Assembly (NCBI RefSeq): GCF_022919835.1
Contig: NZ_CP095074.1
Location: forward strand, 4,504,001-4,568,000
Direction: 5' to 3'
Length of the DNA stretch: 64,000 nt
Source of the DNA: Halobacillus shinanisalinarum
Lineage (GTDB): Bacteria; Bacillota; Bacilli; Bacillales; Halobacillaceae
A program made the position numbers and the translations under genes. Below the pieces are notes generated by a model. It did not search any database. It had not been told where the DNA came from and saw nothing but the letters and a program-made list of their open reading frames with translations. Position 1 is the first letter of the stretch, and each line of letters opens with the position of its first letter. This document shows, piece after piece, positions 1-64,000 of this stretch.

Positions 1-2375
1 AGTATGCTCTAGGACAAATCGATAATCAACGTAATGAATTTAAGCGGATGGGTGTTCGTGGTGATTGGGATAACCCGTATATTACGCTTAATAAGGATTA
101 TGAAGCAGAGCAAATTAAAGTATTTGGCGATATGGCTAAGAAGGGATACATTTACAAAGGGCTTAAGCCTGTCTTTTGGTCCCCCTCTTCTGAATCAGCA
201 TTAGCGGAAGCAGAAATTGAATACCAAGATAAACGTTCCCCGTCCATTTATGTAGCATTTGAAGTAGAAGATGGGAAAGATTTGCTTGAAGGCGACGAGA
301 AATTTATCATTTGGACGACAACCCCTTGGACGATTCCATCTAACTTGGGAATTGCCTTAAATCCAGGCTATGACTATGTCGTAGTGCAAGTGGCAAATGA
401 GAAGTTTATTATCGCCCATGATTTACTAGATACCGTTGCTGAAAAGCTTGAATGGTCAGATTATAAAGTAACGAAAGTATTCAAAGGAAAAGAAGCCGAT
501 CGATTGACAGCTAAGCATCCACTATATGATCGCAAATCACTTGTTGTTCTGGGTGATCATGTGACCGTAGATGGCGGTACAGGGTGTGTTCATACAGCAC
601 CGGGCCACGGGGAAGATGACTTCTGGATCGGCCAGCAGTACGGTCTTGATGTTCTTTGCCCTGTTGATCATAAGGGAGTGTTTACAGAGGAAGCACCTGG
701 ATATGAGGGGCTGTTTTATGATAAAGCGAATAAACCGATTTCCGATGAGTTGAAGGAAGCGGGCGCTCTACTCAGCCTTGAATTCATTACTCACTCGTAT
801 CCGCACGACTGGCGGACGAAAAAGCCGACGATCTTCCGGGCTACGGATCAGTGGTTTGCTTCGATTAAAGATTTCCGGGAAGAACTTCTTGATGAAATCA
901 ATCAAGTGGAATGGACGCCAAAATGGGGAGAAACCCGCTTGTATAATATGGTTCGTGACCGCCAAGACTGGTGTATTTCACGTCAGCGAACGTGGGGCGT
1001 ACCGATTCCTGTCTTTTATGCTGAGAACGGGACTCCGATCATAACCGATGAAACCATTTCACATGTTTCGGAGCTGTTCCGCGAACATGGTTCAAATGTT
1101 TGGTTTGAGCGTGAAGCTAAAGACTTGCTGCCGGATGGGTTTACTTCTGAACACAGTCCAAATGGCGAGTTTACAAAAGAAACCGATATTATGGATGTAT
1201 GGTTTGATTCAGGGTCATCACACCAGGGGGTACTTCATCAGAGAGAGGGCTTAAATCGCCCAGCTGACCTTTACCTTGAAGGATCTGACCAGTACAGAGG
1301 CTGGTTTAACTCATCCTTATCTACGTCTGTTGCCGTTACAGGCAAGGCTCCATTTAAAGGTATTCTAAGCCACGGATTTGCTCTTGACGGTAAAGGGCGT
1401 AAGATGAGTAAGTCACTCGGAAACGTCATTATTCCTGATAAAGTGATGAAGCAGCTTGGTGCGGATATTATCCGCCTATGGGTTTCCTCAGCAGACTATC
1501 AAGCTGATGTGCGTATTTCCGACGATATTTTGAAACAGGTAGCAGAAGTCTATCGTAAAATTCGTAATACATTCCGCTTCCTGCTTGGGAATTTGCACGA
1601 CTTTGATCCAAATACCGACATGGTCGAAGATAAAGACTTACAAGAAGTCGATCAGTATATGCTGCATCAGCTGAATACGCTTGTTGCTGATGTCCGCAAA
1701 TCCTATGATGACTATGAATTCTCTATCGTTTATAACAAAGTCCACAACTTCTGTACGATTGATTTGAGCTCTTTCTATCTTGATTTTGCAAAAGATATTC
1801 TTTATATTGAAGCGAAGGATCATCCGTACCGTCGCAGCATCCAAACGGTTTATTATAAGATTTTAACGTCACTTGTCAAGTTGATGTCACCAATTATTCC
1901 TCATACCACTGAGGAGGTATGGAGCTATATTCCAGGTGTCGAAACGGTAAGTGTCCAACTGACAGATATGCCGGAAGCCGACAATAAAGTTGATGCGGCA
2001 CTTGTAGGAAAATGGGATCACTTTATGGATGTTCGCGATGATGTATTAAAGGCACTTGAAGTGGCCCGTAATGAAAAAGTAATCGGGAAGTCACTTGAGG
2101 CCAGAGTCACACTAGTTCCTAAAGATGATAAAACTCGCGACGTATTAACGAGCATTGATCATATCCATCAGCTGTTGATCGTTTCAGATGCAACAGTCGC
2201 ATCAGAAGCGAACGATGCGAAGCCTTATGATCATGTCGATGTTGAGGTTGCGAAGCATTCTGGTGAAAAATGTGAACGTTGCTGGGTGTCTTCAGATAAT
2301 ATTGGAAAAGATGACGATCATCCAGAGTTATGTGTGCGTTGTGCAACGGTTGTAAAAGAACATTATGAAATTTAA
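1..2375 (+). CDS. ileS: Isoleucyl-tRNA synthetase, 3' part (5' end outside window)
   Basis: Charges tRNA-Ile with isoleucine in the cytoplasm. The reading frame is open from the first bases, so the N-terminal catalytic part with the HIGH motif lies upstream; the ATG at 48 is internal. Visible are the CP1 editing domain ([16 protein letters not shown], near nt 570-620), the class I KMSKS loop (KMSKSLGN, near nt 1400), the anticodon-binding helical domain, and a C-terminal zinc finger with CERC and CVRC pairs (near nt 2268-2345), typical of bacterial IleRS. About 790 codons are present of a family length near 920. In Bacillaceae it sits just upstream of lspA, which is found here at 6056 after an inserted stretch. 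The call is very secure. Confidence 0.98.
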
Positions 2376-2380
2376 AAAGG

Positions 2381-2416
2381 GAGGCGTCGCTTAGTTAAGC
2401 GGCGTTTTCGTTTTAC
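2381..2416 (+). terminator. Rho-independent terminator of ileS
   Basis: A stem of about nine pairs (cgtcgctta with taagcggcg, one G-U) followed by a T-rich run starts six bases after the ileS stop codon. It separates ileS from the inserted genes downstream. Confidence 0.8.
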
Positions 2417-2578
2417 TTTGCTTATTTAATGTTCGTGTAAACATGACATAGGACAAATCTTATGATTGTAAGGACAAACTCTTTATAGTAAAAAAGAAAA
2501 ATCAATCTGACTTCTCAATTATTAAAATGTATTGTATTATATAAATATAAATTTCTAAAGGAAGGTGGTATGAGGTGA

Positions 2579-2815
2579 ATGAGAACAATAACCCTTGAGA
2601 AAATTGACAACAACATTAATGAAAACCGCACACGTGCTAATGCAATTATTCGCACGTCCTCTCGAACTCTCTGCCGTAAAAAAAAATCTCGCACCCGTAC
2701 ACCCGGAGAAGTAAAAGCCTTAAATGAAATATCTATTGCCAGGTGGCAGAAAGCTGTAAGAGCAGGCAAGGTAAAGAAATTAGGCAAGAGGTCTATGTAT
2801 TATGACTACAGTTGA
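2579..2815 (+). CDS. Small basic protein, possible partner of the downstream nucleotidyltransferase
   Basis: A 78-residue protein that I do not recognise. It is rich in Arg and Lys, with a very basic stretch at about residues 25-42 (RTSSRTLCRKKKSRTRTP), no membrane segment and no clear helix-turn-helix. The start is the ATG after AAGGAAGGTGG; an alternative GTG four bases upstream is in another frame and stops quickly. It overlaps the nucleotidyltransferase gene by 14 bases, so the two are probably translationally coupled and work together. The arrangement (small basic protein then MNT/AbiEii-like enzyme) resembles toxin-antitoxin or abortive-infection pairs, but that role is inferred from layout only. 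Confidence 0.6.
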   Translation: MRTITLEKIDNNINENRTRANAIIRTSSRTLCRKKKSRTRTPGEVKALNEISIARWQKAVRAGKVKKLGKRSMYYDYS

Positions 2816-3362
2816 GGACCTTCAGGAAGCGCTCACTTATCTTAAAGATAGACCAAAGTTTGAGCGTCAACTCGAATTCACTGCACTTTTAACAGAGTAT
2901 TTTAAATGTAAAGGAATCAAACCTATTGTTGTAGGTGGTCTATCCGTTGAAATATATACACGGAATGACTACCATACTCACGATATTGACCTTGTAAGTG
3001 ATGGCTGGAATCTATATAACGATCTTCTAACCAAACTAGGGTTTACCCGTACAGAACGAGAGTGGTATCATGTTGAATCGGAAATGGCTATAGAGGTCCC
3101 TTCCAACAACCTTGAAGGTAGTCTTGATCATGTATTTGAATTAGTTCTCCCTAATGGTAAAACTCTCTATATTATCGGGATAGAGGATATCATTATTCAT
3201 CGTATAGAGGGGATTGCTTTCACTCTAAAGTATCCTAAAGAAGATGAAGACTATGAATGGGCCTATAGAATGTTCCTCATACATAAAAATGATTTGGATC
3301 TGGACTATTTGGTTGAGCAAGCTAGGAAGTTGAATATATACCACCTAATAGAAGAATGGTGA
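2802..3362 (+). CDS. Nucleotidyltransferase-fold protein (AbiEii/MNT-like)
   Basis: A 186-residue protein with the signature of the DNA polymerase beta-like nucleotidyltransferase fold: a GG pair at residues 45-46, the paired acidic residues of HDIDLV at D61 and D63, and a candidate third carboxylate at E98 (AIEVP). Family members transfer NMP to protein or RNA targets and often act as toxins or antitoxins in two-gene modules. It overlaps the small basic gene upstream and ends at a strong terminator, so the two form a closed bicistronic unit between ileS and lspA, where B. subtilis has only ylyA. Substrate and partner are unknown. The fold call is fairly secure; a defence or toxin role is speculative. 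Confidence 0.75.
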   Translation: MTTVEDLQEALTYLKDRPKFERQLEFTALLTEYFKCKGIKPIVVGGLSVEIYTRNDYHTHDIDLVSDGWNLYNDLLTKLGFTRTEREWYHVESEMAIEVPSNNLEGSLDHVFELVLPNGKTLYIIGIEDIIIHRIEGIAFTLKYPKEDEDYEWAYRMFLIHKNDLDLDYLVEQARKLNIYHLIEEW

Positions 3363-3423
3363 ATAAGCTGGAAGCCGCATGGTTCGGTTGGAAATGTTGT
3401 GGAAAATGGTAATAGCATATGAT

Positions 3424-3463
3424 AAAAAAGCGAAACTCTTTTATCTGAGTTTCGCTTTTTTAT
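3424..3463 (+). terminator. Strong terminator after nucleotidyltransferase unit
   Basis: Perfect stem agcgaaactc / gagtttcgct with an eight-base loop, A-rich on one side and six or more T on the other, so it may work in both directions. Confidence 0.85.
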
Positions 3464-3519
3464 ACACTTTACGTAACTTCTTATGAATCGACTATGATAA
3501 GATATCAATATTAAAGGGA

Positions 3520-3690
3520 ATGATAATTATTTCTGCGATATCAACTTCAAAAATAGCGATTGGAATTGTACTTTTTATTTTCGCTGTTTTTTAATCCATA
3601 AACAAAGGCTATGCGATGACATATACACCTAATATAACGAAAGGGCTAATGGAATCGGTTGTTTCCTATTATCCTTTTTGTTTTAATTGA
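3520..3690 (+). pseudogene. Possible decayed small membrane ORF
   Basis: An ATG frame encodes a 24-residue hydrophobic peptide (IAIGIVLFIFAVF), hits TAA at 3592, and then stays open in the same frame for another 31 codons to TGA at 3688. It could be a short membrane gene with one nonsense mutation, or chance. No family is recognised. The rest of 3464-3892 holds nothing else I can support. Confidence 0.22.
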
Positions 3691-3892
3691 AAGAAGCGAA
3701 CGACAGGTGTACAGCTATCTAATCTTGATCTTTAAAAAGGTGAATCAATAAATGTTTAGCTTGCGGAGTACTGGTATGTTTCTTAAACAACTTGCTTGTC
3801 TATTGCAACCGAATTAAGTAAAACTTCGAAGGAGGGAGGTTGTATCAAACGACTGTAAAAAAAGAGTTAGTTAGGAAAGGTGTTTGAGATTG

Positions 3893-5101
3893 ATGTTACA
3901 TAATCCAACAGGAAAAGAACGTTTAGGATTGGCCTTTCTACTCGGCATGCTTGGTGTATTAGGCCCGCTTAATATTGATATGTATTTACCAAGTTTCCCT
4001 GGGATTGCCGAGGACTTAGGGGCTAGCGCTTCACTAGTACAGCTCAGTTTAACGGCCTGTTTAATTGGCCTTGCGGTCGGTCAAATCGTTGTTGGACCGA
4101 TCAGTGATGCACAGGGCAGAAAGAAACCCTTATTGATATTCATTTCGTTATTTGCGTTATCATCCCTTTTCTGTGCCCTAGCACCGAATATTATTACATT
4201 AGTAGCAGCCCGCTTTCTCCAAGGTTTCACGGCTTCAGCAGGAGTAGTTCTTTCTCGTGCAGTGGTGCGTGATGTGTTTAGCGGTAGAGAACTTACGAAA
4301 TTCTTCGCGCTTTTAATGGTCATCAATGCAACTGCCCCAATGATTGCACCAATGGCTGGTGGAGCTATCTTACTCTTGCCATTTGCAACCTGGCATACAA
4401 TTTTTTACTTTTTAGGTTTCCTAGGACTTATCATTGTTTTAGTTATTGCGTTAAAATTAACCGAAACATTGCCGATGGAGAGGCGCATCCCGAGTTCGAT
4501 TGGAAATTCGTTTCGTACTATTGGCAGCTTGTTAAAGGATCGTTCTTTTATTGGCTACGCCCTGACAATCGGGTTCATTCACGGAGGGAGCTTTGCTTAT
4601 GTATCAGGAACTCCTTTTGTGTACCAGGGGATCTATGATGTGTCGCCACAAGTCTTTAGTATTCTATTTGGCATTAATGGCTTAGCTATAATTACCGGGA
4701 GTTTTATCATCGGACGCTTGGGTGGAATCATACATGAAAGAAGCTTGCTTCGAACTGCTGTAATTATTGCTGTAAGTGCAACTTCAATACTTCTAATCAT
4801 GACGATTATTGAAGGGCCATTAGCCACTCTTGTGATCCCTATATTTATTTACATGACCTCTATGGGAATGATTCTGACAAGTACCTTCACGCTGGCGATG
4901 GAAAAACAAGGACATCGAGCAGGAAGTGCAAGTGCTGTGTTAGGTATGCTTCCGTTACTATTCGGCTCCATGGTCTCTCCTCTTGTTGGGATTGACGAGA
5001 CGACAGCTGTACCGATGGGGGCAACATTATTCATTACCTCTTTCATTGGTTCTATAACCTTTTTTAAATTAACAGCGAAGAATCAAGTGGAAGAAGCTTA
5101 A
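3893..5101 (+). CDS. Bcr/CflA-type multidrug efflux transporter (MFS)
   Basis: A roughly 402-residue inner-membrane proton-driven exporter of the major facilitator superfamily. The N-terminus shows the drug:H+ antiporter pattern: NIDMYLPSFP in TM1, then motif A GPISDAQGRKKPL between TM2 and TM3, and RFLQGFTASAGVVLSRAVVRD in the TM4 region. This set is typical of the Bcr/CflA group (bicyclomycin and chloramphenicol type exporters). Twelve hydrophobic segments can be read. A longer TTG start at 3884 exists, but AGGAAAGG at 3873-3880 is better spaced for TTG 3890 or ATG 3893; I chose the ATG. It stands alone, with no regulator gene beside it. Substrate unknown. Confidence 0.88.
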   Translation: MLHNPTGKERLGLAFLLGMLGVLGPLNIDMYLPSFPGIAEDLGASASLVQLSLTACLIGLAVGQIVVGPISDAQGRKKPLLIFISLFALSSLFCALAPNIITLVAARFLQGFTASAGVVLSRAVVRDVFSGRELTKFFALLMVINATAPMIAPMAGGAILLLPFATWHTIFYFLGFLGLIIVLVIALKLTETLPMERRIPSSIGNSFRTIGSLLKDRSFIGYALTIGFIHGGSFAYVSGTPFVYQGIYDVSPQVFSILFGINGLAIITGSFIIGRLGGIIHERSLLRTAVIIAVSATSILLIMTIIEGPLATLVIPIFIYMTSMGMILTSTFTLAMEKQGHRAGSASAVLGMLPLLFGSMVSPLVGIDETTAVPMGATLFITSFIGSITFFKLTAKNQVEEA

Positions 5102-5178
5102 GCCCCCTACTGCTTTCAATATTAGTCTAGCCTGCTTTTAATACAAGAGGAAGGTCGATTGAGAATAGGGGGCGCATT

Positions 5179-5384
5179 ATGGATTTTTTGAATTGGTATG
5201 ATTGGATTCAACCGACTAACCCTTATGCTTCAGTATTTTTTGGAGTTATTTTCACTATTCTAATGGGGTTAATTGTGTGGTTTGATACGAGGAAATTTAG
5301 AACACTTATTTGTATAATAGCAGGGGGTTAAGTTTTACCGTCGTTGGCGTTATAATCTTAAACGCTGTCGGCTATTATGGATAA
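5179..5384 (+). pseudogene. Small two-helix membrane protein, frameshifted
   Basis: ATG 5179 follows an AGGGGG ribosome binding site. The frame gives one helix (ASVFFGVIFTILMGLIVW), a charged FDTRKFR turn, then stops at 5329 just after a run of five G. Adding one G restores a second helix (FTVVGVIILNAVGYYG) ending at TAA 5382. So this is either a frameshifted two-helix gene or one missing base in the sequence. Function unknown. It resembles the next remnant at 5591 in layout (helix, DxxR/K turn, helix), so the two may be old tandem duplicates. Confidence 0.45.
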
Positions 5385-5399
5385 TTAGTTCTAAAAAGA

Positions 5400-5580
5400 G
5401 TTAAGCGAAATGCACTTAAATGATAAACGGCGAATGTCTTCGTTGCTCGGTTTTTCCGGTCCTCACGTAGGAAAATCATAAGCTGTGGTCCTCAAAACTT
5501 TCGCGCCTCGAGCTTCTTGTTTCTAATTTGGCAACTTTTTGAACACGCACTCTAAGGAATTTTTTGAGTGAAGTTAATAA
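5400..5580. other. Non-coding stretch of unknown nature, possible intergenic repeat
   Basis: No reading frame of note on either strand. Base composition is more GC-rich than the flanks and the text (for example cggtttttccggtcctcacg) looks structured, not decayed. It may be a copy of a dispersed intergenic element, but only one copy lies in the window, so this cannot be shown here. Confidence 0.25.
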
Positions 5581-5590
5581 GAAGATCTAA

Positions 5591-5794
5591 TGGGGGCACA
5601 ACCTTATAAGTTCTTTAGCAGCTTTATTAATTATCTTGCTAGCAGTTGTTGTTGATTTCTTCTGGATTGATGTGGATCGAAAACGCTGGGGGTGGATGAA
5701 GAATTGATCTAAGTTTCATAAGGTATTATTTTTCTCAGGATTCATCGCTGTCTCTGTTATCATTTATATAGGATTAAGTCTAGAATATATATAG
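5591..5794 (+). pseudogene. Second small two-helix membrane gene remnant
   Basis: An open frame without a usable start encodes a helix (LAALLIILLAVVVDFFW), a basic turn (DVDRKRWGWMKN), an in-frame TGA, then a second helix (FFSGFIAVSVIIYIGL) ending at TAG 5792. All three parts are in one frame, so a single nonsense mutation plus a lost start explain it. Same architecture as the remnant at 5179. Confidence 0.4.
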
Positions 5795-5798
5795 ACTC

Positions 5799-5827
5799 GA
5801 GACATTATCAATGATAATGTCTTTTTC
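5799..5827 (+). terminator. Terminator after the membrane remnants
   Basis: Perfect nine-pair stem gacattatc / gataatgtc with a three-base loop followed by TTTTT. Confidence 0.75.
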
Positions 5828-5912
5828 TAACATCTTACCTAAAGGTTACTTAAATAGCCTAGATCAATTAAAATTATAGTCACAATCCGAGTATAATCAT
5901 CATGTTAACAGA

Positions 5913-5956
5913 ACCTACCACGCCTCTTAACAATGCTGACCAAGGTGGGTCTTTTT
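5913..5956 (+). terminator. Weak terminator-like hairpin upstream of lspA
   Basis: acctacc can pair with ggtgggt across a 24-base loop, followed by cttttt. Large loop, so low confidence; I found no T-box sequence in it. Confidence 0.3.
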
Positions 5957-6055
5957 GATTTAAGGAGCACTTATGCGCGTAAGGTCTAAGCCCCGCTCCG
6001 CTTTTCTTAAATTTGTGGTACAATAGCATAGGAAATTGATACTTGGGGGAAGTTT

Positions 6056-6529
6056 ATGTACATATATTATTTGATTGCTGCTGCGATCATCATTGTAGAT
6101 CAAATTACTAAATGGATTGTTGTCCAAACAATGGAGATACGTGAATCGATTCCCGTGATTGAGAATGTATTTTACATTACCTCACATCGGAATCGCGGAG
6201 CGGCTTGGGGCATTCTTGAGGGGCAAATGTGGTTCTTCTATATTGTGACTGTCATTGTTGTTGGTATCCTTATTTATTATATGAGGCAGTATGCCAGACA
6301 GAGCCGCTTCGTTGGTGTAGCCCTTGCATTCATACTTGCCGGTGCGATCGGGAACTTTATTGACCGCTTATTTCGTAAAGAGGTCGTTGATTTTCTTGAT
6401 GTTTACATTGGAAGTTATAACTACCCGATCTTTAATGTGGCGGATTCATCCCTTGTTATAGGGGTTATTTTTGTGTTGATTGCTACATTTGTTGATGAAC
6501 GCCGCAAGAAAAAGGAGAGTAAAGCATGA
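6056..6529 (+). CDS. lspA: Prolipoprotein signal peptidase (signal peptidase II)
   Basis: A 157-residue membrane aspartyl protease that cleaves the signal peptide of lipid-modified prolipoproteins. Four hydrophobic segments are visible, plus the family blocks VDQITKW near the N-terminus, [14 protein letters not shown] and FNVADSS; the catalytic pair should be D103 and D130. The length matches the family. GGGGGAAG precedes the ATG. It overlaps the rluD-type gene by four bases (ATGA), as in other Bacillaceae where lspA and ylyB are cotranscribed. Secure. Confidence 0.97.
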
Positions 6530-7433
6530 ATGAACAATATCAAGCAAAAGATACCGATCAATTCAAACGTGTTGATAAATTGCTAGCTGACATCATTGAG
6601 GATGCTTCCCGTTCCCAAGTACAAGGCTGGCTAAAAGAAAACCTCGTTCTAGTAAATGATGAAGTTGTAAAAAGCAACTACAAGGTTCAAGTGGGTGATA
6701 CTGTCACATGGACGATCCCGAACCTAAGCCGCTCGAGCTAAAGGCAGAGAATATCGATCTTGATGTCGTTTACGAGGATCGTGACGTTATTGTTGTAAAT
6801 AAACCTTCTGGCATGGTTGTTCACCCAGCTGCAGGGCATGAGGACGGGACGCTCGTTAATGCTCTTTTGTATCATTGTAACGATTTATCGGGTATAAATG
6901 GAGTGGAGCGGCCAGGAATTGTTCATCGTATAGATAAGGATACAAGCGGCCTGCTTATGGTGGCGAAGAATGATCGAGCCCATGAATCGCTTGTCGCACA
7001 ACTTATGGAGAAATCAGTGGAACGCAAATATATAGCGATTGTCCATGGCTCTATTGCCCACGAATATGGAACGATTGATGCACCAATTGGACGTGATACG
7101 AAAGACCGTCAACGTATGGCTGTAGTTGATGAAGGACGTGATGCCGTTACACATTTTAGGGTTCTTGATCATTTTCCTGAGTTTACCCTTGTGGAATGCA
7201 CGCTTGAGACAGGAAGAACGCATCAAATCCGTGTTCATATGCGTTACATTAATCATCCTCTGGCTGGTGATCCTAAGTACGGCCCTCGGAAAACCCTTGA
7301 TTTAGATGGACAGGCGCTTCATGCTAAATCATTAGGGTTTGAACATCCTACTACAGGAAAGTGGCTGAAATTCGAAGTTGAACCGCCTGAAGATTTTACA
7401 GAAACGATTCAATATCTTAAGAATAGAAGTTGA
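6526..7433 (+). CDS. rluD: RluD/YlyB-type 23S rRNA pseudouridine synthase, split by a frameshift
   Basis: Converts specific uridines of large-subunit rRNA to pseudouridine. The first 65 codons encode the S4 RNA-binding domain; the rest carries the catalytic block [15 protein letters not shown] (catalytic Asp) and the RTHQIRVHM motif. The two parts are in different frames. At CCC 6717-6719 one extra C would give [11 protein letters not shown] in a single frame of about 302 residues, the normal family length. The ATG at 6708 that opens the second frame is an accident of the shift. The same kind of single-C loss is seen in carB and mmsA, so a sequence error is more likely than gene loss. It follows lspA with a four-base overlap. 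Confidence 0.92.
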
Positions 7434-7458
7434 CAAAACTCATCATCTTTGCAATAAT
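7430..7458 (+). promoter_or_regulatory. Sigma-A promoter of the pyr operon
   Basis: TTGACA at 7430-7435 and AATAAT at 7453-7458 with a 17-base spacer, overlapping the rluD-type stop codon and 20 bases upstream of the first PyrR site. A near-consensus vegetative promoter exactly where the pyr leader should start. Confidence 0.8.
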
Positions 7459-7478
7459 CATTAGTAGAATAAAAAAGT

Positions 7479-8142
<664 letters not shown>

Positions 8143-8152
8143 ATACCGTTAC

Positions 8153-8258
8153 ACCTTTAAATCAAGTCCCGTGAGGCTTAAAAGGTCGTAAGTGCAGTAC
8201 GCGTCCACCAAGATGCGTCTACCTCTTTGCGTACCTTTAAGCAAAGAGTTTTTTTTAT
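8153..8258 (+). promoter_or_regulatory. PyrR attenuator 2 (pyrR-pyrP)
   Basis: PyrR-binding loop tcccgtgaggct in a hairpin closed by accttt / aaaaggt (8153-8186), then terminator ctctttgc / gcaaagag with a loop of ten and eight T (8223-8258). Confidence 0.9.
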
Positions 8259-8383
8259 GAGAAAAACAGAGCGGGTATGCCCGTAGCAGCTAGGCAGAGA
8301 AACAGCGGAAAAGCCCGTTTAGCTATCACCCAATCATCGTGCAGAATGGAAGACACCGAAGAGCAAAAAGAGGAGGAGATTGC

Positions 8384-9766
8384 ATGAAATCAACAGAAGC
8401 AGCAATCGGAATAAGAGAAATACCTAAAGCACACAAATGGCTTACCTTAAGCATACAACATTTATTCGCCATGTTTGGCGCGACCATTCTTGTGCCCTTT
8501 TTAACTGGGTTATCACCAGCTGTCGCCTTAGTTTCAAGCGGTTTTGGAACATTGGCTTATCTCCTCATTACACGCGGGCGCATTCCGGCTTATTTAGGAT
8601 CAAGCTTTGCTTTTATCTATCCGATTGTTGAAGTATCGAAAACGAGTGGTGTAGCTGGAGCAATGATCGGGAGCTTTTTAGCGGGGCTTGTTTACGGGGT
8701 GATTGCCTTACTGATCACAATGTTTGGTCTGAATTGGCTGCTGAAGCTGTTACCCCCGGTTGTGGTAGGACCGGTGATCATCGTTATTGGTTTAGGGCTG
8801 GCTTCAACGGCTATCGATATGGCAATGTACTTGCCGGGTGAGGAACAAGTGTATAGTGCGACACATTTCACAGTAGCGCTCGTAACGTTAGGAATTACCA
8901 TCCTTGCAACGGTTTTCTTGAGAGGATTTTTAAGCTTACTTCCTATCCTTTTCGGAATCATTGGCGGCTATGTATTTGCCCTTACTCAGGGCATTGTCGA
9001 TACAACTGAAATTCAAGCAGAATGGCAAAACATAATTTCTGCCGGATCAATCGGCGGTTTCATGCAGGCCCTGTTCCACATGCCAGAATTTCTTATCCCA
9101 TTTAAAGATTTTTCACCAACAGAAGTATTTAGCTGGCATATCGTCTTTATCATGGTACCTTTTGCCCTCGTGACGATAACCGAGCATATTGGTGATCAAA
9201 TGGTATTATCCAAGGTGGTTGGCAACAACTTCTTAAAAGACCCCGGCCTTAATCGGTCGATTATGGGGGATGGAGTAGCGACAATGATTGCCTCTTTCTT
9301 AGGAGGTCCTCCAAATACGACGTATGGTGAAAATATCGGTGTGCTAGCCATTACGAAAGTGTACAGCGTGTTTGTGATCGGCGGTGCAGCCGTGGTAGCG
9401 ATCTTCTTTGGATTTATGGGGATGAGCACGGCGATCATTGGCTCGATACCATCGGCTGTCATGGGCGGGGTTTCCATTCTATTATTCGGAACAATCGCTT
9501 CAAGCGGTCTGCGCATGTTAATTGATAATCAAGTAGATTTTGGAGAAAAACGAAATTTAATTATTGCCTCCGTCATCCTTGTTCTTGGAGTAGGCGGGGC
9601 GTTTATCCAAGTAACCGATGATGTACAAATTGCAGGCATGGCTCTGGCAGCGATTGTAGGGGTGCTTTTAAACCTCATCCTTCCAGGAAAAGAAAAGAGT
9701 CAAGGGAATGGTCGTATGTTTGAAGCAACGGAGATGGATGAACAGCAAAATGATGGAGCAGCATAA
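8384..9766 (+). CDS. pyrP: Uracil permease (UraA/PyrP family)
   Basis: A 460-residue membrane uracil:H+ symporter of the nucleobase-cation symporter 2 family. More than ten hydrophobic segments; family blocks include QHLFAMFGATILVPFLTG at the N-terminus, the ITEHIGDQM segment with the substrate-binding Glu, and GGPPNTTYGENIGVLA. The longer ORF start at 8339 is rejected: AGGAGGAG at 8371-8378 points to ATG 8384. It lies between attenuators 2 and 3, so uptake is repressed when pyrimidines are plentiful. Confidence 0.95.
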   Translation: MKSTEAAIGIREIPKAHKWLTLSIQHLFAMFGATILVPFLTGLSPAVALVSSGFGTLAYLLITRGRIPAYLGSSFAFIYPIVEVSKTSGVAGAMIGSFLAGLVYGVIALLITMFGLNWLLKLLPPVVVGPVIIVIGLGLASTAIDMAMYLPGEEQVYSATHFTVALVTLGITILATVFLRGFLSLLPILFGIIGGYVFALTQGIVDTTEIQAEWQNIISAGSIGGFMQALFHMPEFLIPFKDFSPTEVFSWHIVFIMVPFALVTITEHIGDQMVLSKVVGNNFLKDPGLNRSIMGDGVATMIASFLGGPPNTTYGENIGVLAITKVYSVFVIGGAAVVAIFFGFMGMSTAIIGSIPSAVMGGVSILLFGTIASSGLRMLIDNQVDFGEKRNLIIASVILVLGVGGAFIQVTDDVQIAGMALAAIVGVLLNLILPGKEKSQGNGRMFEATEMDEQQNDGAA

Positions 9767-9777
9767 TCTAAACCTAT

Positions 9778-9887
9778 ACACGTTTTAACAAGGTCCTGTG
9801 AGACTTTGAAGGGTGTACCTAGGGCTTAGCTTGTTCGTCCATGGCGGCGAAGAAAGCACCCCCGGTATACCCGGAGGTGCTTTTTTT
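9778..9887 (+). promoter_or_regulatory. PyrR attenuator 3 (pyrP-pyrB)
   Basis: PyrR-binding loop tcctgtgagact within a hairpin (9778-9816), then terminator agcacccccgg / ccggaggtgct with seven T (9853-9887). The loop reads GAGACT where sites 1 and 2 have GAGGCT, so this site may bind PyrR more weakly. Confidence 0.87.
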
Positions 9888-9907
9888 AATAATGAAGGAG
9901 TGGTCCT

Positions 9908-10828
9908 ATGCAGCATTTATTATCTATGAATCACCTTACGAAGCAAGAAATTGAAAATTTTATTAAAACAGCCCGGACGATTGAATGTGATCGAGGTACA
10001 CTACCGATGGAACAGACATTTGCGAGCAATATTTTTCTAGAGCCTAGTACGAGAACGAAAAACAGCTTTTATATTGCGGAAAGGCGTCTGGGGATGGATA
10101 TCCTCGATCTCAACGGGGTGGATTCGAGTGTGACCAAGGGAGAAACACTTGAAGATACATTGAAAACCCTTGAGGCACTTGGAGTGCAGCTGGCTGTTGT
10201 TCGTCAGCCTGAAACAGGGATCCTGCAACAAGCAGCACAAGGACTCTCATCCTTATCTATCATTAATGCAGGTGACGGAACGGGGGAACATCCTACCCAA
10301 TCACTATTAGATCTTTACACCATTTCAAAAGAATTTCCAAGCTTTGAAAATCTCCGCGTCACGATAGCTGGCGATATTAAGCATAGCCGGGTGGCCCGCT
10401 CGAATGCATATGCCTTAGAGAAGCTGGGGGCGAAGGTATCCTTCGTTGCACCAGTACCATGGCGTGATGAGTCGATCTCAACTGACTATATAACGATGGA
10501 TGAGGCCTGCGTGCAATCCGATGTCGTTATGTTGCTGCGCATTCAACATGAGCGTCATGTCATAGGCGGCCAGCAAGGAGATTATTTACAAGAATTTGGC
10601 TTAACAAAACAACGCGAGCAACGCATGAAAGACGATGCAATCATTCTCCACCCCGCACCTGTAAACCGCGGAGTAGAAATTGAATCTTCACTTGTCGAGT
10701 GCAGAAAGTCGAGAATTTTTGATCAGATGGCCAATGGGGTAGTGATGCGAATGGCGATCATCCAAACATTATTAAAGGGGGAACTGGCGTATGAGTATAA
10801 AAATTATCAACAGCAAACGATTAGTTAA
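9908..10828 (+). CDS. pyrB: Aspartate carbamoyltransferase catalytic subunit
   Basis: Makes carbamoyl-aspartate from carbamoyl phosphate and aspartate, the first committed step of UMP synthesis. A 306-residue protein with the carbamoyl-phosphate loop STRT at residues 47-50 ([10 protein letters not shown]), HPTQSLLDL, and [10 protein letters not shown] near the C-terminus. No pyrI regulatory subunit is present, as usual in Bacillus, so control lies in the leaders. GAAGGAG precedes the ATG. It overlaps pyrC by 38 bases. Confidence 0.98.
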
Positions 10829-12083
10829 TGGACAACTTGAGGATTGTGAAGTTTTGGTAGAAAAGGGACAAGTAAGTGAATTAGCTGTCAAAGTTGACGG
10901 GGAAGAAGACAAAGTAATCGATGCCAAAGGCCGTTTGTTATCAGCTGGGTTCGTTGATGTCCACGTCCATTTAAGAGAGCCAGGCGGGGAAGCGAAGGAG
11001 ACGATCGCAACAGGTACAGAAGCCGCGGCTAGAGGCGGATTTACAACGATTTGTGCGATGCCGAATACTAGGCCTGTCCCAGATTCAAAGGAAACGATGA
11101 CTAATCTGCTTGAAAAAATCGCTCAAGACGCTCGTGTCCGTGTTCTACCGTACGCATCGATTACGACACGACAGCTTGGCGGTGAGTTAGTGGATATGGA
11201 GGCGCTAAGTGAGACCGGGGCATTTGCTTTTACAGATGACGGTGTCGGCGTGCAGCAGGCAGGAAAAATGTATGAGGCCATGAAAGAAGCTGCACGTGTC
11301 AACAAAGCCGTCGTTGCACACTGTGAGGATAACTCACTAGTTTATAACGGTGTTGCACATGATGGGGAGGTCAGCAAACGTCTAGACCTTCCAGGAATTC
11401 CGAATATCGCGGAGTCTGTTCACATCTCGAGGGATGTGCTGTTAGCGGAAGCCGCTGATTGTCACTATCACGTCTGCCATGTGTCAACGAAGGAATCTGT
11501 ACGGGTAATCCGCGACGCAAAGAAGGCTGGTATTCGCGTTACAGCCGAAGTCACTCCCCATCACCTTTTGTTAAATGAAGCAGCTATCAAGGAAGATGAT
11601 GCACTATTTAAAATGAATCCACCGCTTCGGTCTAAAGAAGATCAGCAAGCGTTACTGGATGGTCTGCTTGATGGGACGATCGATTGCATCGCGACTGACC
11701 ACGCTCCGCACACAGAGGAAGAAAAGCAGGCAGGATTTGTGCACTCGCCTTTTGGGATTACCGGGCTTGAGACCGCCTTTCCGCTCCTGTACACCCATTT
11801 AGTAAAAAAAGAAGTATTCAGCTTAGAGCAGCTCATCAGCTGGCTGACGATTCGCCCGAGCGAAATCTTCCAGCTGCCTTATGGGAAACTTGAAGTTGGC
11901 AGCATGGCGGATCTGACACTGATTGATCTTGAACATACGAAAGAAGTCGACCGCCACAATCTTGCATCAAAAGGAAAGAACAGTCCTTTTCATGGAGAAA
12001 ACTTAAAAGGGTGGCCAGTCGTTACAATCGCAAATGGAAAACTAGTTTTTGAGGAGGATGTATATGAAGCAGCTCGTTCTTGA
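10791..12083 (+). CDS. pyrC: Dihydroorotase
   Basis: Cyclises carbamoyl-aspartate to dihydroorotate. A 430-residue class I zinc amidohydrolase with H58 and H60 in [12 protein letters not shown] as metal ligands, further histidines in VAHCED and CHVSTKES, and the catalytic Asp of ATDHAPHT. The start ATG 10791 follows AAAGGGGG and lies inside pyrB; the stop lies 20 bases inside carA, so translation is coupled along this stretch. Confidence 0.98.
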
Positions 12084-13158
12084 GGATGGCACAGTATTCG
12101 TAGGAAAAGGATTTGGCAGTGATAGCGAAAGCTTTGGTGAAATTGTCTTCAATACAGGGATGACAGGGTACCAGGAGGTTATCTCGGATCCTTCTTACTG
12201 CGGACAAATTGTAACATTCACGTATCCGATGGTTGGCAATTATGGCATCAATAGGGATGATTTTGAAACCGTCAACCCAGCGATCCTAGGGGTCGTCGTT
12301 AAAGAGCATTGTGAACACCCTTCTAATTTTAGAAGTGAAGAGACGTTAGATGAATTTTTGCAGGCAAAAAGAATTCCTGGAATCAGCGGGGTAGATACGC
12401 GAAAATTAACGAAAATTATTCGCAAACATGGCACGATGAAAGCAATGATTACCTCCGTTGATCGCCCAGTAGAACAACTCGTCAGCATTATGAAAGAAAC
12501 TCCGCTTGCAACGGATCAGGTTAAACAAGTATCGACGGTGAAACCATATGTTGTGCCAGGACGCGGCTACCGGATCGTGCTGATCGACTTCGGAATGAAG
12601 CATGGGATTTTACGAGAATTTACGAAGAGAAGCTGTCACGTGACGGTCGTTCCTTACCATACAACTGCAGAAGAAATTGAGAGGCTCCGCCCTGATGGCA
12701 TCATGCTGTCAAACGGCCCGGGGGATCCAAAAGATGTACCTGAGGCGATTCAAACCGTACGCCAGTTAATGGGACGTGTTCCGGTCTTCGGGATTTGTTT
12801 AGGACACCAGTTGATTGCTTTGGCATCTGGGGCGGATACCGTGAAAATGAAGTTCGGCCATAGAGGTGGAAATCAACCAGTTAAGGATATCCGGACGAAC
12901 AAGACCGCGATTACTTCACAAAACCATGGCTATGCCGTTGACGAAGAATCACTGCAATCTACAAGTCTATCACTAACTCAAATCTCTTTAAATGATGGCA
13001 CGGTAGAAGGGCTTGAGCACAAGACACAGAATGTTTTCTCTGCACAGTACCATCCAGAGAGTTCACCAGGACCAGACGATACGGCCGCATTGTTTGACGA
13101 ATTTTTAACACGAATTGCTCAATCACAAAAAGAAACAAAGGAGGCTCTTCATGTCTAA
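12064..13158 (+). CDS. carA: Carbamoyl-phosphate synthase small subunit (glutaminase)
   Basis: Releases ammonia from glutamine and passes it to CarB. A 364-residue protein: N-terminal CPSase domain ([15 protein letters not shown]), then a class I glutamine amidotransferase with nucleophile C245 in VFGICLGHQ and the His/Glu of [10 protein letters not shown] (H330, E332). The ORF extends to TTG 12049, but GAGGAGG at 12051-12057 is the ribosome binding site for ATG 12064. It overlaps carB by eight bases. This copy in the pyr operon corresponds to B. subtilis pyrAA. Confidence 0.97.
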
Positions 13159-16100
13159 GCGAACAGATATTAAACGTATTCTAGTGATCGGTTCAGGTCC
13201 GATCATCATTGGGCAGGCAGCAGAGTTTGACTATTCTGGGACACAGGCATGCCAGGCCTTAAAAGAAGAAGGCTATGAAGTGATCTTAGCAAACTCAAAC
13301 CCGGCAACGATTATGACCGACCACACATTTGCGGATAAGGTGTACATGGAACCTCTCACACTTGAGTTTTTAACAAAAATTGTACGTAAAGAATCTCCAG
13401 ATGCTATTTTACCAACACTTGGCGGACAAACAGGCTTGAATTTAGCGGTAGAATTAAGCGAATCTGGTATCTTGGAACAAAATAAAGTAGAGCTGCTGGG
13501 CACCCCCTAGACGCGATTCAACGTGCAGAAGACCGGGAGAAGTTCCGTGATCTTATGCACAAATTAGAACAGCCTGTTCCTGAAAGTGACATCGTTAGTT
13601 CTGTGGATGGAGCCGTAAATTTTGCCAATAAGATCGGATACCCGGTCATCGTTCGTCCGGCTTATACAATGGGCGGAGCCGGCGGCGGGATGTGTGATAA
13701 CGAAGAACAGCTTCGAGACATCGCACGGAATGGTCTGGCCCAATCTCCTGTACATCAATGTTTAATTGAACGGAATATCGCTGGTTTTAAAGAAGTCGAA
13801 TATGAAGTGATGCGTGATGCGAATGACCAGGCTATTGTTGTCTGTAACATGGAAAACTTTGACCCTGTTGGGATTCATACAGGTGATTCGATCGTTGTTG
13901 CCCCTTCACAAACGTTAAGCGATCGTGAGTATCAAATGCTGCGAAATGCATCATTAGAAATCATCAGGGCGCTTGAAATTGAAGGAGGCTGTAATGTCCA
14001 GTTAGCATTAGACCCTGACAGCTTTCAGTACTATGTGATTGAAGTCAACCCTCGTGTCAGCCGTTCCTCGGCACTTGCTTCAAAAGCGACGGGCTATCCG
14101 ATTGCCAAGCTTGCGGCTAAGATCGCGATCGGCATGACGCTTGATGAAATCGAAAATCCGATTACAAAAACGACGTACGCTTGCTTTGAGCCAGCACTCG
14201 ACTATGTTGTAACGAAAATTCCACGTTGGCCTTTTGATAAGTTTGCCAAAGGAAATCGTAAGCTCGGTACACAAATGAAGGCAACAGGTGAAGTGATGGC
14301 GATTGGACGTACCATTGAGGAATCGTTGTTAAAAGGAATCCGCTCCTTAGAAGGCGAAACCGACGATTTATTTGTGGCATCGGTTGCTGAACTGTCACGC
14401 GAAGAGATGTTCAATCGACTGCGTCGGGCTGATGATGAACGAATTTTCATCTTGGCAGAAGCCTTAAGAAGAAAGGTGACGCTAGAAGAACTTCATGAGG
14501 CTACAGGGATTGATTACTTTTTCTTACACAAAATGCTGCACATCATTCAGCTTGAGCATGTCGTCAAAGAACAACCATGGGAGGCTGATGTCATCCGTGA
14601 GGTAAAAGAAACCGGGTTTTCTGACCGACAAATTGCAAGGCTGCTCGATACGACGATTGATGAAGTGATGAGCTTTAGAAAACAGCATCACATCTCTCCC
14701 GTGTACAAAATGGTCGATACGTGTGCAGGTGAGTTTGTCTCTGAAACGCCTTATTTTTACAGCAGCTATGAGGACGAGAATGAATCGGTGGTCACAGAGG
14801 CTAAAAAAGTGCTCGTGATTGGTTCAGGTCCGATTCGTATCGGCCAAGGGGTCGAATTTGATTACGCAACGGTCCACTCTGTGTTAGCTCTTAAAGAAAT
14901 GGGCTATGAGGCCATTATCATGAATAACAACCCTGAGACCGTATCGACAGACTTCAGCGTTTCTGACAAGCTCTACTTTGAGCCGTTGACGCTTGAGGAT
15001 GTCATGCATGTCATTGATCTCGAACAACCTGAAGGGGTCATCGTTCAATTCGGCGGACAAACAGCGATTAATTTAGTGGAAGGCCTTAGCCGCCAAGGTG
15101 TTGAGATTCTTGGCACAACGATGGATGCCATCAACCAAACCGAAGATCGTGACTTATTTGAACAATTGTTAACGAATCTTGATATTGCTAAACCGGGCGG
15201 AGAAAGTGTGACAAGTATGGAAGAAGCCGTGCAAGCCGCTAGCCACATCGGCTATCCCGTTGTCGTACGTCCTTCTTATGTCCTTGGCGGCCGGGCGATG
15301 GAGATCGTCTACTCCGAAGAAGAGTTATTGATGTACATGGAGGAAAATGTCCGCGTTCACAATGGCCATCCGATTCTTATCGATAAATATTTAACAGGCA
15401 TGGAAATTGAGGTTGACGCGATTACAGACGGCAAGGATGTTGTCATACCCGGGATCATGGAACATATCGAGCGGGCAGGCGTTCACTCAGGTGACTCGAT
15501 GGCAGTGTACCCGCCTCAGCGTCTATCCCAACGACTCGAACAACAGTGCATTGATGCTACCGTCAAAATCGCACGTGAACTGAACATGAAGGGATTAATC
15601 AACATTCAGTTCGTGATTTTTGATGAAACAGCTTATGTACTGGAAGTGAACCCACGGGCGAGCCGAACTGTTCCCTTCCTAAGTAAAATTACTGGAATTA
15701 CCATGGCCCAGTTGGCTACGAAAGCGATTATGGGGCAGACACTTGCTTCATTAGGTTATACGTCTGGAATTGCTGAGAAACCTGAAGGGGTTTATGTAAA
15801 AGTTCCTGTCTTTTCCTTTGAAAAGCTCCGCAGTGTAGATACGACGCTTGGGCCCGAAATGAAGTCGACAGGGGAAGTAATCGGTTACGATCAAAGCCTT
15901 GAGAAAGCCTTGTACAAAGGGATGACAGCGGCAGGGTTGAAAATACCGACAGAAGGATCTGTGTTATTAACGGTAGCCGATAAAGATAAACAGGAAATGA
16001 TTGAGATTGCAAGAACGTTTCATCAGCTTGGTTTCCACTTATACGCTACGGAAGGGACAGCACGAGCGATTGAGGAAGCAAGCTTACCAGTTGAAGCGGT

Positions 16101-16349
16101 TGGCAAGCTCGGTTCAAGCCAGCGGGATGTGGTCGATTTGATTCGCAGTGGTGATGTCCAATTTGTTGTAAACACCTTGAATAAGGGGAGACGCGCCCGT
16201 TCGGACGGGTTCCAAATTCGACGTGAAGCGGTTGAACATGGGATTGCCTCGTTGACAAGTCTTGATACGGCTAAAACGATTGTAGAGGTCATCGATGCGA
16301 TGACATTTACAGCTCGGACGATTGCGAAAAAAGAAGCGGTGTTTGCCTA

Positions 16350-16350
<1 letters not shown>
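13151..16350 (+). CDS. carB: Carbamoyl-phosphate synthase large subunit, split by a frameshift
   Basis: Makes carbamoyl phosphate from bicarbonate, ammonia and two ATP. It has the two-fold repeat of the family: each half starts with an IGSGPI motif ([18 protein letters not shown] and [18 protein letters not shown]) and carries an ATP-grasp domain, followed by a C-terminal MGS-like allosteric domain. The frame breaks at CCCCC 13503-13507, where LLGTP meets a TAG; one more C restores the sequence into [12 protein letters not shown]. The corrected product is about 1066 residues, a normal length. Since all other pyr genes are intact, a base-calling error is more likely than a dead gene. ATG 13151 follows AAAGGAGG. 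Confidence 0.95.
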
Positions 16351-18758
<2,408 letters not shown>

Positions 18759-19421
18759 TATCGGAGCCGTCCAGCTAAGCCCGGATGATTTATTCACATG
18801 GACATCTGGACTCCGTTCCCCTATTTACTGTGACAATCGTTTGACAATGTCCTATCCAGCCATTCGTAATGAAATTTCCGCTCAGTTTGCTGCATATATT
18901 ACGAATATAGACGAGGAAATTGACATGGTTGCAGGATGTGCAACTGCAGGCATCCCCCATGCAGCCTGGGTAGCCGATCGCCTGCAGCTCCCAATGGTGT
19001 ATGTTCGATCTTCCGCCAAAAAACATGGCAAAGGCAATCAGATTGAAGGAGCATACGAAAAAGGGAAGAAAGCCATTGTGATTGAGGATTTAATCTCTAC
19101 AGGGAAATCGTCAATTGAAGCGGCAGAAACCTTAGAAAAGGAAGGGGTTGAAGTAGTTGCTGTCCTGTCCATCTTTCATTATAATCTAACGGCGGCTGAT
19201 GAAGCTTTTCAAAGCCGCAAACTCCCCGTCCACTCACTAACAGGTTACAATCAGTTGATTGACACGATGGAGAGTGAAGGATTATTAAGAAAAGAACATT
19301 ATAATAAACTAATGCAGTGGCGGGAAAACCCTTCCATCTTTACAAAATCTTAAAATGGCATAGTTGCGAATCCTTCGCGGGGCTAGTACGATAGGAACAT
19401 CGGAAAGCTTTGGTGATAACG

Positions 19422-19691
19422 ATGAATTCGACTAAACATTCTATCTTTCTTTTGGTGAATGCTTCGCACGGTCTTATAACTTGTATGGTTTATCTATATA
19501 CTTGGCTTGCCTTTTCTTTTATGGGTTCAATGTGGTCTTTTGAATCACTCTTAAGCTTGTTCCTTTGTCTAGCGATTTTCTTTCTTTGGAATAAATGGAT
19601 GTTAAGAAAAGAAAGCAATCGCTACTGGGCCCAGGCTGTTTTTTCATATTTTGGAACCATATTGATCTTTGTTTATTTCCTTAGCGGGTAA
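19422..19691 (+). CDS. Small membrane protein of unknown function
   Basis: An 89-residue hydrophobic protein with about three membrane segments (HSIFLLVNASHGLITCMVYL, LLSLFLCLAIFFLW, AVFSYFGTILIFVYFL). No family recognised. Start set at ATG 19422 after a weak GGTGA; in-frame TTG and GTG at 19410-19413 are alternatives. It sits 68 bases after pyrE with no terminator between, so read-through from the pyr operon is possible. Confidence 0.55.
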   Translation: MNSTKHSIFLLVNASHGLITCMVYLYTWLAFSFMGSMWSFESLLSLFLCLAIFFLWNKWMLRKESNRYWAQAVFSYFGTILIFVYFLSG

Positions 19692-19773
19692 GATCAAGCG
19701 GCTTGGTTTGTAAACAATGAGAATGTCGGTTTGTTTACTGAGTGGTGGAGATCTAAATTATAAAGCACTATAG

Positions 19774-19830
19774 AAAAAGGAGAGCACGTAGTAGCATATA
19801 CGACTACTATGTGCTCTCCTTTTGTCTTTT
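19774..19830 (+). terminator. Very long hairpin terminator after the pyr region
   Basis: A 20-pair stem from 19774 with one G-U and a nine-base loop, A-rich before and T-rich after, so it can work on both strands. It marks the right edge of the pyr operon region. Confidence 0.85.
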
Positions 19831-19950
19831 GACTAACTGCTGGTTTCTGTCTCGAGACTAACAAGCGTTTTCTTCAATAGGGCAATATTATTGAGTAATA
19901 CATTGTGAGAAATGACGAAAATATGGTTCTTCTCAAAGCTAAGACCTGAT

Positions 19951-20028
19951 ATTTGAGAATCCTAGCCAGTTATTTAAGAATCGTCAGTCGTTATTTAAGA
20001 ATCCTCATGTTATTTAAGAATTTCTGGA
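19951..20028. repeat. Degenerate short direct repeats, core atttaagaatc
   Basis: Four copies of att-t(a/g)a-gaat at 19951, 19972, 19993 and 20012, spaced 21, 21 and 19 bases. Each of the first three ends in a short variable tail closing with gtt or gttat. An apparent ORF over the region (YLRI repeated in its product) is just this repeat translated. Related words (tttatagaaggt, ttattcaggaaacgg, tttatcgaataacg) follow to about 20120 and again near 20500-20530. No gene is seen from 19831 to 20638. Confidence 0.6.
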
Positions 20029-20377
20029 AACACTCCACTAAAAGAGCGCGCCCTTGCTCGCCCCGGTTTATAGAAGGTTTTTGCTTATTCAGGAAACGGA
20101 CGCGTTTATCGAATAACGTGCTCTTTTTACATTTAAGGGACATATTCTGGAATATTTGATTTCGAGATATTGACGTAAATTTAAATCTATATGAATTCTG
20201 AAACGTATTCTTGGTTGAAACGTGAAAGTATACTAACCTTTAGTCGTTTAGGAAGTGATTGAATGATCGTGTTTCGGTGTGAATAAGCCTAAAGGAAATT
20301 AAGAGTGGCTGATCTCATTATTCCGTGAGTAAAGGGCTCTCCTAATGGTATGACTGAACTGTACCAATCCAATCACT

Positions 20378-20417
20378 ACACTTGAATCCATTTTTGAGTT
20401 CAAGTGTTTTCGTTTGG
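20378..20417 (+). terminator. Terminator-like hairpin in the non-coding stretch
   Basis: Nine-pair stem acacttgaa / ttcaagtgt, loop of twelve, then tttcgttt. No intact gene precedes it; the 200 bases before it may be the worn end of a lost gene. Confidence 0.55.
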
Positions 20418-20638
20418 GCTTTTTCAATTGTGACTATGGGAGGAAATGTACACTGAGTTAGTGGGAACATACTATTGAAGGTTTTTATACTATTTTATGC
20501 CTATTTCAAAACTTGGACGCATTCATAAATAAGGTTGGCAATTTTCAGCTAATAAATATGGGTGTTTTTCCAAAAATAGGGTAGTTCATTGGGCGCATTT
20601 CCTATAATATTAAAATGAAGGGTAAAGGGGGGATCATT

Positions 20639-21511
20639 TTGGAATGGAAAACATATTTACTGAGTGAAATTTTGAAACCTTTCTTTTTGATCGTGGGTAT
20701 TTTTTTAATAAGTATTTCTCCTTTATTTATGACGGTTGAAGGTTTTGTTTGGCCTGAATTTGAAACAATCGGTAGCGTCTTTGGACAAATGATGCGTCCG
20801 GAGTCGCTAGTCTATATAAACCCAACCTCTGGGGTAGAAAGAAGTCTATTTCCTATTATATTTAAGGCCTTTGCAAGTTCCTTGAGAGTATTGGGTATAG
20901 CTCTTACTGTTTCTTTCTTTATTGCTCTTCTTGGAACCATTATTTTATGGCGTGCTCCAAAGAGGGTTTATAAAATATTTTTATCATCTTCTTCTTTCCT
21001 GCAGAGTATTCCAGATGTAGTTTTCGTCGTTGCTTCACAGATGTTTCTCGTATGGTTATATTTGGAGACAGGGACGACCTTTATAAAGCTTGCAGGGGCC
21101 GGTGAAGAAGAAGCTATTTTAGCACCTGCATTAGTTTTAGCTATCCTTCCAACGATGTATTTTCTCCAATCCATGTTGGAACTTGTTGAAGAGGAGAAAA
21201 AAGAGCCCTACTATGACCTTGCTACGAGCAAAGGACTAAACAAATCATTTATTTTGCTTAAACATATTTTGCGGAATATGTTTGTCCGGCTTACCTATCA
21301 AGCAAAGTTTCTAATTAGTATTATGATAAGTAATCTACTCATCGTCGAATACCTTTTTGAGAACTTTGGAATGACTTCCTTTTTGCTTACTTATTCTCAA
21401 CCACCTGTGTTTTTTGTTACAGCTTTATTGTTCTTTGGTCCTGTTTATTTGTTTTTAAAAGTTATTGAACTGTCTTTGTACTTCTTCACAAGGCAGGAGG
21501 TCTCTCTATGA
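20639..21511 (+). CDS. Oligopeptide-type ABC transporter permease (DppB/OppB-like)
   Basis: An integral membrane permease of the peptide/nickel importer group, about 290 residues with six hydrophobic segments. The cytoplasmic EAA loop is readable as YYDLATSKGLNKSFILLKH followed by RNM. ATG 20615 opens the frame, but a TATAAT at 20603-20608 would start the RNA there, and AAAGGGGGG is correctly spaced for TTG 20639. The next gene is the partner permease (ATGA overlap). No ATPase, no solute-binding protein lies nearby, so this is half a transporter or uses subunits encoded elsewhere. Confidence 0.8.
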   Translation: MEWKTYLLSEILKPFFLIVGIFLISISPLFMTVEGFVWPEFETIGSVFGQMMRPESLVYINPTSGVERSLFPIIFKAFASSLRVLGIALTVSFFIALLGTIILWRAPKRVYKIFLSSSSFLQSIPDVVFVVASQMFLVWLYLETGTTFIKLAGAGEEEAILAPALVLAILPTMYFLQSMLELVEEEKKEPYYDLATSKGLNKSFILLKHILRNMFVRLTYQAKFLISIMISNLLIVEYLFENFGMTSFLLTYSQPPVFFVTALLFFGPVYLFLKVIELSLYFFTRQEVSL

Positions 21512-22533
21512 TAAAAAAATTAGGTAAACAGCCTTTGTTTCTTCTAGGTATCGGCTTTTTGTTATTCATGTTAGCTGGTAGCTTTGTCCATGCGATTTTC
21601 TTTGACTCCCATGTTCCTCAAACTCCATTTCTGTATGATGATGATAATAAATTAATGGGTGCTCCATTTGCCCCTTTTGACCATTCCATATTAGGCACAG
21701 ATATGAATGGTAATCACTTGATTTATTACATTCTACAGGGGGCAAAGTTTACGATCTTAGGAGCCTTTTCTATAGGGCTCATTAGTTTTTCTCTTGCTTT
21801 CCTAATCGGGATCCCTCTTGGGTTCAGGTATAAAGAGAGGTCTAAAATTGTAGAAAACACCATTTCCGTTTTATATTTCGTTCCTGCTTCCTTGATTGCC
21901 TACAATTTTCTCAGACCATTGTTATGGGAACCAATGTCTGGATTTCCAACAAGCCTCAGTTTTCGATTGGGAGTAGAAATGCTGGTTATCAGTATCTTAT
22001 TAGTACCGCCTGCAGCTATACTCATAGCGAATGAGACGAGTGTCATTTTAAAGAGGGAATATGTCACAACAAGTAAAGTTCTAGGGGCAAGACCATTCCA
22101 CCTGTACCATCGTCATCTTATCCCCCATATCAAAGGGAACCTAGTTACAATATTTATGAGACAAACCATCCAAGCTATTCTTGTTATGAGTCACCTAGGT
22201 GTATTTAAACTGTTTTTCGGTGGAACAAATGTAGGCTACGGACTGGGGGCCGGCCCACCAACGCCAATTACCTATGAATGGGCATCCATGGTAGGCATGT
22301 ACTATGATACATTGCAAACAAATGTTCAATGGTTAGTAGGAGTACCATTAATTTTTCTGGTGTTATTTATTATTGCCTTGATGGGTATAATTCGTGGGGT
22401 TAAGAATGTTATGAAGCATGATGAGCGAACCGTTTACTTAAAGCAAAAAAGTAGGGTTGAAGGAACTGATAGGCATCCGACAAGTTTAGGAACAACGGAT
22501 TTTACAATGGTTAAGGGTTCATCTAAAAGTTAA
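21508..22533 (+). CDS. Oligopeptide-type ABC transporter permease (DppC/OppC-like)
   Basis: A 341-residue partner permease. It starts with one helix and an external GTDMNGNHLIYYIL block (the GTD-x-G-R-D region of OppC), then the transmembrane core with EAA loop REYVTTSKVLGARPFHLYHR. The C-terminus has an extra charged tail of about 45 residues. GCAGGAGG precedes the ATG, which overlaps the stop of the first permease. A one-pair permease operon lacking ATPase and binding protein is unusual; a dedicated ATPase could be elsewhere. Substrate unknown. Confidence 0.82.
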   Translation: MIKKLGKQPLFLLGIGFLLFMLAGSFVHAIFFDSHVPQTPFLYDDDNKLMGAPFAPFDHSILGTDMNGNHLIYYILQGAKFTILGAFSIGLISFSLAFLIGIPLGFRYKERSKIVENTISVLYFVPASLIAYNFLRPLLWEPMSGFPTSLSFRLGVEMLVISILLVPPAAILIANETSVILKREYVTTSKVLGARPFHLYHRHLIPHIKGNLVTIFMRQTIQAILVMSHLGVFKLFFGGTNVGYGLGAGPPTPITYEWASMVGMYYDTLQTNVQWLVGVPLIFLVLFIIALMGIIRGVKNVMKHDERTVYLKQKSRVEGTDRHPTSLGTTDFTMVKGSSKS

Positions 22534-22552
22534 TATAAGGATAGGTGATGCA

Positions 22553-22804
22553 GTGACAGTATTCATAGGAGCATTGCTAATTTTGTGGGGAGTATTCATA
22601 CTCTATTCCTCCTCGCTTAGAATGAAAAAGGAAGAATTCAAAGACAAAGGTGTTATTGGGGCAAGTGGCTATATTGAAATGGAATTTTTATTTAGATTAT
22701 TAAGCAGAGTGCCATATGGTGTAATTAAAGGCTTCGTACTATTAATTGGAACATCTTTTATCACCCTTGGAACATACATTTTATCAAGCCATATCGTTGT
22801 ATAA
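22553..22804 (+). CDS. Small two-helix membrane protein
   Basis: An 83-residue protein with two hydrophobic segments (VFIGALLILWGVFILYSSS and KGFVLLIGTSFITLGTYIL) around a charged loop. GTG start 22553 after AGGATAGGTG; the nearby ATG frame stops at once. It follows the permease pair by 19 bases, so it is probably in the same operon. Not recognised. Confidence 0.6.
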   Translation: MTVFIGALLILWGVFILYSSSLRMKKEEFKDKGVIGASGYIEMEFLFRLLSRVPYGVIKGFVLLIGTSFITLGTYILSSHIVV

Positions 22805-23153
22805 GGGTTTTTAATCTTTTGTTCAAGAAGGAAGGGATTAGTAATTTGCAAATTTCCTGAAAGCTAGGCGATATACCACCTGATTTTCAGACCATCATGC
22901 ATCATTTTGTTCAATAGATACACCAAAGACTTAATCCTAATAAGGTAGATAAAGCCCTTGAAAGATTTATTTAATTGATTCATCGGCCATTTCCATATGT
23001 CTTAATCAGTATGAATGGGCCTATTTTCGAGATTTCTTAATTGAAGTGAAGTAATAAACTTGGAAAGGTGAATTGAATGAAGTTAAATCTGCTTCTTATT
23101 ACTAGTAATAAGTATTTGGAATTATGTGTAATTGGCAGGGGGGGAGGTCGCTT
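22805..23153. other. Intergenic stretch with worn coding-like text
   Basis: No intact gene. On the plus strand, around 22880-23040, one frame reads protein-like pieces (RLNPNKVDKALERFI, LIHRPFPYVLISMNGPIF) broken by three stops. At 23077 a well-placed ATG opens only 31 codons. Likely gene debris; family not recognised. Confidence 0.3.
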
Positions 23154-23585
23154 ATGCCGGATATTGCAGTAATTTTCCTATTCTTGCTCATCCCCGTTCT
23201 TCTCCTTAGTTTCTATGTGAAAATTTGGATTAGATTAATAGTTGCAGCCTACTATTGCTGTGTATTCTTTATGTTCAGCCGTGGTTACAATCAACTAATG
23301 AGCAAGCGAAATGCCTATGTCGAGAATAATGGTTACAACCCTGACAAACAAGAAGATATCCGTGCCTTGAAGCAGTTTTGGGATGAGAAGACGGCATTCA
23401 TCGATAACTATCTAGGACTTGTGATTTTACCTCTTCTAGTTTTTATTGTTTACTCGTATTACAAGTGGTTCGTCCACCTTGAGGAGCGTAAGCATAAAGT
23501 TTTGCTTCTACTCAGCGCTATACCTGTAGGAATTATTTTCTTTATCTACCTTTTATTTTTCTCTATGCTCGGTTATCAGCCTTAA
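23154..23585 (+). CDS. Four-helix membrane protein of unknown function
   Basis: A 143-residue protein with hydrophobic segments at about residues 3-20, 23-45, 80-100 and 113-140 and a polar central part (residues 45-80, KRNAYVENNGYNPDKQED). Start ATG 23154 after GGGGAGGT; the frame extends to 23124 but without a better site. Not recognised. Confidence 0.6.
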   Translation: MPDIAVIFLFLLIPVLLLSFYVKIWIRLIVAAYYCCVFFMFSRGYNQLMSKRNAYVENNGYNPDKQEDIRALKQFWDEKTAFIDNYLGLVILPLLVFIVYSYYKWFVHLEERKHKVLLLLSAIPVGIIFFIYLLFFSMLGYQP

Positions 23586-23699
23586 CTCGTCGACTCTACT
23601 CTGTTAGTCCTTGTATCATAGATGGTGGTTCATTCGATGGTAATATTCACTTAAGCAAACGGAGCGCTTATATCATTACGTGATTAAACGGGGTGAATT

Positions 23700-24119
23700 A
23701 TGATTATTGAACAAAAATTATATGAAGCAGTAATTGAACTTATAGAACAAAGGTATCCAATTGGTTGGGGTGGTGCTGCGGCTATTGGATTGGAAGATGG
23801 AACCATCTTAACAAGTGTAGCACCGGAAGTGATTAATGACTCAACTAATCTTTGTATGGAAACAGGTTCTATTTTAGAGGCTCATAAATTAAATAAATGG
23901 GTTACACATTCCATATGTGTAGTTCGCGATGATGAGAAATCCGAATATAAGGTTCTATCTCCTTGTGGGATATGCCAAGAAAGGCTTTTTTATTGGGGCC
24001 CAAATGTAAAGGTTGCAGTTAGTGTGCCAGGAGTAGATATAATTTTTAAAACACTATCCGAAGTACAACCTTATCATTGGTCTTCGGCTTATGAGGACGA
24101 AGATTTATTTCAGAACTAA
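23700..24119 (+). CDS. Cytidine-deaminase-fold protein, blasticidin-S-deaminase-like
   Basis: A 139-residue zinc hydrolase of the cytidine deaminase superfamily. The zinc/catalytic motif reads CMETGS (Cys as first ligand plus catalytic Glu) and the second motif SPCGICQE gives the two other Cys ligands. All-Cys ligands with a C-x-E first motif occur in CDA and blasticidin-S deaminase. Flanks are the GWGGAAAIGLEDGTI strand region and an acidic C-terminus. ATG after GGGGTGAATT. Stand-alone gene; the substrate could be a free nucleoside, a drug, or unknown. Confidence 0.75.
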   Translation: MIIEQKLYEAVIELIEQRYPIGWGGAAAIGLEDGTILTSVAPEVINDSTNLCMETGSILEAHKLNKWVTHSICVVRDDEKSEYKVLSPCGICQERLFYWGPNVKVAVSVPGVDIIFKTLSEVQPYHWSSAYEDEDLFQN

Positions 24120-24191
24120 TCATTCTTCAAGAAAAGTAGTATCCTAAGATAGACTAATTGTAAATATGCATTTTTAGGAAGGATTTTTTAA

Positions 24192-24632
24192 ATGGTTAAA
24201 AAGTTCTTTTGTCTCATAATACTATTTTCAATACTTTTATTAGCTAGTTGTTCTAACGAGTCATCTAAGGAAGATAACTTAGTTGATAAAGCTTCTTATT
24301 TTGAATCTGGAGATTTTACAATGCTAGGCAAAGAAAATAAAGCAGGGTTTATAATATCAAAAAATGCAGATTTAGTCGCTAATAGAACAAATAAATACAT
24401 GTGGCATTTATGGGGAGACCAAGACTTTCATGATAAAGAATTCAAAGTTACAGGAGTTAACATTGATACCGGTGATGAAGAAACTTTAGTTACTTCTCTT
24501 GTAACAGGTCCTGTAAACGGGGCAGATTTCTCGATCCCCTCAAATATGACTTTTCCATCAAAAGGAACTTGGGAACTGAGTGTTTTTGTTGATGGAAAAT
24601 TATTCAACAAAATGACTGTGGAAGTCTCTTAA
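24192..24632 (+). CDS. Secreted lipoprotein, DUF4871-like
   Basis: A 146-residue protein with a clear lipoprotein signal: MVKKFF, hydrophobic core, lipobox LLAS-C at residues 17-21. The mature part has YMWHLWG and the end pattern GTWELSVFVDGKLF, which look like the bacillar DUF4871 family (YmzC/YkmE group); that link is from memory and moderate. Ribosome binding site AGGAAGGA. It would be lipid-anchored outside the membrane after LspA processing. Role unknown. Confidence 0.65.
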   Translation: MVKKFFCLIILFSILLLASCSNESSKEDNLVDKASYFESGDFTMLGKENKAGFIISKNADLVANRTNKYMWHLWGDQDFHDKEFKVTGVNIDTGDEETLVTSLVTGPVNGADFSIPSNMTFPSKGTWELSVFVDGKLFNKMTVEVS

Positions 24633-24790
24633 AAAAGTAGATTATTAATTTAGTTAAAAACAGCTATAACTCAAGAAGTGCTGATAAAGATTGAAAAACT
24701 ACAATAAAAGGTCTGACAGAATAAATTCACCACCTAGAAGATTTTACACGCTTGTTTTATAGAAGCTTATAGAGTATTAAAAGAAAATGA

Positions 24791-25127
24791 GTAGCAGTTA
24801 TTCAAGACAGGACGCTGAGTGACTGTTTTTTAGAAGATAAAAGTATATTAGAGGATACATATTTGAATTGTCTCCGAACCTAAAAAAAATGAAAAAAGAA
24901 GTCGTCATACAATCAATTGGAAATTTATGGTTTAAAAATATTCAAGAAATCAAACTCTGGGAACCAGAAAAAATACACTCAAAATTGGATTTACTACAGG
25001 TGGTATGTTTCTTGTTGATAGTGTTGAGCAGCTTTATAGAGAACATAAGGACGAGTTCCACTTTGTTATCGATCCGTGTAATGTTCCACAGGAGCGATAT
25101 GAACTGGGTAGTAAATTAAGTAGGTGA
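24791..25127 (+). pseudogene. Decayed gene in three frames
   Basis: Protein-like text runs through three plus-strand frames in order: VAVIQDRTLSDCFLEDKS (from 24791), KKMKKEVVIQSIGNLW (from about 24883), and TLKIGFTTGGMFLVDSVEQL continuing to ELGSKLSR (24972-25127, TGA). Two frame changes are needed to join them. No family recognised. The 83-codon ORF at 24868 covers only the middle part and is not a gene. Confidence 0.45.
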
Positions 25128-25189
25128 GGTAAATCAAATATAAGGTAAGACCGCAAAGGCTGTCACTTTTTAATATTATCTTTATCGTC

Positions 25190-25567
25190 ATGTTATGGAA
25201 TGTATTAGCAGAGTATTATGGAGGTTCTTTATTACTATTCTTATTGGTTTTACTATTAGGTGTTGGTATAGCTTCTATTCGGTTTGAATTTGAAATACAG
25301 AATGACTATTTAGTATATCAACTATTATTCCTCAAAAAATCTATCATAAAAAAGGAACTTTATCCTGTCCAAATCAATCAACTAAAACTTACACGAGTCG
25401 GTTGGTCCAAAAAAGCTGCCATAATAAAAGTAAATAAAGGAATCAACATTCCGTTAGTTGTACTCGAATCCCCAAAAGCGTATAACCATTTGATTGAGTT
25501 TGGAGAGGAAAACGATATAACGATATTTAAAACAAAGGACTATGAAACTTTAGAAAGAATGAATTGA
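25190..25567 (+). CDS. Small membrane-anchored protein, possibly starting further upstream
   Basis: At least 125 residues: one or two hydrophobic segments (GGSLLLFLLVLLLGVGIASI) then a soluble part of beta-strand character. ATG 25190 has no ribosome binding site. In the same frame an extra 19 codons (IKYKVRPQRLSLFNIIFIV) reach back to ATC 25133, which is preceded by GGTGAGGT, so the natural start may be that position, now ATC. Family not recognised; the tail could be a PH-like fold. Confidence 0.55.
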   Translation: MLWNVLAEYYGGSLLLFLLVLLLGVGIASIRFEFEIQNDYLVYQLLFLKKSIIKKELYPVQINQLKLTRVGWSKKAAIIKVNKGINIPLVVLESPKAYNHLIEFGEENDITIFKTKDYETLERMN

Positions 25568-25923
25568 AATTGTAATTCAAGTTTCGGTAGATAGAGTGAA
25601 AGAGCGTCTGGAAGATATCTCGACTTTGAGTCTTGCGTAAAAAGGGGCAAAGCGGAGGATCGTTATTAATAAATCAAGTGCTCATGAAAAGGAGCGCTTT
25701 TCCGGAACAAGGGAATCGCCATTTTTTTGAAAAAGCTACCTTTTTTACTGTCTTATTTTAACATAGAAATAATTCTAGAAAGGTAGTGCGCTTGTTGAAG
25801 AAGACGTCTTGTTTGTTTCTGGGATTGTGTTAAACTTAAAATTTTGGAATAAATGGAAGTAATGGATAATCAAGTACTAATAAATAACTGAGTAAAAACG
25901 TGTACCAAATAAGGGGTGTCACT
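25568..25923. other. Intergenic stretch with one hairpin
   Basis: Nothing coding is supported. A hairpin aagtgctc / gagcgctt with TTTT lies at 25676-25702 and could terminate the upstream gene. Confidence 0.4.
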
Positions 25924-26397
25924 ATGATTGCAGATTCTAGAATTAAGGCACTTAGAGGAGAGTCAGCACACATAGATCCTATCCTCATATCTGAGGGACT
26001 AGAGTTGAAAAGTGTGGGCCTACTAGTAAGTAACTCACCACACACTATTTGGGAAATTATTTACCACATGAATTATTGGCAAGATTTCATTATTAATATT
26101 CTCGAAGGGGGCAATCCAAAATCTCCGGAACATAGCGAAGAAACTTGGCCAAGCCAAAAGAAACCTCCTGGTAAACAAGAGTGGCTTGAGATGGTATTAA
26201 GGTTTAAGGAAGGTATGAAGAGAGCTGAGGACGAATGCAGGAATGATTTAAGTGAACATCTTCAAGGAAACGTGGGCAATACCAGGTTTCATATGTTGAT
26301 GGATTTAATTATGCATAACAGTTATCATTCGGCTCAAGTAGTTTTTATTCGTCGCCAGCTAGGGGAATGGCCCCCTCCATCTGGGGGAGATTCATGA
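25924..26397 (+). CDS. DinB-family four-helix protein
   Basis: A 157-residue protein of the DinB/YfiT-like fold, often metal-dependent thiol transferases. The expected three-His metal site is readable: HTIWEIIYHMNYW and, near the C-terminus, HNSYHSAQVVFIRRQLG, the usual DinB ending. ATG 25924 follows AAGGGGTG; an in-frame ATG 24 bases upstream lacks a site. Role in the cell unknown. Confidence 0.85.
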   Translation: MIADSRIKALRGESAHIDPILISEGLELKSVGLLVSNSPHTIWEIIYHMNYWQDFIINILEGGNPKSPEHSEETWPSQKKPPGKQEWLEMVLRFKEGMKRAEDECRNDLSEHLQGNVGNTRFHMLMDLIMHNSYHSAQVVFIRRQLGEWPPPSGGDS

Positions 26398-26435
26398 TGA
26401 CAGTTTACAATATGTACTTGGAGGTGTAACTGCTT

Positions 26436-26621
26436 TTGGATGGCAAATATTTAGGATATTCCATAATTATTGGAGCAATTACCTTTGTTTTAGGGTTAAT
26501 CGTGTTTTTAGCTATTGATTCTCCCTCTCCATACATCGCTGGTATCGTAGTAGCCTTTTTGGTTGCTGAGATTAGTTTTTATCACTTTTTTGGCAAGGAA
26601 AAAAAGAAGTATAAGCTTTGA
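26436..26621 (+). CDS. Small two-helix membrane protein
   Basis: A 61-residue protein with two hydrophobic segments (SIIIGAITFVLGLIVFLAI and YIAGIVVAFLVAEISFYHFF) and a basic tail KEKKKYKL. TTG start with GGAGGTG nine bases upstream. 38 bases after the DinB gene. Not recognised. Confidence 0.6.
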   Translation: MDGKYLGYSIIIGAITFVLGLIVFLAIDSPSPYIAGIVVAFLVAEISFYHFFGKEKKKYKL

Positions 26622-26779
26622 GAATAGTAAATTTCTTTGCATTATAGAAAATTGGTATGTCTAATCCAGCATATCAGTGACGAAATATGAATGGTGAGGT
26701 AGTTATGGGAAGACGATAGAAAGTCCCCTTCTAAAGTAAGTCACAACAAGCTAGTTTAATTATAGGAGCTGTATGATAA

Positions 26780-27526
26780 ATGAAGCAAAACAAATATGAT
26801 GAGCCAAAGTTCTTTTCTGCATATAAACAAATGCCTCGATCACTCAAAGGACTCGAAGCTGCCGGAGAATGGCATATATTAAGACCTTTACTGCCAGAAT
26901 TACGGAACAAAAGCGTGCTTGATTTAGGGTGCGGGTTCGGTTGGCATTGTCGATTTGCACGTGAACAAAAAGCAAGTTCAGTGGTAGGGGTTGATATATC
27001 CGAAAAAATGCTTCAAAAGGCTCGTAACGAAACAGATGATCCGGCAATTTCGTATGTGCAAATGCCAATTGAAGACATCGAATTTTCAAAGTCACAATTT
27101 GATATTGTAATCAGTTCGTTGGTTTTCCACTACATTGAATCATTTGAAGTAATTTGTAAAAAAGTACACCGGTTTTTACGACCCGGTGGTAGCTTCATTT
27201 TTTCAGTTGAACATCCAATATTTACTTCTCGTAATGAACAAAATTGGTACGTTGATGATCAAGGAAATCGTCTGCATTGGCCAGTTGACCATTACCAGTC
27301 AGAGGGATTGCGTGAAACAGCCTTCCTAGGAGAGGAAGTCATTAAATATCATCGTACAATTTCAACATATATAAATGACTTAATCGAGGCTGGATTTGCA
27401 TTAAAAGCTGTTAAGGAACCAGTACCATCAGATGAAATGTTGAAGCAGGATTCAATGATGAAAGATGAGAATCGAAGACCTATGTTTGTAATCATTTCAG
27501 CAGAAAAAGAAAGGGATTCAAGTTGA
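26780..27526 (+). CDS. SAM-dependent class I methyltransferase
   Basis: A 248-residue Rossmann-type methyltransferase: motif I VLDLGCGFGWHC near residue 48, acidic VGVDISEKML, then DIVISSLVFHYI and a SFIFSVEHPIF strand. The layout matches the UbiE/SmtA-like Methyltransf_11 group, which acts on small molecules; the substrate cannot be told. Ribosome binding site is weak (AGGAGCTG). It abuts the phosphotransferase gene, suggesting a two-enzyme unit. Confidence 0.85.
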   Translation: MKQNKYDEPKFFSAYKQMPRSLKGLEAAGEWHILRPLLPELRNKSVLDLGCGFGWHCRFAREQKASSVVGVDISEKMLQKARNETDDPAISYVQMPIEDIEFSKSQFDIVISSLVFHYIESFEVICKKVHRFLRPGGSFIFSVEHPIFTSRNEQNWYVDDQGNRLHWPVDHYQSEGLRETAFLGEEVIKYHRTISTYINDLIEAGFALKAVKEPVPSDEMLKQDSMMKDENRRPMFVIISAEKERDSS

Positions 27527-27561
27527 ACAGATTGGTGGTAGGGTACAGAAGGGGGGGTGGA

Positions 27562-28500
27562 TTGAAACATTTGGAACGAAGAATTAGTGAAAATCACTGG
27601 AACCTATTAAACAAGGAAGTGATCAATGGTGTTCATGCGGGAAATATCATTAGATTAACAATAATAGATGAGAATAATAACAAAAGGAAGTTAATTTATA
27701 AAAGATTTGCTGCTGATCGAAGTAATGAAGTGGATATATACACTAAACTCTTGCCCCATTTCGAATCGTTTTTTCAAATTATAAAGGTTTGGAACTCAAA
27801 TCCAGCGGCAATTCTAATGGATGATCTTGGAGCTCCATTAAAAGAGGATTTTGATGAACGATCAAGCGAAAACAAAAGAGATTTAGTAACAAAGGTTCTT
27901 GATAAATTATCAGATTTACATACAATTAGTAATCTAGATTTAACTGCTCTTAACTTACCAAAACATACCTTATCAACTGAATGGCTTGATTGGTGCTGCA
28001 GCCAATTAGACAGGTTATGTGCGTTACGTTTAGGTTGGACGGAAGCTGGTTGGATCGAAACAGTAGAGAAGGCTTACGAATTACTTGAAGTATATGATTA
28101 TGAAGTGAAAGGCCCGTTAGTTTTAACACATGGAGATCCTCATTTAGAGAATACATTCGAACATAATGGATCTATTTTTCTAATTGATTGGGAATGGGCA
28201 GCACTAGGCTCACCTTTAAGAGATCTAACTATTTTGCTGCAAGATGTATATGATTCAGATCTTATACATTTCTTCAAAGAGTTATATAGAGAGTTATTAC
28301 TTGAAAAAGGGTTGTTTATTGATAAGGAAAGGTATAGGAAAGATTTTAATTATTTGTATATAGATCATACTGCAATGATGCTTGCATGGGAGATTGAAAA
28401 GTATATTTTAGGGTATATTTCGGAAAAGAAGATAAAGGAAATCGCTAAGTTTAAAATAAGTAGGATACAAGATACGATTAAAGCTCAGAAGTCTTTATAA
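27562..28500 (+). CDS. Aminoglycoside/choline-kinase-type phosphotransferase
   Basis: A 312-residue protein of the APH kinase-like family with the catalytic Brenner motif LTHGDPHLENTF and metal motif LIDWEWAALGSPLRDL. The frame opens at TTG 27523 overlapping the methyltransferase stop, but AGAAGGGGGGG sits right before TTG 27562, which I take as the start. The fold covers antibiotic kinases, choline kinases and sugar kinases; no resistance function should be assumed. The pairing with a methyltransferase is noted. Confidence 0.83.
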   Translation: MKHLERRISENHWNLLNKEVINGVHAGNIIRLTIIDENNNKRKLIYKRFAADRSNEVDIYTKLLPHFESFFQIIKVWNSNPAAILMDDLGAPLKEDFDERSSENKRDLVTKVLDKLSDLHTISNLDLTALNLPKHTLSTEWLDWCCSQLDRLCALRLGWTEAGWIETVEKAYELLEVYDYEVKGPLVLTHGDPHLENTFEHNGSIFLIDWEWAALGSPLRDLTILLQDVYDSDLIHFFKELYRELLLEKGLFIDKERYRKDFNYLYIDHTAMMLAWEIEKYILGYISEKKIKEIAKFKISRIQDTIKAQKSL

Positions 28501-28644
28501 AGCAAGGTAGTATTTATTAAAGAAAGGTGAGTATTCCTCTAATAAGGATCAGCGCTCATTTTTTTATTTAAGCAGCATATTGTGAACTAAGATACAGGTT
28601 TTAGTTAGTATAGGAACTGAATGAATTTTCAGGAGTGTAATATT

Positions 28645-29190
28645 TTGAAAAAAAAAGTTGTCGTCCAGGTGTTGGTTGGTTTATCTTTAATAACTCTTAT
28701 TATCTTTGCAATATACGATGACAGTAAATCAACAGAACAAAACTACCCTGAGAAGGTCTCTGAAAATAGTCAACTCAGAGAAGGAGATAAGTTTCCTGTC
28801 CTTTCATTAGATACACTTGAAAAAGTAAAGAAAGACATTGATTTTAAAAGTAATAAAATAACACTAGTCAACTTGTGGGCCACCTGGTGCCCGCCCTGTC
28901 AAAAGGAGATGCCTTTAATTGAAAAGTACTATAATGAATATTTGAGTAAAGGCTTTAATGTCGTAGCGATAAGTATGGGAGAAGGTAGAATTGTAGTTGA
29001 AAACTACATTGAGGACCATTCATTATTGATTCCAGTATTAATTGATCCTAAAATGGTAACTCAAAATAAATTGGGGGTACATGGTATTCCTACCTCTTTT
29101 TTTGTAAATAGTGAGGGAATAATAATTCAAAAACACAATGGCGAACTTACAGAACCACAACTGAAGAGGATTATAAATTCAAACCTATAG
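28645..29190 (+). CDS. Membrane-anchored thioredoxin-like protein (TlpA/ResA type)
   Basis: A 181-residue protein: N-terminal membrane anchor (VLVGLSLITLIIFAIY), then an extracytoplasmic thioredoxin fold with redox site WATWCPPCQKEMP and the cis-Pro region HGIPTSFFVN. Family members reduce disulfides outside the membrane, for example in cytochrome c maturation. TTG 28645 with GGAGTG is preferred over ATG 28621, which lacks a site. No cytochrome gene lies beside it, so the partner is unknown. Confidence 0.85.
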   Translation: MKKKVVVQVLVGLSLITLIIFAIYDDSKSTEQNYPEKVSENSQLREGDKFPVLSLDTLEKVKKDIDFKSNKITLVNLWATWCPPCQKEMPLIEKYYNEYLSKGFNVVAISMGEGRIVVENYIEDHSLLIPVLIDPKMVTQNKLGVHGIPTSFFVNSEGIIIQKHNGELTEPQLKRIINSNL

Positions 29191-29417
29191 CTATCAATTT
29201 TAAAGTTGAACGATCTTCCGTAATAGAGCACGATCAGATTTTAATCACGCTTTTTCTTTATCCCCTATACTATTGCAGTAATATCAGACATAGTATTAGA
29301 CTAGTTTTACTTCTTAGTAGAAGATATTAAGTTGCCCTTTTGTAGAGCATCTCCGTAAACGGTGAGCAATTATGGAATTAGGCATCATGCCTTTTGCACG
29401 AATTGGAGGTGCATTTT

Positions 29418-30173
29418 ATGAGAAAGATATGGAAAATCTCTTGTGTTAGCTCATTCATAATGGTTTTTTTAATTCTATGGATGTATTTTCAAACAGATTT
29501 GTTAGGTTCAAATATCAGTTGGTATACTTTTGTGCCTGCTGCCATTGTTATGGCTGCAACCCCAGGGGCAAATCAAATTCTTTCGTTAAGAAATGGTTAT
29601 GTTAAAAGCCCTTCTGTAGCAATCAAAGCTGTTTCTGGACGTTTTTTTGCATTTATTTTAATGATTGGATCCGTCGCTTTAGGCCTTGGATCTTTGATGG
29701 CTTCGTCGTCCGTTTTCTTTCAGATAGTTAAATGGATTGGCGTCATTTATTTGATGTATTTAGGTATTCAGATGCTCAGACGTTCTCCCAAAAGCGAACG
29801 TCAGGATAAGGTGTCAATCCCTCCTACACATGATGAGGCCCTTGGCAAATCTCAGCCATTCTCGGTTTATGAATCAGTTAAACAAGAATTTACTGTGGCA
29901 GCTACTAATCCTAAAGCTTACATTCTTTTCGCAGTTTTTTTACCCCAATTTATAGATCCAAACGCTACTAATACAATTGGTCTTTTATTTATTGTTGGAT
30001 TGTTATATATAATAATTGAATTCATTTGTTCTTGCGGATATGCGTTTACAGGAGGCTTGTTATACAAAAAAGGGACGAGATTTGATAGAGATAAACTAAT
30101 GAACCGAATTGCCGGTTTTTCTATGATAGGATTAAGTGTTTGGCTAGCCACTGAAAAAAGCCCTTCTGATTAA
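29418..30173 (+). CDS. LysE/RhtB-family exporter
   Basis: A 251-residue membrane protein with the family signature VMAATPGANQILSLRNG after the first helix, about six hydrophobic segments, and the conserved NPKAYILF block in the second half. Family members export amino acids or other small solutes. Start ATG 29418 after TTGGAGGT; the frame reaches 29394 without a site. An extra N-terminal helix (residues 8-25) precedes the usual start of the family. Confidence 0.85.
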   Translation: MRKIWKISCVSSFIMVFLILWMYFQTDLLGSNISWYTFVPAAIVMAATPGANQILSLRNGYVKSPSVAIKAVSGRFFAFILMIGSVALGLGSLMASSSVFFQIVKWIGVIYLMYLGIQMLRRSPKSERQDKVSIPPTHDEALGKSQPFSVYESVKQEFTVAATNPKAYILFAVFLPQFIDPNATNTIGLLFIVGLLYIIIEFICSCGYAFTGGLLYKKGTRFDRDKLMNRIAGFSMIGLSVWLATEKSPSD

Positions 30174-30234
30174 CGAGGGGCTCACCTGGCAGGTCTTTGT
30201 GAGTTGTGCATCCTATACATTCCTCAATTATCGG

Positions 30235-30264
30235 GACGTGCTTGTTAATAAGGGCGTCTTTTTT
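30235..30264 (+). terminator. Weak terminator after LysE-family gene
   Basis: gacgtgctt can pair imperfectly with aagggcgtc, followed by seven T. Confidence 0.45.
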
Positions 30265-30434
30265 TGATTGGACAAAATAAAAGAGTAACGTATTGTGTAA
30301 ATGGCGGAATTTTGAAATAATTGTTACTATGTTAAGGTTTCTAGCTGGAAAATAATGATCATAAACTTTAGATATTAGACCTCTTGGCTTCCTCGGTTAG
30401 GTTAATATTTAGTAGCATTTTTGAGGGGATAATA

Positions 30435-30626
30435 ATGGAGAAATTTGAACTTAGCTTTAATAATAAGCTAGTAAGGGGTTGGGTTATATTGGTGATGCCA
30501 GCGGTGATTTTAGCCATAGTATTACTAGTTCTTTTGCCAAGTGAGCTCCGACTTATACCGATACTAATACCTATAATTGCCGTGATTATTTATTGGGTTT
30601 GGATATTTACCTTAAAGAAAACTTGA
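30435..30626 (+). CDS. Small membrane protein
   Basis: A 63-residue protein with two closely spaced hydrophobic segments (WVILVMPAVILAIVLLVLL and LIPILIPIIAVIIYWVWIF). ATG after GAGGGG. Not recognised; one of several short membrane proteins in this zone. Confidence 0.5.
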   Translation: MEKFELSFNNKLVRGWVILVMPAVILAIVLLVLLPSELRLIPILIPIIAVIIYWVWIFTLKKT

Positions 30627-30758
30627 GAGATAGAGATTGAATATAAGCAGTAGTGAGCAAACCTTACTAAATTGGGAATATACTAGTTGGTAATCCATTT
30701 TATTTAACAAGTATGGTGTATATAAGAAGGTCCCCAGTGGAGATTGGTGGTGTTATAG

Positions 30759-30983
30759 ATGGGGAAACTTAGGTATGTGGGCTTTTTATTTACTTTAATA
30801 GGTGTGCTTCTTCTCCTTTCTGGAGCTGAAGAATCCTTTCCACTATATAATCTACATTACATTTCAACTATTCTGGGAATAATATTGATAGCAGTTACCT
30901 CTCTTATTGTAAATAATGAAGAAAGCCTACTTTGTCGGGTAGGTCTCCATAAATATGAGCATATAGCTTGGGATGAGAAATGA
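30759..30983 (+). CDS. Small membrane protein with C-terminal Cys/His segment
   Basis: A 74-residue protein with two hydrophobic segments (FLFTLIGVLLLLSG, TILGIILIAVTSLIV) and a polar tail LLCRVGLHKYEHIAWDEK. The C-x3-G-x-H pattern resembles short bacillar proteins of unknown function. Site upstream is GGTGGTG, weak. Not recognised. Confidence 0.5.
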   Translation: MGKLRYVGFLFTLIGVLLLLSGAEESFPLYNLHYISTILGIILIAVTSLIVNNEESLLCRVGLHKYEHIAWDEK

Positions 30984-31094
30984 AATCCTTAGCAATTTAT
31001 CAATGTGAAAGGTGCAATATAAAAAAGAAAGTTATGAGATCTATATAGTCTTCTATTGTAGCGTTGCCTTTATTGAAAGGGAGGCTTGTGAGTA

Positions 31095-31280
31095 ATGAAA
31101 AAATTAACTAAAAAGGAGAAAAATCAACAAAGGGCTTCTGTTATTCTTTTAGTTATTATAATTATTCTTGGTCCAACCTTACATAACCATTTTGATACGA
31201 TTAATATTTTAGTTATAGGATCTCCTATTTATCTAATTGTTTTATTTATTGTCGGAAGGTTATCTGAAGAAAAAGAATGA
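31095..31280 (+). CDS. Small membrane protein
   Basis: A 61-residue protein: basic start MKKLTKKEKNQQR, two hydrophobic segments (VILLVIIIILGPTL and ILVIGSPIYLIVLFIV). Good site AAAGGGAGG upstream. Not recognised. Confidence 0.55.
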   Translation: MKKLTKKEKNQQRASVILLVIIIILGPTLHNHFDTINILVIGSPIYLIVLFIVGRLSEEKE

Positions 31281-31331
31281 TTTATTTTGACGTTGGTCAT
31301 TTTTTTAGTTGTTAAAGTCGGACGGTTTACA

Positions 31332-31446
31332 TGCCTTTTACTCGAGCACGAGGTAAATCAGTATGGATGGAAAAGGGCGAGCTCTTGATAAGATCATTAT
31401 TAAGCGTTTCTGGCGTTCTTTAAAGTATGAGGACAATTTACATTAA
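31332..31446 (+). mobile_element. IS3-type transposase tail (remnant)
   Basis: The frame ISMDGKGRALDKIIIKRFWR then SLKYED matches the end of the integrase-core domain in IS3-family OrfB transposases. Upstream, in a shifted frame, LLLEHEVNQ fits the preceding segment. Only about 40 residues survive, cut short by TAA 31444. No inverted repeats found. The rest of 31281-31621 shows nothing else. Confidence 0.6.
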
Positions 31447-31621
31447 GGAGTACTCTAGCCCGCCCGAAGTACCTCTTACTTTTATTTCACATCAGCCTTT
31501 GGTTCGTTTAGACCCCACCTTCATTTTTTAATTTCCATGTCTTTACAATGGGGTCCACTTTAATCGAACTTCTATTTTGCTGGTTAGTTGAAAAAATTAT
31601 GTTTTTCACGATTAGTATCAA

Positions 31622-32020
31622 TTATTTAGGTAGATTTAGTTGCCAGGAAACTCCGAAGAGGTCATTTAACCAACCGAACTTTTTACTGAAACCATAATCA
31701 TTTAAAGGCATAAGTTCTTGTCCACCTTCGTTGAGTTTCTGATAAAGATTGTCAAGTTCTTCTTCTGTATCACAATTAACAAAAATGGAAAACGAAGGTG
31801 TGAAGGAAAATTGATGTTTTACATTACTGTCAATGCACATAAATTCTTGCCCTTTTAAGGTAAAAGTGGCCTGCATTACAGTCCCTTCTTCTCCAGCTTC
31901 ATTAGCTCCGTATCGAACAATACCTGTTATTTGAGAATCTTCAATAAGCGATGTGTAATAATTCATCGCTTCTTCTGCCTTGCCATCTTGAAACATTAAG
32001 AATGGTATTACCTTTTCCAT
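31622..32020 (-). CDS. PhnB/YjdN-like VOC-fold protein
   Basis: A 132-residue protein of the PhnB branch of the glyoxalase (VOC) superfamily: MEKVIPFLMFQDGKAEEAM at the N-terminus, FMCIDSNVKHQFSFTPSFSI in the centre and a FGWLNDLFGVSWQL ending, all typical. Such proteins lack a proven common function. Ribosome binding site AAGGGAGTAG. Single gene on the minus strand in a plus-strand region. Confidence 0.85.
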   Translation of the reverse strand: MEKVIPFLMFQDGKAEEAMNYYTSLIEDSQITGIVRYGANEAGEEGTVMQATFTLKGQEFMCIDSNVKHQFSFTPSFSIFVNCDTEEELDNLYQKLNEGGQELMPLNDYGFSKKFGWLNDLFGVSWQLNLPK

Positions 32021-32214
32021 TATAAATCTACTCCCTTTCCATACCCATCATCTAAGTATAGTTCAATATAGTATTAATTCTTCAACTAAAACTGCCTCGA
32101 TAGTTGCGGACCACCCCATGATACTTTTATACGCTGAATTTTGATATCCTTAGCGTATCATATGTTTCTCCAATTGGTAATATATTCCCGTTATTAACAA
32201 TTCATTCTGTGTAA

Positions 32215-32805
32215 TATCATTTCGCTGATGGTGAGTGCTCCACCTGCTCTATTTATTCTTACCACTATTACAGAACGTTTGTTCGTATTATTGGTTGGTG
32301 CTGTACAGGTATCAAATATGAACTTCCCGTTCCTAATAGGGAAATTAACTATACCATTTCTAAAGACTATAGAAATAGAGGATATACAACTAGAGCTTCT
32401 AAGGCACTGGTAAATTATTTGTTTGGGGAAACGAACATTGAGCATTTAAATGCTATCGCACTAAAACAGAATCGATCCTCAATCAGGGTAATACAAAAAG
32501 GGGTTGGTCATGAACCGCATGATGCTCCAGAATATGCTGCTAGCAAGGCTGCTGTTATGAGGTTAACCAGTGCTTTATCAAATACACTTCTTCAGCGAAA
32601 TGTGAAGATGAACACGATATGCCTGGGCTGGGTCGATACACCTGCTTCTAGACAAACAAGAGAGGGCATGAACACGTCCGAAATCCCTGAAACAATACTA
32701 AGCACTGATGATATTGCAAAAAAGGTAATGGACTTCATACATGATCGAAGAACGGGAAGAATTTTGGTGTGGAAAGAAGATGAGGATCCTTATAATATGA
32801 CGTAA
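32215..32805 (+). pseudogene. Chimera of a truncated GNAT acetyltransferase and an SDR tail
   Basis: One continuous frame from after TAA 32212 to TAA 32803 joins two unrelated pieces. The first (to about 32510) reads as a GNAT acetyltransferase core and end: INYTISKDYRNRGYTTRASK, then ALKQNRSSIRVIQKGVG; its N-terminus is missing and no start codon lies before 32419. The second (from about 32520) is the C-terminal part of a short-chain dehydrogenase: EYAASKAAVMRLTSALS with the active-site Y-x3-K, then CLGWVDTPASRQ. A deletion or recombination fused them. Probably not functional. Confidence 0.7.
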
Positions 32806-32897
32806 AAGGGTGCATGTACGTTTTTAGTTGAAGTTAACTCATAAAAGTACTATAGGAGAAGCAGCGGATGATTGTTCTTTTTAGAAGGGAGATTTCC

Positions 32898-34244
32898 ATG
32901 AATGACATTACGATCATCGGTGCCGGAGTAAGCAGCATTTTTCTGGCTTATACATTGATGAAAGAAAATGATCAGCTATCGGTTCACGTGATTGATAGAG
33001 GAAAAAAGCTAAGTGAGCGAACGTGTGGATTGGACGATGGCAAAGAATGCACGTGTGAAGGAGGATGCAGTAAGTATATCGGGTTTGCTGGGCTTGGAAA
33101 GTCAGAAGGAAAGTTCAATTATACGAATGACTTCGGTGGAGACCTTGCTAAGAAAATTGGTGAGCAAAAAGCTCTGGAACTCATGAAAGAGGTGGACAAT
33201 ATATTATGTTCATTTGGCGCCGGTCAAGTGAGAACATACAGCACCAAAAATCGAGAGCTTTCAGCGAGGGCAATGAGACACTCGTTAAAGGTTCTTTCAA
33301 CAGAAGTAAGACATCTTGGCACAAGCCTTTCTGGCCTTATTTTTCAACAAATGTACAACACTTTAAAAAATCACATAACATTTACGTTCGAAGCTGATGT
33401 TAGAAAGCTGAGCAGTAATGAAGAAGGTTATACAATAGAAACGGACCGCGGCACGTTTGTAAGTAATCGTCTGGTTCTGGCGACAGGAATGAGTGGCAGT
33501 GAGTGGCTAAGCGAACAAACGGCTAATTTAGGATTGTACCCTGGACAGACTCGGCTTGATCTTGGGATGCGTGTAGAGATGAGAGGTGACCAGCTGGACG
33601 CAATTTTACAACAGACGTTTGAAACGAAGCTGAAATATGAAGGAGAAGGATATTCTGCCACGACCTATTGTATGAATCCACGAGGCAGGATCATTCGCAA
33701 ACACCAGCACGGTTTAGTTATGCCAGATGGACAGAATCAGAACGAAAAGGACGTTCCAAGTGCCAACTTAAACTTCACCCTTTTTGTGCCTCGGTATTTT
33801 AATACATATGAAAAAGCGATCAACGAAGGAAAAAGAATCATTGGAAACATCAACCGCAGACAGGAACGCATCGTTGTCCAACGTTTAGAAGATTTAAAAC
33901 TAGGTCAGACGACTAAAGATGTTGAGCAAAATCCGATCTCGCCTTCTTTAAAAGGAGAGGGAGGCGATCTTCTGGAAGAAGTGCCCTCCCTTTACACGAA
34001 GGCCTTACTCGAGTTCTTCTCAGCATTAGAAGGTTTAATTGAAGAGCCGATTGACCCGAAAACGCTATTATATGGAATGGATGCGAAATTCTATGAACCG
34101 AAGCTATACACAAATGAGTGTTTTGAAACTGAAGTACCTGGACTTTTCCTAATCGGGGATTGTTCCGGGGAAACGCATTCGCTTTCGCAAGCAGCGGCAA
34201 GTGGGGTGTACTTGGGGAGGTTTCTGGCAAAAGAAAAACTTTAA
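32898..34244 (+). CDS. FAD-dependent oxidoreductase
   Basis: A 448-residue flavoprotein: N-terminal dinucleotide-binding DITIIGAGVSSIFLAY, a Cys-rich stretch (CGLDDGKECTCEGGCSKY, residues 45-62), and a C-terminal FAD block LFLIGDCSGETHSLSQAAAS. The arrangement fits the COG2509-like FAD-dependent dehydrogenase group of unknown substrate. Start ATG 32898 follows AAGGGAGA; the frame reaches 32868 without a better site. Not in an obvious operon. The short Cys cluster after the FAD motif is of interest. Confidence 0.82.
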   Translation: MNDITIIGAGVSSIFLAYTLMKENDQLSVHVIDRGKKLSERTCGLDDGKECTCEGGCSKYIGFAGLGKSEGKFNYTNDFGGDLAKKIGEQKALELMKEVDNILCSFGAGQVRTYSTKNRELSARAMRHSLKVLSTEVRHLGTSLSGLIFQQMYNTLKNHITFTFEADVRKLSSNEEGYTIETDRGTFVSNRLVLATGMSGSEWLSEQTANLGLYPGQTRLDLGMRVEMRGDQLDAILQQTFETKLKYEGEGYSATTYCMNPRGRIIRKHQHGLVMPDGQNQNEKDVPSANLNFTLFVPRYFNTYEKAINEGKRIIGNINRRQERIVVQRLEDLKLGQTTKDVEQNPISPSLKGEGGDLLEEVPSLYTKALLEFFSALEGLIEEPIDPKTLLYGMDAKFYEPKLYTNECFETEVPGLFLIGDCSGETHSLSQAAASGVYLGRFLAKEKL

Positions 34245-34449
34245 TTTTAGCTGGATATGTTAAATGCGCTTGATCTCCGATTACGGCTATTAGACTCTAA
34301 ATGAAAAGAAATCCTTCGTACAGCAGTAAATCCTTTAGGTGTTTTCATCCAAAAGTCGTAGAACATAATCATTCAAAGAAACGAAGAAAATATTGAATCA
34401 ACTCTATATAGTTAATAAGTGATCAATATTTATTAATGGGGGATAAATA

Positions 34450-34818
34450 GTGAATTTTCGTGAATTTGGATTGATCTTATTTGTTGAACATTATAAGGAT
34501 TGTATTGATTTTTATAAAGAAGTTTTGAATTTCAAAGTAAGATCAGTCAAGGAAACCTTGGTCTCTTTTGAACTTGCTCACGGATATTTAATGGTCGAGA
34601 AAGGCGGCGTAGGAACTGATCATGAGAAAACTAGGAAACGAAACCCTACTGTTCTTCGTTTTGATGTAAATTCCCTATCCACTGAGGTGAGTAAACTTGA
34701 GAAACGCGGGGTTCATTTTACAAATAAACAACTGGAATTTCCTTGGGGAATGGTTGCCGTATTGAATGATCCAGATGGGAATCGGATAGAGATAGGAGAA
34801 ATTAACAGGGCACCTTAA
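34450..34818 (+). CDS. VOC-family (glyoxalase-like) protein
   Basis: A 122-residue single VOC protein: FGLILFVEHYKDCIDFYKEV at the N-terminus, WGMVAVLNDPDGNRIEIGE at the C-terminus with the metal-ligand Glu. GTG start 34450 with GGGGGATAA upstream. Family members range from glyoxalases and dioxygenases to drug-binding proteins; the substrate is not known. 12 bases before the DUF4937 remnant. Confidence 0.85.
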   Translation: MNFREFGLILFVEHYKDCIDFYKEVLNFKVRSVKETLVSFELAHGYLMVEKGGVGTDHEKTRKRNPTVLRFDVNSLSTEVSKLEKRGVHFTNKQLEFPWGMVAVLNDPDGNRIEIGEINRAP

Positions 34819-34830
34819 AGGGGTGAAGCA

Positions 34831-35488
34831 TTGATTATTAAGAGGATTTTATGCAAGGTCAAAGAAGGCCAGCAGGCAGCTTTTTCTCAGCACCAACAAG
34901 AATGGCAGCCTATTCGCAAGGTTGAGGGATTTTTAGGACAGCTTGGTGGTTGGTTGGGGTGTCAGAGAACCATTAACAGCCTGTGTCTTCTCATTTTGGG
35001 AAAATAAAAGTAATTATGAGTATTTTATGGACGAGGTTCACGACCAAATTTTCTTAAAGTCTGGTCAGGAACACACCTATACCTCAATCGATGTGGACTT
35101 ATTTCTAGAAGAATTTAGAATACCTGGGTCAAGACCTGACACTGTGTCAGTTTTGCAGGAAGCTACCTACATTCGTACTGCCTTATCACATGTAAAGAAA
35201 GATAGAATCGCTCATTTTGTTGAAATGCAAAGGAAAGTTTGGAATCCTGGAATGAAGAAAGCGGAAGGTATGCTTGGGGGAGAATTTGCGCGTTCACAAA
35301 AGGACGGTCTGCCTTTTCTTGTACTTACGGGATGGACAAATCACCAAGCACATCAAAACTATATGGCTGAACATTTCTCGGGTTTGAAAGAAACTGCAGC
35401 TTCTGAACAAGATGTTGTTGAACTTACTGGAGAACAGCTTATTGTCGAAGAACTATGGCGGATAAGCCCAAGCTTGCATACGAAATGA
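34831..35488 (+). pseudogene. DUF4937/YdbC-like protein, frameshifted by a 4-base duplication
   Basis: TTG 34831 with AAAGGGGTG upstream starts IKRILCKVKEGQQAAFSQ and runs to FLGQLGGW. There the sequence ggttggttgg carries a TTGG repeat that shifts the frame; removing one TTGG gives GGWGVREPLTACVFSFW and continues to the stop at 35488 for about 217 residues. The two halves are typical of an antibiotic-monooxygenase-like DUF4937 protein of Bacillaceae. The ORF starting at 34943 is only the downstream part. Tandem duplication of four bases suggests a real mutation, unlike the C-run losses. Confidence 0.65.
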
Positions 35489-35689
35489 TGCAGGGTTAAT
35501 GATCCTTTTTTGTTACCGCAAGGAGAGGTACAGATATGTGTCGCGATCGGTCATCCAGTTATACATAGGGCAGGGATAGGGATCCACAACACAATCATAC
35601 ATATTGGTTTTTACAAGAGATGGGCTTTAGTTAGTTGAAGCAACATGATAAATGTTTATCATTCTGACCACTAAGAAAGGAAAGTATTC

Positions 35690-36931
35690 ATGTTTCATCT
35701 ATTAACAAACCGTTCCTTCCGTTATTTTGTGATGGCTCGGTTGATTCTTGGGTTAGGAAAAAAGATTTCCTGGGTGGCTTTAGGATGGTTTGTATATCAA
35801 ATGACCAATTCAGCCTCAGCTATTGGCTTTGTTATTGCATCCGCAACGATTGCCCCTTTGATTTCGAGTATTTTGGTTGGGGGAATTTTGGATCAATATA
35901 ATAGACGAACGATTATGATTGCAGAAAATCTATTAAGGGGAGCATTTATTTCTGTTATTCCAATTTTATATTGGTTTGGCATATTAAGCTTACCGATTAT
36001 TATTACCGTAGTATTTATTAATGGTCTGTTGTCCTCTTTTACAGAAATAGGAAGCGCCACCATTTTGCCGTCTTTTGTAGACGAGCAAAATTTACAAAGT
36101 GCCAATGCCATTATGGCTACGGCTGGCCAATTAGGGTATCTTGTTGGACCTGCAATTGGGGGATTCTCCACCGCATTTTTCGGTGCCCCTTTAACACTAT
36201 TTATCGATGTTTTCATTTTCTTTTCTGCTTCGTTTCTATATTTTTTAATCCCTTACGATATCTTTCATCAAGGGGTAAATCAGGAACATGTTGTATTAGC
36301 TTTTAAGCAAAGAATAGGAAAGTTTGTAGAAGATACAAAGGTTGGCTTTGAGTTTTTATTTCACCATAAAGTGCTGATCATGATTGCTGGTGTCACACTT
36401 GCATTCAATATTACATATGCTCCTTTAGAGCCTGTTCTTCCTGTTTTTGTAAGTGACGATCTAGATTCTGGACCTGAAACTTTGGGGATGATCTGGACTA
36501 TTTTTGCGGTTGGGGCATTGATAGGTTCCTTTATTTGGGCACGATTAAAAATTAGGTTTTATTACTCTTATTCACTAGGAACAGTTATCACTTTGTGGGG
36601 GCTTGCGCCGCTTTCTTTCAGCTTATTTACAAACGAATATATTGTTTACTTAATCATGTTTTTAGGTGGAATCGCCTATGCACCTTACAACATTGTCGAG
36701 CCCACTCTCGAGCAGCAGTTAGTACCTAATAACTTAAGAGGTAGAGTGATAGGGGTAATTGGATTAATTGCAGGCATAGGATTTCCCTTGGGAACTTTTA
36801 TGGGGGGATTATTAGGTGAATATATTGGTGCTGCAAATACGATTTTTGTGTCAGGATTATTGACGGTACTGCTTGGGGGTATCGTCTTTTGTCATAGTGC
36901 TCTCAGGTTCACTGGCGCTGACGTTGAGTGA
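35690..36931 (+). CDS. MFS transporter
   Basis: A 413-residue membrane protein with about twelve hydrophobic segments. The motif A region reads GGILDQYNRRTIMI (residues about 64-77), and the second half has LEQQLVPNNLRGRVIGVIG, as in the MFS_3/enterobactin-exporter and macrolide-exporter-like group. Ribosome binding site AAGAAAGGAAAG. Single gene. Substrate unknown. Confidence 0.85.
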   Translation: MFHLLTNRSFRYFVMARLILGLGKKISWVALGWFVYQMTNSASAIGFVIASATIAPLISSILVGGILDQYNRRTIMIAENLLRGAFISVIPILYWFGILSLPIIITVVFINGLLSSFTEIGSATILPSFVDEQNLQSANAIMATAGQLGYLVGPAIGGFSTAFFGAPLTLFIDVFIFFSASFLYFLIPYDIFHQGVNQEHVVLAFKQRIGKFVEDTKVGFEFLFHHKVLIMIAGVTLAFNITYAPLEPVLPVFVSDDLDSGPETLGMIWTIFAVGALIGSFIWARLKIRFYYSYSLGTVITLWGLAPLSFSLFTNEYIVYLIMFLGGIAYAPYNIVEPTLEQQLVPNNLRGRVIGVIGLIAGIGFPLGTFMGGLLGEYIGAANTIFVSGLLTVLLGGIVFCHSALRFTGADVE

Positions 36932-37077
36932 TGAGAAGGTTCTTTTATAGATGAATGATGGGAGCAGTTTATTTTAACATCCCTTGACTCTACGCCAAAA
37001 GTTGTAGATTACTCTAGACCATTCTCTGAAGTAATCATTCCGTGAAAATCGTATTCTAAACATAAGGAGGCGATCAC

Positions 37078-37536
37078 ATGATTAAAGGTTTATATGAAGC
37101 ACATTTACCAGTACGCAACTTAGAACGATCAATCGACTTTTATGAAGGACTTGGTTTGGAAGTTGACCATACAGTTGACAAAAAGTTAGCTTTTTTATGG
37201 ATTGATAGAAATAAAAGTTGGCTGGGACTCTGGGAAACAGAGAACGTACAAGTAGACTATCATCCATCGGTAAGGCATATAGCATTTGAGGTTTCATTGA
37301 AGGATTTGCAGAATTCGATAACATGGTTAAAAGCGAGGGGGCATAAGCCAAGGGAAGCATTTGGCTTTGAACCGATTGAACCATTTGTCATGTCTTATGA
37401 TACGTATGCACATGCCAAGATCCACTTTAATGATCCAGATGGTATCAGTCTAGAATTTATTAGTACAATGGAAAACAAAAATAAAGTAACAGGAAGAATG
37501 TATCTAAGTGAGTGGATGAAATCAAACGAACATTGA
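37078..37536 (+). CDS. VOC-family (glyoxalase/fosfomycin-resistance-like) protein
   Basis: A 152-residue VOC protein: GLYEAHLPVRNLERSIDFYE with the first His ligand, VRHIAFEV, and HFNDPDGISLEFI with the Glu ligand. AAGGAGGCGATCAC gives an excellent site for ATG 37078. Stand-alone. Substrate unknown; similarity to metallothiol transferases is only at family level. Confidence 0.87.
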   Translation: MIKGLYEAHLPVRNLERSIDFYEGLGLEVDHTVDKKLAFLWIDRNKSWLGLWETENVQVDYHPSVRHIAFEVSLKDLQNSITWLKARGHKPREAFGFEPIEPFVMSYDTYAHAKIHFNDPDGISLEFISTMENKNKVTGRMYLSEWMKSNEH

Positions 37537-37749
37537 GTTGGGGCAATACTTTTTAATAGGAAGTGGGAAGGGGAGTTCAAGACTGTCAAGCAATATTTCA
37601 CCCTTACAAATGGGATAAGATTTAGGCGGTTGTTCACTTCGAGATAGTAACTCCACGGCTATCGCCCAATAAATTAAATAAACCACTATGCAAAGGGATC
37701 CTGCTCTTTCAGGGGTTGAAACCCTGTTCCCGACTATAAACAGGATTCA

Positions 37750-38057
37750 GGATTCCGCTATGAAAAAGATAAATACAGTGTCTCAGGGTTAACAACAAAA
37801 GAAATTAAAAACGGTAAGGCTTTATAGAATTGATGAGTGCCTCTTACATAATAGAAGCACTAGTAAAGAACATTAGGATTCCAGAGTATAATCCTGTGTT
37901 TGGTATTGTAGAAGTACAAGCTGTTCATGTCCATGCTCATAAAAATATTGTTATGGATCATGTTGATCCAAGCAAGTGGAGTCCATTAATTTATAATTTT
38001 CGTCATTATTTTGGACTTGGTGAAGTATTAGGAAAAACATTTCGTGCAGAGACTTAA
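37750..38057 (+). pseudogene. Flavin reductase-like remnant
   Basis: Frame one gives FRYEKDKYSVSGLTTKEIKN and stops at about 37827; a second frame resumes as SASYIIEALVKNIRI and ends with HVHAHKNIVMDHVDPSKWSP and YNFRHYFGLGEVLGKTFR, the typical C-terminus of flavoredoxin-type flavin reductases. The N-terminal half is absent. A 75-codon ORF at 37830 covers only the tail. Confidence 0.6.
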
Positions 38058-38094
38058 CATAAACATCAGCTGATCCAATACTTACAAACCTACG

Positions 38095-38132
38095 AAAGGA
38101 CGCGATACATGTTTAAGGTCGCGTCCTTTTTC
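38095..38132. terminator. Two-way terminator
   Basis: Stem aaaggacgcga / tcgcgtccttt with a 13-base loop and T-runs on both strands, between the flavin reductase remnant and the minus-strand gene. Confidence 0.8.
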
Positions 38133-38142
38133 TGCTTCTTGG

Positions 38143-38595
38143 TTATTTTAGTGGTAGCTCGGCTATTACATTTGGTCCATCTAAAATAATTAACTTTCCA
38201 CTCAAGGCAAGCTCTTTTACCTTTGACAAATTCTTTATATCTTTAAAAAAATATTCCGCGTGAAATTCGGCTACGTGATTTGGTAGAATTCTACGTTGGC
38301 TACCAGATCCAGAGGGTTTCATTTTTTTATATTTGGTATTAGGCATCATTTTCATGAATTTTTGTAAATCTTTATCGGGAACCACTACAATTTCCATACC
38401 CCTAAAATAATATCCGGGATAATCAAATTCATTCCCAATAGTTTTATCACCAGTGTTCTTTATTTTAAAATCATAACGGATTGTTTTTTGTGATTCATTA
38501 ATTGTAGTTTGGACGTCAATGATTTTCAAATGGTCTTGGTGAGCGAATCCAGTTAAAAGAAAAAAGGATGTGATTATAAGCCAAATAAATCTCAT
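38143..38595 (-). CDS. Secreted protein of unknown function
   Basis: A 150-residue protein with a signal peptide (MRFIWLIITSFFLLTGFAHQ, cleavage probably after FA or AHQ). The mature part is beta-rich with a basic stretch KYKKMKPSGSGSQRR. No Cys, no catalytic motif. The domain may be an immunoglobulin-like or DUF-type fold. Ribosome binding site AAAGGAG. Not recognised. Confidence 0.6.
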   Translation of the reverse strand: MRFIWLIITSFFLLTGFAHQDHLKIIDVQTTINESQKTIRYDFKIKNTGDKTIGNEFDYPGYYFRGMEIVVVPDKDLQKFMKMMPNTKYKKMKPSGSGSQRRILPNHVAEFHAEYFFKDIKNLSKVKELALSGKLIILDGPNVIAELPLK

Positions 38596-38746
38596 CTTAA
38601 AGTATGACTCCTTTCCATTTAGTATGGCTATCCTAATTTAGCCTACCCTCAGAACGATTTTTAATTAAGAATTTTAATGTGCGAACGGGATACGAGGCTG
38701 TGAAGGAAGATCGTAGGATTAGCGAAAATAACATAATACATTATGG

Positions 38747-39088
38747 TTGCCCATTACTTTAGCTAAAGATACAATTAATGAAGAGAATAGGGAAAATACG
38801 GTAGCCGATCTATTCGATTTAGATTGGCTGAAAATCCTGTTAGGGCACCTACATAGTAATAAACCGTTATCGTTTCATTTAAAAATAGTCTATTTGAATC
38901 GGGTCGTCTTGTTTAATAGGAATGATCAAGGCAAGATGGATACGCTGAAGTACGTTTAAGTGTTTTTTGCAGATCATCAAGCTACTCATATGTACAAAAA
39001 AATGGGGCTTAACACAAGAACCGTTACTATGAGTATGCCTTTATGGCTGCTTGGTGGAATATGTTGTTCGCTAATTAACAGCAAATGA
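38747..39088 (+). pseudogene. Possible GNAT acetyltransferase remnant
   Basis: A frame from TTG 38747 is broken by TAA 38957 and continues in the same frame as FFADHQATHMYKKMGLNTR then TVTMSM, which looks like the last strand and helix of a GNAT acetyltransferase. The part before 38930 is not recognisable as GNAT. Low confidence on the front half. Confidence 0.35.
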
Positions 39089-39172
39089 TTTTAGGCCTGT
39101 ACACCGGAGCCTTGTGCGCTAATACTTTAACCGATCGGGGGTCAGGCCACTCTTGAATTTGATAATGCTAAC

Positions 39173-39205
39173 AAAAAAAGCAGCCTTAAAAAAGCTGCTT
39201 TAAAG
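39173..39205. terminator. Two-way terminator next to the YfhE-like gene
   Basis: Stem aaagcagc / gctgcttt with loop cttaaaaaa, seven A before and A/T-rich after; on the minus strand it ends the small gene at 39211. Confidence 0.7.
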
Positions 39206-39210
39206 TGATA

Positions 39211-39372
39211 TTAAGATCTTGAGTTCGGGTTTTCATTTTTAACTTCTTTCACCTTGTCTCTACGGTATCCACCCGCGATATCTGCTTGTTTAAATTCTTT
39301 CGCATAATTTACTTCTTGAGCGTCTGATGGCTCGTTGCCTGCTACAGGCTGATACTGTGCCTTTCTTGCCAT
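39211..39372 (-). CDS. Short YfhE-like protein
   Basis: A 53-residue, very polar protein, MARKAQYQPVAGNEPSDAQE then VNYAKEFKQADIAGGYRRDK. The AQEV-x-Y-x-x-EFK-x-AD-x-AGGYR pattern fits the short YfhE family known only from bacilli, linked in annotation to sporulating species; role unknown. GAAAGGATGAG lies upstream of the ATG and a terminator directly follows the stop. It was found by reading the minus strand because it is shorter than usual ORF limits. Confidence 0.65.
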   Translation of the reverse strand: MARKAQYQPVAGNEPSDAQEVNYAKEFKQADIAGGYRRDKVKEVKNENPNSRS

Positions 39373-39611
39373 AAGTACTCATCCTTTCTCTTGAAATCTG
39401 CTTACTTAAATATTTTCCCCACAATGAAAGATGATAAACATGAGCCGGTGAAATCTTTATGATCAAACAGGTACGATGATCTTGTCATGGATACTTTAGG
39501 AAAATCGGGAATGGTTTTTTGGTCAAGTTCAGGGGGGTGAAGTCAGATTTCTTTTCTTCCTTGATGGAGTTTGAAATAATTATGTTCATCAGGGAAAGAG
39601 GAGGATATCAA

Positions 39612-40715
39612 TTGAGTTCTAACGGTAGTACGACTGAACCACTATTTCAATCATTTATAAACGAAAAAATAAATTTGTCTAATCGAGCGGTGATGGCACC
39701 GATGACTCGGGGTTTTTCACCAGGTGGAGTGCCAGGGGAAGATGTAGCGGCTTATTACCGACGTCGGGCTGAAAATGATGTCGGCTTAATTGTAACCGAA
39801 GGGACTGGCATTAATCATCCGGCCTCTGTTTCAGGTGCCAGCATTCCACTTTTTTATGGGGAAAAATCATTAAATGGATGGGCGAATGTCGTAGAGGAAG
39901 TTCATAAAGTTGGAGGGAAAATTGTGCCGCAGCTCTGGCATGTGGGGATGACTCGTAAAAAGGGAGACCTTCCGAACGAGGAAGCTCAACCTGTTGGACC
40001 ATCAGGCCTTAGTCTTGATGGCGAAAAGGTCACTGAGCCCATGACCGAAGCAGAAGTTGAAAACATGGTAGAAGCTTATGCTCAAGCGGCTGCTGATGCT
40101 AAACGCTTGGGTTTTGATGGTATTGAAATCCACGGGGCGCATGGTTATTTAATCGATCAATTTTTCTGGGACAAGACAAATCAGCGCACCGATCGATATG
40201 GAGGAGACATCGTTGGGAGAACGCAGTTTGCTGTTGAGGTGATAGAAGCCTGCCGGCGTGAAGTCGGGCTTAATTTTCCAATCATCTTCCGGTTTTCTCA
40301 ATGGAAAATGAGTGACTATAAGGCCAAACTTGCTGAAACACCAGATGAATTAGAACGGTTCCTCACGCCTCTTGTAGAAGCGGGAGTCGATATTTTCCAC
40401 TGTTCTACTCGTCGTTTCTGGGAGCCGGAGTTTGAGGGATCCGACTTGAATTTGGCAGGATGGACGAAGAAACTGTCTGGTAAACCAGTGATATCTGTAG
40501 GATCAGTCGGGCTCGATGGAGAATTCACAAGTTTCTCTGGTGCTAACACCACCAGCCTGGACGGTCTCATGAAGAAACTTGATCATGGGGAGTTTGATTT
40601 AGTAGCTATCGGGCGCTCTTTATTAATGGATCCGGAGTGGGTGAGGAAAGTTCGGGAAGGCAGGGAAACGGAGCTATTACCTTTTGATAAAGTTGCTCTT
40701 AAACATCTAACCTAA
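39612..40715 (+). CDS. NADH:flavin oxidoreductase, Old Yellow Enzyme family
   Basis: A 367-residue FMN TIM barrel: NRAVMAPMTRGFSPGG at the N-terminus, QLWHVGM, the substrate-binding HGAHGYLIDQFFWDKTNQR block with its following YGG, and the FMN phosphate site VAIGRSLLMDPEW near the end. Such enzymes reduce activated C=C bonds with NAD(P)H. The ORF extends to 39519, but GAGGAGGA before TTG 39612 sets the start. Stand-alone gene with its own terminator. Confidence 0.92.
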   Translation: MSSNGSTTEPLFQSFINEKINLSNRAVMAPMTRGFSPGGVPGEDVAAYYRRRAENDVGLIVTEGTGINHPASVSGASIPLFYGEKSLNGWANVVEEVHKVGGKIVPQLWHVGMTRKKGDLPNEEAQPVGPSGLSLDGEKVTEPMTEAEVENMVEAYAQAAADAKRLGFDGIEIHGAHGYLIDQFFWDKTNQRTDRYGGDIVGRTQFAVEVIEACRREVGLNFPIIFRFSQWKMSDYKAKLAETPDELERFLTPLVEAGVDIFHCSTRRFWEPEFEGSDLNLAGWTKKLSGKPVISVGSVGLDGEFTSFSGANTTSLDGLMKKLDHGEFDLVAIGRSLLMDPEWVRKVREGRETELLPFDKVALKHLT

Positions 40716-40742
40716 CCTTACTGAATCAGCTAACTACTGAAC

Positions 40743-40787
40743 AAAGGTGTTTTACCAGGGGAATTTCCCGGTAAAACACCTTTTTGT
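40743..40787 (+). terminator. Strong terminator after OYE gene
   Basis: Stem aaaggtgttttacc / ggtaaaacaccttt extended by ggg / ccc, then TTTTTGTTT. Confidence 0.88.
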
Positions 40788-40873
40788 TTAATTTTTACTT
40801 AGCTCTCGTCAGGCGATATACTCTTGCCAAAATGGCGACTAACCTTCATATTAAAAAGAGAAGGAGGTTCGAC

Positions 40874-40972
40874 ATGCGACACGATATTAAACCTAATGAA
40901 CGAGCTTTCTCTACCAAAGAGGTGGCAGAAGAACTGAACATCGCAATGCCGGCTGTTGGCAGGTATTCCTAG
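40874..40972 (+). pseudogene. Truncated HTH (MerR-like) regulator start
   Basis: ATG 40874 after AAGGAGG begins a 32-residue peptide whose FSTKEVAEELNIAMPAVGRY is the start of a MerR-type winged helix-turn-helix, then stops at TAG 40970. The sequence after it is not coding. It is likely the front end of a lost regulator or anti-repressor gene. Confidence 0.5.
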
Positions 40973-41091
40973 AGCTGATATCTGGGATTAACACTAGATG
41001 TAAATAATTTACTTAACGTTAAAATTTTATGAACCGGTCCTTTTTCAGAAAGTCAGAAAGTATGAAAAATTAATAATTTTTCAATAAACCA

Positions 41092-41120
41092 TTGACATTT
41101 TTTCTAAAAGGGAATAATAT
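41092..41120 (+). promoter_or_regulatory. Sigma-A promoter of the cys operon
   Basis: TTGACA at 41092-41097, 17-base spacer, TAATAT at 41115-41120, 38 bases upstream of the SAM riboswitch. Confidence 0.7.
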
Positions 41121-41158
41121 ATTTACCAATATCAAATACCACAAATTCACAATTTAAT

Positions 41159-41343
41159 TCTTATCGCGAGAGGTGGAGGGACTGGCCCTTTGAAGCCTCG
41201 GCAACGGGTCTGGTGATGATTCATCAGAGACTGTGCCAATTCCAGCGGGTGCTTTGAGCACTTGAAAGATAAGAAGATGGGTAGCTATATGTTTGAAGCC
41301 AAAACCTCTCTTCTTATTTTTATTAAAGAAGAGAGGTTTTTTA
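41159..41343 (+). promoter_or_regulatory. SAM-I (S-box) riboswitch with terminator
   Basis: Aptamer 41159-41276 has the conserved words cttatc at the 5' end, gagaggtggagggactggcc, tgaagcctcggcaac and the closing gataag. A terminator stem aaaacctctcttctt / aagaagagaggtttt with T-run at 41301-41343 ends 53 bases before cysH. With SAM bound, the terminator should form and turn the operon off. Confidence 0.96.
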
Positions 41344-41395
41344 AATGTTAAATTTACTTGTTTACAAGACTTTGCTTTAGTAGAAGGAGGAAAAT

Positions 41396-42127
41396 ATGAG
41401 CAATACCATCGTTTCGTATGAGAATTTCTCTGGCGATCCATTTGAAAGCTGGCACCCTAAGGATGACACAAAAGGAGCAGCCGAGGTATTAGAGTGGGCT
41501 TATCAGTCTTATGGTGAATCAATCGTCTATGCTTGTAGTTTTGGAGCAGAAGGCATTGTGTTGATTGATTTGATTTCTAAAGTGCAGAAAGATGCAGAAA
41601 TTGTTTTTCTTGATACAGATGTTCACTTTCCGGAAACCTATGAACTGATCGAAAAAGTGAAGCGGAGATACCCAGAACTTCACATTCATATTAAGAAACC
41701 GGATTTGACTTTAGATGAGCAAGCGAACGAGTATGGTCCAGCATTATGGAAAAAGCAACCGGGCCAATGTTGTTATATCCGAAAAATCAAGCCGCTTGAA
41801 GATGCGCTTCGTGGGGCAACCGCCTGGATTTCAGGGCTGAGGCGAGAACAGTCTCCGAGTCGAAGTCACACTGATTTTGTAAATAAGGATGAACGGTTTC
41901 AGTCGATTAAGGTATGCCCCCTAATCTACTGGACATGGGAAGACGTTTGGCATTATATCCGAGTAAATAGCTTGGATTACAATGAATTACATGATCAAGG
42001 ATACCCAAGTATCGGCTGCATGCCTTGTACAGAGCCAGTAACTGAACAGGGGGACGTTCGCTCTGGGAGGTGGCAAGGGTTTAATAAAACAGAATGCGGT
42101 CTCCACACTTCTGGAAACCAGGCATAA
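41396..42127 (+). CDS. cysH: Phosphoadenylyl/adenylyl-sulfate reductase
   Basis: Reduces activated sulfate (APS or PAPS) to sulfite with thioredoxin. A 243-residue protein with an N-type ATP pyrophosphatase fold ([25 protein letters not shown]) and the catalytic Cys in KTECGLH at the C-terminus. The two Cys pairs (QCCYIR and GCMPC) mark the 4Fe-4S type found in Bacillus, which can use APS. GGAGGAAA before the ATG. First gene after the S-box. Confidence 0.96.
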
Positions 42128-42186
42128 GTAGATTATTTCTTTAAGCTAACTTGAAAATTCATTGCAACAAGGAAAGGAGGCGGCTT

Positions 42187-42963
42187 ATGAAAAAAGTTTA
42201 TATCGTCGGTGCAGGACCTGGTGACCCTGATTTAATTACAGTGAAAGGCTTGAAGGCCATTCAGCAGGCGGATGTCATTCTATATGATCGATTGATTAAC
42301 AAAGATTTACTTGATGAAGCGAGGGACGAAGCGGAATTGATTTATTGCGGCAAGCGTCCGAATCATCACTCGTTAGACCAACAAACCATTAATGGGCTGC
42401 TTTGTGATTTTGCCTTGCAAGGGAAAACCGTGACCCGTCTAAAAGGCGGAGATCCCTTCGTTTTTGGTAGAGGTGGAGAGGAAGCTGAAGAGTTAGCGAA
42501 GAGAAGTATTCCATTTGAAATCGTTCCCGGAATCTCCTCCGGGGTAGCCGCTCCCGCTTATGCTGGTATTCCAGTCACACATCGTAACTATAGTTCGTCT
42601 GTAGCCTTCCTTTCAGGGGTAAGCAAATTGGGATATGACGAGGAAGAGTATTGGGAGCATGCAGTGAAAAGTATGGATACTTTGTGCATTTATATGGGGG
42701 TCAAAAAACTTCCGGAAATTTGCGCGAGACTGATCCGCCATGGCCGTGCTTCCAGTACACCGATCGCTCTGGTTGAGTGGGGGACGATGGAACATCAACG
42801 TACCGTAACAGGAACCTTAGAGGACATTGTCGGAAGGGCCAAGGACCTCGAGAATCCTTCGATGATTATTGTAGGAGAAGTCGTGAAACTGAGGGAGCAG
42901 CTACAATGGTTTGAACAGGTGAAAAAAGAGGAGGAGATACCTGTTCCCTCCATTGTTGGGTAA
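42187..42963 (+). CDS. cobA: Uroporphyrinogen-III C-methyltransferase (SUMT)
   Basis: Makes precorrin-2, the siroheme precursor, with two SAM. A 258-residue protein: VYIVGAGPGDPDLITVKG, then LKGGDPFVFGRGGEEAEEL and GISSGVAAPAYAGIPVTHR, all signature blocks. ATG 42187 follows AAAGGAGG; the earlier start at 42151 lacks a site. It supplies siroheme for the sulfite reductase encoded downstream (B. subtilis counterpart ylnD). Confidence 0.95.
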   Translation: MKKVYIVGAGPGDPDLITVKGLKAIQQADVILYDRLINKDLLDEARDEAELIYCGKRPNHHSLDQQTINGLLCDFALQGKTVTRLKGGDPFVFGRGGEEAEELAKRSIPFEIVPGISSGVAAPAYAGIPVTHRNYSSSVAFLSGVSKLGYDEEEYWEHAVKSMDTLCIYMGVKKLPEICARLIRHGRASSTPIALVEWGTMEHQRTVTGTLEDIVGRAKDLENPSMIIVGEVVKLREQLQWFEQVKKEEEIPVPSIVG

Positions 42964-42981
42964 AAGGAAGGAGGTGGTTAC

Positions 42982-43731
42982 ATGCAAGCTGTTTTATATG
43001 TGAGTCACGGGAGCCGAGTTGAGAAGGCGCGTAAGGAAGCCGTTTCCCTGATTCAATCCGTTCGAGAACGAATTAACCTTCCGCTGCAGGAAACGTGCTT
43101 TTTAGAACTGGCAGAACCAAATATGGCTCAGGGGATAGAGATTCTCGTCCGGCGTGGAGCCACTAGGATCGCCATTATACCCGTGCTATTGTTGAGTGCA
43201 GGTCACTACTACACGGATATACCGGAAGAGATTAATCGTGCGAAGCTCCGTCATCCGAACATCCATTTTGTTTATGGAAGAACGATCGGAATTCAGGATC
43301 GGGTGATTGATATTTTGGTCCAACGTGTGCAGGAAACAAAGGTACTCCGCCATTCGGATGCGAACATCTTGCTGGTGGGAAGAGGCAGCCGTCATCCAGA
43401 GACTAAAGAATCGATGGAACAAATTGCACATAAATTACGATCGAAAATGGACGTCGCTCATGTAAATGTCAGCTATTTAGCGGCCTGTTCCCCTTCTTTT
43501 GATGAAGGATTGCAAACTTCGCTGAACGAAGGGTGGTCACAAACTTTCGTGATTCCCTACCTTTGGTTTACTGGGCTGCTCATGCGGTCGATGCAGGACA
43601 AAATAAATGAGGTGCAGGAGGAAAATCAGCAAGTGGTGGTGCTGTGTCAATATCTTGGGAACCATCCCATAATGATCGACGCTTTGACTGACCGAGTTCA
43701 TGAAGCCTTACAAAAATCAAAAGCATCTTGA
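42982..43731 (+). CDS. sirB: Sirohydrochlorin ferrochelatase
   Basis: Inserts iron into sirohydrochlorin. A 249-residue protein of the CbiX/SirB group: two similar halves, the first with VSHGSRVEKARKEA and the metal-site region LLLSAGHYYTDIPEEI, the second with LLVGRGSRHPET. AAGGAGGTGG precedes the ATG, 18 bases after the SUMT stop. Cobalt chelation is an alternative in the family, but the context (siroheme for CysI) favours iron. Confidence 0.92.
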   Translation: MQAVLYVSHGSRVEKARKEAVSLIQSVRERINLPLQETCFLELAEPNMAQGIEILVRRGATRIAIIPVLLLSAGHYYTDIPEEINRAKLRHPNIHFVYGRTIGIQDRVIDILVQRVQETKVLRHSDANILLVGRGSRHPETKESMEQIAHKLRSKMDVAHVNVSYLAACSPSFDEGLQTSLNEGWSQTFVIPYLWFTGLLMRSMQDKINEVQEENQQVVVLCQYLGNHPIMIDALTDRVHEALQKSKAS

Positions 43732-43816
43732 CCAAACAGGAATAATACATCGCTTTCGATACTGAATTGGATGTTTCATCAATTAGAGGTGGATTTTAAT
43801 GAAAGGTGGAGGAGAC

Positions 43817-44626
43817 ATGAATGGGTTAGATGGAAAACAAATCGGAGTCGCAGCTGATCGAAGTGCTGATCCACTTAGCAACTTGATTCAGAAGAAAGGC
43901 GGGTCCCCAGTAGTTTATTCCATCCAGGGGAAGCAAAGTTTAAACGAACAAACCAGCCATCAGAATATCAAAGATTTTCTCGCCGAAACATTTGAATGGG
44001 CAATTTTCACGACAGGAATAGGAGCTAAAACCTTGGCTGACTCGTCAGTTGAATTGGGATTTTACTCTTCATTTATTGAAAAGTTAAACGATACAAACCT
44101 GGCTATCCGTGGGAAAAAGACATTGAACTGGTGCAAGAACAATGCTGTCCAAGTCAGTATGGTATCTGAGGATGGGACAATGGAAAATCTCTTGAAAACA
44201 TTTTCTGATAAACAAATGGACGGCATACGGCAGCGTGTTTTTTTACAAGCTTACAATCAGGATGATGCAAAGCTAAAGGATCAACTTGAGAAGCTTGGCT
44301 GTTCTGTTTACTTGTCACGGCCCTATTCTTATCAGGCACCTATTCCGCAAGTATTAAATGATTTGAAAAAGGCTGTAATTGAACAATCGCTTGATGCCGT
44401 TGTTTTCACAAGTAAAACACAGGTCAAAAATTTATTGGCGAATCATCCTGACACCCAAAAGATTGTTCAGGCTTTCAATGAGCAAGTGCTAGCAGTGGCT
44501 GTTGGAAAAGTTACAGCAAATGAACTAAAACGTAATGGGATCTTGAATGTCCTTCAGCCAGATAACCCTAAAATGGGACCGATGGTTGTGGCGCTTGATC
44601 GTTACTACCAGCAGGTAAATAATTGA
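43817..44626 (+). CDS. Uroporphyrinogen-III synthase-like protein (HemD fold)
   Basis: A 269-residue two-domain protein of the HemD family: GKQIGVAADRSADPLSNLI at the N-terminus, EWAIFTTGIGAKTL, and second-half DAVVFTSKTQVKNLL and AVAVGKVTANELK. HemD makes uroporphyrinogen III, the substrate of the upstream SUMT. B. subtilis has the precorrin-2 dehydrogenase gene (ylnF) after sirB at this spot; no Rossmann-type SirC is present in this operon. Start ATG 43817 follows GGTGGAGGAG. It may feed uroporphyrinogen III specifically to siroheme, a context-based inference. Confidence 0.85.
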   Translation: MNGLDGKQIGVAADRSADPLSNLIQKKGGSPVVYSIQGKQSLNEQTSHQNIKDFLAETFEWAIFTTGIGAKTLADSSVELGFYSSFIEKLNDTNLAIRGKKTLNWCKNNAVQVSMVSEDGTMENLLKTFSDKQMDGIRQRVFLQAYNQDDAKLKDQLEKLGCSVYLSRPYSYQAPIPQVLNDLKKAVIEQSLDAVVFTSKTQVKNLLANHPDTQKIVQAFNEQVLAVAVGKVTANELKRNGILNVLQPDNPKMGPMVVALDRYYQQVNN

Positions 44627-44644
44627 ATAAACTCTAAGAAAAGC

Positions 44645-44668
44645 TCGTTCACAGTAGGTCGTGAACGA
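44645..44668 (+). other. Hairpin between HemD-like gene and cysJ
   Basis: Perfect eight-pair stem tcgttcac / gtgaacga with an eight-base loop and no T-run, so not a terminator. It could be an operator or RNA processing site. Confidence 0.4.
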
Positions 44669-44724
44669 CAATAACGATTTATGATATAAAATCAAAACAG
44701 AATTTTTTTGTGAGGTGGGTACAT

Positions 44725-46569
44725 TTGCAGTTCCAGGTGATGAACAGTCCTTTTAAACAAGAACAAGCGGAGCTACTAAATCAGGTGCTTCCAACTATGA
44801 CAGAAAATCAAAAAATTTGGCTGAGCGGGTATTTAGCTAGCTCTCAGTCCACAGCATCTACTGCAACAGCCGATCCTGCTGTACAGAATGCCTTGGAACC
44901 GGAGGCTTTCTCTCAAAATGCCGTTCAGAATACAACACGCGAAGTGACCATTCTCTTTGGTTCGCATACTGGAAATTGCGAGGCGTTGGCTGGGGAGATG
45001 TCACAAAAGCTAGAGCAGCAAGATTACAAGGTAACGCTTTCAATGATGGATGATTTTAAGCCTAAGGCATTAAAAAAAGTTGAGGATTTACTCATTCTCA
45101 CGAGCACTCATGGTGATGGAGATCCGCCGGACAATGCGATGGCTTTCTATGATTTCCTACATAGCAAAAGAGCTCCAGAGCTTGAAGACCTCAGATATTC
45201 AGTGCTTGCCTTGGGTGACAGCTCCTACGAATTCTATTGTCAAACCGGCAAAGAATTTGATAAACGACTGGAGGAATTAGGGGGAAAAAGGATTTATCCC
45301 CGTGTCGATTGTGATCTCGATTTTGAGGAGCCTGCAGAAGAATGGGTCGAGGGCGTGCTAGCTACATTAAATAATTCCAAGGAGGTTAACCGCGAAGATG
45401 AGCGAGCCTCCCAATCAGAGCGGCCAGATGCGTCAACAAATCAGCCAGCCTATTCAAGGACAAATCCATTTAAGGCGGAAATTCTAGAAAATTTGAATCT
45501 CAATGGCCGTGGTTCAAACAAAGAAACACGTCATCTTGAGTTAGACCTCGAGGGTTCTGATTTAGAGTTTGAACCAGGCGACAGCCTCGGCATTTTTCCA
45601 GAGAATGATTCTGTCCTGGTGAATCAGCTCATCGAAGTAATGAAATGGGATCCAGAAGACCTGGTTCCGGTGAATAAGCAAGGGGAATTGCGCCCATTGC
45701 GGGAGGCCTTAACCTCTACCTTCGAGATCACTGGCCTGACGAAACCGCTGCTTGAGAAGGTGGCACAGCTTTCTGCCAATGAGGAGCTGAATAAACTAAT
45801 AGTAGATCAGGAGGAACTAAAAGCCTATCTATATGGTCGAGATCTGATTGATTTGGTACAGGATTTTGGACTCAGGGATGTTCCGGCAGAAGAATTTATC
45901 AAGATTCTTCGAAAGATTCCGCCACGCCTTTATTCGATTGCGAGTAGTTTACAAGCGAACCCTGATGAGGTACATCTTACGATCGGTGCGTTAAGATATG
46001 ACGCACACGGACGTGAACGAACAGGCGTTTGTTCTGGACAGTGTACCGAACGATCACAGCCTGGTGATGTATTATCAGTTTTTATTCAACGTAATTCGAA
46101 CTTCAAACTTCCTGAAAACCTGGATACACCCGTCATTATGATTGGGGCTGGGACTGGTGTCGCTCCTTATCGAGCTTTCCTGGAAGAACGGGAGGAGATC
46201 AACGCAGAAGGAGACACATGGCTATTCTTCGGCGAACAGCATTTTGTCACAGACTTTCTTTATCAGGTCGAATGGCAAAAGTGGCTTAAGGAAGGTGTGC
46301 TCTCCAGGGCAGATGTCGCCTTTTCCCGCGATACCTCTGAAAAGGTCTACGTGCAGCATCGTATGCTTGAGAAAAGTCGTGATCTTTATCAGTGGCTACA
46401 AGAAGGAGCGGCTGTTTATGTATGTGGGGATGAAAAGTATATGGCAAAAGACGTAGAAACGACCCTATTAACAATTCTTGAGCAAGAAGGAAATATGAGT
46501 CAAGAAGAAGCGGAAGCGTATCTTGTTGAGATGCGTAAGCAGAAACGCTACCAACGCGACGTATATTAA
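44725..46569 (+). CDS. cysJ: Sulfite reductase flavoprotein subunit
   Basis: Transfers electrons from NADPH to CysI. A 614-residue diflavin protein: linker rich in Ala/Ser/Thr, flavodoxin domain (ILFGSHTGNCEALAGEMS, STHGDGDPPDNAM, LALGDSSYEF) at about residues 70-205, FAD domain (RLYSIASSLQANPDEVHLTI) and NADPH site (IMIGAGTGVAPYRAFLEER, CGDEKYMAKDV), ending KRYQRDVY. TTG 44725 reads MQFQVMNSPFKQEQAELL, as in the B. subtilis protein, so the TTG and not ATG 44740 is used. Confidence 0.96.
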   Translation: MQFQVMNSPFKQEQAELLNQVLPTMTENQKIWLSGYLASSQSTASTATADPAVQNALEPEAFSQNAVQNTTREVTILFGSHTGNCEALAGEMSQKLEQQDYKVTLSMMDDFKPKALKKVEDLLILTSTHGDGDPPDNAMAFYDFLHSKRAPELEDLRYSVLALGDSSYEFYCQTGKEFDKRLEELGGKRIYPRVDCDLDFEEPAEEWVEGVLATLNNSKEVNREDERASQSERPDASTNQPAYSRTNPFKAEILENLNLNGRGSNKETRHLELDLEGSDLEFEPGDSLGIFPENDSVLVNQLIEVMKWDPEDLVPVNKQGELRPLREALTSTFEITGLTKPLLEKVAQLSANEELNKLIVDQEELKAYLYGRDLIDLVQDFGLRDVPAEEFIKILRKIPPRLYSIASSLQANPDEVHLTIGALRYDAHGRERTGVCSGQCTERSQPGDVLSVFIQRNSNFKLPENLDTPVIMIGAGTGVAPYRAFLEEREEINAEGDTWLFFGEQHFVTDFLYQVEWQKWLKEGVLSRADVAFSRDTSEKVYVQHRMLEKSRDLYQWLQEGAAVYVCGDEKYMAKDVETTLLTILEQEGNMSQEEAEAYLVEMRKQKRYQRDVY

Positions 46570-46608
46570 TAAATTTGGATGATAGGTTCATAGGAAAGGA
46601 GTTAAATC

Positions 46609-48330
46609 ATGACAAACAAAGAACTTACGCACCAGGATGGACCGCCAAGCGACATGGAAAGGATTAAAGACGACAGCAACTACTTGCGCGGTTCCATTGC
46701 AGAAAGCTTTGAAGAACGTATGACTTCAGGAATTCCCGATGATGATACAAAGCTATTAAAATTCCATGGGAGCTATCAGCAGGATGATAGAGATGTACGA
46801 AATGAACGAAAACAGCAGAAGCTGGAACCAGCTTACCAATACATGGTACGTGTGCGTTTACCTGGAGGGGTAGCCACGCCTGAGCAATGGCTTACGATGG
46901 ATGACCTCGCAAACACCTATGGGAATGGGACGCTAAAGCTGACTACCCGGCAAACGTTTCAGCTGCATGGCATTCTAAAGTGGAACATGAAAAAAAGCAT
47001 GCAGGAAATCAATCATTCCTTGTTGGACACGGTGGCTGCTTGTGGTGATGTTAATAGGAATGTAATGTGTAATGTTAATCCCAATCAATCAGACGTTCAT
47101 TCTGAAGTATACGAGTGGTCACAAAAATTAAGTGATGAGCTCTTACCAAGAACCAAGGCCTATCATGAGATTTGGCTTGATGAAGAAAAAGTGATAGATA
47201 GCCGCGAAACCGAGGATGAGGAAATGGAGCCGATGTATGGTCCGTTATATTTGCCACGGAAATTCAAAATCGGTATTGCCGTTCCCCCTTCGAATGACGT
47301 AGATGTTTTTTCTCAAGATCTCGGCTTTATTGCTGTCATGGAAGAAGGGAAATTACTAGGATTCAACGTTGCTGTCGGTGGGGGCATGGGGATGACCCAT
47401 GGCGACACAAATACTTATCCTCAATTGTCTCGAGTGATCGGCTTCTGTCCAGCCGATAGAATCGTAGAGGTAGCGGAGAAGGTGATCACGATTCAACGCG
47501 ATTATGGAAACCGCTCCGAAAGAAAGAATGCTCGCTTTAAGTACACGATTGATAAAAGAGGGATCGACTGGCTGATCAATGAACTCGAGGAAAGACTAGG
47601 ATGGAATCTTGGAGAAGCACGTCCTTATCATTTCGAGCATAACGGCGACAGCTATGGCTGGATAAAGGGTGATAGTAAATGGCATTTGACTCTATTTATT
47701 CAGAATGGGCGCATCAAGGATTTAGAAGACTATCAACTTATGACAGGGCTAAGGGAAATCGCTAGAGTCCACACCGGAGAATTCCGGCTTACTCCAAATC
47801 AGAATCTCATTATCGCTAACGTCACTGAAGAGATGAAGCCGGAGATCATTGAACTGGTCAACACATACGGGCTGACAGATGGAAAACATAATTCCGCATT
47901 GCGCAGGAATTCGATGGCATGTGTTGCCTTTCCAACTTGCGGGCTTGCGATGGCCGAATCGGAACGCTATCTTCCTTTACTAATCGATAAAATCGAAGGG
48001 GTTCTTGATGAGGCTGGGATTAGGGAAGAAGAAATTGTCATCCGTATGTCAGGCTGCCCTAATGGCTGTTCCCGCCCGGGACTAGGAGAAATCGCCTTTA
48101 TTGGCAAAGCTCCTGGAAAATACAACATGTATTTGGGGGCTGGATTCACTGGGGATCGATTGAACAAATTGTACCGAGAGAATATCGGAGAGGAAGAGAT
48201 CCTAGAGACACTGAGGCCGATTCTGTTTCAATATGCTAAACAACGCCAGGAAAATGAGCACTTTGGTGATTATGTTGTCCGTGCTGGTTATGTGGAAGAA
48301 GTTAGCTCAGGCCTTAACTTTCATAAATAA
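46609..48330 (+). CDS. cysI: Sulfite reductase hemoprotein subunit
   Basis: Reduces sulfite to sulfide with siroheme and a 4Fe-4S cluster. A 573-residue protein with the ferredoxin-like nitrite/sulfite reductase repeats; the cluster ligands are [10 protein letters not shown] and [10 protein letters not shown] (C-x5-C and C-x3-C). [20 protein letters not shown] near the start and [14 protein letters not shown] are family blocks. AAAGGAG before the ATG, 39 bases after cysJ. Confidence 0.97.
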
Positions 48331-48429
48331 AAGGAAAGAAGCTTTTCAAACAAATTCCAGGATGAATGTCTATCCCGGAGTTTAAAAAAATTGTTTTCAA
48401 ATGATTATGACTACAGGGAGGTTTCATTC

Positions 48430-49605
48430 ATGACAGTTACGCAAACAAAACGCACAACGATTCATCCACACGGGGGAGAGCTCGTAAACCGCGAATTGGT
48501 TGGTTCACAAAGAGAAGCCTATTTAAACAAAGCGAGTTCATTAAAAGCATTAACCTTAAATGCCTGGAGTTTATCAGATCTAGAACTGATCGCTATTGGC
48601 GGTTTCAGCCCGTTAACTGGCTTTATGGCAGAGTCTGATTACACACGAGTTGTTGAGGAAATGCGCCTAGAGAATGGAACAGTCTGGAGTGTCCCTATAA
48701 CCTTACACGTGACTCAAGAGCAAGCGGATAAATATGAGATTGGGTCAGAGATTGCGCTTGTTGGAGAAGACGATGTCGTTTATGGTGTGCTTGAATTGGA
48801 AGAAAAGTACACCTATAACAAGGAAAAAGAAGCAAGTCACGTTTACGGCACAACGGATGCGGCCCATCCCGGTGTGAAAAATGTCTATGATAAAGGCGAA
48901 ATCCATCTTGCGGGTCCGATTCATTTGCTAAATCGTCCAAGTCATGGTGGGTTTGAGGACTTCTATCTTGATCCATCTGAAACACGGAAAATGTTTGCTG
49001 ATTTAGGCTGGAAAACAGTCGTTGGTTTTCAGACCCGTAATCCGGTCCACCGTGCACATGAATATATTCAAAAATGTGCGCTGGAATCCGTAGATGGCTT
49101 GTTGTTAAACCCATTGGTGGGTGAAACAAAGTCGGATGATATATCTGCCGAAATCCGTATGGAGAGCTATCAAGTAATTTTGAAGAATTACTATCCAGAA
49201 GATCGGACTCGGCTTGTGATCTATCCTGCAGCAATGCGGTATGCGGGGCCAAAAGAGGCGATTTTGCATGCAATTGTCCGCAAAAATTATGGCTGTACGC
49301 ATTTTATTGTCGGACGTGATCATGCCGGTGTTGGTGACTATTATGGCACATACGAAGCGCAAGAATTCATTTCCCAGTTTGAAGAAGAACTAGGTATTCA
49401 AATCTTCAAATTTGAACACGCGTTCTTTTGTACCAAGTGTGAGAACATGGGCACGGCAAAAACCTGTCCGCACGGGAAAGAAGATCACGTTCACCTTAGC
49501 GGTACAAAAGTCCGTGAGAAACTTCGTAATGGGGAGGAACTGCCGAAAGAGTTTTCTCGTCCAGAAGTTGCTGCTGTGCTCATTAAAGGCATGAAAGAAA
49601 ATTAA
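48430..49605 (+). CDS. sat: Sulfate adenylyltransferase (ATP sulfurylase)
   Basis: Activates sulfate to APS with ATP. A 391-residue protein of the monomer type with active-site blocks [14 protein letters not shown] and [14 protein letters not shown], and a C-terminal Cys-rich segment [18 protein letters not shown], common in Firmicute Sat proteins. ATG 48430 follows AGGGAGG (GGGAGGTTTCATTC); the frame reaches 48391 without a site. Confidence 0.96.
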
Positions 49606-49623
49606 TCAAATGGATGTTATCCC

Positions 49624-51402
49624 ATGTCATTCGAGATGATCTTTGTTTTAGTCATGATTATAGCTATGTTAGGCGGGCTGCTTTTTGAAGTAGCGAGGCC
49701 TGACATCGTTATCTTCACAGTGCTTACCATTTTTTTGATAACGGGGATACTCACTCCAGAGGAGGCACTGAGGGGGTTTTCCAATCAAGGGATGCTCACG
49801 ATCGCCCTCTTGTTTGTTGTGGCAGGGGCTGTACAGAAGAGCGGAATCATTGAAGGCGTGATGAAATCCTGGCTTAACAAAAGTAAAAGTTTGCTAGGTT
49901 CCATGGTACGTTTTTTTGTCCCTACGTCTATTCTTTCAGGGTTTCTAAATAACACACCCATTGTCGTTACTTTTACACCCATGATTAAAACATGGTGTGA
50001 GGAACATGATATTGCACCTTCGAAGTTTTTGATCCCTCTCTCCTACGCAACGATTCTCGGTGGGACAATTACCTTGATGGGAACCTCTACAAATCTAGTC
50101 GTTCATGGCATGTTAGTCGATTATGGTTATCAGGGTTTCTCTATCTTCCAGTTAGCTGTTATTGGGATCCCCATAGCCATCGTGGGACTTGTCTATATTT
50201 TTACAGTTGGTTATAAATTATTACCTGAACACAAAGGACTTCGGCAGCAAGTTAAAGAGGATTCTAGAGAGTATATTTCGGAGTTAATCGTTGAGTCTAC
50301 TTTTCCTTCTATTAATCAAAGTGTTAAGCAAGCTGGACTGAGAGGTTTGGAAGGACTCTATTTAATCGAGATTATCCGTGGAAAGGAACGAATATCTCCT
50401 GTACGTTCTACCACTGTCATCCAAACAGGAGATCGATTGATTTTTACAGGGTTAATTTCTACGATGGCGGATTTACAACATACGAAAGGGTTAACCTTAA
50501 AGACAGGGACCCACTTAGAGCTTGATGATTTAAACAACGGTAATACACAGCTTGTCGAAGCCGTTGTTTCGCATCAATCTTCTTTATTAACGGCGTCTAT
50601 TAAACAAGCACAGTTTCGATCAAGGTATGATGCTGGCGTAATTGCTGTCCATCGAAATAATGAACGGATTGAAAGTAAAATTGGTGATATTGTGCTTAAA
50701 CCAGGGGACATATTACTACTGCTAGCGGGTGCTGATTTTATTGAAAAGTACCAACAATCGAGTGACTTTTATGTGCTGTCTCCCTTGAATACCCAGCACC
50801 CCTTTAATCGCAACCCTGTTAAAGGGTGGCTGGCTGTCATCATACTACTAACGATGATCACGCTGGTGACACTTGGTGTATTCAGTATGTTCAAAGCCAT
50901 GGCTATAGCAGTGATTCTGTTATTAGTAACAAGGGTGATTACAGCGGAGGAAGCCAAGAAGTATATCCAGTTTCAAGTATTGCTCCTGATTGCCAGTTCC
51001 TTCGGGGTCGGGATAGCTATGACGAAAACGGGGCTGGCTCAATGGATTGCGGATGGGTTATTGGCTATAGGAGAGCCGCTAGGATTGTTTGTGATCATTC
51101 TATTCATTTATTTGCTAACGAACATTTTCACCGAGTTAATTACAAACAGTGCTGCTGCGATATTAATGATTCCAATTGGGTTAAAAATGGCCAGCAGTTT
51201 GCAACTTGATCCTATGGGTTTCGCTGTTACGATCGCTATTGCAGCATCTGCTAGTTTTATCACGCCGATTGGCTATCAGACAAACCTTATTGTCTATGGA
51301 CCAGGCGGATATAAGTTTACTGATTATATTAAAGTAGGAACTCCCTTAAGTTTAATCGTGATGGCTATAACGGTTACGATTGTCTACTACGGATGGTTTT
51401 AG
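49624..51402 (+). CDS. SLC13/DASS-family anion transporter with RCK_C domains
   Basis: A 592-residue membrane protein: transport repeat 1 with [15 protein letters not shown] and [11 protein letters not shown], then two RCK_C (TrkA_C) domains at about residues 200-375, then repeat 2 with [13 protein letters not shown] and [17 protein letters not shown]. The paired N-T motifs are those of DASS symporters. Its place between sat and cysC strongly suggests sulfate uptake, replacing the CysP permease of B. subtilis. Site before ATG 49624 is weak, so it may be coupled to sat. Sulfate as substrate is inferred from context. Confidence 0.9.
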
Positions 51403-51412
51403 GAGGAAAAAA

Positions 51413-52015
51413 ATGAGTGAATCAACTAATATCGTATGGCATGATTCAGAAGTGACTAAGCAAGAAAGACAAGAGCAAAATAATCATAAGAGCGCAGTTT
51501 TATGGTTCACAGGCCTATCTGGATCAGGGAAATCCACGGTATCTGTGGCATTAGAAAAAGAACTTCATGAAATCGGTGTCCATACATATCGGTTAGATGG
51601 AGATAACGTTCGTCACGGGTTGAATAAAAATTTAGGGTTTAGCCCCGAAGATCGTACGGAGAATATTCGTCGCATTGGAGAAGTAGCCAATCTTATGGTG
51701 GACGCAGGACTAGTAACTTTAACGGCGTTTATTTCTCCCTATCGAGAGGATCGAGATCGCGCCAGAAAGTTACTTGGAGAAAAGGAATTCATTGAAGTCT
51801 ATGTGAAATGCAGCGTAGAAGCCTGTGAAGAACGTGACCCTAAAGGTTTATATAAAAAAGCGCGTGCCGGTGAAATTAAAGGTTTTACAGGGATTGATGC
51901 CCCGTATGAAGAGCCTGTCGAACCAGAGGTCACGATAGAAACGGATAAACAAACGCTGGAGGAATCAGTCCAAGTAGTCATCGACCATTTGCAACAAAAA
52001 GGATACATTGGGTAA
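51413..52015 (+). CDS. cysC: Adenylyl-sulfate kinase
   Basis: Phosphorylates APS to PAPS. A 200-residue P-loop kinase: [37 protein letters not shown] (APS-binding), and [25 protein letters not shown] gives a perfect site for ATG 51413; the frame opens earlier inside the transporter gene. Last gene of the cys operon, followed by a terminator. Confidence 0.97.
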
Positions 52016-52074
52016 TCGACATTGTTAATCTAAATTATTGTATATCCCATCTTGCAGTTTGTTAGGGGGATATA

Positions 52075-52109
52075 AAAAAGCATGAGGCTTGAGCCTCATG
52101 CGTTTAGTT
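52075..52109. terminator. Two-way terminator between cysC and rlmN
   Basis: Perfect nine-pair stem gcatgaggc / gcctcatgc with loop ttga, A-run on one side and T-rich on the other, between convergent genes. Confidence 0.85.
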
Positions 52110-53189
52110 TGCCTGTAATTTTTTATTTTTACGGGCTTTTTCTTTTTCAATTTGTTTACTTCTGAGCTGACCGCACGCGGCGTCGATGTCCGTTCCGTGT
52201 TCAGTACGAACCCCGCATTTAATCCCGCGATCCATCAAGGTTTGATAGAAGGTGAGAATCGCTTCTTTCTCACTTCGTTCATACGGGTTGTCTGCGACTG
52301 GGTTGTACGGAATTAAGTTGACATATGACAAGTGACGTTTATTGTGGAGTAGATCCGCGAGCTGCTCGGCTTCTTTCTTATGATCATTCACGTCTTTCAG
52401 CAAAATATATTCGAAGGTAATCCGTCGGTTCGTTTTTTCTAAATAGTAATCGATCGCGGGCATTAGTTTTTCCAGTGGATACGCCCGGTTGATTTTCATG
52501 ATTTTCGTCCGCAGCTCGTTATTCGGCGCGTGGATCGATAGCGCTAAATTAATCTGGATCCCCTCATCCGCAAACTCATACATCTTCGGTGCGATTCCGC
52601 TTGTGGAAACAGTAATGTGACGGGCCCCAATCGATAAACCTTTTTGATCATTGACTACACGGAGGAAGTCGATCAAGTTGTCGTAGTTATCGAACGGTTC
52701 GCCAATTCCCATAACGACAATGTGACTGACGCGTTCGTCTTTGTTCTGTTGGTCGAGGTGCTGCTGGACTTGCATTATTTGTTCGACAATCTCACCGCTT
52801 GATAAATCGCGGTGTTTACGCAACACTCCGCTCGCACAGAACGAACAGCCGATATTACAGCCGACCTGTGTCGTTACACAGACTGAAAGCCCATAGTTAA
52901 AACGCATAAGCACGGTTTCAATGACGTTTCCATCTTGTAATTTAAACAGGAATTTAACCGTCCCGTCCTTCGATTCTTGTTTAATTTCTTCCGTTAACGT
53001 TTCGATTGTAAAATGTTCATCCAGAAGGTCAATGCTGGATTGGTTTACATTTTTCATTTGCGAAAAATCAGTGACACGTTTTTGGTAGAGCCAGTTCCAC
53101 ACTTGTTTGGAGCGGAACTTTTTTTCCCCGTGTTCCGTAAGCCAGTCTGTCAGTTGAACAAACGTTAAACCGTATATGGATTGTTTCAT
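52104..53189 (-). CDS. rlmN: 23S rRNA / tRNA adenine-C2 methyltransferase RlmN
   Basis: Radical-SAM enzyme that methylates A2503 of 23S rRNA and A37 of some tRNAs. A 361-residue protein with the cluster motif [21 protein letters not shown], and a C-terminal [17 protein letters not shown] with the second catalytic Cys. The N-terminal helical domain starts MKQSIYGL, and GAGGAGCG is upstream, so the longer ORF start at 53252 is not used. RlmN is favoured over Cfr by the N-terminal domain and genomic setting, not by test. Confidence 0.93.
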
Positions 53190-53389
53190 AGATACGCTCC
53201 TCATTAAAAAATACGCTATTCCTATACTAATCGATTTGGAAGTAGTAAACAACCAGGAAATTATTATTATAATTTTGGCTCAAATTCTATTTGGTGAAAT
53301 GAGGGAGGGTCTCGGTGCTTCCTCCATTGTGCACTATAGCATGAGTGTTGCTTTGTAGGGCAGGTTTTTTAGAAACTGTCACTAAGAAC

Positions 53390-54205
53390 TTACCCAAGAG
53401 AAACATCTAAAATCATCATTATCGTAAACCCAATCATTAAACTCATGGATGCTAAATCTTTATTTCCCTCTTCTTGAGAACCTGGGATAACTTCTTCTGC
53501 CACAACAAATATCATGGCCCCTGCAGCAAAACTTAAAGCATAGGGGAGGAGGGGCTGGATCAAGGTCACTGCTGCTGCTCCAATAATGGCAGAGACAGGT
53601 TCAACCATTCCTGAAAATTGCCCATAGAGAAAACTTTTTTTACGTGACATCCCATCCCTTCGAAGGGGCATGGATACGGCAACACCTTCCGGGAAGTTTT
53701 GAATACCAATGCCAATGGTTAATGCGACAGCCCCAGCTATTGATGCCGATGGGAATCCGGCGGCCACGGCTCCAAAAGCAACTCCTACCGCCAGGCCTTC
53801 TGGAATGTCGTGTAACGTAATGGCTAGAACTAATAGCGTACTGCGCTTTTTTTTCTTTGGTTGTATTCCCTCTGCTTGTTCCATAGATGATGTAGGATGA
53901 AGGTGTGGTAGGATCTTATCACTTCCCCATAAAAAAAGCCCGCCCAACATAAAGCCAATGGCTACTGGAATCCAAGCTGGGACCCCTCCCCCTTCTGCCA
54001 TATCAAGCGCTGGGGAAAGGAGTGACCAGAAACTCGCTGCAATCATAACACCACCAGCGAATCCTAACATACTGTCCATTAATTTCTGATTGAATGTTTT
54101 CGTTGTAAAAACCAATGTAGCTCCAAGAGCCGTCATCCCCCATGTAAAAAGAGAAGCTAGGAGTGCTTGTATAACTGGGGGTAAATTTAGAAAAAAATCA
54201 AACAT
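53390..54205 (-). CDS. ZIP-family metal transporter
   Basis: A 271-residue membrane protein with eight hydrophobic segments and the two metal-site helices LHDIPEGLAVGVAF (TM4) and GIQNFPEGVAVSMPL (TM5). A His/Lys-rich variable loop (HLHPTSSM, KKKKRS) precedes TM4. Takes up zinc or other divalent metals. Start set at MFDFFLN (54205) after AAGGAGA; the frame extends 24 bases further without a site. Confidence 0.9.
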   Translation of the reverse strand: MFDFFLNLPPVIQALLASLFTWGMTALGATLVFTTKTFNQKLMDSMLGFAGGVMIAASFWSLLSPALDMAEGGGVPAWIPVAIGFMLGGLFLWGSDKILPHLHPTSSMEQAEGIQPKKKKRSTLLVLAITLHDIPEGLAVGVAFGAVAAGFPSASIAGAVALTIGIGIQNFPEGVAVSMPLRRDGMSRKKSFLYGQFSGMVEPVSAIIGAAAVTLIQPLLPYALSFAAGAMIFVVAEEVIPGSQEEGNKDLASMSLMIGFTIMMILDVSLG

Positions 54206-54533
54206 AAACTGAATCTCCTTCCGACACAAACCTCTTTACCGTAGCATAATATTGTTTTTAAAAGATAACAAGTTTCTGACTGCTCCTATTAAGTTCCCTC
54301 ATAAAATGAGAAGATGCCCCTTTTTTTGTCAAATTGGTGAGCCGAACAGATTCATTGCTGATAATACTACAGTACCTGACATGAAATAATTCTGTTTCAA
54401 GAAGGGTACAATGATCATAATTGAAGTATGCCAATAGGAAGAAACAGTCTAAGATAGAAAAGAACTAATTATATTTTTTAAAAAAGCTGAAATGAGTTTC
54501 TATTTATTTCGGCTTACTAAGGGTGGTCTTATT
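54206..54533. other. Divergent intergenic region, no gene seen
   Basis: Lies between the minus-strand ZIP gene and the plus-strand RNase H-like gene. I find no ORF, no repeat and no clear promoter; AT-rich. Confidence 0.4.
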
Positions 54534-55199
54534 ATGAAGGTCAGAATCGAATTAACATATAAAACACCAAAAGGTACAAATACAACATTCAGTTCTGATG
54601 ATATGCATGCAGGAAAAGCCATCTTAATCGCTGAAGATCTAGAGAGCATAGGGCGCACTAAAAATGTAACATTCATCGACAGCCTTGAGAGTACGTGGAC
54701 GTTGAAGGAATTAAAGAAATATATGAAGGGAATTCAAACCGAACCACACAATGTAACCGTTTATTTTGATGGTGGTTTTGATCTAGACACAACAAATTCA
54801 GGTTTAGGTTGTGCCATTTATTATGAACAAAATGGAAAATCATTTCGGCTGCGCAAAAACGCCTTAGTTGAAGAACTTGATACAAATAACGAGGCGGAGT
54901 ATGCTGCCCTTCATCTCGGATTACAAGAATTAGAGCTTTTAAAGGTCCATCACTTGCCTGTTACATTTGTCGGTGATTCCCAGGTTGTTATCAACCAATT
55001 AAATGGAGAATGGCCGTGTTTGGAAGAAGAATTGTCAAAATGGGCTGACAGAGTTGAAAGTAAATTGAAGCAGCTAGGCATTCATCCAGATTATGAACTT
55101 ATTTCACGAAAAGGGAATCGGGAAGCGGACAGACTAGCATCACAAGCCCTAAAAGAAATTGAAATAACGAGTACAATAGAGACAAATCGTGAAGAATAA
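54534..55199 (+). CDS. RNase HI-like protein
   Basis: A 221-residue protein: N-terminal 65-residue part of unknown fold (MKVRIELTYKTPKGTNTTF), then an RNase H domain with all four acidic residues in place: VYFDGGFD, NNEAEYAALHLGL, FVGDSQVVINQL and NREADRLAS. It resembles the bacillar reverse-transcriptase-like/YpeP-YpdQ group. ATG 54534 after GGGTGGT; the earlier start at 54492 lacks a site. It probably cleaves RNA in hybrids; activity untested. Confidence 0.85.
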   Translation: MKVRIELTYKTPKGTNTTFSSDDMHAGKAILIAEDLESIGRTKNVTFIDSLESTWTLKELKKYMKGIQTEPHNVTVYFDGGFDLDTTNSGLGCAIYYEQNGKSFRLRKNALVEELDTNNEAEYAALHLGLQELELLKVHHLPVTFVGDSQVVINQLNGEWPCLEEELSKWADRVESKLKQLGIHPDYELISRKGNREADRLASQALKEIEITSTIETNREE

Positions 55200-55308
55200 T
55201 TTACTATGAAGCTTTATACAAAAAAGACCGCACTTCTGAATTCTGAAGATAGGGTGGGTATCTCATTACCCAGAAACAGTTTACTACTAGTAGGTTACTT
55301 TCAAACAA

Positions 55309-55337
55309 TTGCCAATTTTTGAAAGTGGTGATATACT
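55309..55337 (+). promoter_or_regulatory. Sigma-A promoter of the valine operon
   Basis: TTGCCA at 55309-55314, 17-base spacer, TATACT at 55332-55337. The RNA would begin about 20 bases before the riboswitch. Confidence 0.75.
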
Positions 55338-55363
55338 CTACATGAAACTAAATACGATGTAAA

Positions 55364-55674
55364 AACAGGTGCGGATAAAGAACTTATTTATCTGCTTAAA
55401 AGGGAAGTTCGGTTAGATTCCGACGCTGTCCCGCAACTGTATTTGGGAGCGATTCGAAAAAACCACTGTTTTCATGGAACATGGAAATGGGAAGGTTCGA
55501 GGAGCGATGACCTTAAGCCAGGAGACCTGCCTGTTTTTAGCAAACATCAATACCTACGAGGATAGGGGGTGTTAAGGGCGACAAAAGGAAGCATGCTTTT
55601 TCAATGTGGATAAGCATGTCTATTTTAGTAATCTTTCGTGACTTAACAACTTCTATCGGGAAGTTGTTTTTTTA
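55364..55674 (+). promoter_or_regulatory. Cobalamin (B12) riboswitch with terminator
   Basis: Aptamer 55364-55545: aaaacaggtgc, then aaaagggaagttcggt, ttccgacgctgtcccgcaac with tgt, and the B12-box agccaggagacctgcct. All are hallmark words in the right order. A terminator aacaacttc / gaagttgttt plus T-run follows at 55645-55674, 45 bases before the first gene. With cobalamin bound it should shut the operon off. Confidence 0.95.
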
Positions 55675-55718
55675 TTGCCGTTTTTTCAGCCGCATGATAT
55701 TCAGATGGGAGTGTAAGA

Positions 55719-57428
55719 ATGGAAGATCTAAAAGTTCATTCGAGGAATTTTATGCCCTATGAAATGGGAAAGGGTGTGTTTACACCCGAAGATTTCATGG
55801 ACGAGGAAGATTTGATATCGAAAACAACAGAAATGTTTGTGAAACAAGAAATTGCCCCTCAATTGGAGTCTATTGAAAAGCATGATTATAAAGTTGCCTG
55901 CCAGCTGTTTGAAAAAGCTGGAGAACTAGGTCTGCTTGGTATTGAAGTGCCGGAGTCCTATGGCGGTCTTTCTTTAAATAAAAAACTCTCTGGACTTGTG
56001 GCGGAAAAGATGGGGTATGGGGGCTCATTCAGCGTTTCGTTTAACATTCATGTTGGAGTAGGCACTTTGCCCTACATTTATTTTGGTACAGAAGAACAAA
56101 AACAGAAGTACTTACCCAAATTAGCTGCTGGGGAATGGATTGGCGCCTATGCCCTGACGGAGCCGGGTGCTGGTTCGGATGCTTTAAATGCACGTACCAG
56201 TGCGATATGGAAGGATGAAGAATCAGCCTGGGTGTTGAATGGAGAAAAGCAATGGATTACAAATGCTCATGTGGCGAATGTCTATGTTGTCTTCGCTAAA
56301 ACCAAGGAAGGAATGACCGCCTTTATCGTCGAACGATCGTTTGATGGCGTATCCATTGGGTTGGAAGAAAAGAAGATGGGAATCAAAGGGTCTTCCACAG
56401 CAACTTTGATTCTTGAGGATGTATCCGTGCCTAAAGAAAATGTATTGGGGGACGTAGGGAAAGGGCATCGGATTGCCTTAAACATTTTAAACATGGCCCG
56501 CCTAAAGCTTGCCTTTTCAAATATTGGATCCGCAAAACAATCGCTTGAGTTGACTACTCAATACTCAAAAGAACGGAAACAGTTTAATCGATCGTTACTT
56601 GACTTTACGATGATTCAAGAGAAGATTGCCAACATGGCCGTTTCTATTTACGGAGCTGAGAGTGCTGCCTATCGAACAGCTGGTTTTTTAGATGACGCCA
56701 TGGAAGACCGCGACGAGAATAATGATAGTAACGGGAAAAATTCAGGGTATGCCATGGAATGTGCCATGAACAAAGTATATAGCTCAGAAGTGTTAGACAA
56801 CATTGTTGACGAAGCTGTACAAATTCACGGTGGTTATGGATATATGGAAGAATATCAAGTCGAGCGGCTTTATCGTGATGCCAGGATCAGCCGGATATTT
56901 GAAGGAACAAATGAGATTAATCGTCTAACGATTTCAAAAATCTTAATTAAAAAATTTAATTCATCACAAGTGACTACGATGGACACAGCAAATGAGATCC
57001 ATAAGGACAAGAATCGACAGTACATTCAACTGTCTAAGCACTTGTTAACTCGATCTTTGAAAGCGCTTACGGAAACGTGCTTAAAAATGGAAGATGAACA
57101 AGAATATATGCGTTTATTAGCGGATATGGTAAGTGACCTCTATGTAATGGAATCTTCGTTTTTACGTACGGAGAAGGCTATTGAAAAAAATGGGCGGGAC
57201 CAGGAGCAGATGAAGGTAAACGTGACAGATGTGTTATGTGAAGAGGGGTATCGTCGTGTGGAAAACGCCGCTCTGTCCATCATTTCAGGGGGCGTTTCAG
57301 ATGACCATGACCGGGAGAGATGGATCCATGAGATTCGCCATCTCGAAGTTCCTCTTTATGAAAATCTCTTTGTGAAAAAACGTGCGATTGCAAAACATAT
57401 CACAAGTCGCACGCGCTATATGATTTAA
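55719..57428 (+). CDS. Acyl-CoA dehydrogenase (probable isobutyryl-CoA step)
   Basis: A 569-residue FAD enzyme, longer than the usual 380: a standard dehydrogenase core with ALTEPGAGSDALNARTSA, WITNAH, and HGGYGYMEEYQVERLYRDA and RIFEGTNEINRLTI (catalytic Glu), then about 150 extra residues, helical and charged. The extension is like FadE-type proteins of Bacillus. In this operon the natural job is isobutyryl-CoA to methacrylyl-CoA. Fatty acyl-CoA is the alternative substrate. GGGAGTG before the ATG. Confidence 0.9.
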   Translation: MEDLKVHSRNFMPYEMGKGVFTPEDFMDEEDLISKTTEMFVKQEIAPQLESIEKHDYKVACQLFEKAGELGLLGIEVPESYGGLSLNKKLSGLVAEKMGYGGSFSVSFNIHVGVGTLPYIYFGTEEQKQKYLPKLAAGEWIGAYALTEPGAGSDALNARTSAIWKDEESAWVLNGEKQWITNAHVANVYVVFAKTKEGMTAFIVERSFDGVSIGLEEKKMGIKGSSTATLILEDVSVPKENVLGDVGKGHRIALNILNMARLKLAFSNIGSAKQSLELTTQYSKERKQFNRSLLDFTMIQEKIANMAVSIYGAESAAYRTAGFLDDAMEDRDENNDSNGKNSGYAMECAMNKVYSSEVLDNIVDEAVQIHGGYGYMEEYQVERLYRDARISRIFEGTNEINRLTISKILIKKFNSSQVTTMDTANEIHKDKNRQYIQLSKHLLTRSLKALTETCLKMEDEQEYMRLLADMVSDLYVMESSFLRTEKAIEKNGRDQEQMKVNVTDVLCEEGYRRVENAALSIISGGVSDDHDRERWIHEIRHLEVPLYENLFVKKRAIAKHITSRTRYMI

Positions 57429-57442
57429 ATGGAGGTATTCAC

Positions 57443-58330
57443 ATGAAAAAGATAGGTTTTATCGGATTAGGAAATATGGGTCTTCCGATGTCGAAAAATT
57501 TACTAGCTGCTAATTTTATCGTTTACGGTCTCGATTTAAATAAAAAAGCTGAAGAAGCTCTTCAAGAATTCGGTGGATTGACAGGGGTATCTATTTCTGA
57601 AATGACGGGCGTTTGCGACGTGATCATCACGAGCTTACCATCCTCGGATGCGGTCGAAGAGATTTTTTTAGGAGAAGAGGGACTGATTAAACATAGTCAG
57701 CCTGGAATGATCTTGATGGATACAAGTACGGTGGCTCCTGAGATGAATCTGAAAGTTGAAAAAGCAGTGAGAAACAAAGGGATTGAATATCTAGCTGCTC
57801 CTGTCAGTGGAGGAGTGATTGGAGCTGTAAACCGCACGCTTACCTTCATGGTCGGAGGTTCTGAAGAAACGTATCAGAAAGCTTTGCCAATCATGAACGT
57901 ATTAGGTGAGAAGATTTTTCATGTCAATGAAAAGATCGATAGTGGCACAGCTACGAAGCTGATCAACAATTTACTCATCGGGTTCTATACCGCTGGTGTA
58001 AGCGAAGCGCTTAATTTAGCAAAGCAGAGCAATATAGATTTGGAAAATTTATATGAAATCTTGAATGTCAGTTATGCGAAAAGCCGGATATTTGAACGCA
58101 ACTATAAAAGCTTTATCGCCAATGATGACTATGAACCTGGTTTCTCTTTAAAACTATTGAGGAAAGATTTAGGGTTTGCTTTAGACTTGGCTGAAAAACA
58201 TCACTTAGATTTACCGATTAGTAAGAACTTGTTTGATATGTACGAAGAGGCGGAGGAAAGTGGCCTTGGGGAGAAAGACATGTCCGTGGTTTTCCAAAAG
58301 CTTAGCGAGCAGTCTACATCTAAATTATAG
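57443..58330 (+). CDS. mmsB: 3-Hydroxyisobutyrate dehydrogenase
   Basis: Oxidises 3-hydroxyisobutyrate to methylmalonate semialdehyde with NAD+. A 295-residue beta-hydroxyacid dehydrogenase: [18 protein letters not shown], the [10 protein letters not shown] block, substrate motif [12 protein letters not shown], and the Lys of KLINNLL. GGAGG before the ATG, 15 bases after the acyl-CoA dehydrogenase. Other family substrates (tartronate semialdehyde) are possible, but the operon argues for 3-hydroxyisobutyrate. Confidence 0.9.
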
Positions 58331-58350
58331 GAAAAAGGGGAGAAGCACAT

Positions 58351-59807
58351 ATGATTACGACGAACGTAGAAAAAATGAAGAATCATATTGATGGACAGTG
58401 GGTGGCGTCTACAGGAGAAGAAATGGAAGAAATTCCGAATCCAGCAACCGGTAAGGTGGTTGCGTATGTTCCGTTATCAACAGAACAAGATGTCAAACTC
58501 GCCGTAGAAGCGGCTCATAGGGCATTCCCTTCTTGGTCAAAAGTACCTGTTCCGCAAAGATCCCGTTACTTATTTGAATACCTTCAGTTATTAAACGAAC
58601 ATAAAGAAGAACTTGCTCAAATTATTACCATGGAGAGTGGAAAAACGTTACAGGACGCTCGCGGGGAGGTTCAACGCGGAATTGAAGTGGTCGAGCTTGC
58701 CACATCTACTCCAAATTTAATGATGGGAGATGCACTTCCTAGTATTGCCGAGGGCATTGATGGTTCCATTTGGCGCTATCCACTTGGAGTGGTTGCGGGT
58801 ATTACACCGTTTAACTTCCCAATGATGGTTCCGCTATGGATGTTCCCCCTTGCGATTGCTTGCGGGAATACATTTGTCTTCAAAGCGTCGGAGCGCACGC
58901 CTATTTTAGCCGGGAAGTTAGTGGATCTTTTTTATCAAGCAGGTTTTCCAAAAGGTGTGTTGAATCTAGTACATGGTGGAAAAGAAGTGGTCAATAGTGT
59001 CCTTGACCATCCTGACATTGAGGCGGTTTCTTTTGTCGGCTCAGAACCAGTGGCCAAGCATGTCTACCAAACAGGAACAGCGAATGGAAAACGAGTTCAA
59101 GCTCTTGCAGGAGCTAAAAACCACGCACTTGTCATGTCGGATTGTCAAATGGAGAAAACTGTTCAGGGGGTTATTGGGGCTGCCTTTGGAAGTAGTGGTG
59201 AACGCTGTATGGCATGTTCCGTGGTAGCCGTCGTGGATGATATCGCTGATGAATTCATCGAGACCTTGGTCTCAGAAACTCGGAAACTAAAAGTGGGAGC
59301 GGGAACTTCGGAGGAAAACTTCGTCGGACCTTTGATCCGTGATGCCCACAAAGAGAGAGTACTAGGATATATTAATCAAGGAGTCGAAGAAGGGGCTGCC
59401 TTGATGGTCGATGGTCGAAATGTAGAAGTCGATGAAAATGGATATTACGTAGGCGCGACGGTTTTCGATCGTGTCACCCCGAGATGAAGATCTGGCAGGA
59501 TGAAATATTTGCTCCTGTTTTAAGTGTGGTAAGAGTAAGCAACCTGGAAGAGGGTATTGATCTTACCAATCACTCCAGGTTCGCGAATGGGGCTGTTATC
59601 TATACATCAAGTGGTAAAAACGCTCAAATCTTCCGTGAAAATATTGACGCAGGCATGGTCGGTGTTAATGTAAATGTCCCGGCTCCGATGGCGTTCTTCT
59701 CGTTTGCAGGAAACAAAGCTTCCTTTTATGGAGATCTTGGAACGAACGGAAAAGATGGGGTGCAATTTTATACGCGGAAAAAAGTAGTGACCGAACGATG
59801 GTTTTGA
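58351..59807 (+). CDS. mmsA: Methylmalonate-semialdehyde dehydrogenase (CoA-acylating), split by a frameshift
   Basis: Turns methylmalonate semialdehyde into propionyl-CoA. Aldehyde dehydrogenase fold with [19 protein letters not shown] and catalytic Cys in [13 protein letters not shown]. The frame breaks at CCCC 59477-59480 (VTPR stop); one more C gives [17 protein letters not shown] and joins the C-terminal 107 codons, which include [11 protein letters not shown]. The corrected length of about 485 residues is that of the family. Like carB and the rluD-type gene, a missing C in a C-run. GGGGAGAA before the ATG. Confidence 0.93.
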
Positions 59808-59876
59808 TCGTTTTAGAGTTCCCATTCAATCTAGCTCATTTTTGGCACGGGACATACAAAAAGGAGGTTGTAAAAA

Positions 59877-60662
59877 GTGGACTACCAATATGCGAACGTG
59901 ATTAAAGAAAATCATGTGACAACGGTCGAAGTGAATAACGCTCCAGCTAATGCCTTATCATCGGCTGTTATTGGAGAATTACGCAATCTATTTCAAACAC
60001 TGGCAAACGACGATGAAACACGTGTTATTATTCTTACAGGTGCCGGTCGATTTTTTGTAGCCGGTGCGGATATCAAGGAATTTGTCTCTGTCATGGAAGA
60101 AGAGGAGAAAGCCTTGGCCATGTCTGAAGCGGGTCAGGAGCTTTGTAATGAGATTGAAGCGATGAGAAAACCGGTGATTGCCAGTATCAACGGGCCGGCA
60201 CTTGGGGGAGGACTCGAGCTAGCGATGAGCTGTCACTTTAGGATTGCTTCAGACGCGGCCACACTCGGATTACCAGAATTAAAGCTAGGCCTTATTCCAT
60301 CTTTCGGGGGCACCCAGCGTCTTAGCAAAATCACAGGCCCAGCAACAGCTTTGAACCTCATTTTGTCCAGTAAGCAGCTAAATTCGGAGGAGGTGGCTGA
60401 TCTCGGGATTGTTCAATTTGTCGTTCAACAGGAAGAACTACTACCAACCACAGTCGCCCTGGCTCAGTCCCTGGTAGAGGGCAAAAGCATGACCAGTGTA
60501 ACGCGTGCAGTTGAATGTATCATGCAGGGGCATACCGAAAAGATGGCAGATGGATTGGAAAGAGAACGGAAAAAGTTTGCTGAGTTATTTTTAACGAAAG
60601 ATGCTAAGGAAGGCGTTCAAGCCTTTATTGAAAAACGAAAGCCAAATTTCACACATTCCTAG
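59877..60662 (+). CDS. Enoyl-CoA hydratase
   Basis: A 261-residue crotonase: GRFFVAGADIKEF (oxyanion hole), GPALGGGLELAMSCHFRIA, and catalytic LPELKLGLIPSFGGTQRL with a Glu at the first catalytic position. Hydrates methacrylyl-CoA to 3-hydroxyisobutyryl-CoA by context; other enoyl-CoAs are possible. GTG 59877 with AAAGGAGG upstream. A 69-base gap separates it from mmsA. Confidence 0.92.
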   Translation: MDYQYANVIKENHVTTVEVNNAPANALSSAVIGELRNLFQTLANDDETRVIILTGAGRFFVAGADIKEFVSVMEEEEKALAMSEAGQELCNEIEAMRKPVIASINGPALGGGLELAMSCHFRIASDAATLGLPELKLGLIPSFGGTQRLSKITGPATALNLILSSKQLNSEEVADLGIVQFVVQQEELLPTTVALAQSLVEGKSMTSVTRAVECIMQGHTEKMADGLERERKKFAELFLTKDAKEGVQAFIEKRKPNFTHS

Positions 60663-60672
60663 GAGGGGAAAA

Positions 60673-61740
60673 ATGACAAACGTAGTATTGACTTCTGTTA
60701 ATGAAAATGGCGTAGCGTCCCTCATACTAAACAGACCTGAAGCTATTAATTCACTGTCTACAGATATGCTGGAGGTTATCGGGGAAAAATTGAAAGAGTG
60801 GGAACATGATGATCAGGTTCGTCTCGTTGTCCTTAAAGGGGAAGGTTCCAAAGGCTTTTGTGCGGGCGGGGATATTAAGACCCTTTATGGGGCACAAAAT
60901 AGCTCCGAAGCTTTAGAGAAGGCCGAGCGTTTTTTTGAAAAAGAATATGTAGTTGACCAGCTCATTTATCAGTACTCCAAACCGATCATTGCTTGCTTGG
61001 ATGGAGTCGTCATGGGTGGAGGCGTCGGGCTCACGTACGGAGCATCTCATAGAATTGTGACTGAGCGCACTAAATGGGCCATGCCCGAAATGAATATTGG
61101 CTTTTTTCCAGATGTAGGAGCGGCTTATTTCTTAAATCAAGCTCCTGGTCATATGGCTCGTTACTTAGCCTTAACCGCATCGGTCATAAAAGCTCCTGAT
61201 GTTTTGTATATCGGTGGAGCGGATGCCTATATGAAAAGTGAGAAGATGGACGTATTCTTATCTGAACTAGAAGGGATCAATTGGCATAATAAAGATGTGG
61301 ATGCTGCTCTTAATGAGCTGACCGATAAGTACACTCGTTCTCCTGAAAAAGAAGGACAGCTTCATCTCATACAAGAAGATGTCGATCAGCATTTTTCCTA
61401 CAGGACTGTGGAAGGAATCGTCCATTCGCTAGACAACGCATCGAGCGATTTTGCCAAGGAAGCGAAAGAAATGCTCTTGTCCAAGTCTCCATCCTCTTTG
61501 AAAGTTACCTTAAAACAGCTCATGGATGGGGAAAATAAAACAATAGACGAATGCTTTCATACAGATCTCATTCTTGCTAAAAACTTTATGCGTCATGAAG
61601 ATTTCTTTGAGGGTGTACGTTCTGTTCTCATTGATAAAGACCGAAATCCTCAATACAAGTATCCGCACTTACAAGACTTTTCGGATGAAGAGGTTCAGAA
61701 GTTTTTTAGTCCAGGCGGAAAGATTTCAACATTTTCGTAA
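60673..61740 (+). CDS. 3-Hydroxyisobutyryl-CoA hydrolase
   Basis: A 355-residue crotonase-fold thioesterase: KGFCAGGDIKTLYGAQ, DGVVMGGGVGLTYGASH and MPEMNIGFFPDVGAAYFLNQ, the block typical of HIBCH, with a longer C-terminal domain. Releases free 3-hydroxyisobutyrate for mmsB. AGGAGGGG directly before ATG 60673; the open frame starting at 60601 lies inside the previous gene. Last gene of the operon. Confidence 0.93.
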   Translation: MTNVVLTSVNENGVASLILNRPEAINSLSTDMLEVIGEKLKEWEHDDQVRLVVLKGEGSKGFCAGGDIKTLYGAQNSSEALEKAERFFEKEYVVDQLIYQYSKPIIACLDGVVMGGGVGLTYGASHRIVTERTKWAMPEMNIGFFPDVGAAYFLNQAPGHMARYLALTASVIKAPDVLYIGGADAYMKSEKMDVFLSELEGINWHNKDVDAALNELTDKYTRSPEKEGQLHLIQEDVDQHFSYRTVEGIVHSLDNASSDFAKEAKEMLLSKSPSSLKVTLKQLMDGENKTIDECFHTDLILAKNFMRHEDFFEGVRSVLIDKDRNPQYKYPHLQDFSDEEVQKFFSPGGKISTFS

Positions 61741-61763
61741 TAGATTGAGGTTCATAAATGTAC

Positions 61764-61805
61764 AAAAGCCCCATTCTTTGCATGATGCAGAGAATGGGGC
61801 TTTTG
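61764..61805. terminator. Two-way terminator between the valine operon and prpB
   Basis: About 20-pair stem starting aaaagccccattct, with mirrored agaatggggctttt, one G-U and a tiny loop, between convergent genes. Confidence 0.9.
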
Positions 61806-61814
61806 CAGTTCGGT

Positions 61815-62735
61815 TTACTTTCTCTCCTTACCGATTTCAGGCAGCTCGGTTTCAGCAATCTTTTGATCCAGTTGTTCATAATCATAGTAGCGAATCTTTT
61901 CGTACAACTCTCCGCGTGTTTGCATATCATCAAGCATATCTTCCTGAGTACCTTTTTCAAAAATCTCAGTGAAAACACGTTCATAGGCTTTAGCTGCTAC
62001 ACGTAAGGAAGTGACCGGGTAGATCACCATACCGAAACCAAATGACTCGAATTCTTCGGCAGTAAAATAGGGTGTTTTTCCGAATTCGGTCATGTTGGCT
62101 AATAAAGGTGCATCAATCGCTTGCGAAGCCCTGTGAAAGTCTTCCTCACTCGTCAGCGCTTCTGGGAAAATGGCGTCGGCTCCTGCCTTGACATATAAAT
62201 TAGCACGTTCAATGGCCTTGTCGATGCCTTCCACTGACTTCGCATCTGTTCTTGCGACGATAACTAGGGTAGGGGACACTTCTTTAATCGTCTTGATTTT
62301 TTGTACCATCTCATCAGGGTCGATGAGTTTTTTACCGTTTAAATGCCCGCATTTTTTAGGGAGATGCTGATCCTCAATCTGAACGGCAGCTACTCCTGCT
62401 TCTACCATCTCTCTCGCGGTTCGTGCCACATTTAATACACCACCGTAACCCGTATCAATATCGACTAAAAGAGGAAGGTCAGTAGCACGCACCAGTTCGG
62501 TTGCTTTGTCTGCTACCTCATTGGAGTAAATCATCCCTAAGTCGGGCAGAGCTCGACTGGCTGTGTAAGCAGCACCTGAAAGATATAATGTCTGAAAACC
62601 GACGTCTTTTGCAATTTTAGCGGACATTCCGTCATGGGCACCGGGGATTCTTAGTATTTCATTTTTCTTAATAAGGCGTTTGAATTGTTCAGCGCGCTCG
62701 TTCTGTGTTGATTTTGGTTCCACGATCCAAGTCAT
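61815..62735 (-). CDS. prpB: Methylisocitrate lyase
   Basis: Splits 2-methylisocitrate to pyruvate and succinate, the last step of the methylcitrate cycle. A 306-residue isocitrate-lyase-type TIM barrel with GAHDGMSAKIAKDVGF, metal block DIDTGYGG and the catalytic KKCGHLNGKKL. AAGGAGGCATTGT precedes the ATG. It lies 30 bases downstream of prpD (B. subtilis yqiQ after mmgE). Together they handle the propionyl-CoA made by the opposing operon. Confidence 0.95.
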   Translation of the reverse strand: MTWIVEPKSTQNERAEQFKRLIKKNEILRIPGAHDGMSAKIAKDVGFQTLYLSGAAYTASRALPDLGMIYSNEVADKATELVRATDLPLLVDIDTGYGGVLNVARTAREMVEAGVAAVQIEDQHLPKKCGHLNGKKLIDPDEMVQKIKTIKEVSPTLVIVARTDAKSVEGIDKAIERANLYVKAGADAIFPEALTSEEDFHRASQAIDAPLLANMTEFGKTPYFTAEEFESFGFGMVIYPVTSLRVAAKAYERVFTEIFEKGTQEDMLDDMQTRGELYEKIRYYDYEQLDQKIAETELPEIGKERK

Positions 62736-62765
62736 TACAATGCCTCCTTGGCTAAATATACATAA

Positions 62766-64000
62766 TTAAATTCTAAACAGATTCATAAATTCATGAACAG
62801 GTTTGAGTGAAAGTTCCTTTTGATTCTCACACAGCGTATAAATATCGTTGACTTGACGGGCAGGGAAATGCGTCTTCAAGTTGTCGTGGAACTTGTTCAA
62901 TAGAAGCGGAATTCCTTCTTCACGACGGCGACGGTGTCCGATTGGGTATTCAATCGCCACTTGCTCCGTTTTTGTTCCATCATTGAAGAAAACTTGTACG
63001 GCATTAGCGATTGACCGTCTGCCAGCATCAAGATAGTCCTTGCTGTATTGTTCGTTTTCTACTGTTTCCATCATATCTCTTAATCGATCAATTTGAGGGT
63101 TGCGGGCGATTTCATCTTCATAATGGTCCGCTGTCAACGAACCATAAATTAAGCCTATCGCTGTAATATACTGCAAGCAATGGTCGCGGTCTGCCGGATT
63201 ATGAAGAGGGCCTTTTTTATCAATGATTCGTATGGCCGATTCATGGGTCGTTATTTCTATTTTTTCAATCTCATCCAATCGATCAGCCACCTGATCACGC
63301 AATTGAATCGCTGCCTCGGCTGCCGTTTGTGCATGGAACTCGGCTGGATAAGAAATCTTAAATAAGATGTTTTCCATAACGTAAGAGTCAAATGGGCGGG
63401 CAATCGTCAATTCCTTCCCATCAAACAGTACATCCTGGAAGCCCCAGCCTGGTGCAGATAACGGGGTTTTGTATCCCATTTCCCCCTTCATCGTCATGAG
63501 GGCTAGGCGAACTCCGCGGCTTGTCGCATCTCCAGCAGCCCAAGATTTTCTTGAACCTGTGTTTGGTGCGTGGCGATACGTTCGAAGGCTGGAATTATCA
63601 ATCCACGCTTGGGAAACCGCGTTGACAACGTCTTCTTTGCTTCCCCCTAACATCGCCGTAACAACAGCGGTTGTCGCTACTTTTACATACAGAACATGAT
63701 CTAAGCCCTGGCGGTTCAAACTGTTTTCCAAAGCAAGAATGCCTTGTATTTCGTGCGCTTTTACGATGTACTCCAAAACAGTGTCCATCGTAAGAGGCAC
63801 CTTGGCTTCGGCGATACGCTCACGGCTTAGGTAGTCGGCCACAGCTAAAATACCTCCGAGGTTATCAGAAGGGTGACCCCATTCGGCTGCAAGCCACGTA
63901 TCATTGTAATCCAGCCAGCGAATCATACATCCAATATTGAACGCCGCATGGACGGGATCTAGTTTATACTGTGTCCCAGGAACTTGAACGCCGTTTGGAA
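62766..64000 (-). CDS. prpD: 2-Methylcitrate dehydratase, 5' end outside window
   Basis: Dehydrates 2-methylcitrate. MmgE/PrpD family: [20 protein letters not shown] upstream of the first Met, then [21 protein letters not shown] and [20 protein letters not shown]. The frame stays open to the window end, so the ATG at 63926 is internal and only about 410 of 480 residues are seen. prpC would be expected further upstream, outside the window. Confidence 0.94.

Follow-up and report, generated by a model that had tools for sequence, protein, structure and literature searches.

Cobalamin riboswitches before a valine-degradation operon and a methylcitrate operon of Halobacillus shinanisalinarum: a probable B12 switch between acyl-CoA mutases and their B12-free bypasses

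Cobalamin riboswitches on metE and nrdAB are described as elements through which B12 represses a B12-free alternative where the B12 enzyme is also encoded, one isozyme standing in for one enzyme (PMC3766115, PMC9600662, PMC4342826). In Mycobacterium tuberculosis, the methylcitrate route is switched off by B12; prpDC is assigned to the transcription factor PrpR, and the riboswitch described there lies on metE (PMC10924821, PMC12713380). The propionate shunt of C. elegans (acdh-1, ech-6, hach-1, hphd-1, and alh-8) is on when B12 is short and is controlled transcriptionally (PMC4951191). In Streptomyces griseus, a predicted cobalamin riboswitch lies before SGR_RS05925, encoding methylmalonate-semialdehyde dehydrogenase, and downstream valine-degradation genes, and transcripts stop early at it in one growth phase; the cited portion of that report states that there was no prior cobalamin work on valine enzymes (PMC8914203).

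In the window, which is the whole 64,000-nucleotide stretch of Halobacillus shinanisalinarum DNA analysed here, a cobalamin riboswitch was followed by five co-directional genes making up the enzyme set from isobutyryl-CoA to propionyl-CoA. The methylcitrate operon prpC-prpD-prpB was convergent with this acd operon and carried its own cobalamin riboswitch before prpC (Table 1). The finding is partly known already, since a riboswitch with premature termination before genes leading from valine to propionyl-CoA was predicted in S. griseus; that case, however, comes from another phylum and one genome, and the cited portion of the report mentions no prpCDB, no operon starting with acd, and no link to a mutase (PMC8914203). 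The use of prpCDB as a cobalamin riboswitch target, the joint operon of relatives, and the mutase rule described below were not found in the literature searched. B12 switches off the methylcitrate route in M. tuberculosis as well, but through PrpR, whereas Halobacillus prpC has its own riboswitch (PMC10924821, PMC12713380). Mostly the same enzyme types are shared with the C. elegans shunt, which differs in its host, its mode of control, its fourth enzyme, and its substrate, propionate instead of isobutyryl-CoA (PMC4951191).

Table 1. Positions of leader elements and genes of the two operons (window coordinates unless marked C1, the contig)
Feature	Position	Strand	Evidence
Promoter-like TTGCCA-17-TATACT, extended -10 (TG before second hexamer)	55309..55337	+	consensus scan
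Cobalamin riboswitch aptamer, RF00174	55350..55548	+	covariance model, 116.1 bits, whole model; also recovered in genome scan
Linker hairpin CCTACGAGGATAGG, 3' of aptamer, conserved	55553..55566	+	alignment of 31 leaders
Antiterminator 5' arm	55570..55581	+	pairs with 55636-55648
Antiterminator 3' arm, overlaps terminator stem	55636..55648	+	31-leader alignment
Intrinsic terminator, stem-loop 55645-55668 and T run	55645..55673	+	terminator scan, leader comparison
acd, FadE-type acyl-CoA dehydrogenase	55719..57428	+	NF058590 671.4 bits, above cut-off; best solved 3owa
mmsB, 3-hydroxyisobutyrate dehydrogenase type	57443..58330	+	best solved 5je8, 396.8 bits
mmsA first piece, methylmalonate-semialdehyde dehydrogenase, 378 aa	58351..59487	+	TIGR01722 467.8 bits, above cut-off; best solved 1t90
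mmsA second piece, other frame, 107 aa	59484..59807	+	TIGR01722 136.3 bits, model positions 372-477
ech, enoyl-CoA hydratase	59877..60662	+	PRK07658 299.0 bits, below cut-off 313
hibch, 3-hydroxyisobutyryl-CoA hydrolase	60673..61740	+	PRK05617 433.8 bits, above cut-off; best solved 3bpt
prpB, methylisocitrate lyase, last gene of prpC-prpD-prpB	61815..62735	-	TIGR02317 418.8 bits
prpD, 2-methylcitrate dehydratase, continues past window end	62766..64000	-	TIGR02330, above cut-off
prpC riboswitch, beyond window end (C1:4568000), as is prpC	C1:4569897-4570096		genome scan

The promoter, B12 aptamer, terminator, and five serial genes with none between, as described in the first-pass annotation, were borne out by the RF00174 match, the scans, and the ORF list. 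The leader matched the model at full length (positions 1-189 of 189) and above the gathering score of 31.5, which makes it a member of the cobalamin riboswitch family, and 116.1 bits with an E value of 4.6e-29 in the window search ruled out a chance match. The region 55364-55674, which had been singled out for a covariance-model check, corresponded approximately to the aptamer (match at 55350-55548) plus the expression platform. Over the two strands together, the consensus scan returned three promoter-like sites where shuffles predicted 0.8, such sites not being functional proof alone, and the terminator scan gave one site (0.4 expected). The fold of 55350-55675 had a z score of -3.55, and 0/100 shuffles were equally stable. 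In the alignment of 31 leaders, the four pairs of the linker hairpin were paired in every cell, with a nearly invariant sequence. The antiterminator was paired in 89.8% of cells with covariation above shuffles; its pairs changed on both sides, 4 against 3.2 in shuffles (209/500), were not above them, and the structure was drawn from these same sequences. The same terminator stem was present in 21/23 leaders. Antiterminator and terminator share 55645-55648 and were both conserved over the 31 leaders, forming a platform of alternative structures that would be mutually exclusive. From this architecture we infer that the leader binds B12 and that B12 turns the operon off; the earlier claim of shutdown by B12 agrees with the platform, a terminator design of the kind closed by B12. 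A kissing-loop pairing was sought by eye and is not claimed. Recent duplication of the two Halobacillus leaders was rejected, as they were 85% identical, no closer than the acd leader was to the Sutcliffiella or Brevibacillus leader.

The five genes were separated by gaps of 14, 20, 69, and 10 nt, and the gene 5' of the leader (54492-55199) gave an RNase HI-like model match. ORF calls were mechanical; hibch was scored from the longer ORF start at 60601, and the start at 60673 was picked by its ribosome-binding site. The products of acd and ech are the presumed isobutyryl-CoA dehydrogenase and the presumed methacrylyl-CoA hydratase, with substrates assigned from context. For mmsB, TIGR01692 (211.1 bits) and every other NCBIfam model fell below cut-off, and the best solved structure, 5je8, is a 3-hydroxyisobutyrate dehydrogenase. 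All five enzyme types of the distal valine pathway were thus in one operon, but mmsA was frame-broken in this assembly, as two ORFs in different frames overlapping by 4 nt; it was intact in relatives (for example L017, L020, L023, and L036). The operon can therefore be called complete, as it had been, in gene content and not in an intact mmsA. B12 is a cofactor in none of the five enzyme families, and the annotation agreed with known biochemistry on this point.

The same genome encodes an AdoCbl-dependent isobutyryl-CoA mutase (IcmF) and an MCM-type mutase. An 806-aa piece of IcmF (L100) was closest to the solved IcmF 4xc6, with 1103.7 bits versus 235.3 for MCM. Its motif residues were Phe and Gln, taken here as those of an IcmF; icmF was frame-broken in this assembly, and both it and mmsA are presumably functional in this genome. 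The MCM-type mutase (L101) scored highest with 2-hydroxyisobutyryl-CoA mutase (592.6 versus 523.5 bits for MCM). It has an Arg aligned with the carboxylate-binding Arg of solved MCMs, where 2-hydroxyisobutyryl-CoA mutase has Gln, a position that we take to be the specificity determinant of such mutases. As with metE and nrd, the B12-dependent counterparts are encoded in the same genome as the B12-free alternative. Unlike the single isozymes of that class, the alternatives here are multi-step pathways of five and three genes, not isozymes of IcmF or MCM, so control of acd and prpCDB works like the metE/nrd class without being the strict isozyme case.

We propose, at a probability of roughly 0.74, that entire B12-independent routes around IcmF and MCM are silenced by B12, in the way that metE and nrd are. 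Since acd and prpCDB carry the same kind of sensor, the B12-free routes are probably used only when the B12 enzymes fail. With B12, isobutyryl-CoA derived from valine or from isobutyrate would be isomerised by IcmF to butyryl-CoA, which enters β-oxidation, propionyl-CoA would be converted to succinyl-CoA by carboxylase, epimerase, and MCM, and the transcription-terminating riboswitch would repress the bypass for branched and odd-chain acyl-CoA. Without B12, both mutases would stop and the unliganded leaders would form the antiterminator; acd-mmsB-mmsA-ech-hibch would then oxidise isobutyryl-CoA to propionyl-CoA, which prpCDB would burn via methylcitrate. What the sequences contribute to this proposal is the aptamer, the exclusive antiterminator and terminator, the gene families, the mutase genes, conservation, and the riboswitch-mutase co-occurrence. 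Such a switch would carry control by cobalamin riboswitches beyond the exchange of isozymes, to the selection of entire carbon routes, with one RNA element making the catabolism of valine/isobutyrate and of propionate dependent on B12 status. It would parallel the B12-repressed methylcitrate genes of mycobacteria and propionate shunt of the worm, with a different sensor, and may account for the riboswitch on valine genes that was left unexplained in S. griseus. Culturable Bacillaceae would allow simple genetic tests.

The arrangement was followed in relatives through a species-genome scan (best 80 loci of at least 593 stretches). In several genera, prpCDB and acd-(mmsBA)-ech-hibch stood behind one riboswitch, and in other relatives behind two divergent riboswitches; the strict pattern was found in 9/348 genomes, with 0 for the reversed control. 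The operon lacked mmsBA in seven Lysinibacillus loci and in Sutcliffiella, and hibch alone adjoined in G014 and Pontibacillus. A gene for a sigma-54 activator intervened between prpB and acd in Sporosarcina, as did a similar-looking ORF of 455 aa in Bacillus sp. REN10, so that acd may form a unit of its own in these two; a strict scan for sigma-54 promoters before acd in 21 loci, with mechanical gene starts, found none. In loci read with a riboswitch before prpC or acd, the first gene began about 150-450 nt 3' of the aptamer with the terminator between, a spacing that leaves no room for a transport gene, lost or present; no ORF of at least 90 aa lay between leader and acd in the window. This addressed the question, raised earlier, of a B12-transport gene lost here and kept in relatives, and a remnant of such a locus was rejected. 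Many cobalamin riboswitches do control B12-transport or synthesis genes (PMC3766115), but a relic or misplaced element is highly improbable given this spacing and an aptamer and platform that are conserved across genera and covary. The single riboswitch before prpCDB and acd in several genera would also fit a saving of resources, in which the making and removal of propionyl-CoA are kept in step with methylcitrate capacity, the IcmF link being incidental. That is close to the first-pass idea that the cell makes propionyl-CoA only while the methylcitrate route is running, which pointed in the right direction and was incomplete, the prpCDB riboswitch, the IcmF and MCM-type mutases, and the joint operon being absent from it. 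Resource saving is improbable, however, since two Oceanobacillus genomes have a riboswitch on acd-mmsBA and none on prpCDB, and the acd riboswitch tracks IcmF.

Our results showed that, among 30 genomes with the acd unit, IcmF was encoded in 21/21 riboswitch-positive and 0/9 riboswitch-negative ones; these and the following counts come from related genomes, so Fisher-type statistics overstate their independence. Without three doubtful units with acd 1.6-2.6 kb behind prpB or prpD (G093, G095, and G269; a regulator-like gene intervened in both of the loci read), the counts were 18/18 and 0/9. The 348-genome order sample overlaps the named set: G278=G082, G410=G097, G125=G095, G242=G111, G227=G123 (identical coordinates), and G032=G092; doubled genomes were entered once in the acd count. 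Oceanobacillus G432, with a riboswitch on acd, stands outside the 30, which comprise genomes searched for mutases. MCM matched the acd riboswitch less well than IcmF (19/21 and 1/9), three genomes making the difference. This bears on the possibility that the five genes form a bacterial propionate shunt bypassing MCM and not IcmF, from propionyl-CoA through acrylyl-CoA, 3-hydroxypropionyl-CoA, 3-hydroxypropionate, and malonate semialdehyde to acetyl-CoA. The C. elegans version has mostly the same enzyme types and is B12-repressed, and its human homologues also act in valine breakdown (PMC4951191). We consider it unlikely: prpCDB, another outlet for propionyl-CoA, shares the operon in relatives, which would suit a shunt, but Oceanobacillus G094 and G098, with IcmF and without MCM, keep the riboswitch on acd and not on prpCDB, and Lysinibacillus alkalisoli (G091), with MCM and without IcmF, has it on neither.

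For the prpC-prpD pair in 49 genomes, MCM was present in 11/11 riboswitch-positive and 2/38 riboswitch-negative ones; in all 61 prpD genomes, with no prpC-linkage filter, it was present in 11/50 negatives. Left out of the 49, for want of prpC beside prpD, were G368, G300, G074, G369, G050, G306, G208, G232, G057, G281, G266, and G199. None of the nine IcmF-only genomes (0/9) had a riboswitch on prpCDB. That the riboswitch merely reflects B12 use by the genome was rejected, as RF00174 matched somewhere in 47/59 sampled prpD genomes and at least once in each of these nine. In the best reading of these sequence comparisons, each riboswitch follows its matching mutase, acd with IcmF and prpCDB with MCM, a rule that can serve as a comparative guide when functions are assigned to other genes led by such riboswitches. 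We give even odds to a wider Bacillales cobalamin regulon redirecting short and branched acyl-CoA metabolism, with each mutase paired with a bypass, a riboswitch-led acyl-CoA thioesterase relieving the acyl-CoA load, and each riboswitch retained where its own mutase is retained and lost where it is lost; riboswitch placement would then predict the B12-dependent reaction for which a gene set substitutes. G251 and G406 have both MCM and IcmF, with prpCDB free of a riboswitch. B. swezeyi (G088), with no mutases, retains a degenerate riboswitch remnant before acd, scored as negative since it reaches 42.4 bits in our own model but not the gathering score of the Rfam model.

The cobalamin riboswitch that the first-pass annotation had placed in front of the valine operon (acd-mmsB-mmsA-ech-hibch) was borne out by the Rfam model RF00174, which matched over its full length with 116.1 bits (gathering score 31.5). 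Folding of the acd leader, i.e. the riboswitch plus its expression platform, gave a z of -3.55, with a stability above that of all 100 shuffles. Between the aptamer and the first gene, the leaders had in common the hairpin CCTACGNGGATAGG, an antiterminator and a terminator, the latter two being mutually exclusive since both use window 55645-55648. The terminator stem AACAACTT was present in 21 of 23 leaders, and the two Oceanobacillus leaders (2/23) carried a longer variant of it. Across 31 leaders, the antiterminator was paired in 89.8% of cells (84.6 in shuffles, 0/500 as high), falling to 33.1-42.0% when slid by 1-3 columns, and the terminator and hairpin were paired in 98.0% of cells and mostly invariant, statistics that favour the antiterminator and terminator because these were drawn from the very sequences scored. 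The antiterminator covariation score in these leaders was 0.241 versus 0.176 in shuffles (0/500 as high), and its pairs changed on both sides numbered four, which was not above shuffles (3.2; 209/500 as high). Terminator-type cobalamin riboswitches are off with ligand, and the anatomy of the acd leader is, by analogy, that expected of such a switch. Among 348 genomes of the order, nine matched a strict pattern combining B12 box, linker and terminator. Of the ten matching sites, one preceded the acd of the window and the other nine prpC; the reversed pattern, scanned as a control, matched none of the 348. The riboswitch is real, conserved and well-formed, and its target set is unusual and coherent.

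Judged by family models and the closest proteins of solved structure, acd encodes a FadE-type acyl-CoA dehydrogenase and ech an enoyl-CoA hydratase; the best solved relatives were 5je8 for mmsB (3-hydroxyisobutyrate dehydrogenase), 1t90 for mmsA (methylmalonate-semialdehyde dehydrogenase) and 3bpt for hibch (3-hydroxyisobutyryl-CoA hydrolase). The intergenic gaps were 10 to 69 nt, with a plausible ribosome-binding site at every gene. The earlier description of the operon as complete held for the enzyme types, all five of which were identified, and not for the reading frames, as mmsA lies in two overlapping frames beside a C run. Since carB (window 13115-16350), icmF and a MeaB-type gene (locus L100) were each split into two ORFs as well, as read from the ORF lists, assembly indels are the likelier cause of all these breaks. 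A transporter gene at locus L008 is perhaps also split into two ORFs.

The window spans C1:4504001-4568000 of the 4.887 Mb genome, which contained seven cobalamin riboswitches (see table). The methylcitrate operon prpCDB, the convergent neighbour of the acd operon, has a riboswitch of its own, so both adjacent operons are riboswitch-led. Two methylmalonyl-CoA mutase family proteins were found. The AdoCbl-dependent isobutyryl-CoA mutase, IcmF, consists of an 806-aa piece, scoring 1103.7 bits to the fused isobutyryl-CoA mutase 4xc6 and far less to methylmalonyl-CoA mutase (MCM; 235.3), and a separate 254-aa piece with B12-binding and MeaB-type domains. The second is an MCM-type large subunit adjoining a carboxyltransferase and a protein with B12-binding and glyoxalase-fold (epimerase-like) domains. 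Its top solved relative was 2-hydroxyisobutyryl-CoA mutase (592.6 bits; human MCM 523.5); despite this score it is read as MCM, since the alignment put Arg at the position with Arg in solved MCMs and Gln in the hydroxyisobutyryl enzyme, a residue that we take to decide specificity. A short 4HBT acyl-CoA thioesterase-like gene lay directly 3' of a riboswitch here and, as read from the translations, in six of the 24 genomes inspected from the Oceanobacillus genus (loci L206, L215, L223, L225, L231, L240), and may be a further B12-switch target; two of these proteins scored 53-64 bits against the YciA model, below its cut-off of 162. Four of the 24 genomes (L201, L204, L214, L217) had a riboswitch ahead of a gene for an iron-containing alcohol dehydrogenase, which may belong to a B12-dependent diol or ethanolamine cluster; one of the four proteins was scanned against NCBIfam.

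Features of the two operons, riboswitches of the genome (C1, its contig) and gene orders in relatives
Feature	Position	Strand	Remark
Promoter-like site	window 55309-55337	plus	consensus scan
Cobalamin riboswitch of acd operon	window 55350-55548	plus	RF00174
Intrinsic terminator	window 55645-55668	plus	
prpB and part of prpD	window 61815-64000		operon directed towards acd operon
Cobalamin riboswitch of prpC-prpD-prpB	C1:4569897-4570096	minus	upstream of methylcitrate operon
Riboswitch, then 4HBT-family thioesterase	C1:1103849-1104034		gene L004:893-1366
Riboswitch, then metE			identified by reading
Riboswitch, then periplasmic-binding-protein-type transporter			PF01497
Riboswitch, then ribonucleotide reductase large subunit			
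Riboswitch, then DUF4430 lipoprotein with ECF transporter component			
riboswitch-prpC-prpD-prpB-acd-mmsB-mmsA-ech-hibch			Brevibacillus fortis, Gottfriedia luciferensis
riboswitch-prpC-prpD-prpB-acd-ech-hibch (without mmsBA)			Sutcliffiella halmapala; seven Lysinibacillus loci (L024, L028, L029, L035, L040, L042, L054)
riboswitch-prpC-acd-mmsB-mmsA-ech-hibch			Siminovitchia terrae, Bacillus sp. HF117
Divergent riboswitches, one per half			Halobacillus karajensis and genome G040
riboswitch-acd-mmsB(-mmsA)			two Oceanobacillus
riboswitch-prpCDB, only hibch beside			genome G014 and Pontibacillus litoralis

Most likely, the two operons would be switched against the two mutases: with B12 present, the leaders would terminate transcription, isobutyryl-CoA would pass via IcmF to butyryl-CoA and propionyl-CoA would be handled via MCM; with B12 absent, the leaders would be read through, and isobutyryl-CoA would be oxidised to propionyl-CoA, which would then be burnt by the methylcitrate cycle. 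By analogy, the riboswitches of acd and prpCDB would work like the metE/nrd class, without being a strict isozyme case; control of B12-independent isozymes by cobalamin riboswitches is already established (excerpts of PMC3766115, PMC9600662 and PMC4342826). A riboswitch that guards a B12-free bypass is expected to persist solely in genomes that encode the B12-dependent counterpart. Among 30 distinct genomes of known mutase content, IcmF was present in 21/21 with a riboswitch on the acd unit and in 0/9 without (Fisher 7.0e-8, a value that, like those below, overstates independence because the compared genomes are related), and MCM in 19/21 and 1/9, respectively. Leaving out three genomes where acd may be a separate unit gave 18/18 versus 0/9 for IcmF. 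Loci L025-L027, which we take to be the B. licheniformis group and which lack any mutase, had no intact riboswitch before acd. In B. swezeyi (L027:262-421), without AdoCbl mutases of this family, a 42.4-bit remnant with core parts missing precedes acd, apparently an RNA switch decaying after loss of its reason.

For prpCDB, the DNA upstream of prpD was examined in all 61 of the 348 genomes of the order sample with PrpD above the cut-off. A riboswitch was found in 11, under seven family codes, and 11/11 had both MCM and IcmF; MCM was present in 11 of the 50 without it (Fisher 1.7e-6). In the 49 genomes with prpC beside prpD, MCM was present in 11/11 with the riboswitch versus 2/38 without (Fisher 2.7e-9). 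Each of nine genomes with IcmF and without MCM had a cobalamin riboswitch elsewhere, though 0/9 had one on prpCDB. Oceanobacillus polygoni and O. profundus (G094, G098), with IcmF and no MCM, carried the riboswitch on acd and not on prpCDB; behind all 50 riboswitches of the 24 Oceanobacillus-genus genomes, acd was found in these two and G432, and prpC in G436. Exceptions were L. alkalisoli (G091), with MCM and no riboswitch on either operon, and genomes G251 and G406, with both mutases and no riboswitch on prpCDB. A rival view takes the five genes for a propionate shunt like that of C. elegans, which is repressed by B12 (excerpt of PMC4951191); it is a serious one because the enzymes are mostly of the same types. 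The two Oceanobacillus genomes and L. alkalisoli, three genomes in all, speak against such a shunt.

Bacteria of the Streptomyces griseus type presumably have isobutyryl-CoA mutase, which would fit the association of riboswitch and mutase. According to excerpts of PMC8914203, an RNA ending prematurely upstream of SGR_RS05925, the methylmalonate-semialdehyde dehydrogenase gene of S. griseus, was predicted to contain a cobalamin riboswitch. Termination varied with growth phase, the downstream genes were those of valine degradation, and by the authors' account valine enzymes had never been studied with regard to cobalamin. The acd operon as a riboswitch target is partly foreshadowed there. In M. 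tuberculosis, B12 shuts prpDC, the transcription factor being PrpR, and a riboswitch lies on metE (excerpts of PMC10924821, PMC12713380 and PMC4428469). In excerpts of PMC11071462, PMC2667541, PMC4809877, PMC2864759, PMC11575231, PMC11494915 and PMC8388888, neither prpCDB nor valine genes were connected with a cobalamin riboswitch. The literature searched, supplements, regulon databases and subscription papers aside, held no report of a cobalamin riboswitch on prpCDB, of a joint prpCDB-acd operon, or of riboswitch co-occurrence with IcmF and MCM.

Relatives were sought across 84,980 genomes (the tool's figure), one for each species, and the best 80 loci of at least 593 stretches were kept. A covariance model made from 12 leaders and run on 84 loci matched 31 times with E no higher than 0.001; four of these matches were weak, and some fell on riboswitches belonging to other genes. 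Rfam agreed on the riboswitch positions in the loci submitted. The prpD-prpB pair of Siminovitchia terrae and of Bacillus sp. HF117 is placed away from the acd locus and has a separate riboswitch in front (L104, L105), and a 196-aa ORF intervenes in HF117. The full-length hydrolase was rare (5/81 relatives, own genome included) and missing from all 10 congeneric genomes searched; the three of these that were in the order sample also lacked prpD. The genome's own leaders were 81-85% identical to those of Sutcliffiella, Gottfriedia and Brevibacillus versus 75-80% to the Halobacillus type, and window 55309-64000 with the adjoining C1 region was possibly gained horizontally. Seven Lysinibacillus genomes (G085, G089, G090, G096, G101, G103, G115) carried 12-14 cobalamin riboswitches each versus 0-10 in the others scanned. 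Beside the acd operon of relatives, Pfam identified a sigma-54 activator with a CBS domain (L102:4921-6693, L019:14630-16387), which may be a protein regulator working beside or instead of the riboswitch; similar-looking ORFs were read at L034:15588-16955 and L038:16229-17986. In several MCM-positive genomes (loci L154, L157, L158, L159, L161, L164, L177), prpD was not adjacent to prpC and sat behind a gene run sized like a tripartite tricarboxylate transporter, a guess from size, perhaps for C6-C7 tricarboxylate uptake.
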